NCBI GenBank assembly: GCA_913064945.1
Contig: CAJYAN010000006.1
Location: forward strand, 62,001-126,000
Source of the DNA: an uncultured Gammaproteobacteria bacterium
Lineage (GTDB): Bacteria > Pseudomonadota > Gammaproteobacteria > UBA6429 > Thiohalophilaceae
Reading direction: 5' to 3'
Length of the DNA: 64,000 bases
How positions within the stretch are numbered: the first letter of the stretch is position 1; each line of letters starts with the position of its first letter. Of this stretch, positions 1-64,000 are shown piece by piece. A program made the position numbers and the translations under genes. The notes below the pieces were generated by a model. The model was not told the DNA's origin. It saw nothing but the letters and a program-made list of their open reading frames with translations, and did not search any database.

Positions 1-2235
<2,235 letters not shown>

Positions 2236-2274
2236 TCAACAGTGAGGTTGCCGTGGGTATTTCTATACGGCTGC

Positions 2275-3654
2275 TCAGTCAGCAGTATTGTCGTTGTTTT
2301 CGCTTTGTCTTGCAATGCCATCACCCGATAAATCCTCAATTTTGATATTCAGTCCACGTGTCTGTCGTTGAGAAGCATAGCCTTCGCAGACACAAAAACC
2401 GATAACCGCGGCAATCTCATCCCCCACATAGAGCAGTGGCACTCGTCGACGTTGCCAGGGTGGAATACCCCACTCCTGAAACAACTTACGCAACTCGTGG
2501 TGTCGTCCACCGCGACCCATTGGCCGACACACCTCCCCGCCCTGGCGAAAACCAATGCGTATATTGTGCCGCCCGGTCAGGTCGGCATCCAGTCCATTCA
2601 CGTCACAGGGTTCAACGCTAAGTCGGATGTTTAACGCGCCAAGACTCAAGGGCTGACGTAAATCCCAGGCATGCGTCTGCCCGACGGCCAATTCAGCGGT
2701 CGTCAAGTAGAGTCGCTGCCGATAACGGCGTAGCGCAACGTTTTGCCAGCGGACACAGGGTTCGGCATCCCCGCTAGCCGCCATCACTTCGCTAAAAATC
2801 TGCTGCAGGCGTTTTGTGTCCGGCAGTGGTGCCGAGTTGATGTGATGAATCCAGTAACGCACTAAATTACGCTGTCGACCAGGCGACAAACTGATTAATG
2901 TCTCCATTGATAGCTCTGTGTGGGGACCGTCCTGCGCTCTCTGCCAGTCCTCTGCGGCGACTTCCAGCAGTAAGGCGTTTGCCTCGGCCAGATGAGTGGC
3001 ACTACGCGCCATACTCCGATCCGTCACCGGCCAGCGTTTTTTTAATAAAGGCATGACCTCATGACGTAAATAATTGCGATCAAAGGTCAGGTGTTCATTA
3101 CTCGGGTCTTCGATCCAGTTGAGTCCGTGTTGTTCGGCATAGGTCTGGAGTTCACTACGTGAATACGGCAATAAGGGTCGTAGCAGTGTCGCCGAGGCGA
3201 AGGGTTTACTGCGCGGCATCGCCGCCAGCCCCGCGACGCCGCTGCCACGCAATAACTGCAACATCAGGGTCTCCGCTTGATCATTCTGGTGTTGCGCCAG
3301 ACAGATCGCATCCCCCTCCCGCAAAATTGAGGCGAACGCCTGGTAGCGCGCCGCACGCGCCGCTGCCTCAAGTCCTTTGCCACTTTGACGGTCGACGTCG
3401 ACCATCAGCGTTGTCAGCGGGATATTCAACTCGTGACAGAATTTCTCGCAATGTGTCTGCCAGACAAGACTTTGCGTCTGCAGCCCATGGTCAATATGAA
3501 CCGCGGCGACATCGGCCTGTAACGCCTGACGACTGGCGGCCATGGCGTGTAACAGCACGCTTGAGTCCAGGCCACCACTAAAGGCGATCCAGTATCGTTC
3601 CGCTTTGGGAAACTTCGCCAGGTCCGAAAGAAGTTGCGCCGGGGTAAGGGTCAT
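2275..3654 (-). CDS. tilS: tRNA(Ile)-lysidine synthetase
   Basis: TilS converts the wobble cytidine of the AUA-reading tRNA-Ile to lysidine, using ATP and lysine. The PP-loop motif SGGLDSS is at residues 26-32, followed by a conserved HIDHGL segment and the long C-terminal substrate-binding domains; 459 residues is normal for the long gammaproteobacterial type. It sits between accA and pyrG, as in many relatives. The ATG at 3654 is the only sensible start before the PP-loop. The 168 bases between this gene and accA show no other feature. Confidence 0.95.
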   Translation of the reverse strand: MTLTPAQLLSDLAKFPKAERYWIAFSGGLDSSVLLHAMAASRQALQADVAAVHIDHGLQTQSLVWQTHCEKFCHELNIPLTTLMVDVDRQSGKGLEAAARAARYQAFASILREGDAICLAQHQNDQAETLMLQLLRGSGVAGLAAMPRSKPFASATLLRPLLPYSRSELQTYAEQHGLNWIEDPSNEHLTFDRNYLRHEVMPLLKKRWPVTDRSMARSATHLAEANALLLEVAAEDWQRAQDGPHTELSMETLISLSPGRQRNLVRYWIHHINSAPLPDTKRLQQIFSEVMAASGDAEPCVRWQNVALRRYRQRLYLTTAELAVGQTHAWDLRQPLSLGALNIRLSVEPCDVNGLDADLTGRHNIRIGFRQGGEVCRPMGRGGRHHELRKLFQEWGIPPWQRRRVPLLYVGDEIAAVIGFCVCEGYASQRQTRGLNIKIEDLSGDGIARQSENNDNTAD

Positions 3655-3822
3655 TTTCGGGCTTGAAGGAATGCTGGTTCAACCACAGGAGGCTCGGGGA
3701 TCACAGAGAATCGTTTATTCATTAAATATCATTGGTACATTTCTTTTCAATGATCGGCAACTCCCCTGTTTCGCTGAATGTCATCCCCCATGAACCCTGC
3801 GCCCGCCGTGGGTCAGCATTTT

Positions 3823-4779
3823 TTACTCCGTAAAATTACCGTAACTCATCAAGCGCTGGTAACGCTGCTCCAGTAACTTATCCAGCGGCAACGCTTCCAG
3901 GGTCTCCAGGGTTTCATGCAGTGTCAACTTTAATGAATCGGCCATGACCTCCACATCACGGTGCGCGCCCCCCAGCGGTTCGGCCACAATGCGATCCACC
4001 AGACCCAGTTCTTTCAGGCGTGGCGCGGTCAGCCCCATGGCCTCGGCGGCATCGGCGGCCTTTTCAGCACTCTTCCATAAGATCGAGGCACAACCTTCGG
4101 GTGAAATCACCGAGTAGGTACTGTACTGCAACATCAAGAGTCGGTCACAGACACCAATCGCCAGGGCACCACCGGAACCACCCTCACCGATGACGGTGCT
4201 GATGATCGGTGTTTTCAGTTTTGACATCACAAACAGATTCCGCGCAATGGCCTCACTCTGGCCACGCTCTTCGGCACCGACACCGGGATAGGCACCGGGG
4301 GTATCGATAAAGGTAAAGACGGGTAATTTAAAGCGTTCGGCCATTTCCAGCAGACGCAGTGCCTTGCGATAGCCTTCCGGTCGCGGCATGCCGAAATTGC
4401 GCTGCACCTTTTCCTTGGTATCACGACCCTTTTGCTGGCCAATGACCATGACCGGCTTATCCTCAAAGCGGGCCAGACCACCAACAATCGCCTTGTCATC
4501 GGCAAAGGCGCGATCACCATGCAGTTCTTCAAAATCGGTAAAAATGCGGCTGACATAATCCAGAAAATAGGGTCGCTGCGGATGACGTGCCAGCTGTGAA
4601 ATCTGTGCCGACTTGAGCCCGGAGAAGATCGACTCGGTCAGGTCGCGGCTCTTGGCCTGCAGGCGGGAGATCTCATCGCTGATATTGACCTCTGTATCAG
4701 AGCCCACGAAACGCAACTCCTCAATCTTGGCCTCTAGCTCGGCGATGGGTTGTTCAAAGTCCAGAAAGTTCAGGTTCAT
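3823..4779 (-). CDS. accA: Acetyl-CoA carboxylase carboxyltransferase subunit alpha
   Basis: AccA forms the carboxyltransferase with AccD and transfers CO2 from biotin to acetyl-CoA, making malonyl-CoA for fatty acid synthesis. The 318-residue product begins [19 protein letters not shown], the standard N-terminal helix, and contains the acyl-CoA-binding [11 protein letters not shown] and the [14 protein letters not shown] stretch of the crotonase-like fold. It follows dnaE on the same strand but is separated from it by 364 bases, so it may have its own promoter. Length and motifs are ordinary. Confidence 0.98.
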
Positions 4780-4860
4780 AGTAGTCTTTAGTCGTTGTCC
4801 GGTTGTCTGTCATTACTATCCACGGCGATCCTGTTAACGGTCTCTCCCAGCGGAAGCGGG

Positions 4861-4966
4861 ATCAGGTGAGCAGATCATAACAGGTAACTCATTGTAGTAT
4901 TGATCCGCTCATCCCCGGATCACGTCCGGGGCAGGCGCTAACCCTTTCCCTGAGGGAGAAGGAATG
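4861..4966. repeat. Dispersed intergenic repeat, copy A
   Basis: This lies in the 364-base gap between dnaE and accA (4780-5143). Read on the minus strand it runs from CATTCCTTCTCCCTCAGGGA, through CCGGGGATGAG, to TTACCTGTTATGATCTGCTC. The same order of blocks occurs on the plus strand at 34915-35014. The two copies are clearly related but diverged. The rest of the gap is AT-rich near 5040-5100 and has no gene that I can support. Confidence 0.6.
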
Positions 4967-5143
4967 GCTACGGTTCTCGCGTAACATGTCTTCAAGCCCC
5001 TCACCGCTGCGAACAATGCTGCCTTCCACGATTCAAAAGCTTATTTTGCACTTAGCATTATGTTAACGGAACAATAGTATTAAATTATAAACGATTTGAA
5101 GCAGTTAGCCTAAAAAAAGCCAATCATCATTTGACGCGGCGGC

Positions 5144-8100
5144 CTAGCGGTTACTACGCGGGTAGATCACCCTGATCGCCTGCTCTCCGGCCAGGTGACG
5201 CAGACGGTGTAGGAGTTCGTCGGTTGGTTGTACGGCCCAGTCCTCACCCAGCGCCAGGCGCGCCCTCGCCCCCGGGCCTTGATAGTCGATTTCAATCTGG
5301 CAGCGCCCCTCACGAAAGGGTTGCAACACGCCTCGTAGCTCGGGCACAAAGCCATTACCCGCCCTGGCCGTATCCACCGAGATCAACAGGCAGCGGGCGT
5401 ATTGCTCTCTGGCCTGATTAATATCGTAAATGTGTTTGGCGCTCATTTTATAGCCACCACTATAGTCATCCACGCTGACCTCACCAGCGACGACGACCAG
5501 TTTGTCCTTGGCGAGTAATTCTCGACTACTCTCATAGACATCGGAAAAGACTGCCATTTCGATACGACCACTGCGATCATCGAGGGTCACAAAGGCCATT
5601 TTGTCGCCACGGCGAGTATTCATGACCCGCATAGCAACTACCAGACCGGCAACAATCACGGTCTGCTCGCGGGTCGGGCTCAGGTCGACGATACGGGCCG
5701 TGATAAAATCATTCAGTTCGGGCACATAGCGCTCAATGGGGTGGCCGGTCAGATAGAGTCCGAGGGACTGTTTCTCCCCGGCGAGACGCTGCTCCTCATG
5801 CCACTCGGGGTGGATGTCATAGCTTACCGGCCCGCTGTCGGCCTGACTCGACATACCAAACATATCTTCGATACCGGCACTCGCATTTCGACTCTGTTGC
5901 TCGGCCACCTGTAGGGCCGCGGGCAAGGTCGCCAACAGGGTCGCACGGGTCTGGCCGAAGACATCCATGGCACCGGAATAGATAAGTGCATCCAGGGTAC
6001 GGCGGTTGACCTTACGTAGATCAATACGCTGGCAAAAGTCGAACAGGTCTTTATAGGGACCATTCTGCGCCCGTTCCTGGACAACACCTTCGATGGCCGC
6101 GCCACCCACTCCCTTGATCGCGCCAAGACCATAAATGATACCCTTACCGTCGCCGGTAAGATCCACCGTAAAGCGGTGCTCACAGAGATTGACATTGGGC
6201 GGTTCGACCTTGAGCTGCATATCCCGGCACTCGTCGATCAGCGTGACCACCTTGTCGGTGTTATCCATATCCGCCGACAGCACGGCCGCCATAAAGGCCG
6301 CCGGGTAATGGGTCTTGAGCCAGGCGGTCTGGTACGACACCAGGGCATAGGCCGCCGAGTGCGACTTGTTAAAACCGTAACCGGCAAATTTCTCCACCAG
6401 GTCGAAGATCTTCGTCGCCAGGTCCGGGTCGATACCATTGATTTTCGCCCCCTCGGCAAAGACCTCGCGCTGCTTGGCCATTTCCTCGGGTTTTTTCTTG
6501 CCCATGGCGCGACGCAGCAGATCAGCACCGCCGAGGGTGTAACCGGCCAGCACCTGGGCAATCTGCATGACCTGTTCCTGGTAGAGAATAATGCCGTAGG
6601 TCGGCTCCAGGATCGGTTTGAGCGAATCATGCTGGTACTGGGCATCGGGATAGGAGACTCGTTCCCGGCCATGCTTACGGTTGATAAAGTTGTCGACCAT
6701 GCCAGACTGCAGCGGGCCGGGGCGAAACAGGGCCACCAGGGCAATGATGTCCTCAAAACTGTCCGGTTGCAGGCGCTTGATCAGGTCTTTCATGCCTCGG
6801 GATTCCAGCTGGAACACCGCCGTGGTGGCACAGTCCTTCAACAGACGGAAAGTCGCTTCGTCCTGCAGAGGCAGCAAGGTGATGTCCAGTGGCGCTTCAC
6901 CCAGTACCTGCCGCTGGCGATTTATGGTCTGCACCGCCCAGTCGATAATGGTCAGGGTACGCAGGCCGAGAAAGTCAAACTTGACCAGTCCCACGGCCTC
7001 AACGTCATCCTTGTCAAACTGCGTGACGACACTCTGGCCACCTTCTTCACAGTACAGCGGTGAGAAATCCGTCAGTTTGGAGGGGGCGATAACCACACCG
7101 CCTGCATGTTTGCCGGCATTGCGCGCCAGTCCTTCCAGGCTGCGAGCCAGGTCAATGAGGCCACGGACCTCTTCATCCTCATCATAGAGCGCCTGTAGCT
7201 GCACCTCCTGCTCCAGGGCCTTATCAAGCGTCATGCCGATCTCAAACGGGATCAGCTTGGCAATACGGTCGACAAATCCATAGGGCTGTCCCAGCACCCG
7301 ACCCACGTCGCGGATAACGGCCTTGGCCGCCATGGAACCATAGGTGATGATCTGCGAGACCTTTTCCCGGCCATAGCGATCGGCCACATAAGCGATCACC
7401 TCGTCGCGGCGCTCCATGCAGAAGTCGACATCGAAATCCGGCATGGAGACACGTTCCGGGTTCAAAAAGCGTTCGAACAGCAGGTCGTATTCAATGGGGT
7501 CGAGGTCGGTAATCGTCAGGGCATAGGCGACGATAGAACCGGCCCCCGAACCACGTCCCGGGCCAACCGGGATACCGTTTTCCTTGGCCCAGCGGATAAA
7601 GTCGGCGACGATAAGAAAGTAACCCGGAAAGCCCATGCCGATGATCACGTCCAGCTCAATCTCCAGACGCTCTTCATATTCCTGACGGCGGGCGGCCACG
7701 TTGGGGTCCTGCGGGTCGAGTAGTACCTTGAAACGTCTTTCCAGGCCCCGGCGGGATTCTTCTCTAAAATAGTCATCGACCGTCATGCCCTCGGGCACGG
7801 GGTATTCCGGCAGGACATTCTCGCCGAGGGTCAGGCCCAGGTTGCAGCGTTTGGCGATCTCGACCGTGTTGGCGAGGGCCTCGGGCAGATCCGCGAACAG
7901 CTCGAGCATTTCCTCCGCTGTTCGCAGGTATTGCTGATCACTGTACAGTTTGGCGCGCCGGGGGTCGTCCAGGGTGCGTCCATCCTGGATACAGACTCTG
8001 GCCTCGTGGGCCTCAAACTCATCCTGCTGCAGGAAGTGCACATCGTTGGTCGCGACCACGGGCAGATCGTGTTCAATGGCCAGGGCCACCGCCAGCTGAA

Positions 8101-8641
8101 TATAGACCTCTTCATTCTCACGGCCGGTGCGTTGCAGTTCGAGATAAAATCGTCCCGGGAACCAGCGTTGCCAGTCCCCGAGCAACTGCCCCGCCAGATC
8201 GGCTCTATCGGCTAACAGCGCCATGCCGACTTCGCCCAGCCGTCCACCCGACAGCGCAATCAGACCATCGGTATGTCCCTCCAGCCAATCACGTTGCAGG
8301 ATTGGCATACCACGGTGCTGACCTTCCAGATAGCTGCGTGAAACCAGCTGGGTTAAATTTTTGTAGCCCGTATCATCCTGACACAACAGGACCAGGCGCG
8401 AGGGCTGATTATGTTCCTGTTCATTATGCAGCCAGACATCCACCCCGATAATGGGCTTGACCCCGGCCGCCATGGCGGCGCGATAAAACTTCACCATGGC
8501 AAACAGATTACCCTGGTCGGTCAGGGCCACGGCTGGCATATTCGCCGCCGCCACCGCCCTGACCAGCGGCTTAATGCGGACCACGCCATTGGCCAGTGAA
8601 TATTCACTGTGCAGACGTAAATGGACAAAGCGATGCGGCAT
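5144..8641 (-). CDS. dnaE: DNA polymerase III alpha subunit
   Basis: This is the catalytic subunit of the replicative polymerase. At 1165 residues it matches E. coli DnaE. The N-terminal PHP domain ([12 protein letters not shown], residues 5-16) is followed by the polymerase core with [10 protein letters not shown] near residue 362 and the catalytic aspartates in PDFDVDFC near residue 400. Further on are the C-terminal helix-hairpin-helix region, an OB fold (residues ~990-1070) and the tail. It keeps the classical lpx-rnhB-dnaE-accA neighbourhood although an HNH gene and a 560-base gap now lie between rnhB and dnaE. Confidence 0.98.
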
Positions 8642-9201
8642 AGGCTGACGTTACAAAGGTTTGGCAGGCGGAACAAGTCTTGATCTTTTCAGACTCGACA
8701 TGGTAACAAGGAATCAGTCACTTAAGCGGAAATTAATTTAGCCCAGGTGACGGTCAGTGGCTGGCGGACTGCAACACCAGAACCGCCACCGGCGTTAGCG
8801 GTGACATCCGCCCCCCGCCTTCAATTCAAGCCACCAGCGCAGGTTGGCAAAGCGATGCCAGGATCGTAAAAGACCGGTGAATAATACGGACAGCAGCCAC
8901 CGGCGGTTTTCAGCTCGGCACATAAACGTCTGCTCGGCCTTGCCGAATCACTATCCGCATGCGTCAGGTAAAACTGCGCCATCGTAAGTCCGGTCTCAAC
9001 CACCTCGACCGGCTATCTCAACGCAGGCCTTGCCCCCGATCAATCAGAGGCAATTGCCTCAAGTCGATAGGATGAAGTGCCTTCTTAGGATTTACCTGGC
9101 GTGCACGCGTGTCAGGGACGTCACCCGTAATGCGGCGGACTGAGGCTGACGAGAGGCCATGCTTGACGACACCATTTTAAGTAAGCCGTGCGGCACACAG
9201 C
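8642..9201. other. 560-base gap between HNH gene and dnaE
   Basis: No convincing gene was found. A 60-codon open frame at 8821-9003 (minus) has two adjacent cysteines and a proline-rich end, but no start context, family or neighbour support. The stretch is unusually long for this otherwise compact cluster and could be the remains of a gene. The dnaE promoter would be expected near 8642-8760. Confidence 0.4.
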
Positions 9202-9774
9202 TTATTGATGCCGTAACAGGCGCTCACCATGTTTGAACTGTGTTTTGAGAAAATCCATCTGGTCGGTCAAAATGCGATGATTGCGAAGAAACAGATACTC
9301 CGCCAGATTGGGAATATATGGTATCGCCAGTAATGGCATTCCAGCCTGGTCCGGGGTCAGATTACCTTTATGGGCATTACAGCGTTTGCAGGCGGAGATC
9401 ACATTGGACCAGTGATTTTTGCCGCCTTTGGAGATCGGTAGAATATGGTCACGCGTCAATTCACTCTCACGAAAGGTTTTGCCACAGTACATGCACATAT
9501 GACTATCACGACGAAAGAGCTCGCGGTTAGTCAAAGGTGGCGTCATAGGCTTGCGGTAACGACGATACTCACCCTTGGTGGCAATGATAGAATGAATATA
9601 GAGGAGTGTCTGGCGTTCAAGGTTACGTGAAAAACCACCTCTCAGGGGAAAGACGTTTTCACCGGCTGTCCAGGCCACCCGATCACTTGCATAAAGACAG
9701 GCAGCTTCCTGCCAGTGAATCCAGTTCACAGGCAGACCATTAATGTCCAGGCGGAGGATCAGTGGGTAAGACAT
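9202..9774 (-). CDS. HNH endonuclease family protein
   Basis: The product is a 190-residue protein with a central HNH nuclease fold. The zinc-type signature CMYCGKTF, the TRDHILPISKGG metal/catalytic stretch (with the first conserved His) and SACKRCNAHKG follow each other in the right order. The start at 9774 (MSYPLILRLD) is preferred over the one at 9807 because AGAGGGA lies directly upstream. This type of stand-alone HNH protein is common in gammaproteobacteria and cyanobacteria; its substrate is not known to me. It lies 49 bases downstream of rnhB, between rnhB and dnaE, where most relatives have no gene. Confidence 0.85.
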   Translation of the reverse strand: MSYPLILRLDINGLPVNWIHWQEAACLYASDRVAWTAGENVFPLRGGFSRNLERQTLLYIHSIIATKGEYRRYRKPMTPPLTNRELFRRDSHMCMYCGKTFRESELTRDHILPISKGGKNHWSNVISACKRCNAHKGNLTPDQAGMPLLAIPYIPNLAEYLFLRNHRILTDQMDFLKTQFKHGERLLRHQ

Positions 9775-9856
9775 GCTTCCCTCTTCGGTTATCTGTGTCA
9801 GCAGCATAGCATACTGATGCTCGATTCACAGAGGTGACTCTGGCGAGATTTACCGC

Positions 9857-10537
9857 TTAATTCAGCGCCTCAAGAATACGTCTGACCGGCCCAAAACTGC
9901 GCCGGTGGTCGGGAGTAATACCAAGTTGTTGCAGGGCGGCAAAGTGGGCTTTGGTCGGATAGCCTTTGTGTCTGGCCAGACCATAGCCGGGATACAGTTT
10001 ATCCATTTCAATCATTTGTTGATCACGCGCCACTTTGGCCAGGATAGAAGCCGCGCTAATCGCGGCCACCCGACTATCGCCCTTAATCACCGCCGCTGCC
10101 GGGCACGGCAATAGCGGGCAACGATTGCCATCCACCAGGACAAATTCAGGGGTGGGGGACAAAGCCTCGACAGCACGACGCATCGCCAACAGGCTGGCAT
10201 GCAGAATATTCAACGTATCAATTTCTTCCACATTGGCCTCCGCTACCGCCCAGGCCAGCGCCGTACGCCGAATTTCCACGGCCAGTTGCTCCCGCCGGGA
10301 TGCAGAGAGTCTTTTTGAGTCGGCCAGGCCAACGATGGGATTGGCCGGATCCAGAATGACCGCCGCCGCCACCACCGGACCAATGAGTGGCCCGCGCCCG
10401 ACTTCATCCACACCGGCGAGCAAAGGATACTGGTGAATCAGTTGGTCGAGCTGTACATCATCAAGCGTTGAATTTATCAAATTACTGTCCTGTTTGTCTG
10501 TCCAAGAATCGTCCGATGTCATTGAATTAACAGACAA
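9857..10537 (-). CDS. rnhB: Ribonuclease HII
   Basis: RNase HII cuts RNA in RNA-DNA hybrids and removes single ribonucleotides from DNA. The catalytic acidic residues are in [13 protein letters not shown] (residues ~42-54), in the LADSKRLS segment and in VLVDGNR. The ~226 residues include an N-terminal stretch of about 35 residues before the core, so the true start may be the internal Met (MTSDDSW) at 10522. In relatives rnhB follows lpxB; here lpxB has been turned round and rnhB is now divergent from gnnA. Confidence 0.95.
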
Positions 10538-10667
10538 ACGATGAGATCATACATGGATATGATGGTGCAGGCAGCTCCCCAGATCAACCAGAAGTGGTTT
10601 CAGTACTGTTACACAGGCTTGCGACATACTCACCGCGTTGGCATACAAAAAGGCAGGCAAGTCGGTA

Positions 10668-11618
10668 ATGCAAAAAATCAAAGCAGCAGTAATTGGTGTC
10701 GGTTATCTTGGTCGATTCCATGCCCAAAAATATCATCAGCTCGAAAATGCAGAATTAGTTGCTGTCTGTGATGCCAATCCTGAAAATGCCCAACGGGTCG
10801 CCGAAGAACTGGGCGTTCGCGCCATCAATAACTACCATGAACTGGTGGGTAAGGTTGATGCCGTCAGTATCGTGGTGCCGACACAGCTACATTACGAAGT
10901 TGCCAAAGTCTTTCTGGAGGCCGGCACCCATGTCATGCTGGAAAAACCGATTACGGTAACGGTCGAACAGGCACAGACCCTGGTTGATATCGCAAATTCC
11001 AAAGCGGTCATTTTTCAGGTTGGGCACCTGGAGCGTTTTAACCCGGCGATACTGGCACTCGATAGCGCCCTGACCCAGCCACTGTTTATCGAATCACATC
11101 GCGTTGCGCCGTTTAACCCTCGTGGTGCCGATGTCAGTGTCATCCTTGACCTGATGATCCACGACATCGATATCATTCTTGATATCGTCAATTCACCGGT
11201 CAATCACATTACGGCCAAGGGCGTTGCGGTCTTGTCCAGGGACATCGACATCGCCAACGCCCGTCTGGAGTTTGAAAATGGCTGCGTTGCCAATGTCACC
11301 GCCAGCCGTGCCGGGATGAAGAGCGAACGCAAAATGCGCCTGTTTCAACATGATGCCTATATCAGCATCGACTTCCAGAACAAGAGCCTGGGTATTCACC
11401 GCAAGGGCGACGGTGAAATGTTTCCGGGGGTTGCCAATATAGAGAGTGATGAACAGGCCTTTGCTCAGGGTGACGCCCTCTTGAGCGAGATTGAATCCTT
11501 CCTGCACTGTATTCAAACGCATCAGGCACCTGTTGTCTCCGGTGAAGATGGCAAACGTGCACTGGAAACCGCAATGGAAATTACCCGCCTCCTTTCAGAA
11601 TCCAGCATTAAGCAATAG
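10668..11618 (+). CDS. gnnA: Gfo/Idh/MocA-family oxidoreductase, probable UDP-GlcNAc 3-dehydrogenase (GnnA-like)
   Basis: The N-terminal NAD-binding Rossmann fold is seen in AAVIGVGYLGRFHAQKY, and the family's catalytic lysine motif in MLEKPITV near residue 93; HDIDI near residue 170 is the C-terminal domain histidine segment. The protein is 316 residues. In Acidithiobacillus ferrooxidans and Leptospira, GnnA oxidises C3 of UDP-GlcNAc and GnnB aminates it, and the genes lie between lpxA and lpxB. Here the gene stands directly before a DegT-type aminotransferase and lpxB. That context, not the sequence alone, supports the substrate. The start at 10668 is chosen because the Rossmann strand begins right after it. 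Confidence 0.85.
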   Translation: MQKIKAAVIGVGYLGRFHAQKYHQLENAELVAVCDANPENAQRVAEELGVRAINNYHELVGKVDAVSIVVPTQLHYEVAKVFLEAGTHVMLEKPITVTVEQAQTLVDIANSKAVIFQVGHLERFNPAILALDSALTQPLFIESHRVAPFNPRGADVSVILDLMIHDIDIILDIVNSPVNHITAKGVAVLSRDIDIANARLEFENGCVANVTASRAGMKSERKMRLFQHDAYISIDFQNKSLGIHRKGDGEMFPGVANIESDEQAFAQGDALLSEIESFLHCIQTHQAPVVSGEDGKRALETAMEITRLLSESSIKQ

Positions 11619-11631
11619 AGGAATAATAAAT

Positions 11632-12720
11632 ATGATCCCCATGGTCGACCTGAAAACCCAGTATCACAACCTGAAAGACGAAATCGATCAGGCCATACTG
11701 GAGGCACTGGGCAATACCCAGTTTATCCTTGGTCCCAACGTACAGAGCTTTGAGAAAGAGACTGCCGCCTATCTTGGTGTCAAACATGCGATCGCCTGTG
11801 CCTCCGGCACCGATGCCCTGCACCTGGCCTTACGCGCGGCCGGTATTAAGGCTGGCGACGAAGTCATCACGACCTCATTTACCTTTATCGCCACCGCTGA
11901 GGCAATTGAGTATGTCGGTGCCAAATCCGTCTTTGTCGATATCGACCCGAAGACATTCAATATCGATCCGGCACTGATTGAAGCGGCCATTACCGACAAG
12001 ACCACCGCCATTATCCCCGTACACCTGTTTGGCCAACCGGCGGATATGGACAGCATTATGGCCATCGCCAAAAAACACAACCTGAAAGTGATTGAAGATT
12101 GTGCCCAGTCCTTTGGTGCCGATATCAATGCCAACATGACCAGCAGTATCGGCGATGTTGGCTGCCATAGCTTTTTCCCCAGCAAAAATCTGGGCTGCTA
12201 TGGCGATGGAGGTTTGATTACCACAAATGATGATGCCATCGCGGAACAACTCTTAATGTTACGTAATCATGGCAGCAAGCTACGCTATCACCATGATATC
12301 ATCGGTTATAACAGTCGGCTTGACGAATTACAGGCCGTGATTCTGCGCATCAAGCTAAAACGTATTCAGGAATTTAATGCCGGACGTCGACGCGCGGCAC
12401 ATTATTATTCCGAGTCACTGAAAGACCTGCTGACACCCCCCTTTGAAGATGGCATCGGCACCCATGTCTATCATCAGTACACGGCCCTGAGTAGTCAACG
12501 CGATAATATTATGCAGGCCCTTACGGCAAAAAATATTGCCTGTGCCGTGTATTATCCGATTCCATTACATCAACAAAAAGTCTTTGCCGATCAATATGGC
12601 AAGATAACACTACCGGTCACGGAAAAGGTGGCCAGTGAATGTTTCTCACTGCCGATTTTTCCGGAACTGACAACGGCGCAGATCGATCGTATCGTTGAGG
12701 TTATTCGCTCCGCCGTTTAA
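11632..12720 (+). CDS. gnnB: DegT/DnrJ/EryC1 aminotransferase, probable UDP-3-oxo-GlcNAc aminotransferase (GnnB-like)
   Basis: This 362-residue PLP enzyme belongs to the sugar aminotransferase (DegT) family. Visible motifs are ASGTDALHLAL, the aspartate segment VIEDCAQSFGA and the PLP lysine in FPSKNLGCYGDGG. AGAGGAA lies seven bases before the ATG. It starts 14 bases after gnnA and ends 11 bases before lpxB, so the three form one operon. The inferred role is transfer of an amino group to UDP-3-keto-GlcNAc, giving UDP-GlcNAc3N, which LpxA then acylates through an amide. Related WecE/WlbE-type enzymes act in other glycan pathways, so the substrate rests on the lpx context. Confidence 0.85.
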   Translation: MIPMVDLKTQYHNLKDEIDQAILEALGNTQFILGPNVQSFEKETAAYLGVKHAIACASGTDALHLALRAAGIKAGDEVITTSFTFIATAEAIEYVGAKSVFVDIDPKTFNIDPALIEAAITDKTTAIIPVHLFGQPADMDSIMAIAKKHNLKVIEDCAQSFGADINANMTSSIGDVGCHSFFPSKNLGCYGDGGLITTNDDAIAEQLLMLRNHGSKLRYHHDIIGYNSRLDELQAVILRIKLKRIQEFNAGRRRAAHYYSESLKDLLTPPFEDGIGTHVYHQYTALSSQRDNIMQALTAKNIACAVYYPIPLHQQKVFADQYGKITLPVTEKVASECFSLPIFPELTTAQIDRIVEVIRSAV

Positions 12721-12730
12721 GGACGCCGCC

Positions 12731-13867
12731 GTGAAAAAGGTCATGATCATTGCCGGCGAGGCCTCGGGCGATCAACACGCGGCGCTACTGGTCGGTGCCG
12801 TCCATGAAAAGCAGCCCGATATTGAGTTCTTTGGCATTGGCGGTGAGAAAATGCGTGCCGCTGGTGTCGAGACACTGGTCGATGCCGCCGAGATGGCGGT
12901 GGTCGGTTTGATCGAAGTACTGGCACACCGCAAGGTCATATTCGGTGCCCTGAATCAGATGCGTGCTTTATTGCTTGAGCGTAATCCTGAACTACTGATC
13001 CTGGTTGACTACCCGGAGTTTAACCTGCGCCTGGCCAGAGATGCCAAAGCGGCTGGTATCAAGGTATTATTTTATATCAGTCCACAGGTCTGGGCCTGGA
13101 GACAGAAACGTGTCCACACCATACGCGAACGTGTCAACATGATGGCCGTGGTCTTTCCATTCGAAGCGGATTTTTACCAACAGCACCAGGTCCCGGTACG
13201 TTATGTCGGTCATCCGCTGGTCAACGAGGTCAAATCCAGCAAACCCCGTCCAGAATTACTCACAGAATTTTCACTGCAGACGGAACAACCAGTGGTCGGC
13301 ATTTTTCCCGGGAGTCGCAAGAGCGAGATTAAACGCCTGTTACCCATACTGATGAAGGCGGCGCGAATCATTCATCAACAACAGCCCGAGGTACAATTTG
13401 TGATGCCACTGGCATCAACCATGAACGAGGCTTTTCTCAACCTCGATACGGATCCGCTACGCTCCCATATCAAGATTATTCCGCGTCGCAGTTACGACGT
13501 GATTGAAGTCTGTGATGCCATTATGACAGTCTCCGGGACGGTCACGCTGGAAATCGCCCTGATGCAAAAACCCATGGTGATTATTAACAAGGTCGCCTGG
13601 CTGACTTATTACATTGTGCGGCGCATGCTAAAGATCAAACACCTGGGGCTGTGCAATATCGTCGCCGACCAGCGCCTGGTACCGGAACTGATTCAACACG
13701 ACGCAAAACCTGACCTGATTGCCAACGCGGTATTACGGTTTCTACATGATGACGACTATCGGCAGAACACCATTGCCACATTGCAGATTGTCAAAGAACG
13801 GTTGGGAGATATCGACGCCACAGAGCAGGTGGCGGACCTGACGCTGGAAATGCTTGGCGTAGTCTAA
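12731..13867 (+). CDS. lpxB: Lipid-A-disaccharide synthase
   Basis: LpxB joins UDP-2,3-diacylglucosamine to lipid X to form the lipid A disaccharide at the inner membrane. The start is the GTG at 12731 (VKKVMIIAGEASGDQHA), with AAGGA eight bases upstream; this start aligns with the family N-terminus. GEASGDQ, FYISPQVWAWR, GHPL and PGSRKSEI are the usual GT19 motifs. At 378 residues it is a normal length. It is transcribed toward lpxA, and the two stop codons overlap tail to tail, which is unusual because they are normally co-directional. Confidence 0.97.
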   Translation: MKKVMIIAGEASGDQHAALLVGAVHEKQPDIEFFGIGGEKMRAAGVETLVDAAEMAVVGLIEVLAHRKVIFGALNQMRALLLERNPELLILVDYPEFNLRLARDAKAAGIKVLFYISPQVWAWRQKRVHTIRERVNMMAVVFPFEADFYQQHQVPVRYVGHPLVNEVKSSKPRPELLTEFSLQTEQPVVGIFPGSRKSEIKRLLPILMKAARIIHQQQPEVQFVMPLASTMNEAFLNLDTDPLRSHIKIIPRRSYDVIEVCDAIMTVSGTVTLEIALMQKPMVIINKVAWLTYYIVRRMLKIKHLGLCNIVADQRLVPELIQHDAKPDLIANAVLRFLHDDDYRQNTIATLQIVKERLGDIDATEQVADLTLEMLGVV

Positions 13868-14637
13868 CGTAAAATACCGCGTTGTGATTGTTTTAAAAAA
13901 CGGGTTAGCGGTAGGACTTCCGGTTGCGAGACACTCATTACTTCCAGCTTGACTAGAGCTTCTTCCACGGTCATGCCGGAGCGATAAATGGTCTTGTAGG
14001 CATCGCGCAAGATTTTGAGCGCCTCTGCCGAAAAGCCGTGTCGTTTTAATCCTTCACTATTTAGCCCATGTGGATGAGCGGGATTACCGTTAACCATAAT
14101 ATACGGGGGCACATCCTTACTGATTGCACTCCCCATGCCACAAAAGGCATGTTCTCCGACAGTACAAAACTGATGTACCAGGGTAAAGCCGCCCAGAATC
14201 GCATAATCGCCAATGCTGACATGACCGGCAATCGAGGCGCCGTTGGCGAAAATGGTATGGTCACCAACGCAACAGTCATGTGCAATATGAATATAAGCCA
14301 TTAACCAGTTATCGTTACCAATGCGCGTTACCTCACCGCCATCGGCCGTACCACGATTGATCGTAACGAATTCACGAATGGTATTGCGATCGCCGATTTC
14401 GAGTCGGGATTCTTCACCGTGAAATTTCTTGTCCTGCGGTATTTCACCAATAGAGGAAAACTGAAATATACGATTTTCCCGACCAATACGAGTCGGTCCG
14501 TTGATAACGACGTGTGGGCCAATCTCGGTATCCTCACCGATTTCAACATTCGGCCCAATGACACTGAAGGGACCAATACCGACATTACTGGCAATTTTTG
14601 CCGAAGGGTCAACCACCGCTCGGGGGTCAATGGTCAT
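13864..14637 (-). CDS. lpxA: Acyl-ACP--UDP-N-acetylglucosamine O/N-acyltransferase
   Basis: LpxA attaches the first 3-hydroxyacyl chain in lipid A synthesis. The 257-residue sequence shows left-handed beta-helix hexapeptide repeats over residues ~1-185 and a helical C-terminus ending QSQRGILR. The catalytic histidine pair is H117/H120 (IHIAHDC). Residue 168, the position of the acyl-chain ruler Gly173 of E. coli, is methionine (GMGSA), as in Pseudomonas aeruginosa LpxA, which uses C10 chains. With gnnA/gnnB next door the acceptor is probably UDP-GlcNAc3N. The ATG overlaps the fabZ stop by four bases. Confidence 0.97.
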
Positions 14638-15083
14638 ACCACTTCACGCTCCGCACACATCAGTTCGGCACTACAGACCACCTTGCCATCAACAAGTGCC
14701 TGGCCATTAAACTTCCAGACACCACGCAACTGCTTGACGTAGTCAACTTCCAGATGAATCTGATCACCGGGTTTTACCGGTTGTTTAAAACGCGCTTTAT
14801 CGATGCCGACAAAATAGTAAAGCGAGTTTGCATCAGGGACACGACCCATAGTGCGAAAAGCCAGTATACCCGTTGCCTGCGCCAGTGCTTCAAGGATCAA
14901 TACGCCCGGCATAACCGGCCGACTGGGAAAGTGGCCGGTAAAATAAGGTTCATTATGGGTCACATTTTTCAGCCCAACCAGACGCTTACCTGGCTCACAT
15001 TCGAGTACCCGATCAATTAATAAAAAGGGATAACGATGCGGCAAATGTTCAAGAATTTGATAAATGTCCAGTTGTTCAGTCAA
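14634..15083 (-). CDS. fabZ: 3-hydroxyacyl-ACP dehydratase FabZ
   Basis: FabZ dehydrates 3-hydroxyacyl-ACP in fatty acid elongation and competes with LpxA and LpxD for the same substrates. The 149-residue hot-dog-fold protein contains [14 protein letters not shown] and the catalytic His/Glu segment [20 protein letters not shown]. It lies between lpxD and lpxA, its standard place, and overlaps lpxA by four bases. Confidence 0.98.
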
Positions 15084-15109
15084 AATTGACTCCTTAAAAA
15101 AATAAAGGC

Positions 15110-16123
15110 CTAATCCTTTTCATGCTCAAGTTTTTTTACACGTTTTAATATATCACCTAAATGACGCATATTGGCCAATTGTTTCGCCCACTTACGGTTT
15201 TCAGTGGCGGGAATACTTCCCCCATAAACACCCGCGTGGATAATCGACTTACTCACCATGGACATACCGAGGATAGTCACATTATCGGTGATTTCAATGT
15301 GGCCAACAATACCGACAGCACCTGCAATCATACAATGACAGCCAATTTTGGTACTACCTGCAATCGCCGTTGAAGAAGCGATCACCGTATGTGCTCCAAT
15401 CTCGACATTATGAGCAACCTGTATCAGGTTATCCAGCTTCACACCATCACCAATCCTGGTGTCTTCGATACTGCCGCGGTCAATCGTTGTATTGGCGCCG
15501 ACTTCGACATCATCGCCAATAATTACCCTGCCGATTTGCGGGACCTTCAGCCAGCAACCTTCATCATTTGCCTGACCAAAGCCATCAGCACCAATGACAA
15601 CACCCGGATGTAGCAGGACCCGTTTACCAAGATGGCAGTCTCTGGAAATAGTGACATTTGCCCGCAGTATACTACCCGCGCCGATGGAGACGTCTTCTTC
15701 AATCACAGTACCTGCATGTATCTGCACACCCTGACCAATCTGAACATTTCTACCAATATAGGTATTAGCGCCAATCCAGGCGTCACTGGCAATGCTGGCA
15801 TCGGCTTCAACAACGGCAGAGGCATGCACAGCCGCAACGGGCATTGCCGTCGGATGCAACAGCATTGCAATTTTTGCATAGGCCGCATGGGGATTTTTAA
15901 CCACAATGGCATTTGTTTGACAGGACTCCAGACAGTCGCTGGGGAGAATCACGGCAGAGGCCTGCGTCACTGCGAGGGGGGCAAGATATTTTCGGTTAAT
16001 CAGAAAACCAATCTGACCCTGAGATGCCTTATCGAGTGTAGCAATTGAAGCAATTTGTACTTTGGGGTCACCTACCACTTCACCATTCACTAAATCTGCC
16101 AAGTGCTGAAGTGTATACGACAA
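15110..16123 (-). CDS. lpxD: UDP-3-O-(3-hydroxyacyl)glucosamine N-acyltransferase
   Basis: LpxD adds the second, amide-linked hydroxyacyl chain at C2 of the lipid A precursor. The 337-residue protein has the N-terminal uridine-binding domain ([11 protein letters not shown]), a long hexapeptide-repeat beta-helix (residues ~100-300), the GADGFGQA loop and the catalytic histidine in [11 protein letters not shown], and a C-terminal helix ending KKLEHEKD. It follows ompH by 35 bases, as in most gammaproteobacteria. Confidence 0.97.
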
Positions 16124-16158
16124 TGAGGTAACTCCCAGAGCTATTGATTGATGAACCG

Positions 16159-16704
16159 TTATTTTTGCTCAGTAGCTGAATTAACACCGGGTGATGAATG
16201 GTCATCTTTTAATTGCTGCAAAACACGTTCGGTGACATTGACACGCTTGTTTGCGAATAACACACTGTCTCCAAGTATCAGGTCATAATTATCTTTTTTG
16301 GCGATACGTACAATTGCATCGAAGACAATTTTTTGTAGTTTGCCAAGCTCATCATTACGACGTAGATTTAAATCCTCGTTAAACTCTTCCTTGGCCCGTT
16401 TAATATCCCGCTGAAGTGAGAGGACTTCACGTTCGTTTCTTTTACGCGCACTGTCACTCATCACTACGGCATTTTTTGCCATCGTATCTTCAATTTTTTT
16501 CAGACTTTTTTGCATGTCGAGGATTTTATTCTCACGTGGAGCAAATTCCTTTTCCAGTTTTTTTCTGGCGGCATCCGCTTGCGGCGCTTTTTTCAGAAGA
16601 TAGGCGGTATCGACAAACCCGAGTTTCAATTCTTCCGCCAGCACCCCCCCGGTCATTGACAGGAGTGCAAATAGGAATACAAATGCTGTCATTGGCTTTG
16701 TCAT
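16159..16704 (-). CDS. skp: Periplasmic chaperone OmpH/Skp family
   Basis: Skp holds unfolded outer-membrane proteins in the periplasm before they reach BamA. The start at 16704 gives a signal peptide (MTKPMTAFVFLF...GGVLAEE) with a probable cut after VLA; an upstream TTG at 16719 is less likely. The mature part is highly charged and helical (residues ~30-140, many KKLEKEF-type stretches), consistent with the coiled-coil tentacles. It sits between bamA and lpxD, the conserved position. Confidence 0.93.
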   Translation of the reverse strand: MTKPMTAFVFLFALLSMTGGVLAEELKLGFVDTAYLLKKAPQADAARKKLEKEFAPRENKILDMQKSLKKIEDTMAKNAVVMSDSARKRNEREVLSLQRDIKRAKEEFNEDLNLRRNDELGKLQKIVFDAIVRIAKKDNYDLILGDSVLFANKRVNVTERVLQQLKDDHSSPGVNSATEQK

Positions 16705-16748
16705 TTCTAGCGTTCTCAATCCAGTAAAGTGCTCTAATAATATACGAT

Positions 16749-19034
16749 TTAAAATGGACTTCCCAATGTAAATTGGAAAGATTGCAGCTTATCACCCGGT
16801 TTGTTATTTAATGGCTTGGCCAGGCTAAAGCGCATGGCACCCACCGGGGTCAGCCAGATCATCGATACACCCGTCGAATAGCGTAGCTCACCCAGATCCA
16901 GTGGCTTACCCACCCCATAAGCATAGCCACCATCCACAAACAGGCTAAAGCGCATGGACTTGTTATCCTGGCCATCAAATGTGGGCAGAATCATCTCCAG
17001 ATTACCCACAATACGGCGGTCACCACCTAACGGATTTCCAAAGGTGTCTAATGGCCCCAGGCTGCTATTGTCATAGCCCCGGACAGAACGCCCGCCGCCG
17101 GCATAATAATTCTGGAACGGTGGTAACGAACCCGTTTTTCCATAACCGTCACCATAGCCTAATTGCAGCGTTGCCGCCAGATTCATGCCCCACGGCATGG
17201 GCACATACTGGCTATGCCGAAAGCCAATTTTATAGTATTCGAGGTCGCTACCCGGGATAGTGGTATCAACGGTCACCTGACTCAAATACCCGGCTGAGGC
17301 AAAAATCGCACGATCACGCCTGTCCTTGGTCCAGGAATTATTCAGAGTATAGACACCATAGGTAGAACCAAATTTGTCGATAAAGTCCGTGAAGTCTTTT
17401 GAGGTCGTCGTCGATGTCAACAACTCGGTTTTCTCATAACCGAGGCCAGAACGAAATGTTGAATATTCGGACAAGGGAATACCAAACGTCAAAGTCAGTC
17501 CATAGCTATTTGTCGAGTAATTACTAATCGCCGCCTGTGCGGCATCTACCTGACGTTTGTAGACACTAAATCCGCGGCTGACACCCGACTCGGTGAAATA
17601 CGGATTAAAGTATTCAAAACTGTAATTTTTTGTCACCTGACTGTTATCGATGCTGACACTGACCTTATTACCCGTACCCACAAAATTATCTTGCGACAGG
17701 GAAAAGTTAATCAGGGCACCCTGTTGGTCAGAGTAGCCGACCCCCAGGGAGAGAGAGCCTGTAGGCCGTTCCTTTACGGAATAATTAACGTCCACCTGAT
17801 CAAGCGTGCCGGGGACAGCCGGGGTCTCGACATTAACCTCATCAAAAAATCCGAGTCGATCCAGACGAGATTTTGATTCGGAGACACTCTTGGTCGACAA
17901 CCAGCTGGATTCCATCTGGCGAATTTCACGACGGATCACCTTGTCTTTTGATTTTGTGTTACCAACAATATTGACACGCCGCACATAGACTCGTCGACCA
18001 GGGTCAACATAGACCGTCAGGGCGACACTGCGTGAATCGTTATCAATATCGGGGACAATATTGACATTGGCAAAGGCGTAGCCTCTCTCAGCGAGGGCAT
18101 CACTTAAAAGCTTGCTCGTCTCAGAAACTTTTTTGCGCGAGAAAATTTCTGCTTTTTTAAACGTAATAATCTTTTTAATATCAGCAACCGACAAAATGGC
18201 AGGGTCCGTGATGATTTTGACATCACGAACAGTGAATCGCTCACCCTCAGAGATATTAATTGTAATGTAGACATCTTCCTTATTCGGCGTCAGCGCTACC
18301 TGAGTGGAGCGTATAGTAAAATTGATATATCCCTGATCCATATAAAAGGAACGTAACTTTTCAATATCACCCTGCAAGGTTTGCTTGTTATATTTATCAT
18401 AATTACCGAAAAAAGAAATGCCGCCCAATTCCAGTCGATTCGTCAATTGTTTTGTATCAAAAACATGGTTGCCAATAATATTGAGTTTATAAACTCTGGC
18501 CTCCTCGCCCTCCGCTATTTTAATCAGGACATCGACCCGGTTACGCTCCAGGGGCGTTATTTTGGTGTCGACTTTGACTGCATATTTTCCCAATGCATAA
18601 TATTGTCGTTGTAACTCACGATCGATGGTCTCAAGTACGGAGCGGTTAAATACTCTACCTTCCTTGAGTCCAGCCGAAGCTAACGCCTTTTTCAGATCAG
18701 CTGTCTTGATAACATCGTTGCCCTCGACTTTAATACTGGCGATAGCCGGACGTTCGGCAACAAACACTACCAGTACATTACCTTCACGCTCAAAGGAAAT
18801 ATCTTTAAAGAAGCCGGTTTTATACAGCCGACTAAGGGCCTGGGCGGATTGTTCCTTATCAAAAGTATCGCCAATTTTTATTGTCAGGTAGTTAAATACC
18901 GTACCAACTGATATACGCTGCAGTCCTTCCAGGCGAATATCCTTTACAACGAACTTCTCCAGTGCCTGTGCAGGCATCGACAAAGAGAGTGACAGAGACA
19001 ACAGCAGCAAAAAAAAGATTTTTTTCATTATCAT
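16749..19034 (-). CDS. bamA: Outer membrane protein assembly factor BamA
   Basis: BamA is the central beta-barrel that inserts other barrels in the outer membrane. A signal peptide with a run of leucine and serine (residues 3-24, ending PAQA) precedes five POTRA domains (residues ~25-420) and a 16-strand barrel to the C-terminus. The barrel contains the conserved lid-lock loop motif GGRRSVRGYD-like sequence (here GGGRSVRGYD near residue 650) and ends in Phe (TLGSPF), the outer-membrane sorting signal. The length of 761 is normal. Its ATG overlaps the rseP stop. Confidence 0.98.
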   Translation of the reverse strand: MIMKKIFFLLLLSLSLSLSMPAQALEKFVVKDIRLEGLQRISVGTVFNYLTIKIGDTFDKEQSAQALSRLYKTGFFKDISFEREGNVLVVFVAERPAIASIKVEGNDVIKTADLKKALASAGLKEGRVFNRSVLETIDRELQRQYYALGKYAVKVDTKITPLERNRVDVLIKIAEGEEARVYKLNIIGNHVFDTKQLTNRLELGGISFFGNYDKYNKQTLQGDIEKLRSFYMDQGYINFTIRSTQVALTPNKEDVYITINISEGERFTVRDVKIITDPAILSVADIKKIITFKKAEIFSRKKVSETSKLLSDALAERGYAFANVNIVPDIDNDSRSVALTVYVDPGRRVYVRRVNIVGNTKSKDKVIRREIRQMESSWLSTKSVSESKSRLDRLGFFDEVNVETPAVPGTLDQVDVNYSVKERPTGSLSLGVGYSDQQGALINFSLSQDNFVGTGNKVSVSIDNSQVTKNYSFEYFNPYFTESGVSRGFSVYKRQVDAAQAAISNYSTNSYGLTLTFGIPLSEYSTFRSGLGYEKTELLTSTTTSKDFTDFIDKFGSTYGVYTLNNSWTKDRRDRAIFASAGYLSQVTVDTTIPGSDLEYYKIGFRHSQYVPMPWGMNLAATLQLGYGDGYGKTGSLPPFQNYYAGGGRSVRGYDNSSLGPLDTFGNPLGGDRRIVGNLEMILPTFDGQDNKSMRFSLFVDGGYAYGVGKPLDLGELRYSTGVSMIWLTPVGAMRFSLAKPLNNKPGDKLQSFQFTLGSPF

Positions 19035-20392
19035 TTAAAAATTCGTACGATATCGTTATAAAAGGCCAACATCATTAATGTCAACAGTAAGGCCATACCA
19101 ACACGTTGCCCCATTTCCTGAATTGACTCCGACACAGGACTACCCTTCACCGCCTCGATGCAGTAATACATCAAATGTCCGCCATCCAGAATGGGGATGG
19201 GGAGAAGATTTAAAATTCCGAGATTAATACTAACAAAGGCGATAAAACCAAGAAACCAGGGCAGGCCTGCGCTGGCGGAAGCCCCCGCACTCTGGGCGAT
19301 ACCAATCGGACCACTAATATTCTTTACTGAAATATTACCGGAGAGTAATTTCATGAATAATTGAAGACTCATCACAGTTTTATCCCAAGTCGCCTTCAGT
19401 GATTTTGGCAAGGCGGAAAAAAATGGGTACTGATAGTGGACAATCAAGTCGTCTGGGATTTTGATTGGTGTGTGCGAGACTCCCAGCCTTCCAATCTGTT
19501 TACCCTCAACTGTCACGCTTGCAGGAGTCACCAGGAGTGTCTTGCGATATCCATTCCGCTCAATCTCCAGGCTCAATTTTTTTCCTGCGTGGGCCTGCAC
19601 ATACGTCACTAGGTCACGCCAGTCATTCATGGGGGTGGCGTTAATTTGCAGTATATGATCACCGGTTTGTAAACCTGCCTGCATTGCCGGGCTGTCCTTA
19701 CTGACTTCCCCAACCACGACGGGAATCTCGGGGAACCACATACGCAGACCAATCTCACGGAAAAATTTCGAGGGCTCGGCCGCATCATTAAAATGCGTCA
19801 GGTCAAGCTGAACATCCTGCTGAGTACCATTGGCTTTTTTAATCTGCAGGGTAACATTGTTTTTTTCCAGAGCAGCCAGAATCAGTTGTTCACTGGCAAT
19901 GCTATTAATCGGCGTTGCTTGTCCCTGGATAGAAAGGATTTGATCGTTTTTTTGCAGACCGGCACGACTGGCAGGGGAATCCACGTAGACCTGACCAATA
20001 ACCGGTTTAATGTCATCCATACCAATGGTGTACATGGCCCAGTAGGCAAGGATGGCAAACAATAAATTAAAAATTGGGCCGGCGGCGACAATCGCGATAC
20101 GTGTCATAACGGGTTGACGATTGAAGGCACGATTCAGTTCCTGCGGTGCCACTTCGCCTTCACGTTCATCCAGCATCTTGACATAGCCGCCCAAAGGCAA
20201 TGCCGCAATCACGTACTCGGTTTGATCGGGACCAAAGGTGCGCTTCCATAGTGGTTTTCCAAAACCGATGGAATAACGCAGCACTTTCACGCCCAGCTTC
20301 TTGGCTACCCAGAAGTGTCCAAATTCATGGACCGCGATCAAAATACTAATCGCTACCAGAAAAGCCGCGATCATAAATAGTATGCTACTCAT
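19031..20392 (-). CDS. rseP: Site-2 intramembrane zinc protease RseP
   Basis: RseP cuts the anti-sigma factor RseA inside the membrane after DegS, releasing sigma-E. The start at 20392 is backed by AGGAGAGGG just upstream; an earlier in-frame Met at 20425 lies inside dxr. The zinc motif HEFGH is near residue 22 and the third ligand is in LDGGH near residue 400. Two PDZ domains occupy residues ~110-300 and four membrane helices are visible. It lies between dxr and bamA, as usual, so envelope stress control and BamA are co-transcribed. Confidence 0.97.
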
Positions 20393-21594
20393 GCCCTCTC
20401 CTGTCGCTTGTTTGTTTGCCGACACATTTCCACTTCGGCCCTGGCCAGGAGACGTGCCTCCTGATCGGCCTGCATGACGTGTTCAAGCCGGTCGGCACTT
20501 CCGATACTGTTTCGGGAGAGGACGTTTTCAATCACTTTTGGTATATCGGTAAATCGGATGTCCTGATTCAAAAAATGCTCCACGGCAATTTCATTGGCCG
20601 CGTTCATGATGGTGGCGGCTGTTCCTCCACGGCGACACGCCTCAGCGGCCAGGCGCAGGCATGGAAAACGGGCAAAATCCGGTCTCTCGAAATCCAGACG
20701 CCCAACTGCAAACAGGTCCAGGGGCTGTACGCCTGAGGACATTCGCTGCGGCCAGGCCAGGGCATGGGCGATCGGGGTACGCATGTCAGGCTGCCCCAGT
20801 TGTGCCAGGACCGAACCATCAATATATTCCACCATGGAATGAATTATACTCTGCGGATGTACGACAATTTCAATCTCATCGGGCTGTGCATTAAATAACC
20901 AGCAGGCCTCTATAAACTCCAGCCCCTTGTTCATCATGGTCGCCGAATCCACCGAAATTTTACGCCCCATATCCCAGTTAGGATGTGCACAGGCCTCATC
21001 CGGTGTGACCCTGGAGAGACTTTCAATATCGACGCTTCGAAACGGGCCACCAGAACCGGTTAACAGGATACGTTTGACCCCAACCGCTGACAGACCTTGA
21101 TGATAGTCCGTAGGTAGACACTGAAAAATGGCATTATGTTCACTATCAATCGGTAGTAATTCGGCCTGATTCTGTCGAATAGCATCCATAAACAACTGAC
21201 CCGACATGACCAGGGCCTCTTTGTTCGCCAGCAGGACACGCTTACCGGCATTGGCCGCCGCCAGGGTCGGAGCCAGACCGGCCGCGCCAACAATGGCCGC
21301 CATCACATCACTAACAGACTCATGCGCTGCGACCGTAACGAGTCCCGCTTCACCGCCAAGTACTTCGGTATTCGGACACGACCTTTTAATTCTGCTGGAT
21401 AATTCTTCGGCGGCCTCGGCCTTGGCCATAACCGCGTAGGTCGGCTGATATTTTTCACAAAGTTGCGCCAGGCGTTCAACCTGCTGATTAGCGGTCAAGG
21501 CGACGATGTGATAGCGATCCGCATGTTGCTCCAGCACATTCAGTGTATTCAGACCGATAGAGCCGGTTGCCCCCAGAATCGTAATTCCCCTCAT
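20389..21594 (-). CDS. dxr: 1-deoxy-D-xylulose 5-phosphate reductoisomerase
   Basis: Dxr (IspC) converts DXP to methylerythritol phosphate with NADPH, the first committed step of the MEP isoprenoid pathway. The N-terminal [15 protein letters not shown] is the NADPH-binding fold; [13 protein letters not shown] and LTGSGGPFR are the metal and substrate-binding segments. The 401-residue length is normal. It overlaps cdsA upstream and rseP downstream by four bases each, so these genes are coupled. Confidence 0.98.
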
Positions 21595-22421
21595 CGGATA
21601 ACCCCGACCAGGAACAGCCCCATGACAAACACGGGTGCCGCCGCCATAAGACTGTCGATTCGATCCAGAATACCACCATGCCCGGGTAACAGGTGACTGC
21701 TATCCTTGAGATGAACCTCTCGCTTATACATGCTTTCAAACAGGTCACCCATAACTGAAAATAAAATACTAATCACAATCACAGGTATGACGAACAGCAC
21801 ATCCGGTTTCAATAGCGGCTGAAAAAATACAATACTCGAGGCGACCAACGTACCGCCAATGACACCACCAATCACCCCCATCCAGGTCTTCCCAGGACTC
21901 ACGCGAGGCAGAAGTTTTACGCTCCCCCATTGACGTCCGGTAAAATAGGCGAAGCTATCTGCACCCCAGATTAGAAATAAGAGTGTCAATACCAGCCAGG
22001 GACCGGCGGGTTGTGCATGTAATAAATGTAATGCCAACAGCAGGCCCAGCAACACAATACAACCTTCAATATACCGAAATATAATATCGACCAGGCCAAG
22101 TTGAATGGATGTTTCCGAGAAACGGATTACCCGGATCGAGGCGGCTAACCACCAGGACGAGAGAAAGGCAAACACTTTCCAGCCATCGATGACGGCATAG
22201 AAATCGACATAGTGTACGGCCAGTACTAACACGCCAAATACCAGTGTACAAACCAGCCGTGCCATGGTCGAAGTGATCCCCGCCAGGCGCGACCACTCCC
22301 ACATGCCCAAAATAACCGTGACAAACAAAAACCACCAGAAGACAAGCTGATTTGCCTGAAAAACCAGCCACATGGCCGGCAGGCCCAGGGCAAAGGCGGT
22401 AATGAACCGGGTCCTAAGCAT
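21591..22421 (-). CDS. cdsA: Phosphatidate cytidylyltransferase
   Basis: CdsA makes CDP-diacylglycerol from phosphatidate and CTP in the inner membrane, the branch point for all phospholipids. Several hydrophobic helices fill residues ~8-200. The family signature is the C-terminal [21 protein letters not shown]...[12 protein letters not shown] region. The start at 22421 ([10 protein letters not shown]) places the first membrane helix right at the N-terminus and overlaps uppS by eight bases. A Met eight codons further upstream is possible. Confidence 0.95.
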
Positions 22422-23181
22422 TCTTGACTTTCTCAACCTGCTCACCCGTCAAACCAAAGCGGCGTTGACGTTGAGCAAACGAATTAATGGCCTCCTGTAA
22501 AACCTCCCGGTTAAAATCAGGCCACAGCGTGCGGGTAAAAAACAGCTCCGTATAAGCGAGTTGCCAGATTAGAAAATTGCTGATGCGTTGTTCGCCACCG
22601 GTTCGAATAAACAGATCCGGTTCGGGTAAGTCATGCATACTGATTTCGGCGTGGATATGTTCAGGAGTAATCTCGTCTGCCGAGAGCTCGCCGCGCTCAA
22701 CACGTTGGGCAACCTGTCGTGTCGCCTGGGTAATATCCCAACGACCACCGTAGTTTGCCGCGATGATCAGTGTCAGACCGGTATTTTTTTCTGTTAGTTG
22801 CTCGGCATCATTAATCAGTTTTTGAAGTTTGGTTTTGAAAGCGCTTCTGTCTCCGATCAGGCGGAAACGGACATTGCTCTTATGCAGTTTTTTGATCTCG
22901 CCCTGCAGCGCCGTCATGAAGAGTTCCATTAACAAACCGACTTCTTTTTGCGGACGACGCCAGTTTTCACTGGAAAAGGCGAACAGGGTCAAGACATCGA
23001 CACCCAGTTCACCACAGACACGCACTACACCACGTACGGCTTCGACACCCGCACGATGTCCGGCGACTCTGGGAAGAGTCCTGGCCTGGGCCCAGCGACC
23101 GTTACCATCCATAATGATGGCGATGTGCCGTGGCAAGCAGCCCATCGGTAAATCTTCGATGTTTGCATCGGTGGTAGACAT
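22414..23181 (-). CDS. uppS: Undecaprenyl diphosphate synthase
   Basis: UppS (IspU) builds the C55 undecaprenyl diphosphate carrier by cis-prenyl transfer. The catalytic aspartate is in AIIMDGNGRWA (residues ~21-31), and the conserved SSENWRRP, GGRWDI and RTGGEQRISNFLIWQ motifs follow. It has 255 residues. The carrier made here is the lipid to which ArnC later attaches Ara4FN. It is 45 bases from frr. Confidence 0.98.
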   Translation of the reverse strand: MSTTDANIEDLPMGCLPRHIAIIMDGNGRWAQARTLPRVAGHRAGVEAVRGVVRVCGELGVDVLTLFAFSSENWRRPQKEVGLLMELFMTALQGEIKKLHKSNVRFRLIGDRSAFKTKLQKLINDAEQLTEKNTGLTLIIAANYGGRWDITQATRQVAQRVERGELSADEITPEHIHAEISMHDLPEPDLFIRTGGEQRISNFLIWQLAYTELFFTRTLWPDFNREVLQEAINSFAQRQRRFGLTGEQVEKVKNA

Positions 23182-23226
23182 ACCCGCCCCTTGCCTACTT
23201 GGATTTAAATGAAATTCCCTGACGGA

Positions 23227-23784
23227 TTAAATCTCCATCAAGTCCTTTTCTTTTTCAACTAATAGCCTGTCTACTTCGGCGACATATTTATCGGTAATCT
23301 TCTGCACATCAGCCTGCGCCGAACGTTCATCGTCTTCGGTAATATCTTTTTCTTTCAAAAGACTTTTTAAATCACCGAGGACATCACGCCGAATATTACG
23401 AATCGCCACCTTGGCACCCTCTCCCTCCTGCTTGACCACACGGATCAGGTCCTTGCGGCGTTCTTCCGTCAAGGCGGGTAGCGGGACGCGAATCACTTCA
23501 CCGGCAGTTGCCGGATTGAGGCCCATATCTGCCGTCAGTATCGCCTTTTCAACCACAGGCACCATCGGCTTTTCCCAGGGAGTGACCGTCAACATACGGG
23601 CGTCGGCAACACTAATATTGGCGACCTGACTCAACGGTACTTCAGAGCCATAATAATCCACGGTAATATGTTCAAGAATTGAAGGATGGGCTCGACCTGT
23701 ACGAATTTTGCTGAGGTCATTTTTCAGTGAATCAATACTCTTGCCCATACGGGTATCAGCATCTTTTTTTAAATCATCAATCAT
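23227..23784 (-). CDS. frr: Ribosome recycling factor
   Basis: RRF splits the post-termination ribosome together with EF-G. The 185-residue sequence matches the family: N-terminal helix with [23 protein letters not shown], the hinge and domain II around [14 protein letters not shown] and WEKP, and a C-terminal helical bundle ending [10 protein letters not shown]. The ATG overlaps the pyrH stop by four bases. Confidence 0.98.
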
Positions 23785-24518
23785 GCAGTAGCTCCATTAT
23801 CGACCAGGGTGCCTTCGTTATTTCCCTTTACAATATTCATGAGGGCACCTTTTTTACTCATGTTGAATACGCGAATTGGAATATCATTATCACGACACAG
23901 GACAATCGCGGTCGTATCCATGACGGCCAACTTGTCATTAATGACGGCATCATAATTCAGGTGTTCATACTTCACCGCTTGCGGATTTTTTTCCGGGTCA
24001 CAATCGTAGACACCGTCAACCTTGGTTGCCTTAATGACGATATCCGCATTGATTTCGGTGCCACGCAGACTGGCGGCCGTATCGGTGGTAAAAAAGGGAT
24101 TGCCGGTACCGGCCGCAAACACGACGACGCGGCCCTTCTCCATGTGTCGAATGGCGCGGCGACGAATAAAATCTTCGCAGACCTGATGAATGGCCAGGGC
24201 CGACATGACCCGCACCGGCACACCCTTACGTTCAATGGCATCCTGTAACGACAATGAATTGATCACCGTCGCCAGCATACCCATATGGTCCGCCGTCGTA
24301 CGATCCATTCCGGCCGCAGACAGACTCAGGCCGCGGAAAATATTGCCGCCACCAATGACAATCGCCACCTGAACACCGGCATTGACTAACTCACTTACAT
24401 CACAGGCCATTTGCTCAACAACCTTCGGGTCGATGCCAAATTCCTGGCTACCCATCAGTGCTTCACCACTAAGTTTGAGTAAGACCCGTTGATACTTTAG
24501 TGAGGAATTTGTTGTCAT
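23781..24518 (-). CDS. pyrH: UMP kinase
   Basis: PyrH phosphorylates UMP to UDP and is the bacterial hexameric amino-acid-kinase-fold type. The 245-residue product contains [35 protein letters not shown] and the [12 protein letters not shown] loop. Its place between tsf and frr is the standard order. The gap to tsf is only 53 bases with no clear terminator. Confidence 0.98.
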
Positions 24519-24571
24519 TGTCCGGCCCGTTGTTTATTGTGAATTGAATATCCGCTATTTGAATAAAGATT

Positions 24572-25444
24572 TTATCCCTTAATCTGCGCCATGACTTCAT
24601 CGGCAAAGTTCTCGGTCTTTTTCTCGATACCTTCACCTACTTCAAAACGGATAAAGGAATAAACTTCAGCACCAACTTTCTTTAGTAATTGCTCGACAGT
24701 CAGGTCCGCGTCTTTCACAAAGGGTTGACCCAGCAGAGTACATTCCTTCAGATATTTTTTGACGCGACCATCGACCATTTTTTCAACGATGTCCGCCGGC
24801 TTGCCACTCTCCGCTGCCTGGGCTGTATAGATTTCACGTTCCTTGGCAATCACTTCCGGATCGACTTCTGCATCAGAGACACACATGGGACGACTTGCCG
24901 CAATATGCATCGCCAGGTCCTTACCCAGCTCTTCACTACCGGAGGTATCAATCACAACACCAATGCGTGCGCCGTGCATATAACTGGCAACCGTGCCCTT
25001 GGCATTGATCAGCTGGAAACGGCGCACATTCATGTTTTCGCCCAGCTTTGAGATCAACGCTTTACGCGAATCATCAATGGTGGCTTCATCCTGACCGGGT
25101 AATGCCAATAATGCGTCCAGGTCAGCCGGCTGATTATCCAGGGCGCTCTTCGCGATATGATTCGCGAAATTAATAAAGTCATCACCCTTGGCAACAAAAT
25201 CAGTTTCGCAATTGACTTCGACAATAGCGGCCTGCTTGGCATCGGCAGACACCATAATGGAAACCAGACCATCCGCGGCAGTACGCCCGGCCTTTTTGTC
25301 GGCCTTGGCCATACCGGATTTACGCATTGCTTCAATGGCCGCTTCGAGATCACCATCGGTTTCTACCAGTGCCTTTTTGCACTCCATCATGCCGGCGCCG
25401 GTACGCTCACGTAGCTCTTTAACCATCGCTGCTGAGATTGCCAT
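24572..25444 (-). CDS. tsf: Translation elongation factor Ts
   Basis: EF-Ts exchanges GDP for GTP on EF-Tu. The start at 25444 ([18 protein letters not shown]) is preferred over a Met two codons upstream because GAGGA then has a seven-base spacing. The N-terminal UBA-like domain with [12 protein letters not shown] is followed by the core with [10 protein letters not shown]. At 290 residues the length is normal. It follows rpsB through an attenuator-like hairpin. Confidence 0.98.
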
Positions 25445-25494
25445 GTTCATTTCCTCTTCAATTCATCGACTTGTTGCATTCAATCTGTTTTTTG

Positions 25495-25520
25495 AAAAAG
25501 GGGGCACTCGCCCCCTTTTT
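25495..25520 (-). terminator. Hairpin between rpsB and tsf
   Basis: Arms AAAAAGGGGGC (25495-25505) and GCCCCCTTTTT (25510-25520) form an 11-bp perfect stem with a four-base loop. Read on the minus strand it is a GC stem followed by a U-run. It lies 22 bases after the rpsB stop and can lower transcription into tsf, as the rpsB-tsf attenuator does in E. coli. Confidence 0.8.
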
Positions 25521-25541
25521 TATCTGCCAGTTCTGACGTTT

Positions 25542-26393
25542 TTATTCGTCAGTTTCTTCCGCTGCCGCCTCTTCGCTAACAGCCTTTTTCTTGGCAGTTT
25601 TCTTTTTGGCCGTGGTCTTTTTCTTGGCCGTCTTTTTCTTGGCCGGATTGACAACGTCATCACTTTCATCGACTTCGACAAAGTCATCGCTGCTGGCCGC
25701 AACATGTGCCATGGACGTACGACCTTCAGAAATCGCACTGCCTACGCCCTGCGCATAAAAACGAATCGCGCGAATCGCGTCATCGTTACCCGGAATAATG
25801 TAATCAATATTCTGCGGGCTGTTATTGGTATCGACCACACCAATCACCGGAATACCCAGCTTGTTCGCTTCGCTGACGGCGATCTTTTCGTGACCAACAT
25901 CAATGATGAAGATTGCACTGGGCAGACCATTCATGTTTTTGATGCCACCCAGACTGCGCTCCAGTTTTTCCAGTTCACGACTCAGGGTCAGGGCTTCTTT
26001 TTTATTGCGCTTTTCCATGGAACCATCTTCATTCATGGCTTCCAGTTCTTTCAGGCGCTTGATGGATTGACGTACGGTTTTGAAGTTTGTCAGCATGCCC
26101 CCCAACCAGCGATGGTTGACAAAAGGCATACCACAGTTTTCGGCCTCTTCACGCACAACATCGCGCGCCGAACGCTTGGTACCAACAAACAAAATATTGC
26201 CACGGTTGGAAGCTACTGAACCAATAAAATTCAGCGCGTCCTTGTACATAGGCAAGGATTTTTCGAGGTTAATAATATGGATCTTATTACGGTCACCAAA
26301 AATAAAGGGTGCCATTTGCGGATTCCAGAAACGGGTCTGGTGGCCAAAATGCACGCCAGCCTCTAGCATCTGGCGCATGCTTACATCGCTCAT
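25542..26393 (-). CDS. rpsB: 30S ribosomal protein S2
   Basis: S2 is a late-assembling small-subunit protein that is needed to bind S1. The start at 26393 ([18 protein letters not shown]) has AGGAG upstream. The core to about residue 235 is standard, with FVGTKRSAR and [11 protein letters not shown]-like segments. The C-terminus then extends by roughly 45 residues with a repeated lysine-rich AKKKT pattern and an acidic end ([11 protein letters not shown]). E. coli S2 has 241 residues, against 283 here. Confidence 0.97.
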
Positions 26394-26470
26394 CAAGTTA
26401 TCTCCTGGGTTGAGCCTCCATGTACCCCATATACCAACCCTTGCGGGCACCCTAGTATACGTGTCGGTGC
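26394..26470 (-). promoter_or_regulatory. Putative rpsB (S2) leader element
   Basis: On the minus strand the leader carries GGGTTGG (at 26434-26440) and a complementary CAACCC (26407-26412) that directly abuts the AGGAG ribosome site of rpsB. The stretch between them contains GTATATGGGGTACATGGAGG. Gammaproteobacterial rpsB leaders are known to be bound by S2 for feedback control (t44/rpsB leader family). The pairing is visible; membership in that family is my inference. Confidence 0.45.
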
Positions 26471-26642
26471 ATGTGTGGATTAATTTCCGGTAAAACCGGT
26501 ACTTACGATTGCCATTACGGCGTGCGCTTTATACCATAAAACAAATTTGGACGACAGTACCTTGGTCTTCTATGTGGACATGAAATAGCGCCCTCTCGCG
26601 AGCCGCCCTATTATTTTCTTATTAATCAATTGGTTATATTAA

Positions 26643-27410
26643 ATGACAGTCACGATTAAAACAGCCGAAGAAATCGAAAAAATGCGCGTCGCCGGACGTC
26701 TGGCCGCCGAAGTCCTCGAAATGATTGAACCCCACGTGCAGGCCGGCGTTACCAGCCTCGAACTGGACCAGATTTGTCACGATTATATGGTCAATGTGCA
26801 AAAGACGATTCCGGCCCCGCTCAATTATCATGGGTTTCCTAAATCTATCTGCACCTCGGTTAACCATGTAATTTGTCATGGTATACCCAATGAAAAACGC
26901 CTCAAAAATGGCGATATCGTCAATATCGATATCACGGTCATCAAGGATGGCTATCATGGCGATACCAGCAAAATGTTTTTTGTCGGTGAGCCCTCTATCC
27001 AGGCAAGGCGTCTGGCCCAGGTGACCTATGAATGCATGCTGCTGGGCATCGAACAGGTTAAACCCGGTGCTCACCTCGGCGATATCGGCCATGTCATCCA
27101 GCAACACGCCGAAAGCCAGAATTACTCGGTGGTGCGGGAATACTGTGGCCATGGGATCGGCAAGGTCTTTCATGAAGATCCGCAGGTCCTGCACTATGGT
27201 CAGCCTGGCACAGGCATGGCACTGGAGACCGGCATGATCTTTACCATTGAACCGATGATCAATGTCGGCAAGCGCCACGTTAAACTCATGAAAGATGGCT
27301 GGACCGTCATCAGCAAGGATCGAAGCCTCTCCGCCCAATGGGAACACACCATCCTGGTCACGGAGACGGGGCACGAGGTCCTGACCCGCCGTAAAGAGGA
27401 AACCTTTTAG
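26643..27410 (+). CDS. map: Methionine aminopeptidase, type I
   Basis: Map removes the initiator methionine from nascent proteins. The 255-residue type I enzyme contains the five metal ligands: Asp in VNIDIT, Asp in GDTSKMF, His in GHGIGKVFHE, Glu in FTIEPMIN and Glu in WEHTILVT. It is divergent from rpsB across a 249-base gap, the usual layout. Its stop overlaps the GTG start of glnD by one base. Confidence 0.98.
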   Translation: MTVTIKTAEEIEKMRVAGRLAAEVLEMIEPHVQAGVTSLELDQICHDYMVNVQKTIPAPLNYHGFPKSICTSVNHVICHGIPNEKRLKNGDIVNIDITVIKDGYHGDTSKMFFVGEPSIQARRLAQVTYECMLLGIEQVKPGAHLGDIGHVIQQHAESQNYSVVREYCGHGIGKVFHEDPQVLHYGQPGTGMALETGMIFTIEPMINVGKRHVKLMKDGWTVISKDRSLSAQWEHTILVTETGHEVLTRRKEETF

Positions 27411-30076
27411 TGTTGTCCAGCCATGATACGGAATTACTCGATCTCCAGGCCCTCCGCCTCAAACTCGCTGACCATTCACAACCGCTGCGACTATATCGTG
27501 AGGCCTTGCAACATGCCAAGGCGGTACTGGCCGAACGCTTTTATGCGGGTCGCAGTGCCGCCGAACTGGTGCATTCACATGCGGCGGTAATTGATGAACT
27601 GTTGTGTCTCACCTGGCAGCAGCGCTTCGGTGAGACCGGCGATATCGCCCTGCTGGCCGTCGGCGGCTATGGCCGTGGCGAATTACATCCCCACTCCGAT
27701 ATCGATGTGCTGATTTTGCTGGCATCACCAACAAAACAATATGATCTGAGCATTAGCGAGTTCATTACCTTTCTCTGGGATATTGGCCTGGAAGTCGGCC
27801 AGAGCGTCCGCACCGTTGATGAGTGTGTCGCCGAAGCCCGTAATGACATCACCGTCGCCACTAATCTGCAGGAGGCACGTTTACTTATCGGTCCACAGGC
27901 CCTGTTCGATCAACAACACCAGGGCTGTGGTCCTGACAAAATCTGGCCCAGTCGAGAATTTTTTTCCGCCAAGTGGCAGGAGCAGATCAAACGCCATCAG
28001 AAATATAACGACACGGCGTATAACCTCGAACCCAATATCAAGGAAGGCCCTGGAGGACTGCGAGATATTCAGATGATTGGTTGGGTCGCCAAGCGTTACT
28101 TTAATGCCGATACGCTGCACGAACTGGTGACACACGAGTTCCTGACAGAAGCTGAATACAAAGACCTCTGCGAGGGTCAGGCCTTTTTATGGCAAATCCG
28201 TTATGGCCTGCACCTACTAAGCAAACGCCGCGAAGACCGCCTGGTGTTTGATCACCAGCGCCAGCTGGCCAAACACTTTGGTTACCAGGACACACCGAAA
28301 CACCTCGCTGTCGAACAGTTCATGAAGCGCTACTATCGCACGGTCATGGAGCTAAGTCGCCTGAATGAAATGCTGTTGCAGCTCTTCCAGGAAACGATTC
28401 TCCATAGTGATGCCAACCATGAAGTGACCCCCCTCAACAAGCGCTTCCAGTCACACAACGGCTTTCTACAGGTCAAGCACAGCAATGTCTTTGCACACTA
28501 TCCCTTTGCCCTGCTGGAAGTCTTTTTATTAATGGAGCAACACCCCGAACTCAAGGGAGTGCGCGCCGATACCATTCGCGCCATTCGGCAATATCGCTAT
28601 TTAATCGATGCCGAGTTCCGTGCCGACCTGGGCTGTCGTAGCCTGTTTATGGAAATCCTGCGACAGCCCCGCGGTATTACTCATGAACTAAGACGCATGA
28701 ATCGATACGGTGTACTCGCCGCCTATCTGCCCGCCTTTGCGAACATCGTTGGCCAGATGCAACACGATCTTTTCCATGTCTATACCGTCGACGAACATAC
28801 CCTGTTTGTGATTCGAAACCTGCGGCGCTTTACGGTGAAAGAGTATTCGCAGGAATTTCCCCTGTGCAGTGATATTATTCAGCGCATTCCCAAACAGGAG
28901 TTATTGACAATTGCCGCCCTGTTTCACGATATCGCCAAGGGGCGTGGTGGTAACCACTCGGAACTGGGTGCCGTCGATGCTGAAACGTTCTGCTACAATC
29001 ACGGCCTGAGTGATTACGATACCAAACTCATACTCTGGCTCATACGTCAGCACCTGCTCATGTCCAGCACGGCACAACGACAGGATATCGGTGACCCGGA
29101 GGTCATTAACACCTTTGCCAATGCAGTCGGCAATAGCAATCGTCTTAATTATTTATACCTGCTGACCGTTGCCGATATTCGTGGTACTAGTCCCTCTGTC
29201 TGGAGTACCTGGAAAGATGCCCTGCTCAAAGACCTTTATCACAGTACTCAGAAGGCGCTGCGTAAAGGCCTGGAGAGCCCGGTACTCCAATCTGAAATTA
29301 TTCGCGACATCAAGACCGAGGCCCGCGCCAGGCTGGCGGAAATACCACTGGTCGATGACGATATTGAACAACTCTGGGCGCGCCTTGGCGATGAGTATTT
29401 TCTGCGTCACTCCGCGGATGAAGTAATCTGGCACAGTCAGTCTATTCTCGACCGGGAAAACCGTGACGACACCATTGTCCTGGTCCGTCAGGAGACGCGG
29501 CGCGGCGGTACCGAGGTCTTTATCTATACCAGAGAACAGGATGATATCTTTTCGCGTGTTACCTCGAGCATTGAACAAATGGCCCTGACCATCGCCGATG
29601 CCCGCATCCTCTGTTCAACAGACGGCTATACTCTGGATACCTTTATCCTGCTGGAAGATAACGGGCAACCCATCCAGGAGAACAATCGACTGGTCGAGTT
29701 AAACGAAAAACTGGAAAGCATTCTGCTGCATAACGAAGAGCAGACGACCAGTGTCCAACGCCGACTCCCGCGCCAGAGCAAACACTTTACCTTTGCGACA
29801 AATATTCAGTTCTGGCCCGATGAGAAAAACCAGCGCACCGCGATGCAGATTGTCGCCTACGACCGGCCGGGATTGCTCTCGCAAATTGCCGCCGCCATGC
29901 AACACTGCGCCGTGCGTCTGCAAAACGCCAAGATCGCTACCTTTGGTGAGCGCGCCGAAGATATTTTTTATTTAACCGACTATCACAACTGTGAACTTAG
30001 TACACAACAACAGGACTGTCTAACCAAAATCGTTTACGAATTACTGGATAATACGGCTGAAGCACTCTCGGGGTAG
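27410..30076 (+). CDS. glnD: Bifunctional uridylyltransferase/uridylyl-removing enzyme GlnD
   Basis: GlnD senses glutamine and adds or removes UMP on PII proteins. The 888-residue protein starts at a GTG (27410), with AGAGGA about ten bases before. The nucleotidyltransferase motif GGYGRGELHPHSDIDVL is near residue 85, the HD hydrolase domain with HDIAKGRGGNHSELG is near residue 510, and two ACT domains fill residues ~700-888. The last codons (GCTGAAGCACTCTCGGGG-TAG) match the 227-base repeat that follows, so the 3' end has been remodelled by, or is the seed of, that repeat. Confidence 0.97.
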   Translation: MLSSHDTELLDLQALRLKLADHSQPLRLYREALQHAKAVLAERFYAGRSAAELVHSHAAVIDELLCLTWQQRFGETGDIALLAVGGYGRGELHPHSDIDVLILLASPTKQYDLSISEFITFLWDIGLEVGQSVRTVDECVAEARNDITVATNLQEARLLIGPQALFDQQHQGCGPDKIWPSREFFSAKWQEQIKRHQKYNDTAYNLEPNIKEGPGGLRDIQMIGWVAKRYFNADTLHELVTHEFLTEAEYKDLCEGQAFLWQIRYGLHLLSKRREDRLVFDHQRQLAKHFGYQDTPKHLAVEQFMKRYYRTVMELSRLNEMLLQLFQETILHSDANHEVTPLNKRFQSHNGFLQVKHSNVFAHYPFALLEVFLLMEQHPELKGVRADTIRAIRQYRYLIDAEFRADLGCRSLFMEILRQPRGITHELRRMNRYGVLAAYLPAFANIVGQMQHDLFHVYTVDEHTLFVIRNLRRFTVKEYSQEFPLCSDIIQRIPKQELLTIAALFHDIAKGRGGNHSELGAVDAETFCYNHGLSDYDTKLILWLIRQHLLMSSTAQRQDIGDPEVINTFANAVGNSNRLNYLYLLTVADIRGTSPSVWSTWKDALLKDLYHSTQKALRKGLESPVLQSEIIRDIKTEARARLAEIPLVDDDIEQLWARLGDEYFLRHSADEVIWHSQSILDRENRDDTIVLVRQETRRGGTEVFIYTREQDDIFSRVTSSIEQMALTIADARILCSTDGYTLDTFILLEDNGQPIQENNRLVELNEKLESILLHNEEQTTSVQRRLPRQSKHFTFATNIQFWPDEKNQRTAMQIVAYDRPGLLSQIAAAMQHCAVRLQNAKIATFGERAEDIFYLTDYHNCELSTQQQDCLTKIVYELLDNTAEALSG

Positions 30077-30601
30077 TGACATGAACCGGCGAGATTGCCG
30101 CGTCGCGACCGAAATACCACAGTCTTTCAGTCGCGCCTCGCAATGACAACAAGGATCGTTTTTATGTGGCCCATACTGGAAAAACACCAGAGCGAGTACG
30201 AAAACGTGCGGGCAAAAATACCGCTTAAAATAATTTGCTATCTCACATCAGCGAAACTTTTGTCATTGCGAAGCCGCAGCGCGGCTGAAGCAATCTCGGG
30301 TAGTGACATGAACCGGCGAGATTGCCGCGTCGCGACCGAAATACGGCTGTCTTTCAGTCGCGCCTCGCAATGACAACAAGGATCGTTTTTATGTAGCCCA
30401 TACTGGAAAAGCACCTGAGCGAGTACGAAAACGTGCGTACAAAAATACCGCTTAAAATAATTTGCTATCTCACATCAGCGAAACTTTCGTCATTGTGAAG
30501 CCGCAGCGCGGCTGAAGCAATCTCGGGTAGTGACATGAACCAGCGAGATTGCCGCGTCGCGACTGAAATACCGCAGTCTTTCAGGCGCGCCTCGCAATGA
30601 C
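30058..30601. repeat. 227-bp tandem repeat after glnD
   Basis: The same unit begins at 30073, 30300 and 30527 (GTAGTGACATGAACC), an exact 227-base period, for about 2.3 copies. Within each period lies a ~113-base element bounded by GTCATTGCGA/TCGCAATGAC inverted ends (30262-30374 and 30489-30601), and a unique ~114-base spacer. The leftmost copy merges into the end of glnD. There is no gene in the gap 30077-30669. Confidence 0.9.
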
Positions 30602-30669
30602 AACAACGTTAATATTTTGGGATTCAGTCAGATGTAGTGCCTCGCCTCGCCGGTGAATGAAACATCGAT

Positions 30670-31041
30670 TTAATTCGCTTGTTCAATAAACTCCAGGGCA
30701 TTGCCATCGGGGTCACGACAGAACAGTGCGGCCCGACCGGAACGGCTCTCACTAAATTTTATCTGTTGTCCTCGCAAACGCGTCTTTAAGTCGTCAAGCG
30801 AATCGACGTAAAACGCGATGTGCCGGTCACGTCCGCCATGCTCGGGCCGGCCCTGTGTAGGATCGGGGTTGGCCAACTCCAGTAAATGAATCTGCTGCCC
30901 GCCCATCTGCAACCAGGCACCGGGGTAACCAAGGTCTGGGCGCGTGGAATCACTCACCAGTCCCAGCAGGTCAGAATAAAATGTCAGTGCACGGTCCGTA
31001 TCCGCCACAATCAAACTTACATGATGAATCGCTTTAATCAT
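30670..31041 (-). CDS. VOC (glyoxalase/bleomycin resistance) family protein
   Basis: This 123-residue protein has the paired beta-alpha-beta-beta-beta modules of the vicinal oxygen chelate fold. It opens IKAIHHVSLIVADTDRALTFY, with the first metal His, and contains HLLEL and DRHIAFYVD and ends with the CRDPDGNALEFIE segment (metal Glu). The family covers glyoxalases, dioxygenases and resistance proteins, so no substrate can be given. Its start (31041) lies inside the end of the EamA gene, so they are co-transcribed. Confidence 0.85.
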   Translation of the reverse strand: MIKAIHHVSLIVADTDRALTFYSDLLGLVSDSTRPDLGYPGAWLQMGGQQIHLLELANPDPTQGRPEHGGRDRHIAFYVDSLDDLKTRLRGQQIKFSESRSGRAALFCRDPDGNALEFIEQAN

Positions 31042-31888
31042 AAGCCTGTCGCCTCGCCGTGCCGATGGCCGCCAGCACCACCAGGCCACCTCCCAACCAG
31101 TCCAGCAGGCGTACCGACTCGTTGGCCAGTAATAATGCCGATACTGCACCAACCACTAATTCAAACAACAGAATAATCGCCGAGCGGTGCGCCGGCATAT
31201 TACTCACCCCATACTGCACACTCATGGTCATAATATACATCACGATAACGCCGACAAGCAGAGCGACGAGGATGGCGGTCGGACTAATGCTGCCCACACC
31301 CGTGTGTCCAGACAACAGACCAATCACCGCCAGCGCCAGAACCCCTAGCCAGGTCGCTGCCGTTTTGCTTTGCACCGAGACGGCATGAAACTTGCGCGAA
31401 ATAATATTGGCAATGGCAAACGTCAGACCGGAACTAAGGGCGAACCAGTCGGCAGCATCCTGCGGCCAGGGGGCACCAAGCGCCGGTTGCCACAGCATGA
31501 CGACGGCACCCACTGAGGCGATGACTAAAATCAGGATGGAGAAACGATCCAGTCTTTCCTTGAGAAACAGGACCGCCAGCACACTGGTCCAGATCGGCGA
31601 TAAATAAAATAACAGCAGTACGCGTACCACATTGCCATCGAGCATGGCAAAAATAAACGCAATATTGCACCAGCCGGCACTAAGTGCCAGCAGTAACAGG
31701 GGTAAGGCATGGCCTTTCACTTCGCTGCCCCGACCACGCATAAAATACAACAGGTGTAAGTTGGCACCTACATATATAAAGAGTGTCGCCCCCAGGCCAC
31801 TTAGGCCCGCCGCTTGCAACCAGCGTAACGGATACCAGAAAACACCCCACAATGTAGCCGCCAGCAATAACGCCACCACCGGTAACAT
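31034..31888 (-). CDS. EamA/DMT-superfamily transporter
   Basis: About 284 residues form ten hydrophobic helices in two repeated halves (EamA domains), typical of drug/metabolite transporters of the inner membrane. Motifs include LLFYLSPIWTSVLAVLFLKERLD and the equivalent in the second half, ILLFELVVGAVSALLLANE. The start is uncertain: 31888 (MLPVVALLLAA) puts the first helix at the N-terminus, whereas 31948 adds a 20-residue polar leader. It is divergent from dapC. The substrate is unknown. Confidence 0.85.
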   Translation of the reverse strand: MLPVVALLLAATLWGVFWYPLRWLQAAGLSGLGATLFIYVGANLHLLYFMRGRGSEVKGHALPLLLLALSAGWCNIAFIFAMLDGNVVRVLLLFYLSPIWTSVLAVLFLKERLDRFSILILVIASVGAVVMLWQPALGAPWPQDAADWFALSSGLTFAIANIISRKFHAVSVQSKTAATWLGVLALAVIGLLSGHTGVGSISPTAILVALLVGVIVMYIMTMSVQYGVSNMPAHRSAIILLFELVVGAVSALLLANESVRLLDWLGGGLVVLAAIGTARRQAYD

Positions 31889-31997
31889 GGATGAGTCTTT
31901 GGCGAATGACTGCAGGTCGCTTATACTATGTCTTATTGGCTTGCCCATCGGGCAAATGTAACAGGCAGGCTCCTTTAACAGCAAGAAAATCTCCTAT

Positions 31998-33194
31998 ATG
32001 AATTCTGACTTACATAAACTGCATCCCTATCCTTTCGAAAAGCTCAATCGGCTCAAGTCCGAGGTACAACCACCGGCATCGCTACCCCATATCGCCCTGT
32101 CGATTGGCGAACCGCAACACCCGGCACCAGAATTCGCGGCCCGGATATTCCAGGAACAGTCCAGCTTATTGAATAAATATCCGACAACCAAAGGTCTGGA
32201 GTTGTTACGCGCGAGTATTGGCCACTGGTTGCAGAGACGCTTTCACTTAACCAATCATGCACTGGATATCGATCGGCAGATTCTACCGGTAAATGGTACA
32301 CGCGAGGCCCTGTTTGCCTTTGCCCAGGCCGTCATTGACCGTCGCACTTCGCCCTTGATCATGATGCCCAATCCGTTTTATCAGATCTATGAAGGCGCGG
32401 CACTACTGGCCGGTGCCGAGCCCTACTATTTAAACACCACCGCTGCCAATGACTTCCTGCCCGAGTTGAACGCCATTAGTGATTCTGACTGGCAACGCTG
32501 TCAGTTGTTTTACCTCTGTTCACCCGGCAACCCCACCGGCAAAGTCGCCAGCAAGCAATACCTGCAACAACTCATCGCCTTATCGCAAAAATACAACTTT
32601 ATCATCGCCTCGGACGAATGCTATTCCGAGATCTATTTTGACGATACCGCACCACCGACCGGTTTATTGGAGGCCGCCTGGGAGTATGGTCTGCACGATT
32701 TTGATCGCTGTGTCGTATTCCACTCATTGTCGAAACGCTCCAACCTGCCGGGCCTGCGTTCCGGTTTTGTCGCCGGTGACGCCGAGATCATCAAGTCCTT
32801 CCTGTTGTATCGCACCTATCACGGCTGCGCCATGTCGGTGCCTTACCAATATATCAGTGCCGCCGCCTGGGGAGACGAAAACCATGTCGAGGCGAATCGG
32901 CAGGCCTACCGTGAAAAGTTTGCTGCCGTGCTTGCTGAACTGGACGGTTGCCTGGATGTGACCCCACCCGATGCCGGGTTTTACCTGTGGTCAAAAACCC
33001 CCATGGCTGACACCCGTTTTGCCCAGCAACTCTTTGCCCAGCAAAATGTCACGGTCCTGCCCGGCTCATATTTATCGCGCGATACACCACAGGGAAATCC
33101 CGGTGCCGGGCGTATTCGTATGGCGCTAGTGGCGCCACTGGCGGAATGTGTTGAGGCCGCCTTGCGTATCAAACAATTTATACACAGCCTCTAG
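31998..33194 (+). CDS. dapC: N-succinyldiaminopimelate aminotransferase
   Basis: DapC transfers an amino group from glutamate to N-succinyl-2-amino-6-ketopimelate in lysine/meso-DAP synthesis. The 398-residue class I aminotransferase contains LYLCSPGNPTG-like sequence (YLCSPGNPTGK), ASDECYSEIY and the PLP lysine in SLSKRSNLPGLRSGF. Family members such as ArgD or AspC are similar, but the neighbours dapD and dapE favour DapC. The map-glnD-dapC order is that of Pseudomonas. Confidence 0.93.
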   Translation: MNSDLHKLHPYPFEKLNRLKSEVQPPASLPHIALSIGEPQHPAPEFAARIFQEQSSLLNKYPTTKGLELLRASIGHWLQRRFHLTNHALDIDRQILPVNGTREALFAFAQAVIDRRTSPLIMMPNPFYQIYEGAALLAGAEPYYLNTTAANDFLPELNAISDSDWQRCQLFYLCSPGNPTGKVASKQYLQQLIALSQKYNFIIASDECYSEIYFDDTAPPTGLLEAAWEYGLHDFDRCVVFHSLSKRSNLPGLRSGFVAGDAEIIKSFLLYRTYHGCAMSVPYQYISAAAWGDENHVEANRQAYREKFAAVLAELDGCLDVTPPDAGFYLWSKTPMADTRFAQQLFAQQNVTVLPGSYLSRDTPQGNPGAGRIRMALVAPLAECVEAALRIKQFIHSL

Positions 33195-33211
33195 TACTTC
33201 GTATCCTGTAA

Positions 33212-33339
33212 GGTGGGCATCGCCCACCAGCGATGTCATAAATCCTGTACCGGTGGGCCATGCCCACCCTACATATCGATGTCCACCCTACGTAACTCGA
33301 GTTTTTCCTTGTCCCTTTTCCCTGTTAATTTTGCTATAG
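33212..33339. repeat. 128-bp repeat upstream of dapD, copy 1
   Basis: This copy runs from GGTGGGCATCGCCCACC to TTTTGCTATAG and is near-identical (a few substitutions) to 33472-33599, at 260-base spacing. A further partial copy follows at 33340-33375. The element is rich in GGTGGGC/GCCCACC inverted repeats. The 434-base gap 33195-33628 has no gene. Confidence 0.9.
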
Positions 33340-33471
33340 ATGTCACAAATCCTGTGCCGGTGGGCCGTGCCCAGCCTACGTAACGAAGTTCAAGATTCAA
33401 CAAATAGTTTAGTGTTCTTCCTCGGTCCTGGCACCTGGACTCTTTCACTCTATTTTCCGGCCTCGTCGTAG

Positions 33472-33599
33472 GGTGGGCATCGCCCACCAGCGATGTCACA
33501 AATCCTGTACCGGTGGGCCGTGCCCACCCTACGTATCGATGTCCACCCTACGTAACTCGAGTTTTTCCTTGTCCCTTTTCCCTGTTAATTTTGCTATAG
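33472..33599. repeat. 128-bp repeat upstream of dapD, copy 2
   Basis: This is the second copy of the 33212-33339 unit. It ends 29 bases before the dapD start, and its right end overlaps the probable dapD promoter. Confidence 0.9.
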
Positions 33600-33600
33600 T
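33569..33600 (+). promoter_or_regulatory. Possible dapD promoter
   Basis: TTGTCC (33569-33574) is followed after 17 bases by TGCTAT (33592-33597), with TATAGT overlapping. This is a weak sigma-70-like match, placed 30 bases before dapD. The same bases recur in repeat copy 1, so the promoter-like end is duplicated. Confidence 0.3.
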
Positions 33601-33628
33601 GCCGCCATAAAGAATTGGAGATTATGAA

Positions 33629-34450
<822 letters not shown>

Positions 34451-34455
34451 TCCGC

Positions 34456-34797
34456 ATGTACACACTCTATGGTATTAGCAATTGCGATACCGTGAAAAAG
34501 GCTCGCCGCTGGCTTGAAGCACATCATATCGACTATGAGTTCCGTGATATGCGCAAGCCAGCGATCGAGAGCAAAGAGATCAAGACCCTTCTACAGTTAG
34601 CCGACTGGCAGGAGCTGTTGAATAAAAAAAGTCGTACCTGGCGCGACCTGCCGGACAGCGATAAAGACCGTCTAAATAAAACCAGCGCCATTCGCCTGAT
34701 GCAGGAACAACCCACACTCATCAAACGCCCGGTGCTTGTCGGCGACAAAACTGTACTGATCGGGTTTGACGAGTCTGCCTATAAAAATCTAGGCTAA
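34456..34797 (+). CDS. yffB: ArsC/Spx-family reductase-like protein (YffB)
   Basis: The 113-residue thioredoxin-fold protein starts MYTLYGISNCDTVKKARRWL, with one active-site-like cysteine (C10), and carries the RPVLVGDKTVLIGFDES segment of the ArsC/Spx family. E. coli yffB is also adjacent to dapE; its function there is unclear, possibly glutathione-linked. The resolving cysteines of true arsenate reductase are absent. It is co-directional with dapD. Confidence 0.85.
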   Translation: MYTLYGISNCDTVKKARRWLEAHHIDYEFRDMRKPAIESKEIKTLLQLADWQELLNKKSRTWRDLPDSDKDRLNKTSAIRLMQEQPTLIKRPVLVGDKTVLIGFDESAYKNLG

Positions 34798-34914
34798 TCA
34801 ATCCTGCTGATTCGTTAACATAATGATAATGATGGCTACGTTTGTAGCCTTGTGGCTGACTGCATTGTTAGAGGGTGCAGGAAATATGACATCTTGCCAT
34901 GCCAGGAACGGATG

Positions 34915-35014
34915 CATTCCTTCTCCCTCAGGGAGAAGTTTAAAGCCGGCCCGGTTTTGTCCCGGGGATGAGGGGGCAATAAAACAGTACGTTACCTGTT
35001 ATAATCCCCTCACC
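34915..35014. repeat. Dispersed intergenic repeat, copy B
   Basis: This lies in the 338-base gap between the YffB gene and dapE. It shows CATTCCTTCTCCCTCAGGGA, CCGGGGATGAG and TTACCTGTTATAATC in the same order as copy A at 4861-4966 on the other strand. A second CTCCC-rich arm follows to about 35041. Confidence 0.6.
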
Positions 35015-35135
35015 CCAGCCCTCCCCAAGAGGGAGAGGGTGTTATACGGACAGCAGGGAGAATAAATATCGCGTCACTCCCGTACCCGAACCGGGCATAA
35101 ACTGACTTACAATATTCACAACAAAGAATTCCACC

Positions 35136-36263
35136 ATGACCAACACACTCGACCTTACCATTGATCTCATCAACCGTCCCTCGGTGACACCTGAGGATGA
35201 AGGCTGTCAGGCACTGCTGGCCGAACGCCTGGCGGCGCTGGGCTTCAACAACGAACACCTGCGTTTCGATGACGTCGATAACCTGTGGTCGGTCTATGGT
35301 ACGCGAGGTCCGCTGTTCGTGTTTGCCGGTCATACCGATGTCGTCCCCACCGGGCCGGAGGCCAACTGGTCACACCCGCCCTTTCAGGCCACCATCGATA
35401 ATGGCCTGTTATATGGTCGCGGCACCGCCGATATGAAAGGTTCGATTGCCGCCATGGTCACGGCCACCGAACGCTACTTTGCTAATGGCCATCAACCCAA
35501 AGGCCGCATTGGCTTTTTGATCACCAGCGATGAGGAAGGTCCATCGATTAACGGCACGGTCAAGGTGGTTGAGTATCTTGAACAGAAAAATGAAAAAATT
35601 GACTGGTGTCTGGTGGGTGAACCCTCCAGTACCAATAAGCTTGGCGATGTGATCAAGAACGGACGGCGTGGTTCACTGGGTTGCGAGTTGACGATTAAGG
35701 GCAAACAGGGTCATGTGGCCTACCCGCACCTGGCCGATAACCCGGTACACCGCGCCGCGCCGTTTATTGCCGAGCTGTGCGCGCAGCAATGGGACCAGGG
35801 CAACGACTTTTTCCCGCCGACCACGTTTCAGATCAGCAACATCAATGCCGGTACTGGCGCGACCAATGTCATTCCCGGAGACTTGCACATGGTGTTTAAC
35901 TTTCGGTTTTCCACCGAAGTGACCGAAGAACAGTTACGTCAACGTGTCGATGCCTTGATTGCCAAACACGCGCTACAACATGACATCAAATGGACGCTCT
36001 CCGGTCACCCCTTTCTCACCGCCAAAGGTAAACTGGTCGAAGCGGTGAGCGAGAGTATTCAACAGGTCTGTGGTTATACCACCGAACTCTCCACGGCCGG
36101 TGGCACCTCCGATGGTCGCTTCATTGCGCCGACCGGGGCGCAGGTGGTTGAACTGGGACCGTTGAATGCCACGATCCATAAGGTTGATGAGCATGTCGCG
36201 GTTGATGACCTGGACAAACTCTCGGCCGTCTACGAACAGGTCCTGGTCAAACTACTCGGCTAG
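35136..36263 (+). CDS. dapE: Succinyl-diaminopimelate desuccinylase
   Basis: DapE hydrolyses N-succinyl-LL-DAP to LL-DAP. The 375-residue dinuclear zinc peptidase (M20) has [18 protein letters not shown], the catalytic pair in TSDEEGP, and later the ligand His in [10 protein letters not shown]. It completes the succinylase branch with dapC and dapD. Its stop overlaps that of the convergent hydrolase gene. Confidence 0.98.
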
Positions 36264-37213
36264 TGAGTGGCGTCGACTAATGCCCTGACTACGCTGGTCC
36301 AGGCAGTAACAATATTTTCCAGGTTATATCCCCCTCCTCCCATCACCAGCAGGCGGCCATGAGAATATTTTTCCGCCAGCGTCACTAAACGTTGAGTGGC
36401 ATGTGCATGCGTGGCAGAGGTGTATTGCAAGTGCGTAATGGGGTCACCGGCCAGACTATCGGCACCGCATTGCAACAGTATAACTTCTGGTTTCGCCGCC
36501 GCCAGAAATGCCTCCGCCTGTTGCCAGACCTCGAAGAACTGTGCATCCCCCGCACCCATCGGCAGCGGAATATTGCGCTTGCTACCGGCTGCAGTACCAT
36601 CACCCGTTTCAGCGCTATCGCCGGTACCGGGATACAGCGTTTTACCGTCTTCATGAATATCAACAATCGTCACATCGGGATCATCGGCAAAACTGTAATA
36701 GACACCGTCACCATGATGCGCATCGATATCCACATAGGCGATCTTTTTCACCTGGTATTCTGATCGCAGTGTCTCGATCGCTATCCCACAGTCATTAAAG
36801 ACACAAAAGCCCGCGGCACTATCACGGCGGGCATGGTGCAGCCCCGCAATTGGGGTAAACGCGTACCGGCATTGGCCCGTCATTATCTGTGCCAGCGCAT
36901 CCAGGGTGGTACCAACAACGGCCAGTGCCGCCTCGTAGACACCAGCAAAGGCCGGTGTATCGCACTCATCTAGATACCCGCCGCCCATTTTGGAATAGGC
37001 CTTGACCTTGTTGAGGTACTTCAGGGTATGAAAGCGTAACACCTGTTCATCCGTGCCCTTAACTGCTTCACGAATGTCAGTAAGCTGATCAAGTCCAAGG
37101 CGATAAAACGCATCCTTAAAGGCCGGGTAACGCAATGGTCCAAACGGATGCGATTGCCCGAAGTGGTAGCGCGCCAGGGCATCGCCTAGATAGACACAGG
37201 TGGAAGTATTCAT
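36260..37213 (-). CDS. Histone deacetylase-family (AcuC-like) hydrolase
   Basis: The 317-residue protein belongs to the class I HDAC/acetylpolyamine amidohydrolase superfamily. Zinc ligands are visible in [12 protein letters not shown] and in GADSLAGDP; the catalytic His pair is in [15 protein letters not shown] is the C-terminal loop. Bacterial members include AcuC (deacetylates acetyl-CoA synthetase) and polyamine or propionyl-lysine hydrolases, so the substrate is open. It ends tail to tail with dapE. Confidence 0.9.
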
Positions 37214-37234
37214 AACGACAAATCTAGCACACTT

Positions 37235-37410
37235 AACTAAAGGGGTCGTAGTGCTTTTATTTTAACCACCACATTGCTATAGTCATCCCGAATCTCGACA
37301 GGAAGTCGATTTCTACATACAAAAACTAAAGGGGTCGTAGTGCTTTTATTTTAACCACCACATTGCTATAGTCATCCCGAATCTCGACAGGAAGTCGATT
37401 TCTACATACA
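37235..37410. repeat. 89-bp tandem duplication before the transposase
   Basis: Units at 37235-37323 and 37324-37410 are almost identical, each starting AACTAAAGGGGTCG and ending GATTTCTACATAC. Each has TTGCTATAGT, a possible -10 region. The unit carries the left terminal repeat of the element, so the end has been duplicated. Confidence 0.9.
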
Positions 37411-38142
37411 CAAGGAACGTGTCATGCCAAGGAAACCCCGCGTCTATTTAGGCAATATCCCTGCCCATATTGTTCATCGTGGTCACAATCGTGACGCCTG
37501 TTTTTTTAGTGATGAGGATTATCTGTATTATCTGGAGTGTCTTTATCAGGGTTGTCGACGCTATACAGTACAACTACACGCCTATGTGCTGATGACGAAT
37601 CATGTTCATCTTCTTATGACCCCAGCGGATGAAGCAGGCATCTCCAGGGTGATGCAACATATCGGGCGTCTTTATGTTCGCCATATTAATCAAACCTATC
37701 GTCGCAGTGGCAGCTTATGGGAGGGGCGACATAAAGCCAGTCTCATTGAAGCCGAAAACTATCTTCTTACCTGTTATCGCTATATTGAACTTAACCCCGT
37801 CGCAGCAAATATGGTGGCTTTTCCAGAAGATTACCGATGGAGTTCTTATCAACACCATGCCTGTGGATTGACAAACCCTAACATCATTGAACATGACGTC
37901 TATGTACGCCTCGGTAGTAGTAGCACACTACGAAGTGCGGCATATAGCGCACTTTTTTCTTCACGGATTCCTCAGCAGGATATCACTCAGATTCAAAAAT
38001 CCATTAAATATAATTATCCGCTTGGCAGTGATCGCTTCCGCCAGCAGATTGAAATCGCGCTAAACAAAAGTGTCGGCTATAGCCGTTTAGGTAGACCTGC
38101 GCGTCGGTAACTGGTTAATATTAAAGCACCACGACCCCTTTT
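37328..38142 (+). mobile_element. REP-associated transposase element with terminal inverted repeats
   Basis: The left end AAAGGGGTCGTAGTGCTTTT (37328-37347, continuing ATTTTAA) matches, inverted, the right end TTAATATTAAAGCACCACGA (from 38115, continuing CCCCTTTT). These ~27-base ends enclose one Y1 transposase gene. The same right end recurs at 39995-40023 and 42662-42690 beside deleted copies, so the unit has moved as a whole. Confidence 0.8.
37424..38110 (+). CDS. REP-associated tyrosine transposase (RAYT, Y1/HUH family)
   Basis: The 228-residue IS200/IS605-like transposase has the HUH histidines in LMTNHVHLLM and, after it, the helix with the probable catalytic tyrosine near RLYVRHINQTY. 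The SLWEGRHKASLIE and YIELNPVAA stretches are hallmarks of RAYTs. It cuts single-stranded DNA at REP-like hairpins. It appears intact, with AAGGAACG before the ATG at 37424. Two broken relatives lie downstream (39582-40023 and 42331-42690). Confidence 0.93.
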   Translation: MPRKPRVYLGNIPAHIVHRGHNRDACFFSDEDYLYYLECLYQGCRRYTVQLHAYVLMTNHVHLLMTPADEAGISRVMQHIGRLYVRHINQTYRRSGSLWEGRHKASLIEAENYLLTCYRYIELNPVAANMVAFPEDYRWSSYQHHACGLTNPNIIEHDVYVRLGSSSTLRSAAYSALFSSRIPQQDITQIQKSIKYNYPLGSDRFRQQIEIALNKSVGYSRLGRPARR

Positions 38143-38160
38143 TCCTTTTACCCCTTTTTA

Positions 38161-38186
38161 CCAGGGCGGCTTCCTTGCCGCCCTGG
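38161..38186. terminator. Strong hairpin after the secreted-protein gene
   Basis: CCAGGGCGGC and GCCGCCCTGG pair perfectly around a six-base loop, seven bases past the stop at 38194 (minus). No U-run follows on either strand, so it may instead be an RNA-stabilising or REP-like hairpin. Confidence 0.4.
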
Positions 38187-38193
38187 TAGTAAC

Positions 38194-38796
38194 TTAGTGC
38201 AGCGAAGCAAGTTTAACGTCTTTATAACCTAGTGCTTGGGCAACATCGTACATTGCCTGGTTAAGGATTTTATGAGTCGTCATGTCTGCTGCGTGTCCAA
38301 ATTTTGCATCAATATCCTTCATTACTAAAATGTGAATTTGATTAGACAATGCTTTATCAAATAAATAGCCCGACCACCACGTTCCATCAGGTGCTGTACC
38401 TGCAACAACAAGCGTTTTAGCCAATTCTGCACCTTTCAGGTTCGCCGGTGCAACGGGCAGTTTAATTCCAGCTTCAGTGGCATGTTTTAGCGCACTATTG
38501 ACCGCAAACGTCATACCACTAATAAAGGCATTTACATTCTCATTTCCATATTGCCTGTTTAGTTTTTCAACTTCTGCATGGACTGTTTCATCTCCTAACA
38601 TCGATACCAGTGCGGTAGCAAAATTGAAATTACTTGTACCTCCACCAGCTTTGACTAAGGCAGCGGTTACCTCTAGTGCCGGAGCCCCATTATGAACTTC
38701 CCCGCCGAACCAGTTGGTCTCGGCGATTGCAATTGATGAACTTACCAACATAACTACTGTGGTTGTTACTGTGGCTAAAACTTTTAATAAATTCAT
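38194..38796 (-). CDS. Secreted protein of unknown function
   Basis: I do not recognise this family. The 200-residue product has a clear signal peptide (residues 1-26, hydrophobic core VTTTVVMLVSSSIAIA, likely cut before ETNW). The mature part has no cysteine and no transmembrane segment, and carries tryptophan-rich GTWWSGYLFD and a histidine-rich C-terminus (QIHILVMKD, FGHAADMTTHK, LASLH). It is divergent from an HTH regulator with an intervening palindrome, which suggests it is the regulator's target. The local base composition is more AT-rich than the core genes. Confidence 0.7.
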   Translation of the reverse strand: MNLLKVLATVTTTVVMLVSSSIAIAETNWFGGEVHNGAPALEVTAALVKAGGGTSNFNFATALVSMLGDETVHAEVEKLNRQYGNENVNAFISGMTFAVNSALKHATEAGIKLPVAPANLKGAELAKTLVVAGTAPDGTWWSGYLFDKALSNQIHILVMKDIDAKFGHAADMTTHKILNQAMYDVAQALGYKDVKLASLH

Positions 38797-38881
38797 TAGT
38801 GATACCTCTTATGTATTCTCAAAGTGAAATAGGAGCAAGAAGTATAGGATTTAATAGTCACTTTTACAAGTTAAATATGTT

Positions 38882-38903
38882 TTAAGTGATATATATTGCT
38901 TAA
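38882..38903. promoter_or_regulatory. Palindrome, possible operator of the divergent regulator
   Basis: TTAAGTGATATATATTGCTTAA is too long to spell further; 18 of its 22 bases are symmetric (arms TTAAG/CTTAA around an ATATATAT centre). Additional AAGTGA/TCACTT half-sites are at 38821-38827 and 38858-38863. All lie in the 135-base divergent intergenic region. Binding by the adjacent regulator is inferred from position only. Confidence 0.5.
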
Positions 38904-38931
38904 GTAGGTTTCTTCGAGTAGGATATTGAGC

Positions 38932-39573
38932 ATGTCGTCCTTACTCAATACCATTGGTGAACGCCAGCAGTCTTTGCTCAAGCTCTTGTTAGTTAACCAA
39001 GTGGGTATGACCGTTGACGAATTGGCCCAAGCCCTTGATATTTCGAGAAATGCTGTAGTCCAGCACTTAACTACTTTAGAAGGCTTAGGGTTTGTCCAAA
39101 ATACTATTCAGTCAAGTACCGGTGGACGCCCTAGCAAGCGATATACACTCACATCAAACGGTAAAGAGGTATTTCCGCGACATTATGGTTTGTTCGCTAA
39201 TACGCTAATTCACCTGTTACGCAAAAAACTTGGTGAGCAGGAGCTGAGTCTTTATATGGTGGAACTCGGTGAAATAATTGCCAGGCAATATCAAGCTCAG
39301 CTAGACGAAAGTGAAACCCTAAATGAAAAATTAACGGTGCTGGTTCAAATTATGCTTGAGTTAGGATATGAGGCCCGTGCAAACACCAACGATGAAGGTG
39401 CTCCTGAAATAATTGCAAATAATTGCGTATTTCATCAGTTGGCTGAAGAGTGTAAAACAGTATGTGAGCTTGATATTGCATTTATTACTTCCGCGCTAAA
39501 CGGTGCATCTGTTGATCATCGAGAGTGCATGGTTCGAGGTGGTCGTTGTTGCCGTTTTACAATCACTAACTAG
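38932..39573 (+). CDS. HTH transcriptional regulator with SufR-like cysteine cluster
   Basis: The 213-residue protein has an N-terminal winged helix-turn-helix (residues ~12-75, with DELAQALDISRNAVVQHL as recognition region and a GGRPSKRYTLT wing). Its C-terminal domain has C165, C174, C178, C199, C206 and C207. The spacing C-x12-C-x20-C-x6-CC resembles the SufR-type regulators that bind an iron-sulfur cluster. The ATG at 38932 has AGGA eight bases upstream; a TTG at 38926 is less likely. A role as a redox or iron-sulfur sensor is inferred. It is divergent from the secreted protein and upstream of the hydrogenase. Confidence 0.8.
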   Translation: MSSLLNTIGERQQSLLKLLLVNQVGMTVDELAQALDISRNAVVQHLTTLEGLGFVQNTIQSSTGGRPSKRYTLTSNGKEVFPRHYGLFANTLIHLLRKKLGEQELSLYMVELGEIIARQYQAQLDESETLNEKLTVLVQIMLELGYEARANTNDEGAPEIIANNCVFHQLAEECKTVCELDIAFITSALNGASVDHRECMVRGGRCCRFTITN

Positions 39574-39581
39574 AGGGTCTT

Positions 39582-40023
39582 GGTATTTTTATCGGGGTAA
39601 TCGACGCTATACAGTACAGCTCCACGCCTATGTCCTGATGACGAATTATGTTCATCTTCTAATGACACCAGCGAATGAAACAGACATTTCCAGGGTGTTT
39701 CAACATATCGGGCGTCGATGTCCATCCTGTTAATAAAACCTGTCGTCCAGTGGTAGCTTATGGGTGGAGCGACATAAAGCCAGTCTCATTGAAGCCGAAA
39801 ACTATCTTCTTAGCTGGTATCGCTATATTGAACTTAACTTCGTCGCGGCTTCCTCAGCAGGATATCACTCAGATTCAAAAATCCATTCAATATCAGTATC
39901 CACTCGAAAAGATCGTTTTTGCGAGCAGACTGAAATTACGTTACACAAAAGTGTCGACGATAGCCATTTAGGTAGACCTATGCATCGATAACTGATTAAT
40001 CTTAATGCACCACGTCCCCTTTT
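39582..40023 (+). pseudogene. RAYT remnant 1
   Basis: This is a degraded copy of the transposase at 37424-38110. Recognisable parts are the RYTVQLHAYVLMTN segment (His lost to Tyr in NYVHLL), the KPVSLKPKTIF region and the C-terminus with the right terminal repeat. Frameshifts break it and ~160 bases are missing between the sites equivalent to 37806 and 37966 (junction GTCGCGGCTTCC). It starts eight bases after the regulator's stop. Confidence 0.9.
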
Positions 40024-40034
40024 GTGCATATCAA
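40021..40034 (+). promoter_or_regulatory. Possible FNR/Anr-like site before the hydrogenase
   Basis: TTTGT-GCAT-ATCAA resembles TTGAT-N4-ATCAA; the right half is perfect and the left has three of five matches. A TATTAT/TATATA -10-like stretch is at 40052-40060, which would put the site about 40 bases before a start near 40067, the class II activator position. The left half is also the end of the RAYT remnant. Speculative. Confidence 0.3.
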
Positions 40035-40147
40035 ATAACTTAACTTTAAACTATTATATAAATACCAGACATATTCAATACAAATCCCCCAAGCTGGATG
40101 TTCAGCTTAGTCGTTCCGATACACCAATTTTTTATTAGTAGTGTAAA

Positions 40148-42220
40148 ATGATCACACTTACAATTAATGGCAGATCTATCGAAATCATTGGTGGTTCAAC
40201 GTTGCTCGATGCGGCCAGAAAAGCGGGGGTACATATCCCCACGCTCTGTCACTATCCCTGCCTGCCGTCTCATGCAGTTTGCCGAGTATGTCTCGTTAAT
40301 GTTTCTGGTGAAGATAGGCCCGTACCTGCCTGTGCCACTGATGCGAAAGATGGCGATATAGTAGAGACAGATTCCAGGGAATTACAAGAATTTCGCAAAA
40401 CAGATGTCCAGTGGCTACTGGCGCGTCACCCGAACGACTGTATGCAATGTGAAGTTAATGGTTCCTGCAAGCTGCGGAATTTTGTAAGTGAGTATCAACT
40501 TGAAGACATCTGGGAAAAAGTTCCAAGAGGTTCTGTCGAGCATCCAGAACATCGACTGACTGACCACACATCGCCGAGTATCTGGTGTGAACTGTCAAAA
40601 TGCATTGAATGCGGTTTGTGTGTAGAGGTGTGTGGCGATGCCCGACAACAACAATACGTGATTGGATTTGCAGAGCGTGGCTCAGGTCGCTTACCCGTCA
40701 CTGTTTTTGATCAATCCCTGGCTAACACTAAATGTATCTCCTGTGGTCAATGCACGCTTGTTTGTCCGGTCGGGGCCTTGATCGAGACCCCACACTGGCA
40801 CGATGTCCTCCATACCCTTGATGCACGTAGACGTGTTTCTGCAGTACAAGTTGCGCCAGCTACACGCATGGCCATTAGTGAAGAATTTGGTATGAAACCC
40901 GGTACCGTGAGTACGGGCAGGCTGATTAATGCGTTGAGACAGCTAGGTTTTGATTATGTCTTTGACACTAATTTTGGAGCTGATTTGACGGTCATGGAGG
41001 AATCAACAGAGTTACTGGCGCGTATCAAGAATCATAAGTCCTTACCACTTTTTACTTCCTGCTGTCCGGGATGGGTCAACTGGGTTGAGATTAATCGACC
41101 TGAGCTTCTGCCTCTTCTAAGTACGACAAAATCACCACAACAAATGCATGGCGCACTTACAAAGCGAGGAGCATTCGCTTATGCACTCGGCCCTGAATTC
41201 GCAGAGGGTATGACAGAACCTTACGTCGTCAGTGTGATGCCCTGCACGGCTAAGAAAGATGAAGCTGTGCGTCCTGGTGTGTCAGGAGATATAGACCATG
41301 TTTTAACAACCCGCGAACTGGCCAGGATGATTCGAGCGCGTGATATTGCGTTTGGCGCACTATCGGAGAATGGTAAATTCGATAATCCACTTGGTGAAAG
41401 TACTGGTGCTGGACAGATTTTTGGAGCATCAGGCGGGGTCATGGAAGCAGTTGTGCGTACCGCATCTCATTTCATCGGTGAGGAAAGCTCGCTTCCATTG
41501 GACTGGCATCAACTCCGCGGCGTAAGCAAGGCAGTGAAAACAGCCGACATTCCCGGCATAGGCAAAGTTGCTATATGCAATGGCATTGCCGCAGCGCAGC
41601 GTATGCTGGAAACGGAAACGTGGCGAGAGGAGTACGTCGCTATTGAGGTCATGGCATGTGTTGGTGGCTGCCTGGGGGGTGGTGGCGAACCCAAATCCAT
41701 GGAGCCAATGATTCTCGAAAAGCGCATGGAAGCAATCTATAATGTAGACAAAAATTCAGCGCGACGACGGTCATTTGAAAATCAGGACATTCAAAAATTG
41801 TATGCTACAGAATTAAAAGAACCCAATTCGTCTCGATCGCAGACATTGCTTCACACGAGCTATGCCTCTCGAAACTCAAAGAGGTTACTTTTGATGCGAT
41901 TTCTTGATTGTGTTGACAGGCGAGATGGCAGCGGTGCGGTCAGACTGTTTCATCCCGATGCATTGTGGTCAACAGCATCATCCTTTGGTGATATCCGGGG
42001 CACCTCAAATATTGAGGCGATAATCAGTAATCGGCTTCCGCCACGCAAGTATGGTCCTGAATATGCGCGTCATCGAATGGAATCCAGCGGTGATATCCAC
42101 GACCTCACGGTTATCACGCCCGCAGGTGAACGATGCAAATTTAGTATGGCGGTAGACAACATACCTGAAGGTAAACAGTCCAGGATGGTGATCAGACATC
42201 TTTTGCGGGAAGTCCTGTAA
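40148..42220 (+). CDS. [FeFe]-hydrogenase with C-terminal NTF2/SnoaL-like domain
   Basis: The core (residues 1-575) has the full multi-cluster architecture of Clostridium hydrogenase I. The [2Fe-2S] ligands are C34, C45, C48, C62. The His-ligated cluster is H94, C98, C101, C107. Two [4Fe-4S] sites are C152/C155/C158/C162 and C196/C199/C202/C206. All H-cluster motifs are present: TSCCPGW (C305, C306), MPCTAK (C366, K369) and MACVGGCLGGGG (C504, C508). A small-subunit-like segment ends near 573. Then ~115 residues (MRFLDCVDRRD..LFHPDALW..) look like an NTF2/SnoaL fold, which normal hydrogenases lack. It probably oxidises or makes H2 with a soluble electron partner. The maturases needed for the H-cluster are not in the window. 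It lies between two RAYT remnants. Confidence 0.93.
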   Translation: MITLTINGRSIEIIGGSTLLDAARKAGVHIPTLCHYPCLPSHAVCRVCLVNVSGEDRPVPACATDAKDGDIVETDSRELQEFRKTDVQWLLARHPNDCMQCEVNGSCKLRNFVSEYQLEDIWEKVPRGSVEHPEHRLTDHTSPSIWCELSKCIECGLCVEVCGDARQQQYVIGFAERGSGRLPVTVFDQSLANTKCISCGQCTLVCPVGALIETPHWHDVLHTLDARRRVSAVQVAPATRMAISEEFGMKPGTVSTGRLINALRQLGFDYVFDTNFGADLTVMEESTELLARIKNHKSLPLFTSCCPGWVNWVEINRPELLPLLSTTKSPQQMHGALTKRGAFAYALGPEFAEGMTEPYVVSVMPCTAKKDEAVRPGVSGDIDHVLTTRELARMIRARDIAFGALSENGKFDNPLGESTGAGQIFGASGGVMEAVVRTASHFIGEESSLPLDWHQLRGVSKAVKTADIPGIGKVAICNGIAAAQRMLETETWREEYVAIEVMACVGGCLGGGGEPKSMEPMILEKRMEAIYNVDKNSARRRSFENQDIQKLYATELKEPNSSRSQTLLHTSYASRNSKRLLLMRFLDCVDRRDGSGAVRLFHPDALWSTASSFGDIRGTSNIEAIISNRLPPRKYGPEYARHRMESSGDIHDLTVITPAGERCKFSMAVDNIPEGKQSRMVIRHLLREVL

Positions 42221-42330
42221 TCAATGTGTATCTTTTCTCCGTAACCGTAATCCAGACACCTTACTGACGAATTCTGCTGATGCAAGTAAAGGCAACGTAA
42301 TAACAACGTCTAACTACGACCTACAGCGGC

Positions 42331-42690
42331 AGTGGCTTTTATTGTAACCACCACAATGCTCGTTTCAACATATCGGGCGTCGATGTCCATCCTATTAATA
42401 AAACCTGTCGTCCAGTGGCAGCTTATGGGAGGCGCAACATTAAGCCAGTCTCATTGAAGCCGAAAACTATCTTCTTAGCTGATATCGCAATATTGAACTT
42501 AACCTCGTCGCGGCTTCCTCAGCAAGATATCACTCAAATTCAAAAATCCATTCAATATAAGTATCCACTCGGCAATGATCGTCTCCGCCAACAGATTCAA
42601 ATGGCTTTAAACAAAAGTGTTGGCGGTAGCCATTTAGGTAGACCTGCGTATCGAAAATTGGTTAATATTAAAGCACCACGACCCCTTTTA
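42331..42690 (+). pseudogene. RAYT remnant 2
   Basis: A second deleted transposase copy. It begins with a left-end-like stretch (AGTGGCTTTTATTGTAACC), jumps to the ATATCGGGCGTCG block shared with remnant 1, has the same internal deletion junction (GTCGCGGCTTCC), and ends with the right terminal repeat, almost identical to the intact element's. The 5' half of the gene is missing. The ~110 bases between the hydrogenase stop and this remnant show nothing clear. Confidence 0.9.
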
Positions 42691-42693
42691 AGT

Positions 42694-43740
42694 ATGATGA
42701 AATTTGTTATTTACAACAACTGGCAGCAACTGCCAGAGAGTGCTCATGCACGATTTGCGCAAGGTGAGAAAGTCAATCTCTTTTTCTCGCGCCCGTGGCT
42801 TGAGAATGTAGCCGCCACACTGGATGATGCTGAGGCCCTTTTGCTGGCCTGCGTGATTTCCGACGGTAACGTGCTGGCAATCCTGCCGCTGATAATGGGT
42901 CATGGGAATACATGCTATTCACTCAAGCACCGATACACGAGTCACTATAGCCTGCTCCTGGCGGACGACGATCAGCAGCGGATTCTCACTTGTCTGGCGC
43001 AGGGTTTGAGCCAGTGGCCTATACACTCACTGCTATTGGAACCGATTGCCGATAATGACAGCAGGTTAACCGGTTTACACCAGGCCCTGGCCACCGCCGG
43101 ATATCACGGTGAACGACACTTTCGACACTATAACTGGATTTATCGCCTCCAACAGCAGTCCTATGTCGATTACCTGGCAAGCCGTCCTGCCCGCTTACGC
43201 AATACAATTGTCCGAAAAAAGCGTAAACTACACCGTGATCACGGTTACAAAATTCGCCTTTTTAGCGGCGATGAAGTTCCACTGGCTATGTCTGATTACT
43301 ATCTGGTTTATAATGCCAGCTGGAAGGCGAATGAGCAGTATGTCGACTTTCTGGACGGCGTTGTGGCAGGATTCTCACAACAGGGCTGGTCCAGACTTGC
43401 GGTTCTATATGTTTGCGGGCAACCTGTCGCGGCACAGCTCTGGTTCGTACTTCATGGCAAGGCAAGTATATTCAGGCTGGCGTATGATGAAGCGTGGAAG
43501 CAGTATTCGCCAGGCTCTATCCTGACCAGCTTCCTCATGGAATACGTGATCGATACGGACAAGGTGGACGAGATCGATTTTCTTACCGGGAATGACGCCT
43601 ACAAGCAGGACTGGATGTCGGAACGCCGGGAGTGCTTCGCCTTGAGTTGTGTAAAAAATGTAAAAACCGCGAACAGACATCAACGATTTATCGAGTTACT
43701 AAAATCAAAGATACTCAGGAAAACAATCAAACGACTATGA
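42694..43740 (+). CDS. CelD/BcsL-type GNAT-fold acyltransferase
   Basis: The ~348-residue protein shows the FemAB-like/GNAT domain of the CelD (PF13480) family: RLRNTIVRKKRKL, YNASWKANEQY, FRLAYDEAWKQYSPGSIL and EIDFLTGNDAYKQDWM. Such proteins transfer acyl or aminoacyl groups and often work in exopolysaccharide or cell-surface clusters; the substrate is unknown. The ATG at 42694 lies only four bases after the RAYT remnant, so its promoter must lie in that remnant or upstream of it. Its stop overlaps the next gene (ATGA), so they are coupled. Confidence 0.8.
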   Translation: MMKFVIYNNWQQLPESAHARFAQGEKVNLFFSRPWLENVAATLDDAEALLLACVISDGNVLAILPLIMGHGNTCYSLKHRYTSHYSLLLADDDQQRILTCLAQGLSQWPIHSLLLEPIADNDSRLTGLHQALATAGYHGERHFRHYNWIYRLQQQSYVDYLASRPARLRNTIVRKKRKLHRDHGYKIRLFSGDEVPLAMSDYYLVYNASWKANEQYVDFLDGVVAGFSQQGWSRLAVLYVCGQPVAAQLWFVLHGKASIFRLAYDEAWKQYSPGSILTSFLMEYVIDTDKVDEIDFLTGNDAYKQDWMSERRECFALSCVKNVKTANRHQRFIELLKSKILRKTIKRL

Positions 43741-44375
43741 CAACCAAGCTAATACAGAAACATTTTTTTAATGGCACTCGCGAGTTCGAGCTGGAAGATG
43801 ATGTGGTGAATGCGCGGATCAAAGGACTCTTCAAGGATCAAAGGCTATCGATCGGGCTATCAACCTTAAACCCGGAGCCCATTGTTACCAGTTCGCACCT
43901 GGTCTTTCATAGCCGCGTTAAATTCGAGCCCGTGTTGTCGCTATTCTTAAACAAACCCAATTCTGAACAATTTAATGCCTTTGTTGACACACTGAAGCAA
44001 CGAATTCTGGAGGATGGTAATGCCTACGTTGGCGTCGCTGCCTCTACTCAAGCGGCCGGGCTTGCCGCTAATATTTATGAAGAACCGCCTGAATTTAAAG
44101 CCTTTGGCCAGGATCGATTAAAAAATAAAGTCCAGACCGTGAATGCCATGCGAGTTGAAGAGGCTATTCAGTTACTCGAATTGTACGTTGACAATGAAGA
44201 AATAAAACCTCTGCTCGCTGCCCTTGAAGCACTAAAGACAGAGCCACATAGCGAGGCCAATTTTTCTCAAATGGAAACTGCCTTCAATAATCTGGGAATT
44301 TTGCAGGGTGCTGTTTTAACGTATGCGCCCTATCTTAGTGTTCTCCTTGCCGATGATCCATTCGGTGACGAATAA
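43737..44375 (+). CDS. Conserved-looking hypothetical protein, coupled to the GNAT gene
   Basis: I do not recognise this 212-residue soluble protein. It has no signal peptide, membrane segment or cysteine. A short beta-rich N-terminus (FFNGTREFELEDDVVNARIKGL) and a helical C-terminal half (residues ~120-200) with an acidic tail (DDPFGDE) are visible. The ATGA overlap with the GNAT gene argues for a shared job; its start is fixed by that overlap. Confidence 0.7.
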   Translation: MTTKLIQKHFFNGTREFELEDDVVNARIKGLFKDQRLSIGLSTLNPEPIVTSSHLVFHSRVKFEPVLSLFLNKPNSEQFNAFVDTLKQRILEDGNAYVGVAASTQAAGLAANIYEEPPEFKAFGQDRLKNKVQTVNAMRVEEAIQLLELYVDNEEIKPLLAALEALKTEPHSEANFSQMETAFNNLGILQGAVLTYAPYLSVLLADDPFGDE

Positions 44376-44435
44376 TTCGTACCAGAGGCCTTCACGTAAA
44401 GAGCAATCGAAATTCTATTCAATGAGGAAATCTAA

Positions 44436-44756
44436 ATGACACAGTTCGTATTTGTTTATCTCGGTGGTGATCACCCATCCAGCCCTGAGCAAGCCAGCAA
44501 ACATTTTGATAAATATATGGCGTGGTTATCATCTCTCGGCGATGCGGTTGTCAGTCCGACCATACCTTTAAAAGATACACACACCGTTAGTCCGGATGGC
44601 ACCATCAGAGAAGGCGGCAGCAGTGCCATGTCTGGCTTCTCGATTATTAAAGCAGACTCGCTGGCGGCGGCCCTGGCCATTGCCCAGGCCTGTCCTTTCC
44701 TTGAAATTGGTGGTTCACTGGAAGTCTCGGAATTGATGCAGATGCCCGTTCAGTAA
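44436..44756 (+). CDS. YCII-related (DGPF-type) protein
   Basis: The 106-residue protein fits the YCII/DGPF domain: FVFVYLGGDHPSSPEQ, FDKYMAWLSSLGDAVVSPTIPL and a GGSLEVSEL end. Related proteins are small dimers of unclear or varied role, some fused to ECF sigma factors. A good GAGGAAA ribosome site precedes the ATG. It lies 60 bases after the hypothetical gene. Confidence 0.8.
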   Translation: MTQFVFVYLGGDHPSSPEQASKHFDKYMAWLSSLGDAVVSPTIPLKDTHTVSPDGTIREGGSSAMSGFSIIKADSLAAALAIAQACPFLEIGGSLEVSELMQMPVQ

Positions 44757-47401
<2,645 letters not shown>

Positions 47402-47786
47402 CGCCCTATTTCAAAAAGCATCTGAAGTGTCTGTTGAACTCTCGACTCGGGGGTTCGGCAGACTTCAATTGGCGCGTCTAATGATGATGTTGCAAAAACC
47501 ATCGACAATGCTATTTTTTATATCAGTATGACTCTGCGAAAATTAAAAGCACATTATCGGGCTATTCTGTTGTCATGAAGCCACTTCTGGCTTCGCCATC
47601 CAACTCGCAGACGAACAGGCGTGCCTGCTTATACCCTTACAGATATTACCTCAACTATATTATTAAATATTTACACTCCTGTGTCGCTAATTACACTGTG
47701 CCTGTCTCATTCTGTTGGTGCTGAAAGAGATGGCAGCTTTAATCGCAGACACGTAATTATTAAGGGTTTATGGATCAAACCGGGGT
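47402..47786. other. 385-base gap after katG
   Basis: No gene, terminator with a clear stem or repeat could be supported. The stretch 47640-47700 is AT-rich and may contain the promoter of the following cyclase gene. Confidence 0.35.
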
Positions 47787-49802
47787 ATGGTGAACTTCAC
47801 ACAAAGCAGGCTTAACGGCACCGGGAAGGACGACAAGATTTCGATGCGATATAAAGTCTATATGATCGTCGTCTTATTTGTACTGGTGAGTTTGTCACTG
47901 GTCGGACTCAGTTTTCTGCAATCAGAGATCATGAATAGCGTACGCTCCTATGTGCGTGGAGAGGGTCTCTATTCTCGCGCACAGAAAGACGCCGTCTTTC
48001 ACCTGCAACGATATGCACATTCTCACAAGCAGTCCGACTATCAGATGTATCTAACCTCTCTCAAAGTACCGCTGGGAGATCGTCAGGCGCGCCTGATTTT
48101 ACAGTCGGACCCCGTCGATATTGAACATGCCTATCAGGCCTTTCAGGTTGGCCAGAATTATCCCGATGACATACCCGGCATGATTTATTTTTTTTTATAC
48201 TTCCAGCATTTTTCGTATATGCGCGATGCGATTGTAGTGTGGGCAGAGGCCGACAAATCAATCACCCAGCTACAGGACGTCGCTGGTAAAATACACCAGG
48301 CCGTCCGCGCCGGTGATCAGCAAAAAATTACACAACTACTCAATGACGTAGAGCGCCTCAACTGGCAGCTTGCAGATCAGGAATACAATTTTTCCTATGT
48401 CCTCAGCGAAGGCGCCCGCTGGGTGAAAAAGACACTAACCCTGACGAGTCTGGCGCTGGTTTCACTGCTGTTATTCGTTGTCATGCTGATCACCCATCGC
48501 ATCATTCAGGGCATTGAAAACACGGAAAAGGCCCTGCTCGTCAGTGAACGGCGCTTTCGTAGTCTATATCAGTCAAATATGCTGGGGATCATCAACTGGC
48601 ATGGTGATGGACACGTGCTCGATGCCAATGATGCCTTTCTCGCAATGCTGGGCTATCGCCGGCAGGACATCGAGACGGAAAAGCTCAACTGGCGAGACCT
48701 CACGCCGGAGGGCCTGCCAAGATTGAATGAACAGGCACTTGCAAAAATTCCGGACACCGGAGTTTGCATTCCTACTGAGAATGAGCTCATTCACCGGGAC
48801 GGTCACCATGTTCCGGTCTATCTTGGCGCCGTGTTACTCGATGGTGAATCCGAGCAGGGCATTTGCTACAGCATCGATCTGACACAGCGTATGCAAACTG
48901 AAACCGAACTTCGCCTGTCGGCGACTGTCTTCGATGCCAGCAGTAATGGTATTATGATCACCGATAGCGATATGCGGATTATCGCTATCAATAAGGCATT
49001 TTCTGCTATGAGCGGCTATCAGAAGGAAGCGATACTCGGCCAGAACAGTCGCAACTTCTGTTCCGACCTCATGCCCCCTTCTCTATATGATCAAATGACC
49101 TCGGCTCTGCTGCAATCTGGTCAATGGCAAAGTGACATACTAAATAAAAAACAGGATGGTAGTATTTTTCCGGTACACCTCAGTATCAGCACAGTCCGCG
49201 ATAGTGACAACGAGATAAGCCACTTCGTTGCCATATTTACCGATATCAGTGAACGCAAGGCCGCCGAAGAACAGCTACGCAAAATGGCCCACTATGATTA
49301 TCTGACTGGACTGGCAAATCGAAATCTGTTCAATGATCGTCTCAACCAGGCCGTACAACGTGCAAAAAGGCATTCCTCATTATTTGCCCTGTTGTTCTTT
49401 GATCTGGATGATTTCAAACCCGTCAATGACAAATATGGTCACGATACCGGTGATAAACTATTACAAATCACCGCCACCCGTTTATTAAACACAGTGCGTG
49501 AAAACGATACGGTGGCACGTATGGGCGGGGATGAATTTGTTATTATGCTGGAGGATCTGTCAACGCCGGAGGCAGCGTCCGTCCTCGCCAAAAAGGTCCT
49601 TGCTGCAATCAACAAGCCCTGTCAGGTCAATGGCCATACCATCGAGATCAGTAGTAGTATCGGTATCAGCATCTACCCGCAGGACAGCCAGGAAGTCATT
49701 GGCCTGACCCGTTGTGCTGATATCGCCATGTACGCCGCCAAGACTGAAGGACACAATTGTTATTATTATTACAAACCAGAACTTGATAAAGCACCCCTGT
49801 AA
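47787..49802 (+). CDS. Membrane PAS-PAS diguanylate cyclase (GGDEF)
   Basis: The protein makes cyclic di-GMP from two GTP. Two membrane helices (residues ~25-43 and ~213-232) enclose a ~165-residue periplasmic sensor. After them come two PAS domains (residues ~250-370 and ~375-495) and a GGDEF domain with MGGDEF intact. RxxD (RENDTVAR) lies five residues before it, the allosteric product-inhibition site. No EAL domain follows. The start could also be 47844 (MRYKVYMIVVL), which has AAGGA at a long spacing. The ligand is unknown. Confidence 0.93.
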   Translation: MVNFTQSRLNGTGKDDKISMRYKVYMIVVLFVLVSLSLVGLSFLQSEIMNSVRSYVRGEGLYSRAQKDAVFHLQRYAHSHKQSDYQMYLTSLKVPLGDRQARLILQSDPVDIEHAYQAFQVGQNYPDDIPGMIYFFLYFQHFSYMRDAIVVWAEADKSITQLQDVAGKIHQAVRAGDQQKITQLLNDVERLNWQLADQEYNFSYVLSEGARWVKKTLTLTSLALVSLLLFVVMLITHRIIQGIENTEKALLVSERRFRSLYQSNMLGIINWHGDGHVLDANDAFLAMLGYRRQDIETEKLNWRDLTPEGLPRLNEQALAKIPDTGVCIPTENELIHRDGHHVPVYLGAVLLDGESEQGICYSIDLTQRMQTETELRLSATVFDASSNGIMITDSDMRIIAINKAFSAMSGYQKEAILGQNSRNFCSDLMPPSLYDQMTSALLQSGQWQSDILNKKQDGSIFPVHLSISTVRDSDNEISHFVAIFTDISERKAAEEQLRKMAHYDYLTGLANRNLFNDRLNQAVQRAKRHSSLFALLFFDLDDFKPVNDKYGHDTGDKLLQITATRLLNTVRENDTVARMGGDEFVIMLEDLSTPEAASVLAKKVLAAINKPCQVNGHTIEISSSIGISIYPQDSQEVIGLTRCADIAMYAAKTEGHNCYYYYKPELDKAPL

Positions 49803-50142
49803 TTAATAGCAGGCCAAGCCTCCATTAACGTACCGCCTGAGACCGTGAGCGATTTTCCACAGTCCGGCGGCACACCGCCAGGAGGTCGCCCGACAATCAC
49901 CGGAAGTTGTACCATCACCAGGGTCACGCAATAACTTCGCAATTTTCGACAGGGACACTACCGATATCGTCATATTTATGCATCATCATTGAGACCCGAC
50001 AAAAGTAAGCTATAACAGAAAACTGCTTCGAGCAAAGCCCCATCAACGCCAACATTAATAATTTTACTGTTGTACGATGAAAATCAGCACATCACGCAAT
50101 ATATCACTGACACCAGGGGACTCCATAAAATTTCAGTAACGG

Positions 50143-50253
50143 GTCATGGCAAGGAAACACTGGAAAGTAATTACATTTCAGTGTGAAGCGGCAATCTCGG
50201 CAAAAAAAACACCCTACGAGATTACGTCAGTCGCTGCACGCCTTCGCAATGAC
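50143..50253. repeat. MITE-like inverted-end repeat, copy 1
   Basis: Bounded by GTCATGGCAAGGAAACAC and CCTTCGCAATGAC, with internal GGCAATCTC and GAGATTACGTCAGTCGC. It is the same family as the 113-base element after glnD and as 50370-50481. It lies in the 850-base gap 49803-50652. Confidence 0.65.
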
Positions 50254-50369
50254 AGGATTTTTTCATTGTGTTTAAATGGTATTTAAGCCATTCACTGTAT
50301 TTAATCACTATATTGCGGTGATAGCTCAATCACTGACACGAAGGAAACCCCATAATATCTCACAAATCG

Positions 50370-50481
50370 GTCGTTGCGAGGAAACACAAAAAATGCTTAT
50401 AGTTCAGTGTTTACGCGACCATCTCAAAAAGAAGCCCTGCACCATGAGATTGCGTCAGTCGTCTCATGCCTTCGCAATGAC
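50370..50481. repeat. MITE-like inverted-end repeat, copy 2
   Basis: Bounded by GTCGTTGCGAGGAAACAC and CCTTCGCAATGAC, with internal GAGATTGCGTCAGTCG. It is 112 bases long, like copy 1. No gene was found in the rest of the gap 49803-50652. Confidence 0.65.
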
Positions 50482-50652
50482 AGTTTTTTCGTTCGCGTCA
50501 TTATTCAATATTTTTTACCCTCACCTATAGTGAATTTCTTGCGCTACCACTCCGGCAAGTAAGGACATTTACATCGCCGCTTTAATACAACGCAAGATAT
50601 TATAGTCATACTTTCCCGCGAGGGCATCAAACACCGGTTTGAGTCGCCCCGC

Positions 50653-52698
50653 CTATTCATGTTGTTCAATGGCGTTACGTAGCATATTGATCACGCCTTC
50701 ATCAAGGCCGGTAACTTCCGGCAGGCTGACATCACCATTTTGGATCGCTTTAGCAAGGTGCGCATAAATGGTCGCAAGAGATAGATCGCGCTGCGAAGCA
50801 ATGGCATTAGCCTCCATACCCAGACGAAACAGGTTCAAGGTCTCTGCCGCTGTATCAACAGGCGCATCATGCGACTCATTAAGATAATTAGTGATGACGA
50901 TTAGAAAGTCTTCCCCATAGGCATCGAGTTTACGTTCACCTACGCCAGAAATATTTGCCATCTGTGATAGACTTTTCGGTTGACGTTCGACCATTTCCAT
51001 CAACGTGGCGTCATGGAAAATGACATAGGCGGGCACCCCCTGTTGTGCCGCCAGTTCCGCACGTCGCTTGCGTAAGGCCTCCCAGAGCCTGGCATCCGCA
51101 GATTGACTATAGCCCGTGCTGCCTTTGCGCGAGGCGCTTTTACTCTTACTGGCTTTAACAAACTTGCGCAGGTACAGGCGTTGTTCACCGCGCAACACGG
51201 GGCGACTCGCCTCGGTCAGCTGCAGGCTGCCATGGGCTTCGATATCGACACGCAACAGGCCGTGTGAGATCAATTGGCGAAACAGGTGACGCCAGGCATT
51301 TTGCTCCAGTGCTTTGCCGATACCAAACGTGCTGATCTGATCGTGACCAAAACGCTGCATGCGTTCATCTGTCTTCCCCAGTAATACATCGACCACATAG
51401 TTCACCCCGAAGCGTTGCCCGGTACGATGGACGCAAGACAGGGCCTTTTGTGCGGCCTCGGTAGCATCCCAGGTCTCAGGCGGTTGCAGGCAGGTATCGC
51501 AATTACCACAGGGGTGCTCCAGGTGATCATCGAAATAACGCAGCAACGCCTGACGACGGCAGGTGGTCAGTTCGCAAAAGCCAAGCATGGCATCAAGCTT
51601 GTGGCGTTCAATACGCTTGTGTGCCTCGTCGGTATCGGAGTTCTCCTGCATCTGCCGCAGCGTGATCACATCCTGTAAGCCATACATCATCCAGGCATTC
51701 GCTGGCAGACCATCGCGTCCGGCACGCCCGGTCTCCTGATAATAAGCCTCGAGACTCTTCGGTAGATTCAGGTGAGCGACGAAACGTACGTCGGGTTTGT
51801 CGATCCCCATGCCAAAGGCAATGGTCGCGACAATGATCACACCTTCTTCACGCAGAAAACGTGCCTGATGCTGCTGGCGCTGTTCTGTGCTGAGACCGGC
51901 ATGATAGGGTAAGGCCTTGAGACCCTTGCCACTCAACCAGACGGCAGTATCATCGACACGCTTGCGTGACAGGCAATAGACAATTCCGGCATCGTTCTCA
52001 TGTTCATTACGAATAAATCGCAACAACTGCTCACGGGCATTACCCTGATTCTCCATAATACGATAACGAATATTCGGCCGATCAAAACCGCTGACAAAGA
52101 CCTTCGCCCCCTGCAATGCCAGACGCTGAATAATTTCGCGGCGGGTGGGCGCATCGGCCGTGGCGGTTAAGGCAATACGCGGCACATCGGGGAAGCGTTC
52201 GTGCAAAATGGAGAGCTGCATATACTCCGGTCGAAAGTCATGACCCCATTGTGAGACACAATGCGCCTCATCAATCGCAAACAACGCCAGCTTTGCGTTA
52301 GCCATTAGTGATATCATGCGCGGCATTAACAGACGCTCTGGTGCCACATATAACAGATCCAGTTCACTATTCCGCATGGCCGACTCCACCGCCAGCACTT
52401 CCTCGGCAGTCAGCGTGGAATTCAAAAAGGCCGCCCGTACACCGACCTGCCGCAGGGCATCGACCTGATCCTGCATCAGGGCAATGAGCGGTGAAACCAC
52501 GATCCCGACACCGTCACGTATCAGAGACGGTATCTGATAACACAGTGACTTGCCTCCCCCCGTCGGCATTAACCCCAGAACATCCCCGCCATTGACAAGC
52601 TGGCGGATCATTTCCTCCTGTTGCAGGCGGAAACGGTTATAGCCAAAGACGCTGTGAAGAAGCTGTTGTGCAGTTGACGCATTCTTGTCTGGTAGCAT
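50653..52698 (-). CDS. recQ: ATP-dependent DNA helicase RecQ
   Basis: RecQ unwinds DNA 3' to 5' in recombination and repair. The 681-residue protein has Walker A ([14 protein letters not shown]), the DEAH box ([19 protein letters not shown]), motif VI ([11 protein letters not shown]), zinc-binding cysteines (TTCRRQ..CGNCDTC) and C-terminal RQC and HRDC domains. It is longer than E. coli RecQ (about 610) through a C-terminal helical extension after the HRDC domain. Confidence 0.97.
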
Positions 52699-52878
52699 AG
52701 TCTGTCTTTAGAAGCTGGCGGATAGGCGATAAGATTAACATATCTATACCAGCCGGGGCGTATTAAGCCGGGACCTCGCCGGTCATGATAAACCGAACGG
52801 CTTTACGTCTCAGGTAACAATTAGCCACAGCCGATGTATGTCCTAGGCATATACCTGCTATCACCACGGGAGCACCAC

Positions 52879-53310
52879 ATGAAAAACAGACTGATGTTTA
52901 TACTGATCTCTGGCATGGCCTGCATGACGAGCACTATGAGCTATGCGGCAGATGATCCGCGACAGCTGGTCGCGCTACCCGATATGATGCAGCACCACAT
53001 GCTTTCGAACATGCGGGATCATTTAATCACCCTGAATGAGATACTGACGTTGATGTCCACTGGCAAACTGGATAAGGCAGCGGATATCGCAGAGCAACGA
53101 CTGGGCATGTCCTCGCTGCCCCTGCATGGTGCGAGTCATATGGCCAGGTTTATGCCAAAAGGGATGCAGATGGCTGGGACAAACATGCACAAGGCCGCAA
53201 GTCGCTTTGCGCGTAAGGCGCAGGAAGGGGCATTATTACCCGCCTATCGTAGTCTGGCCGATGTGACCGCTACCTGTGTCGCCTGCCATTCGGCCTACCG
53301 CATTCGGTAA
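52879..53310 (+). CDS. Cytochrome c'-like periplasmic heme protein
   Basis: The 143-residue protein has a signal peptide (residues 1-24, ending SYAAD). The helical mature part is rich in methionine and ends with the heme motif CVACHSAYRIR; a C-terminal CxxCH is the layout of cytochrome c' and c-556. GGGAG lies seven bases before the ATG at 52879. Roles of the family include NO binding and electron transfer; the actual role is unknown here. Confidence 0.8.
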   Translation: MKNRLMFILISGMACMTSTMSYAADDPRQLVALPDMMQHHMLSNMRDHLITLNEILTLMSTGKLDKAADIAEQRLGMSSLPLHGASHMARFMPKGMQMAGTNMHKAASRFARKAQEGALLPAYRSLADVTATCVACHSAYRIR

Positions 53311-53390
53311 TTGACTGCTCTTCTATTGCTGAATAATCAGTAGCCCTCCTGCATCCGTTCGTCAGTGAGCGTTGCCACAAGACCAGCAAA

Positions 53391-53418
53391 AAAACAGCCG
53401 CCAGGCGGCGGCTGTTTT
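53391..53418. terminator. Bidirectional terminator
   Basis: AAAACAGCCGCC (53391-53402) pairs with GGCGGCTGTTTT (53407-53418) around a four-base loop, with U-runs on both strands. It separates the cytochrome gene from the convergent ClC gene. Confidence 0.9.
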
Positions 53419-53488
53419 TTACGCTTACAATCGACTCTAGCGAAGCCTAACCGCGACCATCGTCTCGGTTAATGCCAAAAACAAATCT

Positions 53489-54880
53489 TCACGTACCTTT
53501 CGAACCGTTGGATGATGCTGGCAGTGTTTCCTCTGTTTCATCGGTTTTGCCAAGCGCCGCCGGCGTCAAAAAGACCCGCGCCAGGGCTTCATAAATGGGT
53601 TTCGGACATACCACGCGTGAAACGCCAAAAGCGATAAAGGCCGTTGCCATTAAGGGTAAAAGCAGGGAATGATTATTGGTCATTTCCATAACAATAATAA
53701 AGCCTGTCAGTGGTGTCTGCACCACACCAACAAAATAGGCCACCATGCCGAGCATGATAAGCACGTGTGGCGAGATGCCGGGAATCAGTTGTGCCAGGTC
53801 GGCACCAACACCGGCGCCGGCGGCCAGCGAAGGAGCAAAAATACCACCGGGAATACCGCTTAAGTACGAGGCTACTGAGGCAAAAAATTTAAAAAACGGA
53901 TAACCCACGCTCACGGCCTGTCCATTGGCAATAATCTCGCTGGCTTCGTGATAGCCGGTACCATAACTCAGATCCCCTGACAGAAAACCTGTCGTGGCTA
54001 TCACCAGGCCGCAGCCAGCGGCGATCCACATGGGGTAACGTAGACGAAACGGCGCAAGCCGTTCAGAACCAGTGATCAAAATCTGGCTAAACAGGCCGCC
54101 CAACAGACCACCAATAATGCCGCACAGCGGAACGGCCAGCCAGTCCTCCCAGCCCGTCATTAATGCCGAGCTGGTACCAAAATAATTATAATTGCCAAGT
54201 ACCGCCTGCGCGGTAAAACCGGACAGAATAACGGCGGCAATAACGATACCATTGGTCTTTTCCTCAAAACTGCGACTGAGCTCTTCAATGGCAAAGACGA
54301 TCCCGGCAATCGGTGTATTAAACGCCGCGGCAACACCGGCGGCACCACCGCCCAGGATTAACGCCCGTTCCAGATAATGTGGTGGTGCCTTCAAACGGCG
54401 TCCGAGGGCAAACATGATCGAGGCACCGACGTGCACGGTCGGACCTTCACGGCCAATGGAGGCACCCGAACAAAGACCGAGTAGTGTCAGGAACATTTTG
54501 CCAATGGCAATTCGAATCGATAATACTTTTGGGCGCAAGGGACTTTTGCTACTGACTTCGAGAGCCGCCAGCGCCTGAGGAATACCACTACCTTCGGTGC
54601 CCGGAAACCAGCGACGTGTCAGCCAGCTCACCAGCATTAAGCCCCCCGGGCAAATGATAAACGCCATCCACGGTGAAATTCCCAGCCCATACAGAAACAC
54701 CTCATTGGCCTTATCCGCGGCCAGGGCAAACCAGGTCGCGGTTAAACCAATGGCCAGCGCCCCGCCCCATAAGGCAAATCGAATCTGCCAGGCATTACGC
54801 GACGTAAGATTGTAATTTGACTTGAAGCGCGACCGCTTTGGTGCGCTTGCGGTGTCTTCTTTCGGCTCATGGACGGTCAT
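53489..54880 (-). CDS. clcA: ClC-type H+/Cl- exchange transporter
   Basis: The 463-residue membrane protein has the ClC selectivity motifs GTEGSGIPQ, GREGPTVHVG (gating Glu) and GIPGGIFAPSLAAGAG. The proton glutamate is in AIEELSRS, so it should be an exchanger rather than a channel. The start at 54880 (MTVHEPKED) has GGAG before it. No C-terminal CBS domains are present. It may help in acid or halide balance. Confidence 0.93.
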   Translation of the reverse strand: MTVHEPKEDTASAPKRSRFKSNYNLTSRNAWQIRFALWGGALAIGLTATWFALAADKANEVFLYGLGISPWMAFIICPGGLMLVSWLTRRWFPGTEGSGIPQALAALEVSSKSPLRPKVLSIRIAIGKMFLTLLGLCSGASIGREGPTVHVGASIMFALGRRLKAPPHYLERALILGGGAAGVAAAFNTPIAGIVFAIEELSRSFEEKTNGIVIAAVILSGFTAQAVLGNYNYFGTSSALMTGWEDWLAVPLCGIIGGLLGGLFSQILITGSERLAPFRLRYPMWIAAGCGLVIATTGFLSGDLSYGTGYHEASEIIANGQAVSVGYPFFKFFASVASYLSGIPGGIFAPSLAAGAGVGADLAQLIPGISPHVLIMLGMVAYFVGVVQTPLTGFIIVMEMTNNHSLLLPLMATAFIAFGVSRVVCPKPIYEALARVFLTPAALGKTDETEETLPASSNGSKGT

Positions 54881-55121
54881 GAATATCTCCAAAATAAAAA
54901 ATCGTCATTTCAGGCGATGCTAACGCGCAAACTACCACGATATGGCGTTTATTACTTCCTCACCGGCAGAATACACGTCAGACAGATGACACCATGACTG
55001 ATGTCACCCCTGACCAAATCCCTGGTGAAGATGTAAAACCGGAAGGAATTACGCGACACACTACGTTGACTCGCAAGTTAACATCCAGACCTGTGCGTCA
55101 GTCCGGCGCCTGTTAGCTAAC

Positions 55122-56936
55122 TCATCCTGTCGTTATCTGCTTTTGCGCCTGAACACCATCAACGTTAGCCGGCGCAATGCTGGCACATTCGAGGAATATA
55201 CGTGCCGTACAGCTCTGACAGATGGACTTATCAAGCTTTTGAAATATCCCGTGCAGAGCTGCTGACTTGGTACGAAAAATATGATTGGCATCGATTTTAT
55301 CGATCGCATGGCAATCCTCCAGGGATTCCCACAGGCCTGACTTCACATTAATCAGATACAGACCGCCGCCATCAGCCCGGCGTCGCGCGGCCTCATTGGC
55401 CAGGACATCCGCACCGGCGATATCCACAAAACTAATTCCCTGCGCGACAATCGCCAGGTGCTTCTGTTCAGGATGATTTTGCTCCAGCTTCGAAAACTTC
55501 TCACGGATATAAGCAACAGAGCCAAAAAACAACGAGCCATCGATACGCATGATATGCAGTTGTGGACATTCCTGCAAATTCTCCAGCTCACTGGAGAATT
55601 TTCGATTTGGCAGACTGGGGTCCGGTACACGCGTCACCACCCGTGGCCGCGAAGCCCGCATCAGATACAACATTAGTGACAGCAGAATTCCCGCCAGAAT
55701 AGCAAATTCCAGATCCAGAAACAGCGCCGATAAAAAGGTCACCAGAAACGTCGCACGTTCAGAGTTTGTCGAGGCAAAAATATGTTTAATCGCCGGTATA
55801 TCCACCAGGCCAACGGCGACAATGAACAGGATACCGGCCATCGCCGCATTTGGCAGATAGGCCACCAGTGGTGCGATTGCCAGCACAATAAAGATCTCCA
55901 GGGTCCCGGCAATCATGGCGCTCATGGGCGTCTTGGCACCGGCCTGGTAGTTAAGGCTGCTGCGGTTAAACGAACCCGTCGCCACATAGCCGGAGAAAAA
56001 ACTTCCGGCAATATTGGATAATCCCTGACCGATGAATTCCTGATTACCGTCAATGAGCTGACCACTGCGAATCCCCAGCGCGCGGCCAATGGAGACCGCT
56101 TCGGTGAGGGCAAACAGTGTCATCGCCAGTGCGGCCGGGGCAAGGTCGGTAATGGTTTTTAGTGAAAAATCCGGCATTGAAATTGGCGGGAACGTTTGCG
56201 GTAGCGCACCGACTGTCTCGATACCGGTGATGCCTTTACCATACATCAGGTTCAGGATGACTCCCATAATCGTCCCTGTCATAAGCGCCACGATCAGAAA
56301 AGGGATCCTGGGTACAAGACGTTTAACCAGCATACCGGAAATAAACGTGGCCAGAGCAATGGCAAACACATACCCATTGGTATGGGGAATTTGCTGAATA
56401 AAGTGCTCCAGGGTCATAAACAGGTTCCCTTCACGCGGAATGGGCACCCCAAAGAAATTTTTCAGCTGCTTGCTGGCAATCAGAATTGCCGCCCCCGTCG
56501 TAAAACCGACCACGACCGAGTGGGAAATAAAATTGACCAGCGTCCCCATTCTCGAGATCCCCAGGCCAAGCTCAAGCACCCCCACCATAAAGGTCAGTGT
56601 CAGCGCCAGACTGACATACTCAGGGGTCAATGGTTCGGCAAACACACTCAGGGAACTCAGCAACACAATCGATGCAGCGGTCGTCGGTCCCGACATTAAA
56701 TGCCAGGAGGAGCCAAAAAAGGCCGCAATAATAGGCGGGATCATACCGGCATACAGGCCATACTGTGGTGGCATGCCGGCAATCGAGGCAAAGGCTACAG
56801 CCTGTGGCACCACAACAATGGCAACGGTCAGACCTGAAATCAAATCACTCTTGATGGTGCCTGGTGTTACGCGATTTTTCCAGCGTAAAAAAGGCAACAC
56901 ATGTAATAACCACGTAGGGTGATGTTTTGTTGACAT
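55122..56936 (-). CDS. SulP-family anion transporter with STAS domain
   Basis: About 430 residues of membrane helices match the SulP fold (SDLISGLTVAIVVVPQAVAFASIAG, then GPTTAASIVLLSS and QGLSNIAGSFFSGY). A C-terminal STAS domain (residues ~455-570) follows, and a tail with several cysteines (SICQSCTARIFLECAS). Members carry sulfate, bicarbonate or other anions; which one cannot be told. Confidence 0.93.
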   Translation of the reverse strand: MSTKHHPTWLLHVLPFLRWKNRVTPGTIKSDLISGLTVAIVVVPQAVAFASIAGMPPQYGLYAGMIPPIIAAFFGSSWHLMSGPTTAASIVLLSSLSVFAEPLTPEYVSLALTLTFMVGVLELGLGISRMGTLVNFISHSVVVGFTTGAAILIASKQLKNFFGVPIPREGNLFMTLEHFIQQIPHTNGYVFAIALATFISGMLVKRLVPRIPFLIVALMTGTIMGVILNLMYGKGITGIETVGALPQTFPPISMPDFSLKTITDLAPAALAMTLFALTEAVSIGRALGIRSGQLIDGNQEFIGQGLSNIAGSFFSGYVATGSFNRSSLNYQAGAKTPMSAMIAGTLEIFIVLAIAPLVAYLPNAAMAGILFIVAVGLVDIPAIKHIFASTNSERATFLVTFLSALFLDLEFAILAGILLSLMLYLMRASRPRVVTRVPDPSLPNRKFSSELENLQECPQLHIMRIDGSLFFGSVAYIREKFSKLEQNHPEQKHLAIVAQGISFVDIAGADVLANEAARRRADGGGLYLINVKSGLWESLEDCHAIDKIDANHIFRTKSAALHGIFQKLDKSICQSCTARIFLECASIAPANVDGVQAQKQITTG

Positions 56937-57982
56937 TCGATGCTTCCTTCAACTTGTTTCATTAAAATTTTGGCCGTTTCCGGAATCACACTACGCCCTT
57001 GTCGTAACACGGAAACGTCCGCTTTCGATATCAGGGAGGTGACTGTTTTTAAACAAGTCGCTGCAAGGCACCACGGCGATATTGACACGGCTATACACAC
57101 ATTCCCGCGCACAGGACGCCGCGCCGTTCTGCTGTCCAGTGGATACCCCGGTCTGTCGTGCTAACGCCAAATTGTCGCCATGCAAAATACGGCGCATAAA
57201 AGCTTCACCAAAATAAACAGCCGAACACAAATCATTCCAGCCCTGCACGACCAGCTGCTGGCATTTTGAACCCCGCGCAATCACCAATGTCAGACATAGA
57301 AGTTTGACACCACAAAAACTGTCAACGCGGCATCACGCTATCGAAGACTTCGCCGACATCGCATACCTCGGCTACATCGTGATACCAATGCCAACAGGTC
57401 ACTCGATCACGACAACCCCCGAGTCGGCACATCGTCCCGCGCTGGTTTCGTTCCCGCATGTCTGACATACCACCGTGGCTCTATGGCCAATCACGGGCAT
57501 GCCCCAGGTCCTTCGATCACTAGCATCACCTCAAACGACACATTCATGAGGAGGAAGGTGCAGCGACCTACCTATGCTTTGTAAATTTGACTCTCCCTAA
57601 TCACTATTTAGCAAGTATCACGCCAAGAGTGAAAATTCTATAAATCAATAACTTACTGCGATTAATGGGGGTTAGACGGCGAAATGAAAGCGACTACCAC
57701 TGCACCTTTTGTTGTATGCTACATTTTTTGTTGTATTGTTTCTTCGGAGTCAGTCATTCGGTAATGTCATCGACCTGTGGCGAAATACCATCACAGCATG
57801 TCAACGGTGCCTGGTGCCCAGCGACAAGCCCAATGACGCAACAGCGAGGCTCACGCCAGCAAAACTCATCTGTCGCGTGACGGTTTATATAAACCACTTC
57901 CAGAACTGACTTATATATATGATTCTATAGGCCAAATCGGTTAAGATTTCACTTTTAGCTCGAGAGTGATGGTTCCCCCTCT
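56937..57982. other. 1046-base gap between SulP gene and arn operon
   Basis: No gene is supported. Small frames near 57665-57909 (plus) have no start context or family. The promoter of the arn operon should be near 57900-57980, where the sequence becomes AT-rich (TTATATATATGATTCTATAG). A sequence resembling part of a PmrA box (GTTAAG at 57940) has no good second half. Confidence 0.4.
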
Positions 57983-59140
57983 ATGGATACAGGTTTTTTA
58001 CCGTTTTCGCGGCCTTCAATTACGGAAGGTGAGATCAGCAGCGTGGCCGAGGTGCTTCGATCAGGGTGGATTACCACAGGCACCAAGTGTGCAGAATTTG
58101 AGCAATCTTTCAGTGAGGCCATCGGTTGTCGTCACGCCGTCGCCCTGACCTCCGCCACCGCCGGGATGCACCTGACGCTGCATGCCCTGGGAATCGGTCC
58201 GGGCGATGAAGTCATTACCCCATCGCTCACCTGGGTCTCGACGGTCAATATGATCACGGCCTGCGGTGCCACGCCAATTTTCGCCGATGTCGACCGCGAC
58301 AGCCTGATGATCTCGGCAGAGACGGTCGAACCGCTGATGAGTGATCGCACCCGCCTCATCGTGCCGGTCCACTACGCAGGTGCCGCCGTGGAACTCGATC
58401 CACTGCGTCAATTAGCCAGTCAACATGACATCCCCCTGGTAGAAGATGCGGCCCATGCAGTGGGTACGGAATACCTCGACAGAAAAATTGGTGTCGATGG
58501 CCACGTCATCTTTTCCTTTCATCCAATCAAAAATATCACCACCGGTGAAGGTGGAATGTTCTGTACCGATGATCAGGACCTGGCCGACCATATTCGCCGT
58601 CTCCGGTTTCACGGCCTTGGTGTCGATGCCTTTGACCGCCAGAGTCAGGGACGTGCACCACAGGCCGAAGTACAGGAGCCAGGTTTCAAATACAACCTGC
58701 CCGATATGAACGCCGTGCTCGGTATCGGCCAGCTTGCCCGTCTGGGCGAAATGAATCAGCGCCGTGCGGAACTTGCGCGGTTATACTTGTCGAAACTGGC
58801 TGAGATTGAGGCAATACAACCGTTACAGACACCGGCCTCGACCACACGACATGCCTGGCACCTGTTTATTATCCGCCTGGATATCAACAACGTCGGCATG
58901 AGCCGGGATCATTTTATGGCCGAGTTAAAGGCCAAAGGCATTGGCAGCGGTCTGCACTTCAAGGCGGCGCATTTACAGAAGTATTATCGAGAGAATTACC
59001 AGCACGCCTTTTCTCTGCCGGAAACCGAATGGAACTCGGAGCGCATCTGTTCGTTACCGCTGTTTCCGGATATGCGCGACGAAGATGTCATTCGTGTCGT
59101 CGAGGCCATTAAATCAATTTTAAGGAGTCCGTCAACATGA
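57983..59140 (+). CDS. arnB: UDP-4-amino-4-deoxy-L-arabinose aminotransferase
   Basis: ArnB transfers an amino group from glutamate to UDP-4-keto-pentose, making UDP-L-Ara4N. The 385-residue DegT-family PLP enzyme has [42 protein letters not shown] and the PLP lysine in [14 protein letters not shown]. Sequence and operon context both fit ArnB. It is the first gene of arnBCADT; its stop overlaps the arnC ATG. Confidence 0.97.
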
Positions 59141-60093
59141 GCTCTGTGTATTTGTCATTAGTGATTCCTGTCTATAACGAAGAAGTTAATTTACCCGAGC
59201 TTATTGAGCGTTGCACCAGGACCTGCATCGAGATTGGTAAGACTTATGAAATTGTCCTCGTCGATGATGGCAGCCATGATGAATCCGCATCGATGATTCG
59301 TCAGGCCAGCGAACAACATGCAGAGATCGTCGGCGTGCTACTGAATCGCAATTATGGCCAGCATTCTGCCGTCATGGCCGGGCTGGCCCAGGCCCGTGGT
59401 GAAGTGGTCGTCACCCTTGACGCCGACCTGCAAAATCCACCCGAGGAAGTACCCAACCTGGTTGCTGAGATTGAAAAGGGTTTTGACGTTGTGGGCAGCG
59501 TGCGCCAGTTGCGCCAGGACTCCATGTTTCGCAAGCTCTCTTCCTGGCTGGTCAATAAGGCCGCGCAAATGGCCACGGGGGTCTTAATGCACGACTATGG
59601 CTGTATGCTACGCGCCTACCGCAGGCCCATTATTACCGCCATGCTGCAGTGTCATGAACGCAGTACCTTTATCCCGATTCTGGCAAATATGTTCGCGCAT
59701 AAGACAACCGAGATTCCAGTCAAACACGCCGCCCGTGAAAATGATGAATCAAAATACAGTTTTCTCAAGTTGATCAATCTGCAGTTCGACCTGTTGACCT
59801 CGATGACGACATTCCCCTTGCGTCTGTTGAGCCTGCTCGGCGGCGGTCTGGCAGTGCTGGGCTTTTTTCTCAGCGGTCTGCTGCTACTGATGCGGTTTGT
59901 CTATGGCCCGGAGTGGGCTGCGCAAGGAGTACTGACGGTCTTTTCGATCCTGTTTCTCTTTAGCGGTGTACAACTACTGGCGATGGGGCTGTTGGGCGAA
60001 TACATCGGCCGTATCTATAACGACGTGCGTGCACGACCGCGCTACTTTATTCGAGAAATTGTTTCCCAGCAGACTTCTGCTGAAAATAAATAA
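59137..60093 (+). CDS. arnC: Undecaprenyl-phosphate 4-deoxy-4-formamido-L-arabinose transferase
   Basis: ArnC moves Ara4-formyl-N from UDP to undecaprenyl phosphate at the inner membrane. The 318-residue GT2 enzyme has [23 protein letters not shown] and two C-terminal membrane helices (residues ~235-290). AAGGAG precedes the ATG, which overlaps the arnB stop by four bases. Confidence 0.97.
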
Positions 60094-60153
60094 GCATCAT
60101 TTTAATTTTAATCTGGCCGGGGGATCCGGCGATATAGAAATGGAGAGAGTATT

Positions 60154-62148
60154 ATGAAGATAGTGGTTGCGGCATATCAAAATGTTGGTTGCGAGGGCAT
60201 CGCCGCGCTTATACGCAATGGTTTTGACATCCAGGCCGTGTTTACCTACCCGGACTCTCCGGAAGAAGCCATCTGGTTCTCGTCCGTTGCCGAACTGGCG
60301 GCCGAACACAATATTCCTGTTTATACCCCGGAAGACATCAACCACCCACTATGGGTTGAACGTATCCGCAACCTGAAACCGGATATGATTTTTTCATTTT
60401 ATTACCGTCATATGATCAAACAACCAATCCTCGATATTCCAAAACAGGGTAGTTTCAACTTTCATGGTTCACTGTTACCAAAGTACCGTGGTCGTGCGCC
60501 GATCAACTGGGCCCTGCTAAAAGGTGAAAAAGAAACCGGTGGTACTCTGCACGTCATGAATGCCAAAGCCGATGCCGGTGACATTATTGCGCAGTACAGC
60601 TTCCCGATTGAAGATGATGACACGGCCATAGACCTGCACCGTAAACTGGTCAAAGGTCTGGGGCCTATGCTCGACGAATACCTGCCTCTGATTCGCGATG
60701 GTAAGGCCAAAAGCATTCCGCAAAAAGACGCCGACGCGACTACTTTTGGCCGCCGTACCCCGGCCGATGGCCTGATCGACTGGAGTCAGTCCAATGTCGA
60801 AGTGCGTAATCTCATCCGTGCTGTCACTCATCCCTTCCCCGGCGCGTTCACCTATAGCCGCCAGGACAAGGTGAGTATCTGGAAGACCAAATTGAGCGAC
60901 GTCAGCACAGAAGGCAAAGCACCCGGCACAGTAATATCGACGAATCCCTTACTTGTGGCCTGTGGTAAAGGTGCCCTGGAAATCGTCTCAGCACAAAAAG
61001 ACAATCAGGTCCCCATGAGTGGCACCCAGGTAGGCGGCGTCCTCAGTCTGGTCACCGGCAGTCGTTTTGAGCGTGAATCGGCACGCAGCATGTACAGCAA
61101 ACGCAAGACCCGCGTCCTGATCCTCGGCGTCAACGGCTTTATCGGTAATGCCCTGACCGAACGTCTGTTGCAGGATGGCAATTATGAGGTCCATGGTATG
61201 GATATTAATAGCGATGCCATTGGTCGCCTGCTGCAGGAACCGGATTTCCATTTCCATGAAGGTGACATCTCCATTCATAGTGAATGGATCGAATATCACA
61301 TCAAGAAGTGTGACGTCATTTTACCCTTAGTCGCCATCGCCACGCCGATTGAATATACCCGTAATCCGATACGCGTGTTTGAACTGGACTTTGAGGAAAA
61401 CCTGCGCATCGTGCGTCACTGTGTCAAATACGGCAAGCGGATTATTTTCCCCTCGACCTCTGAAGTCTATGGTATGTGTGATGACCCCGACTTTGATGAA
61501 GACAACTCACGTCTCATTCTCGGTCCGATCAACAAACAGCGCTGGATCTATTCCTGTAGTAAACAATTGCTCGACCGCGTCATCTGGGCCTATGGTAAAT
61601 CACAGGGTCTGAAGTTTACCCTGTTCCGTCCGTTTAACTGGATGGGCCCTCGTCTGGATTCACTGAATTCGGCTCGCATTGGTAGCTCACGCGCCATCAC
61701 CCAGCTGATCCTTAATCTGGTGGAAGGTACACCGATTCAATTGATCGACGGTGGAGCGCAAAAACGCTGTTTCACCCATGTGACTGATGGCGTCGAGTGT
61801 CTGTTCCGTGTCATTGAGAATAAAGACAACGTCTGTGATGGCCAGATAATCAATATCGGTAATCCGGATAACGAGGCCAGCATCCGCGAACTGGCCGAAC
61901 ACCTGACTGAGCTTTTTGAGGCACATCCCCTGCGTAGTCACTTCCCGCCACTGGCTGGCATGCTCGAACTGGAGAGCTTCGCCTATTACGGTGAAGGTTA
62001 CCAGGACGTCCAGCATCGTAAACCGAGTATTCGTAATGCCAAGCGCCTGCTGGACTGGGAGCCGGTAGTTTCAACCAGAGATTCCATTAGCATGACGCTG
62101 GATTATTTTCTCGAGGACTATGTCGCGGAAAAGCAGGCAGAGAAATAG
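60154..62148 (+). CDS. arnA: Bifunctional UDP-Ara4N formyltransferase/UDP-GlcA C4-decarboxylase
   Basis: ArnA oxidatively decarboxylates UDP-glucuronate and formylates UDP-Ara4N. The N-terminal domain (residues 1-304) has the formyltransferase motif [20 protein letters not shown]. The C-terminal SDR domain (residues ~315-664) has [24 protein letters not shown] and [10 protein letters not shown] (Tyr/Lys). The 664-residue length is standard. GGAGAG precedes the ATG. Confidence 0.98.
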
Positions 62149-62193
62149 ACATGCCGCGATTAATAATGGACTGGCAACGTTTGCGCGTTAGGA

Positions 62194-63105
62194 ATGTCTG
62201 ACAAAACCATCAAAGTCGGCCTGCGGGTTGATGTCGATACCTTTCGTGGCACACGTCTCGGTGTGCCACGTCTGCTGGATATTTTTGCCCGGCATCAGAT
62301 TGCGGCAAGCTTTTTTTTCAGTCTCGGCCCGGACAATATGGGACGACACCTGTGGCGGCTATTGAAGCCGGCTTTTCTAATCAAAATGTTGCGCTCCAAT
62401 GCTGCCAGTCTTTATGGCTGGGATATTCTGCTTGCCGGGACATTCTGGCCGGGGCGTAATATCGGTCGACACCTGGGTAGCATCATCCAGGCTACCGAGT
62501 CGGCGGGCCATGAAGTCGGTCTGCATGCCTGGGACCACCATAAATGGCAAAAGTATGTCGAACACATGTCCGGCCCGCAATGCCGACGAGAAATTGCAAA
62601 GGGCTTTGCGGCCCTGCAAAGCACCATCGGTCATCGTCCCGCCTGTTCCGCCGCGGCAGGCTGGAAGTGTACGGAACAGGTGCTACTGGAAAAAGAGTCC
62701 TTTGGCTTTCGCTACAATAGTGACTGTCGTGGCACCTCTATTTTCCGGCCCGTCATAAATCAGCAACACTGCGCCCCCCAAATTCCCGTGACTCTGCCGA
62801 CATACGATGAGTTGATCGGTCAGAATGGTGTGAGCAACGAAAATTATAATGAAACCATCCTGTCAATGATTAAGCCGAACCAGCTGAATGTACTAACGAT
62901 TCATGCCGAAGTAGAGGGGATTATTTGTGCCGAACTATTTGACGACTTTTTAACACAGGCGCGACAACGAAATATTGAATTTGTCTGCCTACATGAGCTG
63001 TTACCGCCTGACGAAGAAATTGCCGAAGGAACAATCCGTCTTGGTAATCTACCTGGCCGTCAGGGCAGCATGTGTCTACAAGATACGGTATCGTCACTAT
63101 GTTAA
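62194..63105 (+). CDS. arnD: 4-deoxy-4-formamido-L-arabinose-phosphoundecaprenol deformylase
   Basis: ArnD removes the formyl group from lipid-linked Ara4FN. The ~303-residue polysaccharide-deacetylase-family protein aligns well with E. coli ArnD: VGLRVDVDTFRGTRLGVPRL, FFSLGPDNMGRHLWRL, VGLHAWDHHKW, CSAAAGWK and YTIHAEVEG-like LTIHAEVEG. It overlaps the possible upstream start of arnT. Confidence 0.97.
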   Translation: MSDKTIKVGLRVDVDTFRGTRLGVPRLLDIFARHQIAASFFFSLGPDNMGRHLWRLLKPAFLIKMLRSNAASLYGWDILLAGTFWPGRNIGRHLGSIIQATESAGHEVGLHAWDHHKWQKYVEHMSGPQCRREIAKGFAALQSTIGHRPACSAAAGWKCTEQVLLEKESFGFRYNSDCRGTSIFRPVINQQHCAPQIPVTLPTYDELIGQNGVSNENYNETILSMIKPNQLNVLTIHAEVEGIICAELFDDFLTQARQRNIEFVCLHELLPPDEEIAEGTIRLGNLPGRQGSMCLQDTVSSLC

Positions 63106-63176
63106 ACAATCTTTTTAAATTTCAACATCCGGATTCAACGTCAACATCAGGCGCACCGCCCACTGGAGCAGAGCAT

Positions 63177-64000
63177 ATGCGTGTGGCGATGATATTACTC
63201 TTCCTGGCCTACACCATGGTTTATATATTACCCCTCGGGGTTCGCCCCATGGCCACGCCGGATGAGTCACGCTATGCGGAAATACCACGCGAAATGTTGC
63301 AATCAGGTAACTGGGCTGTACCGCATCTGATCGACCTGCGCTACTTCGAAAAGCCTCCAATGGGTTACTGGCTAAATGCTATCTCGATAAAACTACTTGG
63401 TGAAAATAATTTTGCCGTGCGCCTGCCCAGTGCCCTGGCAACCGGCCTGACGGCCTGGTTTATCTGGCTATTATTAAGCCGTGCCGGATATGGACAGCGC
63501 ACCGCATTGACAGCGGCGATGGTGTTTCTCAGTATTGCCGAGGTCCTCATCGTGGGTAATCTCGCTGTGCTGGATAATGCGTTTTCACTTTTTTTAAGTG
63601 CCGGCATGATGTTGTTTTACCTCGCTGCCAGGACGAAGGAAAAGACCGTCACTCAGCGTAACTACCTGCTGGCCAGTGGCCTGCTGTTCGGTCTGGCCTT
63701 TTTATCGAAAGGTTTTCTGGCGATCGCCCTGCCGGGGCTGATCCTGTTACCCTATTGTCTGATACAAAAACGTTTCCGGCTTCTCTTGCAGTCCTCCTGG
63801 TGGGTGGTATTGAGTACCGTGCTCACGGTAATGCCCTGGGCAATCATTATTCATCATCGAGAAGCGGATTTTTGGCATTATTTTATCTGGGAAGAGCATA
63901 TCCGGCGTTTTCTTTCACCCACCGCCCAGCACGCGGCGCCAAACTATGCCTATGTCATGATGCTACCCGCTGCAATGTTTCCATGGCTGGCCTTTATCCC
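63177..64000 (+). CDS. arnT: Undecaprenyl-phospho-Ara4N lipid A transferase (5' part)
   Basis: ArnT transfers L-Ara4N from undecaprenyl phosphate to lipid A on the periplasmic side. This GT83 membrane enzyme runs past the window end; ~275 residues are present, with several hydrophobic helices and the motifs TPDESRYAEIPREML and LRYFEKPPMGYW. The start at 63177 aligns with the E. coli N-terminus and has GGAG eight bases upstream. An in-frame ATG at 63099 overlapping arnD would add 26 residues and is less likely. arnE and arnF would be expected beyond the edge. Confidence 0.95.
   Translation, partial: MRVAMILLFLAYTMVYILPLGVRPMATPDESRYAEIPREMLQSGNWAVPHLIDLRYFEKPPMGYWLNAISIKLLGENNFAVRLPSALATGLTAWFIWLLLSRAGYGQRTALTAAMVFLSIAEVLIVGNLAVLDNAFSLFLSAGMMLFYLAARTKEKTVTQRNYLLASGLLFGLAFLSKGFLAIALPGLILLPYCLIQKRFRLLLQSSWWVVLSTVLTVMPWAIIIHHREADFWHYFIWEEHIRRFLSPTAQHAAPNYAYVMMLPAAMFPWLAFI

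Follow-up and report, generated by a model that had tools for sequence, protein, structure and literature searches.

A SufR-like regulator divergent from a secreted protein of an unnamed family in a gammaproteobacterium: a possible redox- or NO-responsive pair

In the genome of an uncultured gammaproteobacterium, a gene encoding a SufR-like winged-helix regulator lies divergent from a gene encoding a secreted protein of an unnamed family (Table 1). We tentatively interpret this pair as a local, probably Fe-S-based repressor responsive to redox stress or nitric oxide (NO), together with a member of a new family of periplasmic stress proteins. The window analysed here is the whole 64,000-nucleotide stretch of DNA (G000:C6:62001-126000), taken from a 3.21 Mb genome. 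Both genes are real and stand on opposite strands, as a preliminary description of this DNA had reported; for the regulator, the ATG at 38932 is a likelier start than the TTG at 38926 given by the ORF tool, judging by eye from an AGGA upstream of the ATG. The two genes have a GC content of 42–43%, compared with 50.9% for the window. The same divergent pair was found at a second locus, L018, the sole such case among the 52 loci of the secreted family.

Table 1. Features of the gene pair and its surroundings (positions are those of the window unless a locus is named)
Feature	Position	Strand	Remarks
REP-associated tyrosine transposase-like gene, intact-looking	37424..38110	+	PF01797 51.1 bits; NF047646 65.5 bits, under cut-off 80
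Secreted protein, unnamed family	38194..38796	-	200 aa; signal-peptide-like residues 1-25
Predicted sigma-70 promoter of secreted gene, TTGTAA-17-TATACT	38841..38869	-	-35 overlaps conserved block
Candidate operator TACAAGTTAAATATGTT	38865..38881	.	Equal offset in L018
Palindrome of the preliminary description	38882..38903	.	Present; not above chance; absent from L018
SufR-like winged-helix regulator	38932..39573	+	213 aa; Cys 165/174/178/199/206/207
Decayed transposase copy	39588..40023	+	Begins 14 bp past regulator stop; pieces 87% and 83% identical
[FeFe]-hydrogenase gene	40148..42220	+	Starts 574 bp past regulator
Second secreted-looking family	L071:10322-10981; L121:6639-7181		Beside SufR-like regulators

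Sequence comparison supports the regulator as a SufR-like protein that carries conserved cluster-type cysteines. Its Pfam matches were HTH_11 and the MetOD1 domain (PF18546, 26.4 bits, passing the cut-off of 23.8; residues 92–213 of the 215-residue reading), and the best NCBIfam model was SufR (TIGR02702), with 77.6 bits, far under the equivalog cut-off of 178.8. The NCBIfam MsvR model (NF053755) gave 17.3 bits and did not reach its cut-off of 220. The C-x12-C-x20-C-x6-CC pattern pointed out earlier is present with one additional cysteine, Cys174, and three of the cysteines (ATG numbering) keep the arrangement of the SufR cluster type, C165-x12-C178-x28-C207. In an alignment of six sequences, window included and the weaker matches L066 and L067 left out, C165, C178, C199 and C207 were invariant and C206 varied; this conservation and the best NCBIfam model bear out the SufR-like assignment of the preliminary description. 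In the available part of a study of Mycobacterium SufR (PMC6034842), C203, C216 and C244 are required and C242 is dispensable, and the cysteine spacing of the Mycobacterium tuberculosis protein is x12 and x27, which the window's regulator equals but for one extra residue. The interval C199-x7-C207 is also that of C232-x7-C240 in MsvR, as given in an excerpt of PMC3729527. The AlphaFold model of the regulator, built from two sequences, was of moderate confidence (pLDDT 73.7, pTM 0.57), and most of the structure matches listed fell on the winged helix; residues 76–213 aligned with TPC6 (2bjn) over 132 residues with a Z of 11.7 and an rmsd of 3.5. No suf gene adjoins the pair at the locus: besides the secreted protein, the regulator has a transposase and a hydrogenase for neighbours.

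By eye, the N-terminus of the secreted protein resembles a signal peptide, in agreement with the earlier account of a secreted partner; "histidine-rich" was a generous term for 7 histidines in 200 residues. The claim that it belongs to no known family has held, as searches of Pfam, NCBIfam and PDB sequences with the window protein gave no match. A Pfam-A scan of 47 members returned eight unrelated weak families, none convincing (best E 0.0035, in one member), and nothing for the window protein. Invariant columns in the 47 sequences include E75, W141, D147, H155, H175, N179, Q180 and D184. The AlphaFold model was confident (pLDDT 88.9, pTM 0.81) and almost wholly helical. Its best match had an E of 0.99 with Foldseek against the PDB, an E of 1.1 against viral models, and a Z of 3.3 with VIA-align (83 residues, rmsd 3.8); no match was thus found for the model in these fold searches, a result that does not in itself establish a new fold. 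The family profile matched two globin chains in the PDB with an E of 0.007 along just 36 residues, a stretch that contains none of the invariant histidines, and the globin-coupled sensor rows compared with the model at Z 2.6; a relationship to globins, uncertain on these signals, is not adopted here.

The secreted family was absent from 36 other genomes of the same taxonomic family. In 369 genomes of the class, two others had clear copies (G294 and G076) and four gave weak matches, and among 398 genomes of the phylum, searched with a five-row profile, the window's own genome alone matched, indicating that the family is rare. No match was found in plasmids and no relative in viral contigs. The named genome collection yielded the 52 loci, mostly from Pseudomonadota, with a few from Acidobacteriota, one from Myxococcales and one Gemmatimonadetes record. 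None of the titles listed in literature searches concerned the family, for which no name is available as a search term. In a tree of 47 members, the proteins of the window, L018 and L011 formed one clade (99/96), with a weaker sister pairing of the window and L018 (94/47).

The intergenic regions of the window and L018 have one strong block in common (TACAAGTTAAATATGT and TACAAGTTATATATGT, respectively), identical at 15 of 16 bases and at the same offset, and none of 200 double shuffles reached 14 matching bases. The conserved block overlaps the -35 box predicted for the secreted gene, which fits a repressor. The promoter is the sole promoter-like site on the minus strand within 38100–40200; promoter-like sites in this interval are at chance level (4 found against 5.5 expected), and the promoter therefore remains a prediction. 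The preliminary description had proposed as operator a 22-bp palindrome, which does exist, with 9 of 11 pairs matched; as an operator it was rejected, since dinucleotide shuffling of the 130-bp region gave as good a palindrome in 106 of 1000 cases and L018, the one homologous pair found, lacks it. The element containing the block is on this comparison the better operator candidate, with one homologous pair behind it. The AAGTGA/TCACTT half-sites, also noted earlier, do occur in three copies in the 130-bp region (matched by none of 1000 shuffles, for a hexamer picked after the fact), but the whole window has 27 of them where chance would give 28.2.

The block was also sought upstream of ten other SufR-like regulator genes. 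Related sites were present before the genes of L065 (0 of 200 shuffles as good), L120 (1 of 200) and L063 (3 of 200), and weak candidates before those of L074 (11 of 200) and L064 (19 of 200). The upstream scan found none before the regulator genes of L068, L075, L076, L077 and L121, nor before the secreted gene of L011, which shares a clade with those of the window and L018, and these absences weaken our preferred reading. An exact match to the 16-mer core of the element occurs once in the genome, upstream of the pair, which suggests a local regulator. At two mismatches there were three genome sites against two control matches, so no wider regulon is claimed. No FNR-like or NsrR-like box was matched on the coding strand in the 170-bp upstream stretches of the secreted-family homologues, 37 of the 52 being covered.

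Regulators of three types recur beside the secreted family, one or another being present in 33 of the 52 loci. An ECF sigma factor is encoded within about 1.2 kb in 17 loci, with sigma-70 domains in both proteins scanned, and a TrmB-type regulator in 16, with PF01978 in the one protein scanned. Fifteen of the TrmB-type genes are intact, directly upstream and on the same strand, L026 has only a piece at the contig end, and L044 has both a TrmB-type regulator and an ECF sigma factor. Of the 19 loci without any of the three types, L011 among them, three (L052, L059 and L062) start close to the end of a contig, and L061 is a broken copy. The sequence C-x3-C-x3-C-x2-C is present in all 15 intact TrmB-type proteins (L014, L015, L020, L021, L024 and ten other loci) and is possibly a metal or Fe-S site. 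In two loci, L012 and L019, short stretches upstream of the secreted gene resemble decayed TrmB-type genes by eye. A recurrent cluster of an ECF sigma factor, the secreted protein, a small membrane protein and a DUF2231 protein was seen in L025, L033, L038, L039, L041 and L055, joined in L033, L041 and L055 by a cytochrome c gene.

A check suggested by the preliminary description was for linkage of the secreted protein's homologues to SufR-like regulators: it was seen in one of the 52 loci (L018), and a TrmB-type regulator or ECF sigma factor is present in 32. On the 47-member tree, regulator type changes at least 14 times, with "none" counted as a type, against a mean of 23.4 for shuffled types. 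Given this single SufR-like case, the commoner TrmB-type and ECF neighbours and the changes on the tree, the likeliest reading is that a SufR-like regulator has locally taken the place of the other regulators with which the family is more often paired.

Genes related to NO (NO reductase, flavohaemoprotein, Rrf2/NsrR-like or NnrS) were found near the secreted gene in 8 of the 52 loci; the other 44 had no such gene in the available stretch, and nirK, nirS and nosZ were outside the gene set sought. NnrS is encoded in L038, L039, L047, L049 and L051 (Pfam-confirmed in L051, by tblastn in the others). L041 encodes a flavohaemoprotein (438 bits, cut-off 432) to which that of L060 is 93% identical, and Rrf2-type genes are present in L041, L047 and L060; the best match of the L047 protein is NsrR, at 133.6 bits, under the cut-off of 182. 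L056 has a quinol-type NO reductase gene (E 5e-157 to PDB 3ayf) in divergent orientation to its secreted gene. Reductase-domain matches of 21–27% identity in L022, L033, L046 and L050 were excluded from the count. The five NnrS genes in these stretches, two of them in one genus, compare with 0.33 expected from a simple Poisson count. At the genome level, NnrS was present in 43 of 50 carriers of the secreted family and in 110 of 229 class genomes (Fisher 6e-7), two sets that are not phylogeny-matched and in which not all carriers belong to the background class; the carrier set includes G000, and the genomes of L054 and L059 are represented by L049 and L058. The host genome itself encodes NnrS, and a search for NorB in it, run without a positive control, gave no match. 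CMD (AhpD-like) genes are present near some secreted-family loci.

Some SufR-like homologues have neighbours of a similar kind. One (L064/L069) is divergent from genes for a truncated haemoglobin, a 2Fe-2S reductase, NorC and NorB (L069:4972-9868), and a second homologue of the same genome (L068/L070) is directly upstream of a gene for a BFD-reductase protein. A distant homologue in Salipiger adjoins genes for a group III truncated haemoglobin and superoxide dismutase (SOD), and SOD and DoxX genes are present near more distant relatives. Among the ten close SufR-like loci, the window counted, clear NO-type neighbours were confined to those of G283. The regulators of L120 (by eye), L074 and L075 adjoin acyl-CoA dehydrogenases; in L074, nirBD is about 2.5 kb away, and in L121 the only reductase-like match, of 28% identity, is 4 kb away. 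At 24 further SufR-like loci (E 3e-27 to 5e-21; 24 of 27 matching genomes), no NO seed matched and SOD was present in two; the single-sequence search missed the regulator itself in two, and we treat these homologues as another subfamily. Collectively, the gene neighbourhoods and the co-occurrence with NnrS make a redox- or NO-type response plausible, in keeping with the redox-responsive module first proposed.

There are further hints that SufR-like regulators of the window's clade may serve envelope stress modules. The regulator of L065/L072 is divergent from remnants of a pair of genes for a membrane protein and a DUF2231 protein (E 5e-6 to 2e-5), a pair that follows the secreted gene in the six cluster loci listed above, all of the ECF type, and the regulators of L063 and L121 adjoin another secreted-looking protein, whose copies are 45% identical and share six histidines. 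The L071 copy of this second protein had no Pfam or PDB match. The acyl-CoA dehydrogenases beside the regulators of L120, L074 and L075 speak against such a role.

In the preferred reading, the resting repressor would carry an Fe-S cluster, probably held by C165, C178 and C207 and perhaps C199, that keeps it bound to DNA at 38865–38881, where it would cover the -35 box and keep the secreted gene off. On exposure to NO or a related oxidant, the cluster would be lost or altered and the repressor released, switching on the secreted protein. Judging from the company it keeps, this protein may help to counter reactive nitrogen or oxygen species in the periplasm, possibly with a metal or cofactor at the invariant His155 and His175 and acidic residues. 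For M. tuberculosis SufR, the accessible portion of PMC9045647 describes repression being lifted when NO or reactive oxygen species damage the cluster.

A serious rival, which we consider possible, is a thiol-disulfide switch of the kind proposed for archaeal MsvR: the regulator would have no cluster, would detect oxidants with C178, C199 and C207, and would still control the secreted protein. The above-threshold MetOD1 match, the MsvR-like C-x7-C interval, the SOD and DoxX genes near distant regulator relatives and the CMD genes near some secreted-family loci would all suit it; the very low MsvR score and the retention of the SufR cysteine spacing, C165 included, count against it. The regulator might otherwise sense iron or Fe-S demand, the classic role of SufR, with the secreted protein aiding iron or metal handling. 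Similarity to SufR and the invariant histidines are consistent with this, yet the pair adjoins a transposase and a hydrogenase rather than a suf gene, and no iron-uptake gene is prominent among the recurrent neighbour clusters listed, making it improbable. The arrangement of the genes also has to be weighed against their mobile surroundings. An intact-looking transposase gene and a decayed copy flank the pair (a second decayed copy, at 42366–42689, brings to three the copies that surround module and hydrogenase, and the listed start of an acetyltransferase-domain ORF at 42415–43740 enters it, the true start probably being further in). These copies and the low GC content could mean that transposase-driven rearrangement made chance neighbours of the two genes, the secreted gene not being under the regulator's control; L018 has the same divergent pair with the same intergenic element, and the secreted proteins of the window, L018 and L011 form one well-supported clade, albeit with a weaker window–L018 pairing, so that we regard chance, too, as quite unlikely, marginally more so than iron sensing.

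That the regulator exerts redox control over the downstream [FeFe]-hydrogenase seems very improbable. The hydrogenase gene, whose motifs were judged by eye, matched TIGR02512 above cut-off (423.6 bits) and the A6 model at 637 bits against a cut-off of 765, with a weak SnoaL-like match, under cut-off, at the C-terminus. It shares the regulator's strand at a short distance, but transposase remnants lie between, the one exact genome site of the conserved element is upstream of the pair, and no HydF maturase above cut-off was found in the host genome. The link to the hydrogenase suggested in the preliminary description is accordingly not upheld, the recurrent neighbour clusters of the secreted family listed here having no hydrogenase either. 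A bolder extension of our preferred reading, which we offer as doubtful, is that the secreted protein represents a new periplasmic fold family that binds or removes NO or its products and has independently come under three unrelated sensors: the SufR-like repressor with its Fe-S cluster, TrmB-type proteins whose four-cysteine motif may be a metal or Fe-S site, and ECF sigma factors.

The family described here is unclassified, probably periplasmic and found mainly in Pseudomonadota, often beside a regulator and sometimes near NO enzymes, and no structural relative was found. If the preferred reading is correct, it would be a new component of bacterial defence against NO and oxidative stress, and SufR-like regulators would gain a role beyond Fe-S cluster assembly. 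NsrR, an Rrf2-family Fe-S sensor of NO, is a repressor released by NO; the proposed logic of the window's pair is alike, although the protein family is unrelated. SufR of cyanobacteria and Mycobacterium (Rv1460) has the same winged helix and C-terminal domain, with three cluster cysteines at x12 and x27/28 (PMC6034842, in excerpt); the window's regulator differs in falling far below the equivalog cut-off, in its extra invariant C199 and in having a secreted protein as partner in place of suf genes. MsvR of methanogens resembles it in the MetOD1/V4R-type C-terminal domain and the C-x7-C pair, and is set apart by its poor model score and by boxes (TTCGTA-N4-TACGAA) unlike the candidate element (PMC3729527, in excerpt). 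The TrmB-type neighbours of the secreted family may sense through cysteines as OxsR does; OxsR, as far as the available text of PMC9426492 describes it, has just one winged-helix domain and depends on one cysteine, C24, whereas the C-x3-C-x3-C-x2-C motif of the secreted-family regulators lies outside the winged helix.

Follow-up and report, generated by a model that had tools for sequence, protein, structure and literature searches.

[FeFe]-hydrogenases are thought to require the maturases HydE, HydF and HydG. In the window analysed here, a 64,000-nucleotide stretch of DNA from an uncultured gammaproteobacterium, a first-pass annotation recognised a gene that joins a complete clostridial M3-type [FeFe]-hydrogenase to a small C-terminal domain resembling the NTF2/SnoaL fold, with no partner subunits or maturase genes nearby. 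This raises the questions of whether the fusion is genuine, how far it has spread, and whether its product can be a working hydrogenase.

Architecture of the fusion

The gene is a single uninterrupted open reading frame with an ATG start that encodes 690 amino acids, and both domain searches and full-length homologues confirmed that the hydrogenase and the tail are parts of one gene (Table 1). Judged by sequence, residues 1-575 are a group A [FeFe]-hydrogenase of the M3 domain type. They score 423.6 bits with the curated group A model TIGR02512, over its cut-off of 405.95, and their closest solved relatives are HydA1 of T. kivui and A. woodii, and CpI. The best NCBIfam model, NF040763 (group A6), gives 637 bits, under its cut-off of 765. 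We saw no HydB/HydC-type partners (NuoE/NuoF-like) beside the gene, whether in the window or at those loci of relatives that we read, which, together with the low NF040763 score, led us to reject an NADH-dependent trimeric HydABC enzyme of group A3/A6. A sensory HydS-type protein (group C/D) was also rejected, since Pfam finds no PAS domain and C305 is invariant. The CpI-type and NADH-linked M3 enzymes (CpI, 4xdc; T. kivui HydA1, 8a6t) have the same order of domains from the 2Fe-2S domain to the small-subunit domain and are about 40% identical over residues 1-575. Unlike them, however, the fusion has no HydB/HydC, carries the NTF2-fold domain, lacks HydEFG in its genome and has KKDE and GGGGEP variants of the L2 and L3 motifs.

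Table 1. Features of the fusion gene and of the transposase relics on either side of it
Feature	Coordinates	Strand	Residues, ligands and motifs	Basis
Decayed transposase-element copy, just upstream of the fusion gene	39583..40023	+		82-88% identical segments to intact copy
M3-type group A [FeFe]-hydrogenase with C-terminal NTF2/SnoaL domain	40148..42220	+		ORF, Pfam, NCBIfam; full-length in relatives
N-terminal [2Fe-2S] domain, Fer2_4	40148..40375	+	1-76; C34, C45, C48, C62	Pfam; ligands invariant
His/Cys3 [4Fe-4S] domain, NADH-G_4Fe-4S_3	40394..40507	+	83-120; H94, C98, C101, C107	Pfam; invariant
Two-cluster ferredoxin domain	40598..40777	+	151-210; C152/155/158/162 and C196/199/202/206	Pfam; invariant
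H-domain, Fe_hyd_lg_C	40841..41683	+	232-512	Pfam 2.4e-80; invariant ligands
H-domain motifs			L1 TSCCPGW (C305, C306), L2 MPCTAKK (C366, K369), L3 EVMACVGGCLGGGGEP (C504, C508)	
H-domain proton relay			E285/E288/R292/S325	
Small-subunit domain, Fe_hyd_SSU	41711..41872	+	522-575	Pfam
NTF2/SnoaL-fold C-terminal domain	41873..42217	+	576-690	Pfam on homologous tails, AF2 model, structure matches
Second decayed transposase-element copy, just downstream of the fusion gene	42335..42689	+		88% identical over 328 nt to upstream copy

The proposed likeness of the tail (residues ~575-690) to the NTF2/SnoaL fold was borne out by profile matches in homologues, by a confident model and by structure matches. 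The tail of the window's own protein, searched alone, gave weak SnoaL matches of 1.2e-4 to 4.6e-4, below the gathering cut-off, and among the homologous tails PF12680 was matched in 30 of 31 and PF13577 in 29 of 31 (best 9.5e-9). Structure prediction succeeded for the tail but not for the whole fusion: the tail-only AF2 model has a pLDDT of 88, whereas full-length modelling from the alignment of 31 sequences gave a poor result (pLDDT 56), which was left out of the analysis. The tail model matched KSI/NTF2/SnoaL structures with Foldseek E-values down to 4.8e-5 and NTF2-fold structures with VIA-align Z-scores up to 12.6 (for 3ejv, rmsd 2.8 over 114 residues). Members of the SnoaL/KSI/NTF2-like superfamily, which have the same fold, are usually stand-alone enzymes or binding proteins, whereas here the domain is fused to a hydrogenase; our literature search found no other NTF2-like fusion to a hydrogenase.

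A lone-gene subfamily in Proteobacteria

What had appeared to be a single odd gene turned out to belong to a widespread subfamily. Scanning one genome for each species gave 36 loci at 68-82% identity, nearly all full-length, in alpha-, beta-, gamma- and zetaproteobacteria; the taxon labels of several of the fusion-bearing MAGs are coarse and may be wrong. The hosts include eight isolates (Janthinobacterium FT68W, TND4EL3 and GW458P, Pseudoduganella ginsengisoli, Aquabacterium CECT 9606, Thiomicrorhabdus zzn3, T. heinhorstiae and Alloyangia mangrovi). In a set of 96 related genomes, the full-length protein is encoded by three, at 80-81% identity, and pieces of it lie at the ends of contigs in three others; in a sample of 369 genomes of the class the H-domain occurs in seven, two of which have the fusion (the window's own genome and G246). 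The recurrence of the same fusion in dozens of unrelated assemblies excludes a frameshift or assembly join of two genes, a concern voiced at the first pass.

In a maximum-likelihood tree, in which the outgroup branches are long, the fusions form one clade with 100/100 support, set well apart from tail-less enzymes by a stem that is 3.4 changes per column long; they are only 37-43% identical overall to classical enzymes. Because every full-length member that we read has the same tail, the fusion is ancestral to the clade. The tree and loci show a monophyletic, lone-gene subfamily of M3-type [FeFe]-hydrogenases in Proteobacteria, and their best reading is that it has been horizontally spread and selected. 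No conserved operon partner was found across the relatives' loci read, only local recurrences, and such a variable neighbourhood fits the transfer of a single gene. A plasmid search found no copies at 60% identity or more: its long matches to residues 1-575 were ordinary clostridial-type hydrogenases, and the shorter ones NuoG and formate dehydrogenase.

Is the gene, then, a non-functional or decaying acquisition, or an artefact of assembly? The window's gene does sit between two decayed transposase copies, and two other genomes hold remnants of the fusion. In G005 (L087, about 2245-2456) there is a relic, of which an apparent N-terminus remains beside tail residues 609-672, indicating gene loss within the window's own family. 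Aquabacterium sp. CECT 9606 has, ~18 kb from its intact gene, a second, gutted copy (L066, 8001-9365), in which a single open frame still encodes residues 1-156, 277-398 and 512-688 but has lost most of the ferredoxin clusters and the L3 ligands. Against this, dozens of genomes keep the gene full-length and in frame, with invariant ligands and low dN/dS, so that decay is refuted at the level of the family and is highly improbable as an explanation of this locus. The fusion gene is shown, from codon comparisons, to be under purifying selection: among the 14 closest pairs, dN/dS was 0.05-0.2 for the hydrogenase part and, in most of them, about 0.2-0.35 for the tail; tail values of 0.5 and 0.8 in two very close pairs rest on few changes.

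The window also has an apparently intact copy of the transposase element (37424-38110; element region 37235-38142). Its protein resembles REP-associated tyrosine transposases, and at 37235-37412 an 89-nt end sequence stands twice in tandem. The two decayed copies form direct repeats on either side of the hydrogenase gene. A FemAB/GNAT-like ORF (42415-43740) has its called start inside a transposase relic, from which its first ~90 residues derive, and the alignment with its homologue in L033 does not begin before residue 94; the true start is therefore probably downstream. Upstream of the hydrogenase gene and on the same strand lies a SufR/MsvR-like winged-helix regulator with a Cys-containing C-terminal domain (38926-39573), which is not kept beside the gene in relatives.

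An intact active site and missing maturases

Conservation was counted in 31 aligned family members. The cluster ligands listed at the first pass, C34/C45/C48/C62, H94/C98/C101/C107, C305, C306, C366, C504 and C508, are all present and invariant in these members. Indeed, none of the 16 accessory-cluster ligands, among them the eight Cys that bind the two ferredoxin-type clusters, varies in any of the 31, and the same holds for the H-cluster residues C306, C366, C504 and C508, the proton-transfer C305, the proton relay E285, E288, R292 and S325, and the diiron-pocket residues M364, K369, F425 and M502. We take their counterparts in CpI to be C299/C300, E279, E282, R286, S319, M353, K358, F417 and M497 (partly by alignment offset). 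Nar1/NARF-like proteins, which have a hydrogenase-derived fold in common with the fusion, are without the diiron pocket and proton relay. Since pocket and relay are complete throughout the family, a NARF/Nar1-like derivative was rejected, as it had been at the first pass. Beside the H-cluster ligands, however, the family has invariant changes of its own, D371, V505, E514, K516 and S517, and its motifs read KKDE for KKYE/KKFE, MACVGGC, and GGGGEP for GGGQP, followed by K516 and S517. Such changes could mean that the cofactor or the reaction is a different one.

The absence of maturases, correctly noted for the vicinity of the gene, extends to the whole genome. HydG (TIGR03955) was found neither in the window's own genome, which is 100% complete, nor in any of the 40 genomes of its family, 16 further fusion genomes or G246. 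HydF (TIGR03918) was absent from 20 fusion genomes, with a match in T. maritima as working control, and HydE (TIGR03956) from 21, with a match in the tail-less G150; the tail-less G159, G270 and G275 also gave matches as positive controls. For HydG the fusion genomes tested number about 24, and for all three models absence of a match is not proof. Two candidates in the window's own genome were rejected: the sole HydE-like match, a weak one, is BioB, next to BioF, and HydF-like matches cover the GTPase part only, far under the cut-off. HydG is over the cut-off in four of five tail-less hydrogenase genomes of the same class, so that the tail and the missing maturases coincide in every case examined. 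The tail-less locus with no HydG match (L073, G368) comes from a 1.0-Mb genome and may represent a MAG gap or another orphan.

The genome search for hydE, hydF and hydG that the first-pass annotation had proposed thus gave the outcome that it considered to argue against an active enzyme. An ordinary working hydrogenase is not supported for the window's own genome or for any fusion-bearing relative tested: membership of group A stands by sequence, activity through the known HydEFG route does not. It could be argued that the enzyme is ordinary and that its maturases are too divergent for the HMMs or lie on unsequenced DNA, given that several of the genomes are incomplete MAGs and that absence by HMM is not biochemical absence. 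We consider this unlikely. The HydG model reaches distant relatives, with matches in E. coli (presumably ThiH), yet has none in the complete genome of the window or in the isolates; three separate proteins would all have to have been overlooked in about 20 genomes; and the evidence that would refute this explanation, closed genomes of several hosts without any tyrosine-lyase-type radical SAM protein, is nearly complete. Supply of CO and CN by the [NiFe] Hyp machinery was rejected as a general source, because 19 of 21 fusion genomes lack HypD and just 2 have it.

No natural way of making the 2Fe subcluster without HydEFG is known, so a genome lacking all three maturases is normally taken to hold an inactive hydrogenase or one with another role. 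Mainly because no alternative maturation is known, the protein may instead have been repurposed, its H-domain holding only a [4Fe-4S] cluster or another pocket ligand, to serve as an electron-transfer, sensing or reductase protein whose NTF2 domain binds the substrate or signal. The lack of HydE, HydF and HydG in all fusion genomes tested, the mostly aerobic hosts, the invariant residues peculiar to the family that adjoin the ligands (D371, V505, E514) and the frequent binding of small hydrophobic ligands by the tail fold all favour such a change of role, for which there is a precedent in Rhodospirillum rubrum, where the missing HydEFG of an orphan [FeFe]-hydrogenase was read as a sign of inactivity or another role (PMC4967309). 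It is hard to reconcile with the residues for proton delivery and for holding the diiron unit, C305, E285, E288, S325, R292, K369, M364 and M502, which are invariant in 31 of 31, and we regard repurposing as a serious possibility that is nonetheless probably not the case. We slightly favour, tentatively and at just short of even likelihood, a hydrogenase whose active site is assembled without HydEFG, mainly because these residues are strictly kept: a relay and a diiron pocket that stay invariant, in proteins so distant overall from the classical enzymes, are difficult to account for unless the site carries out proton/H2 chemistry. Counted against this explanation are the absence of HydEFG, the family-specific changes near the ligands, the lack of an operon partner in most hosts, and gene loss. 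Its stricter form, in which an active H-cluster with its 2Fe, CO and CN unit is made by a new route without HydEFG, possibly aided by the NTF2 domain, is somewhat more doubtful than either.

Proposed function and significance

Neighbouring genes weakly suggest that, when oxygen is low, the protein helps to dispose of electrons carried by reduced ferredoxin. In three lineages the gene lies next to genes for ferredoxin-linked 2-oxoacid oxidoreductases. A set of GltD-like, KorA, KorB and CBS-domain genes, of which KorA/KorB are a 2-oxoacid:ferredoxin oxidoreductase, lies next to it in Gallionellaceae (L038, 2745-7964) and Oxalobacteraceae (L050, 8396-13622), in a different order in these two betaproteobacterial lineages, and L062 has a PFOR with a dihydroorotate-dehydrogenase-like protein beside the gene. 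Elsewhere, the gene directly upstream encodes an acetoacetyl-CoA reductase in Janthinobacterium, Pseudoduganella has a similar reductase close by, and a BFD-like [2Fe-2S] protein is encoded upstream in L033 and L036.

As a hydrogenase, the fusion would be soluble and of the monomer type, and its electrons would come from low-potential carriers, such as ferredoxin reduced by 2-oxoacid:ferredoxin oxidoreductases. The electrons would pass through four accessory clusters to the H-cluster-like site and be exchanged there with protons/H2, so that the enzyme might act as a redox valve under oxygen limitation. The diiron subsite would then necessarily be built by a route other than HydEFG, and the presence of any diiron centre at the site is the weakest step of this proposal. 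By analogy, the NTF2 domain is most likely a dimerisation or small-ligand module that would stabilise or gate the enzyme. CbA5H of Clostridium beijerinckii likewise belongs to group A and carries an additional, uncommon domain, an SLBB domain that serves dimerisation and stability (PMC13397568), and the NTF2 domain may be comparable to it in role, though not in homology. The SLBB domain, however, is N-terminal and unrelated in fold to the tail, CbA5H was produced with HydEFG, and its extra loop Cys is not seen in the TSCCPGW motif of the fusion.

The family, widespread in oxygen-using Proteobacteria, has apparently not been described before; a literature search on [FeFe]-hydrogenases with SnoaL or NTF2-like domains or missing HydEFG, in which most subscription papers lay outside the search, found no description of the fusion. 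A subfamily with intact sequence in mostly aerobic, cultivable hosts makes it testable whether HydEFG is the only route to an H-cluster. If it is not, the family would give access to an unrecognised maturation pathway and perhaps to hydrogenases compatible with oxygen; if it is, the fusions would be a large family of repurposed hydrogenases to which current databases would assign H2 production.
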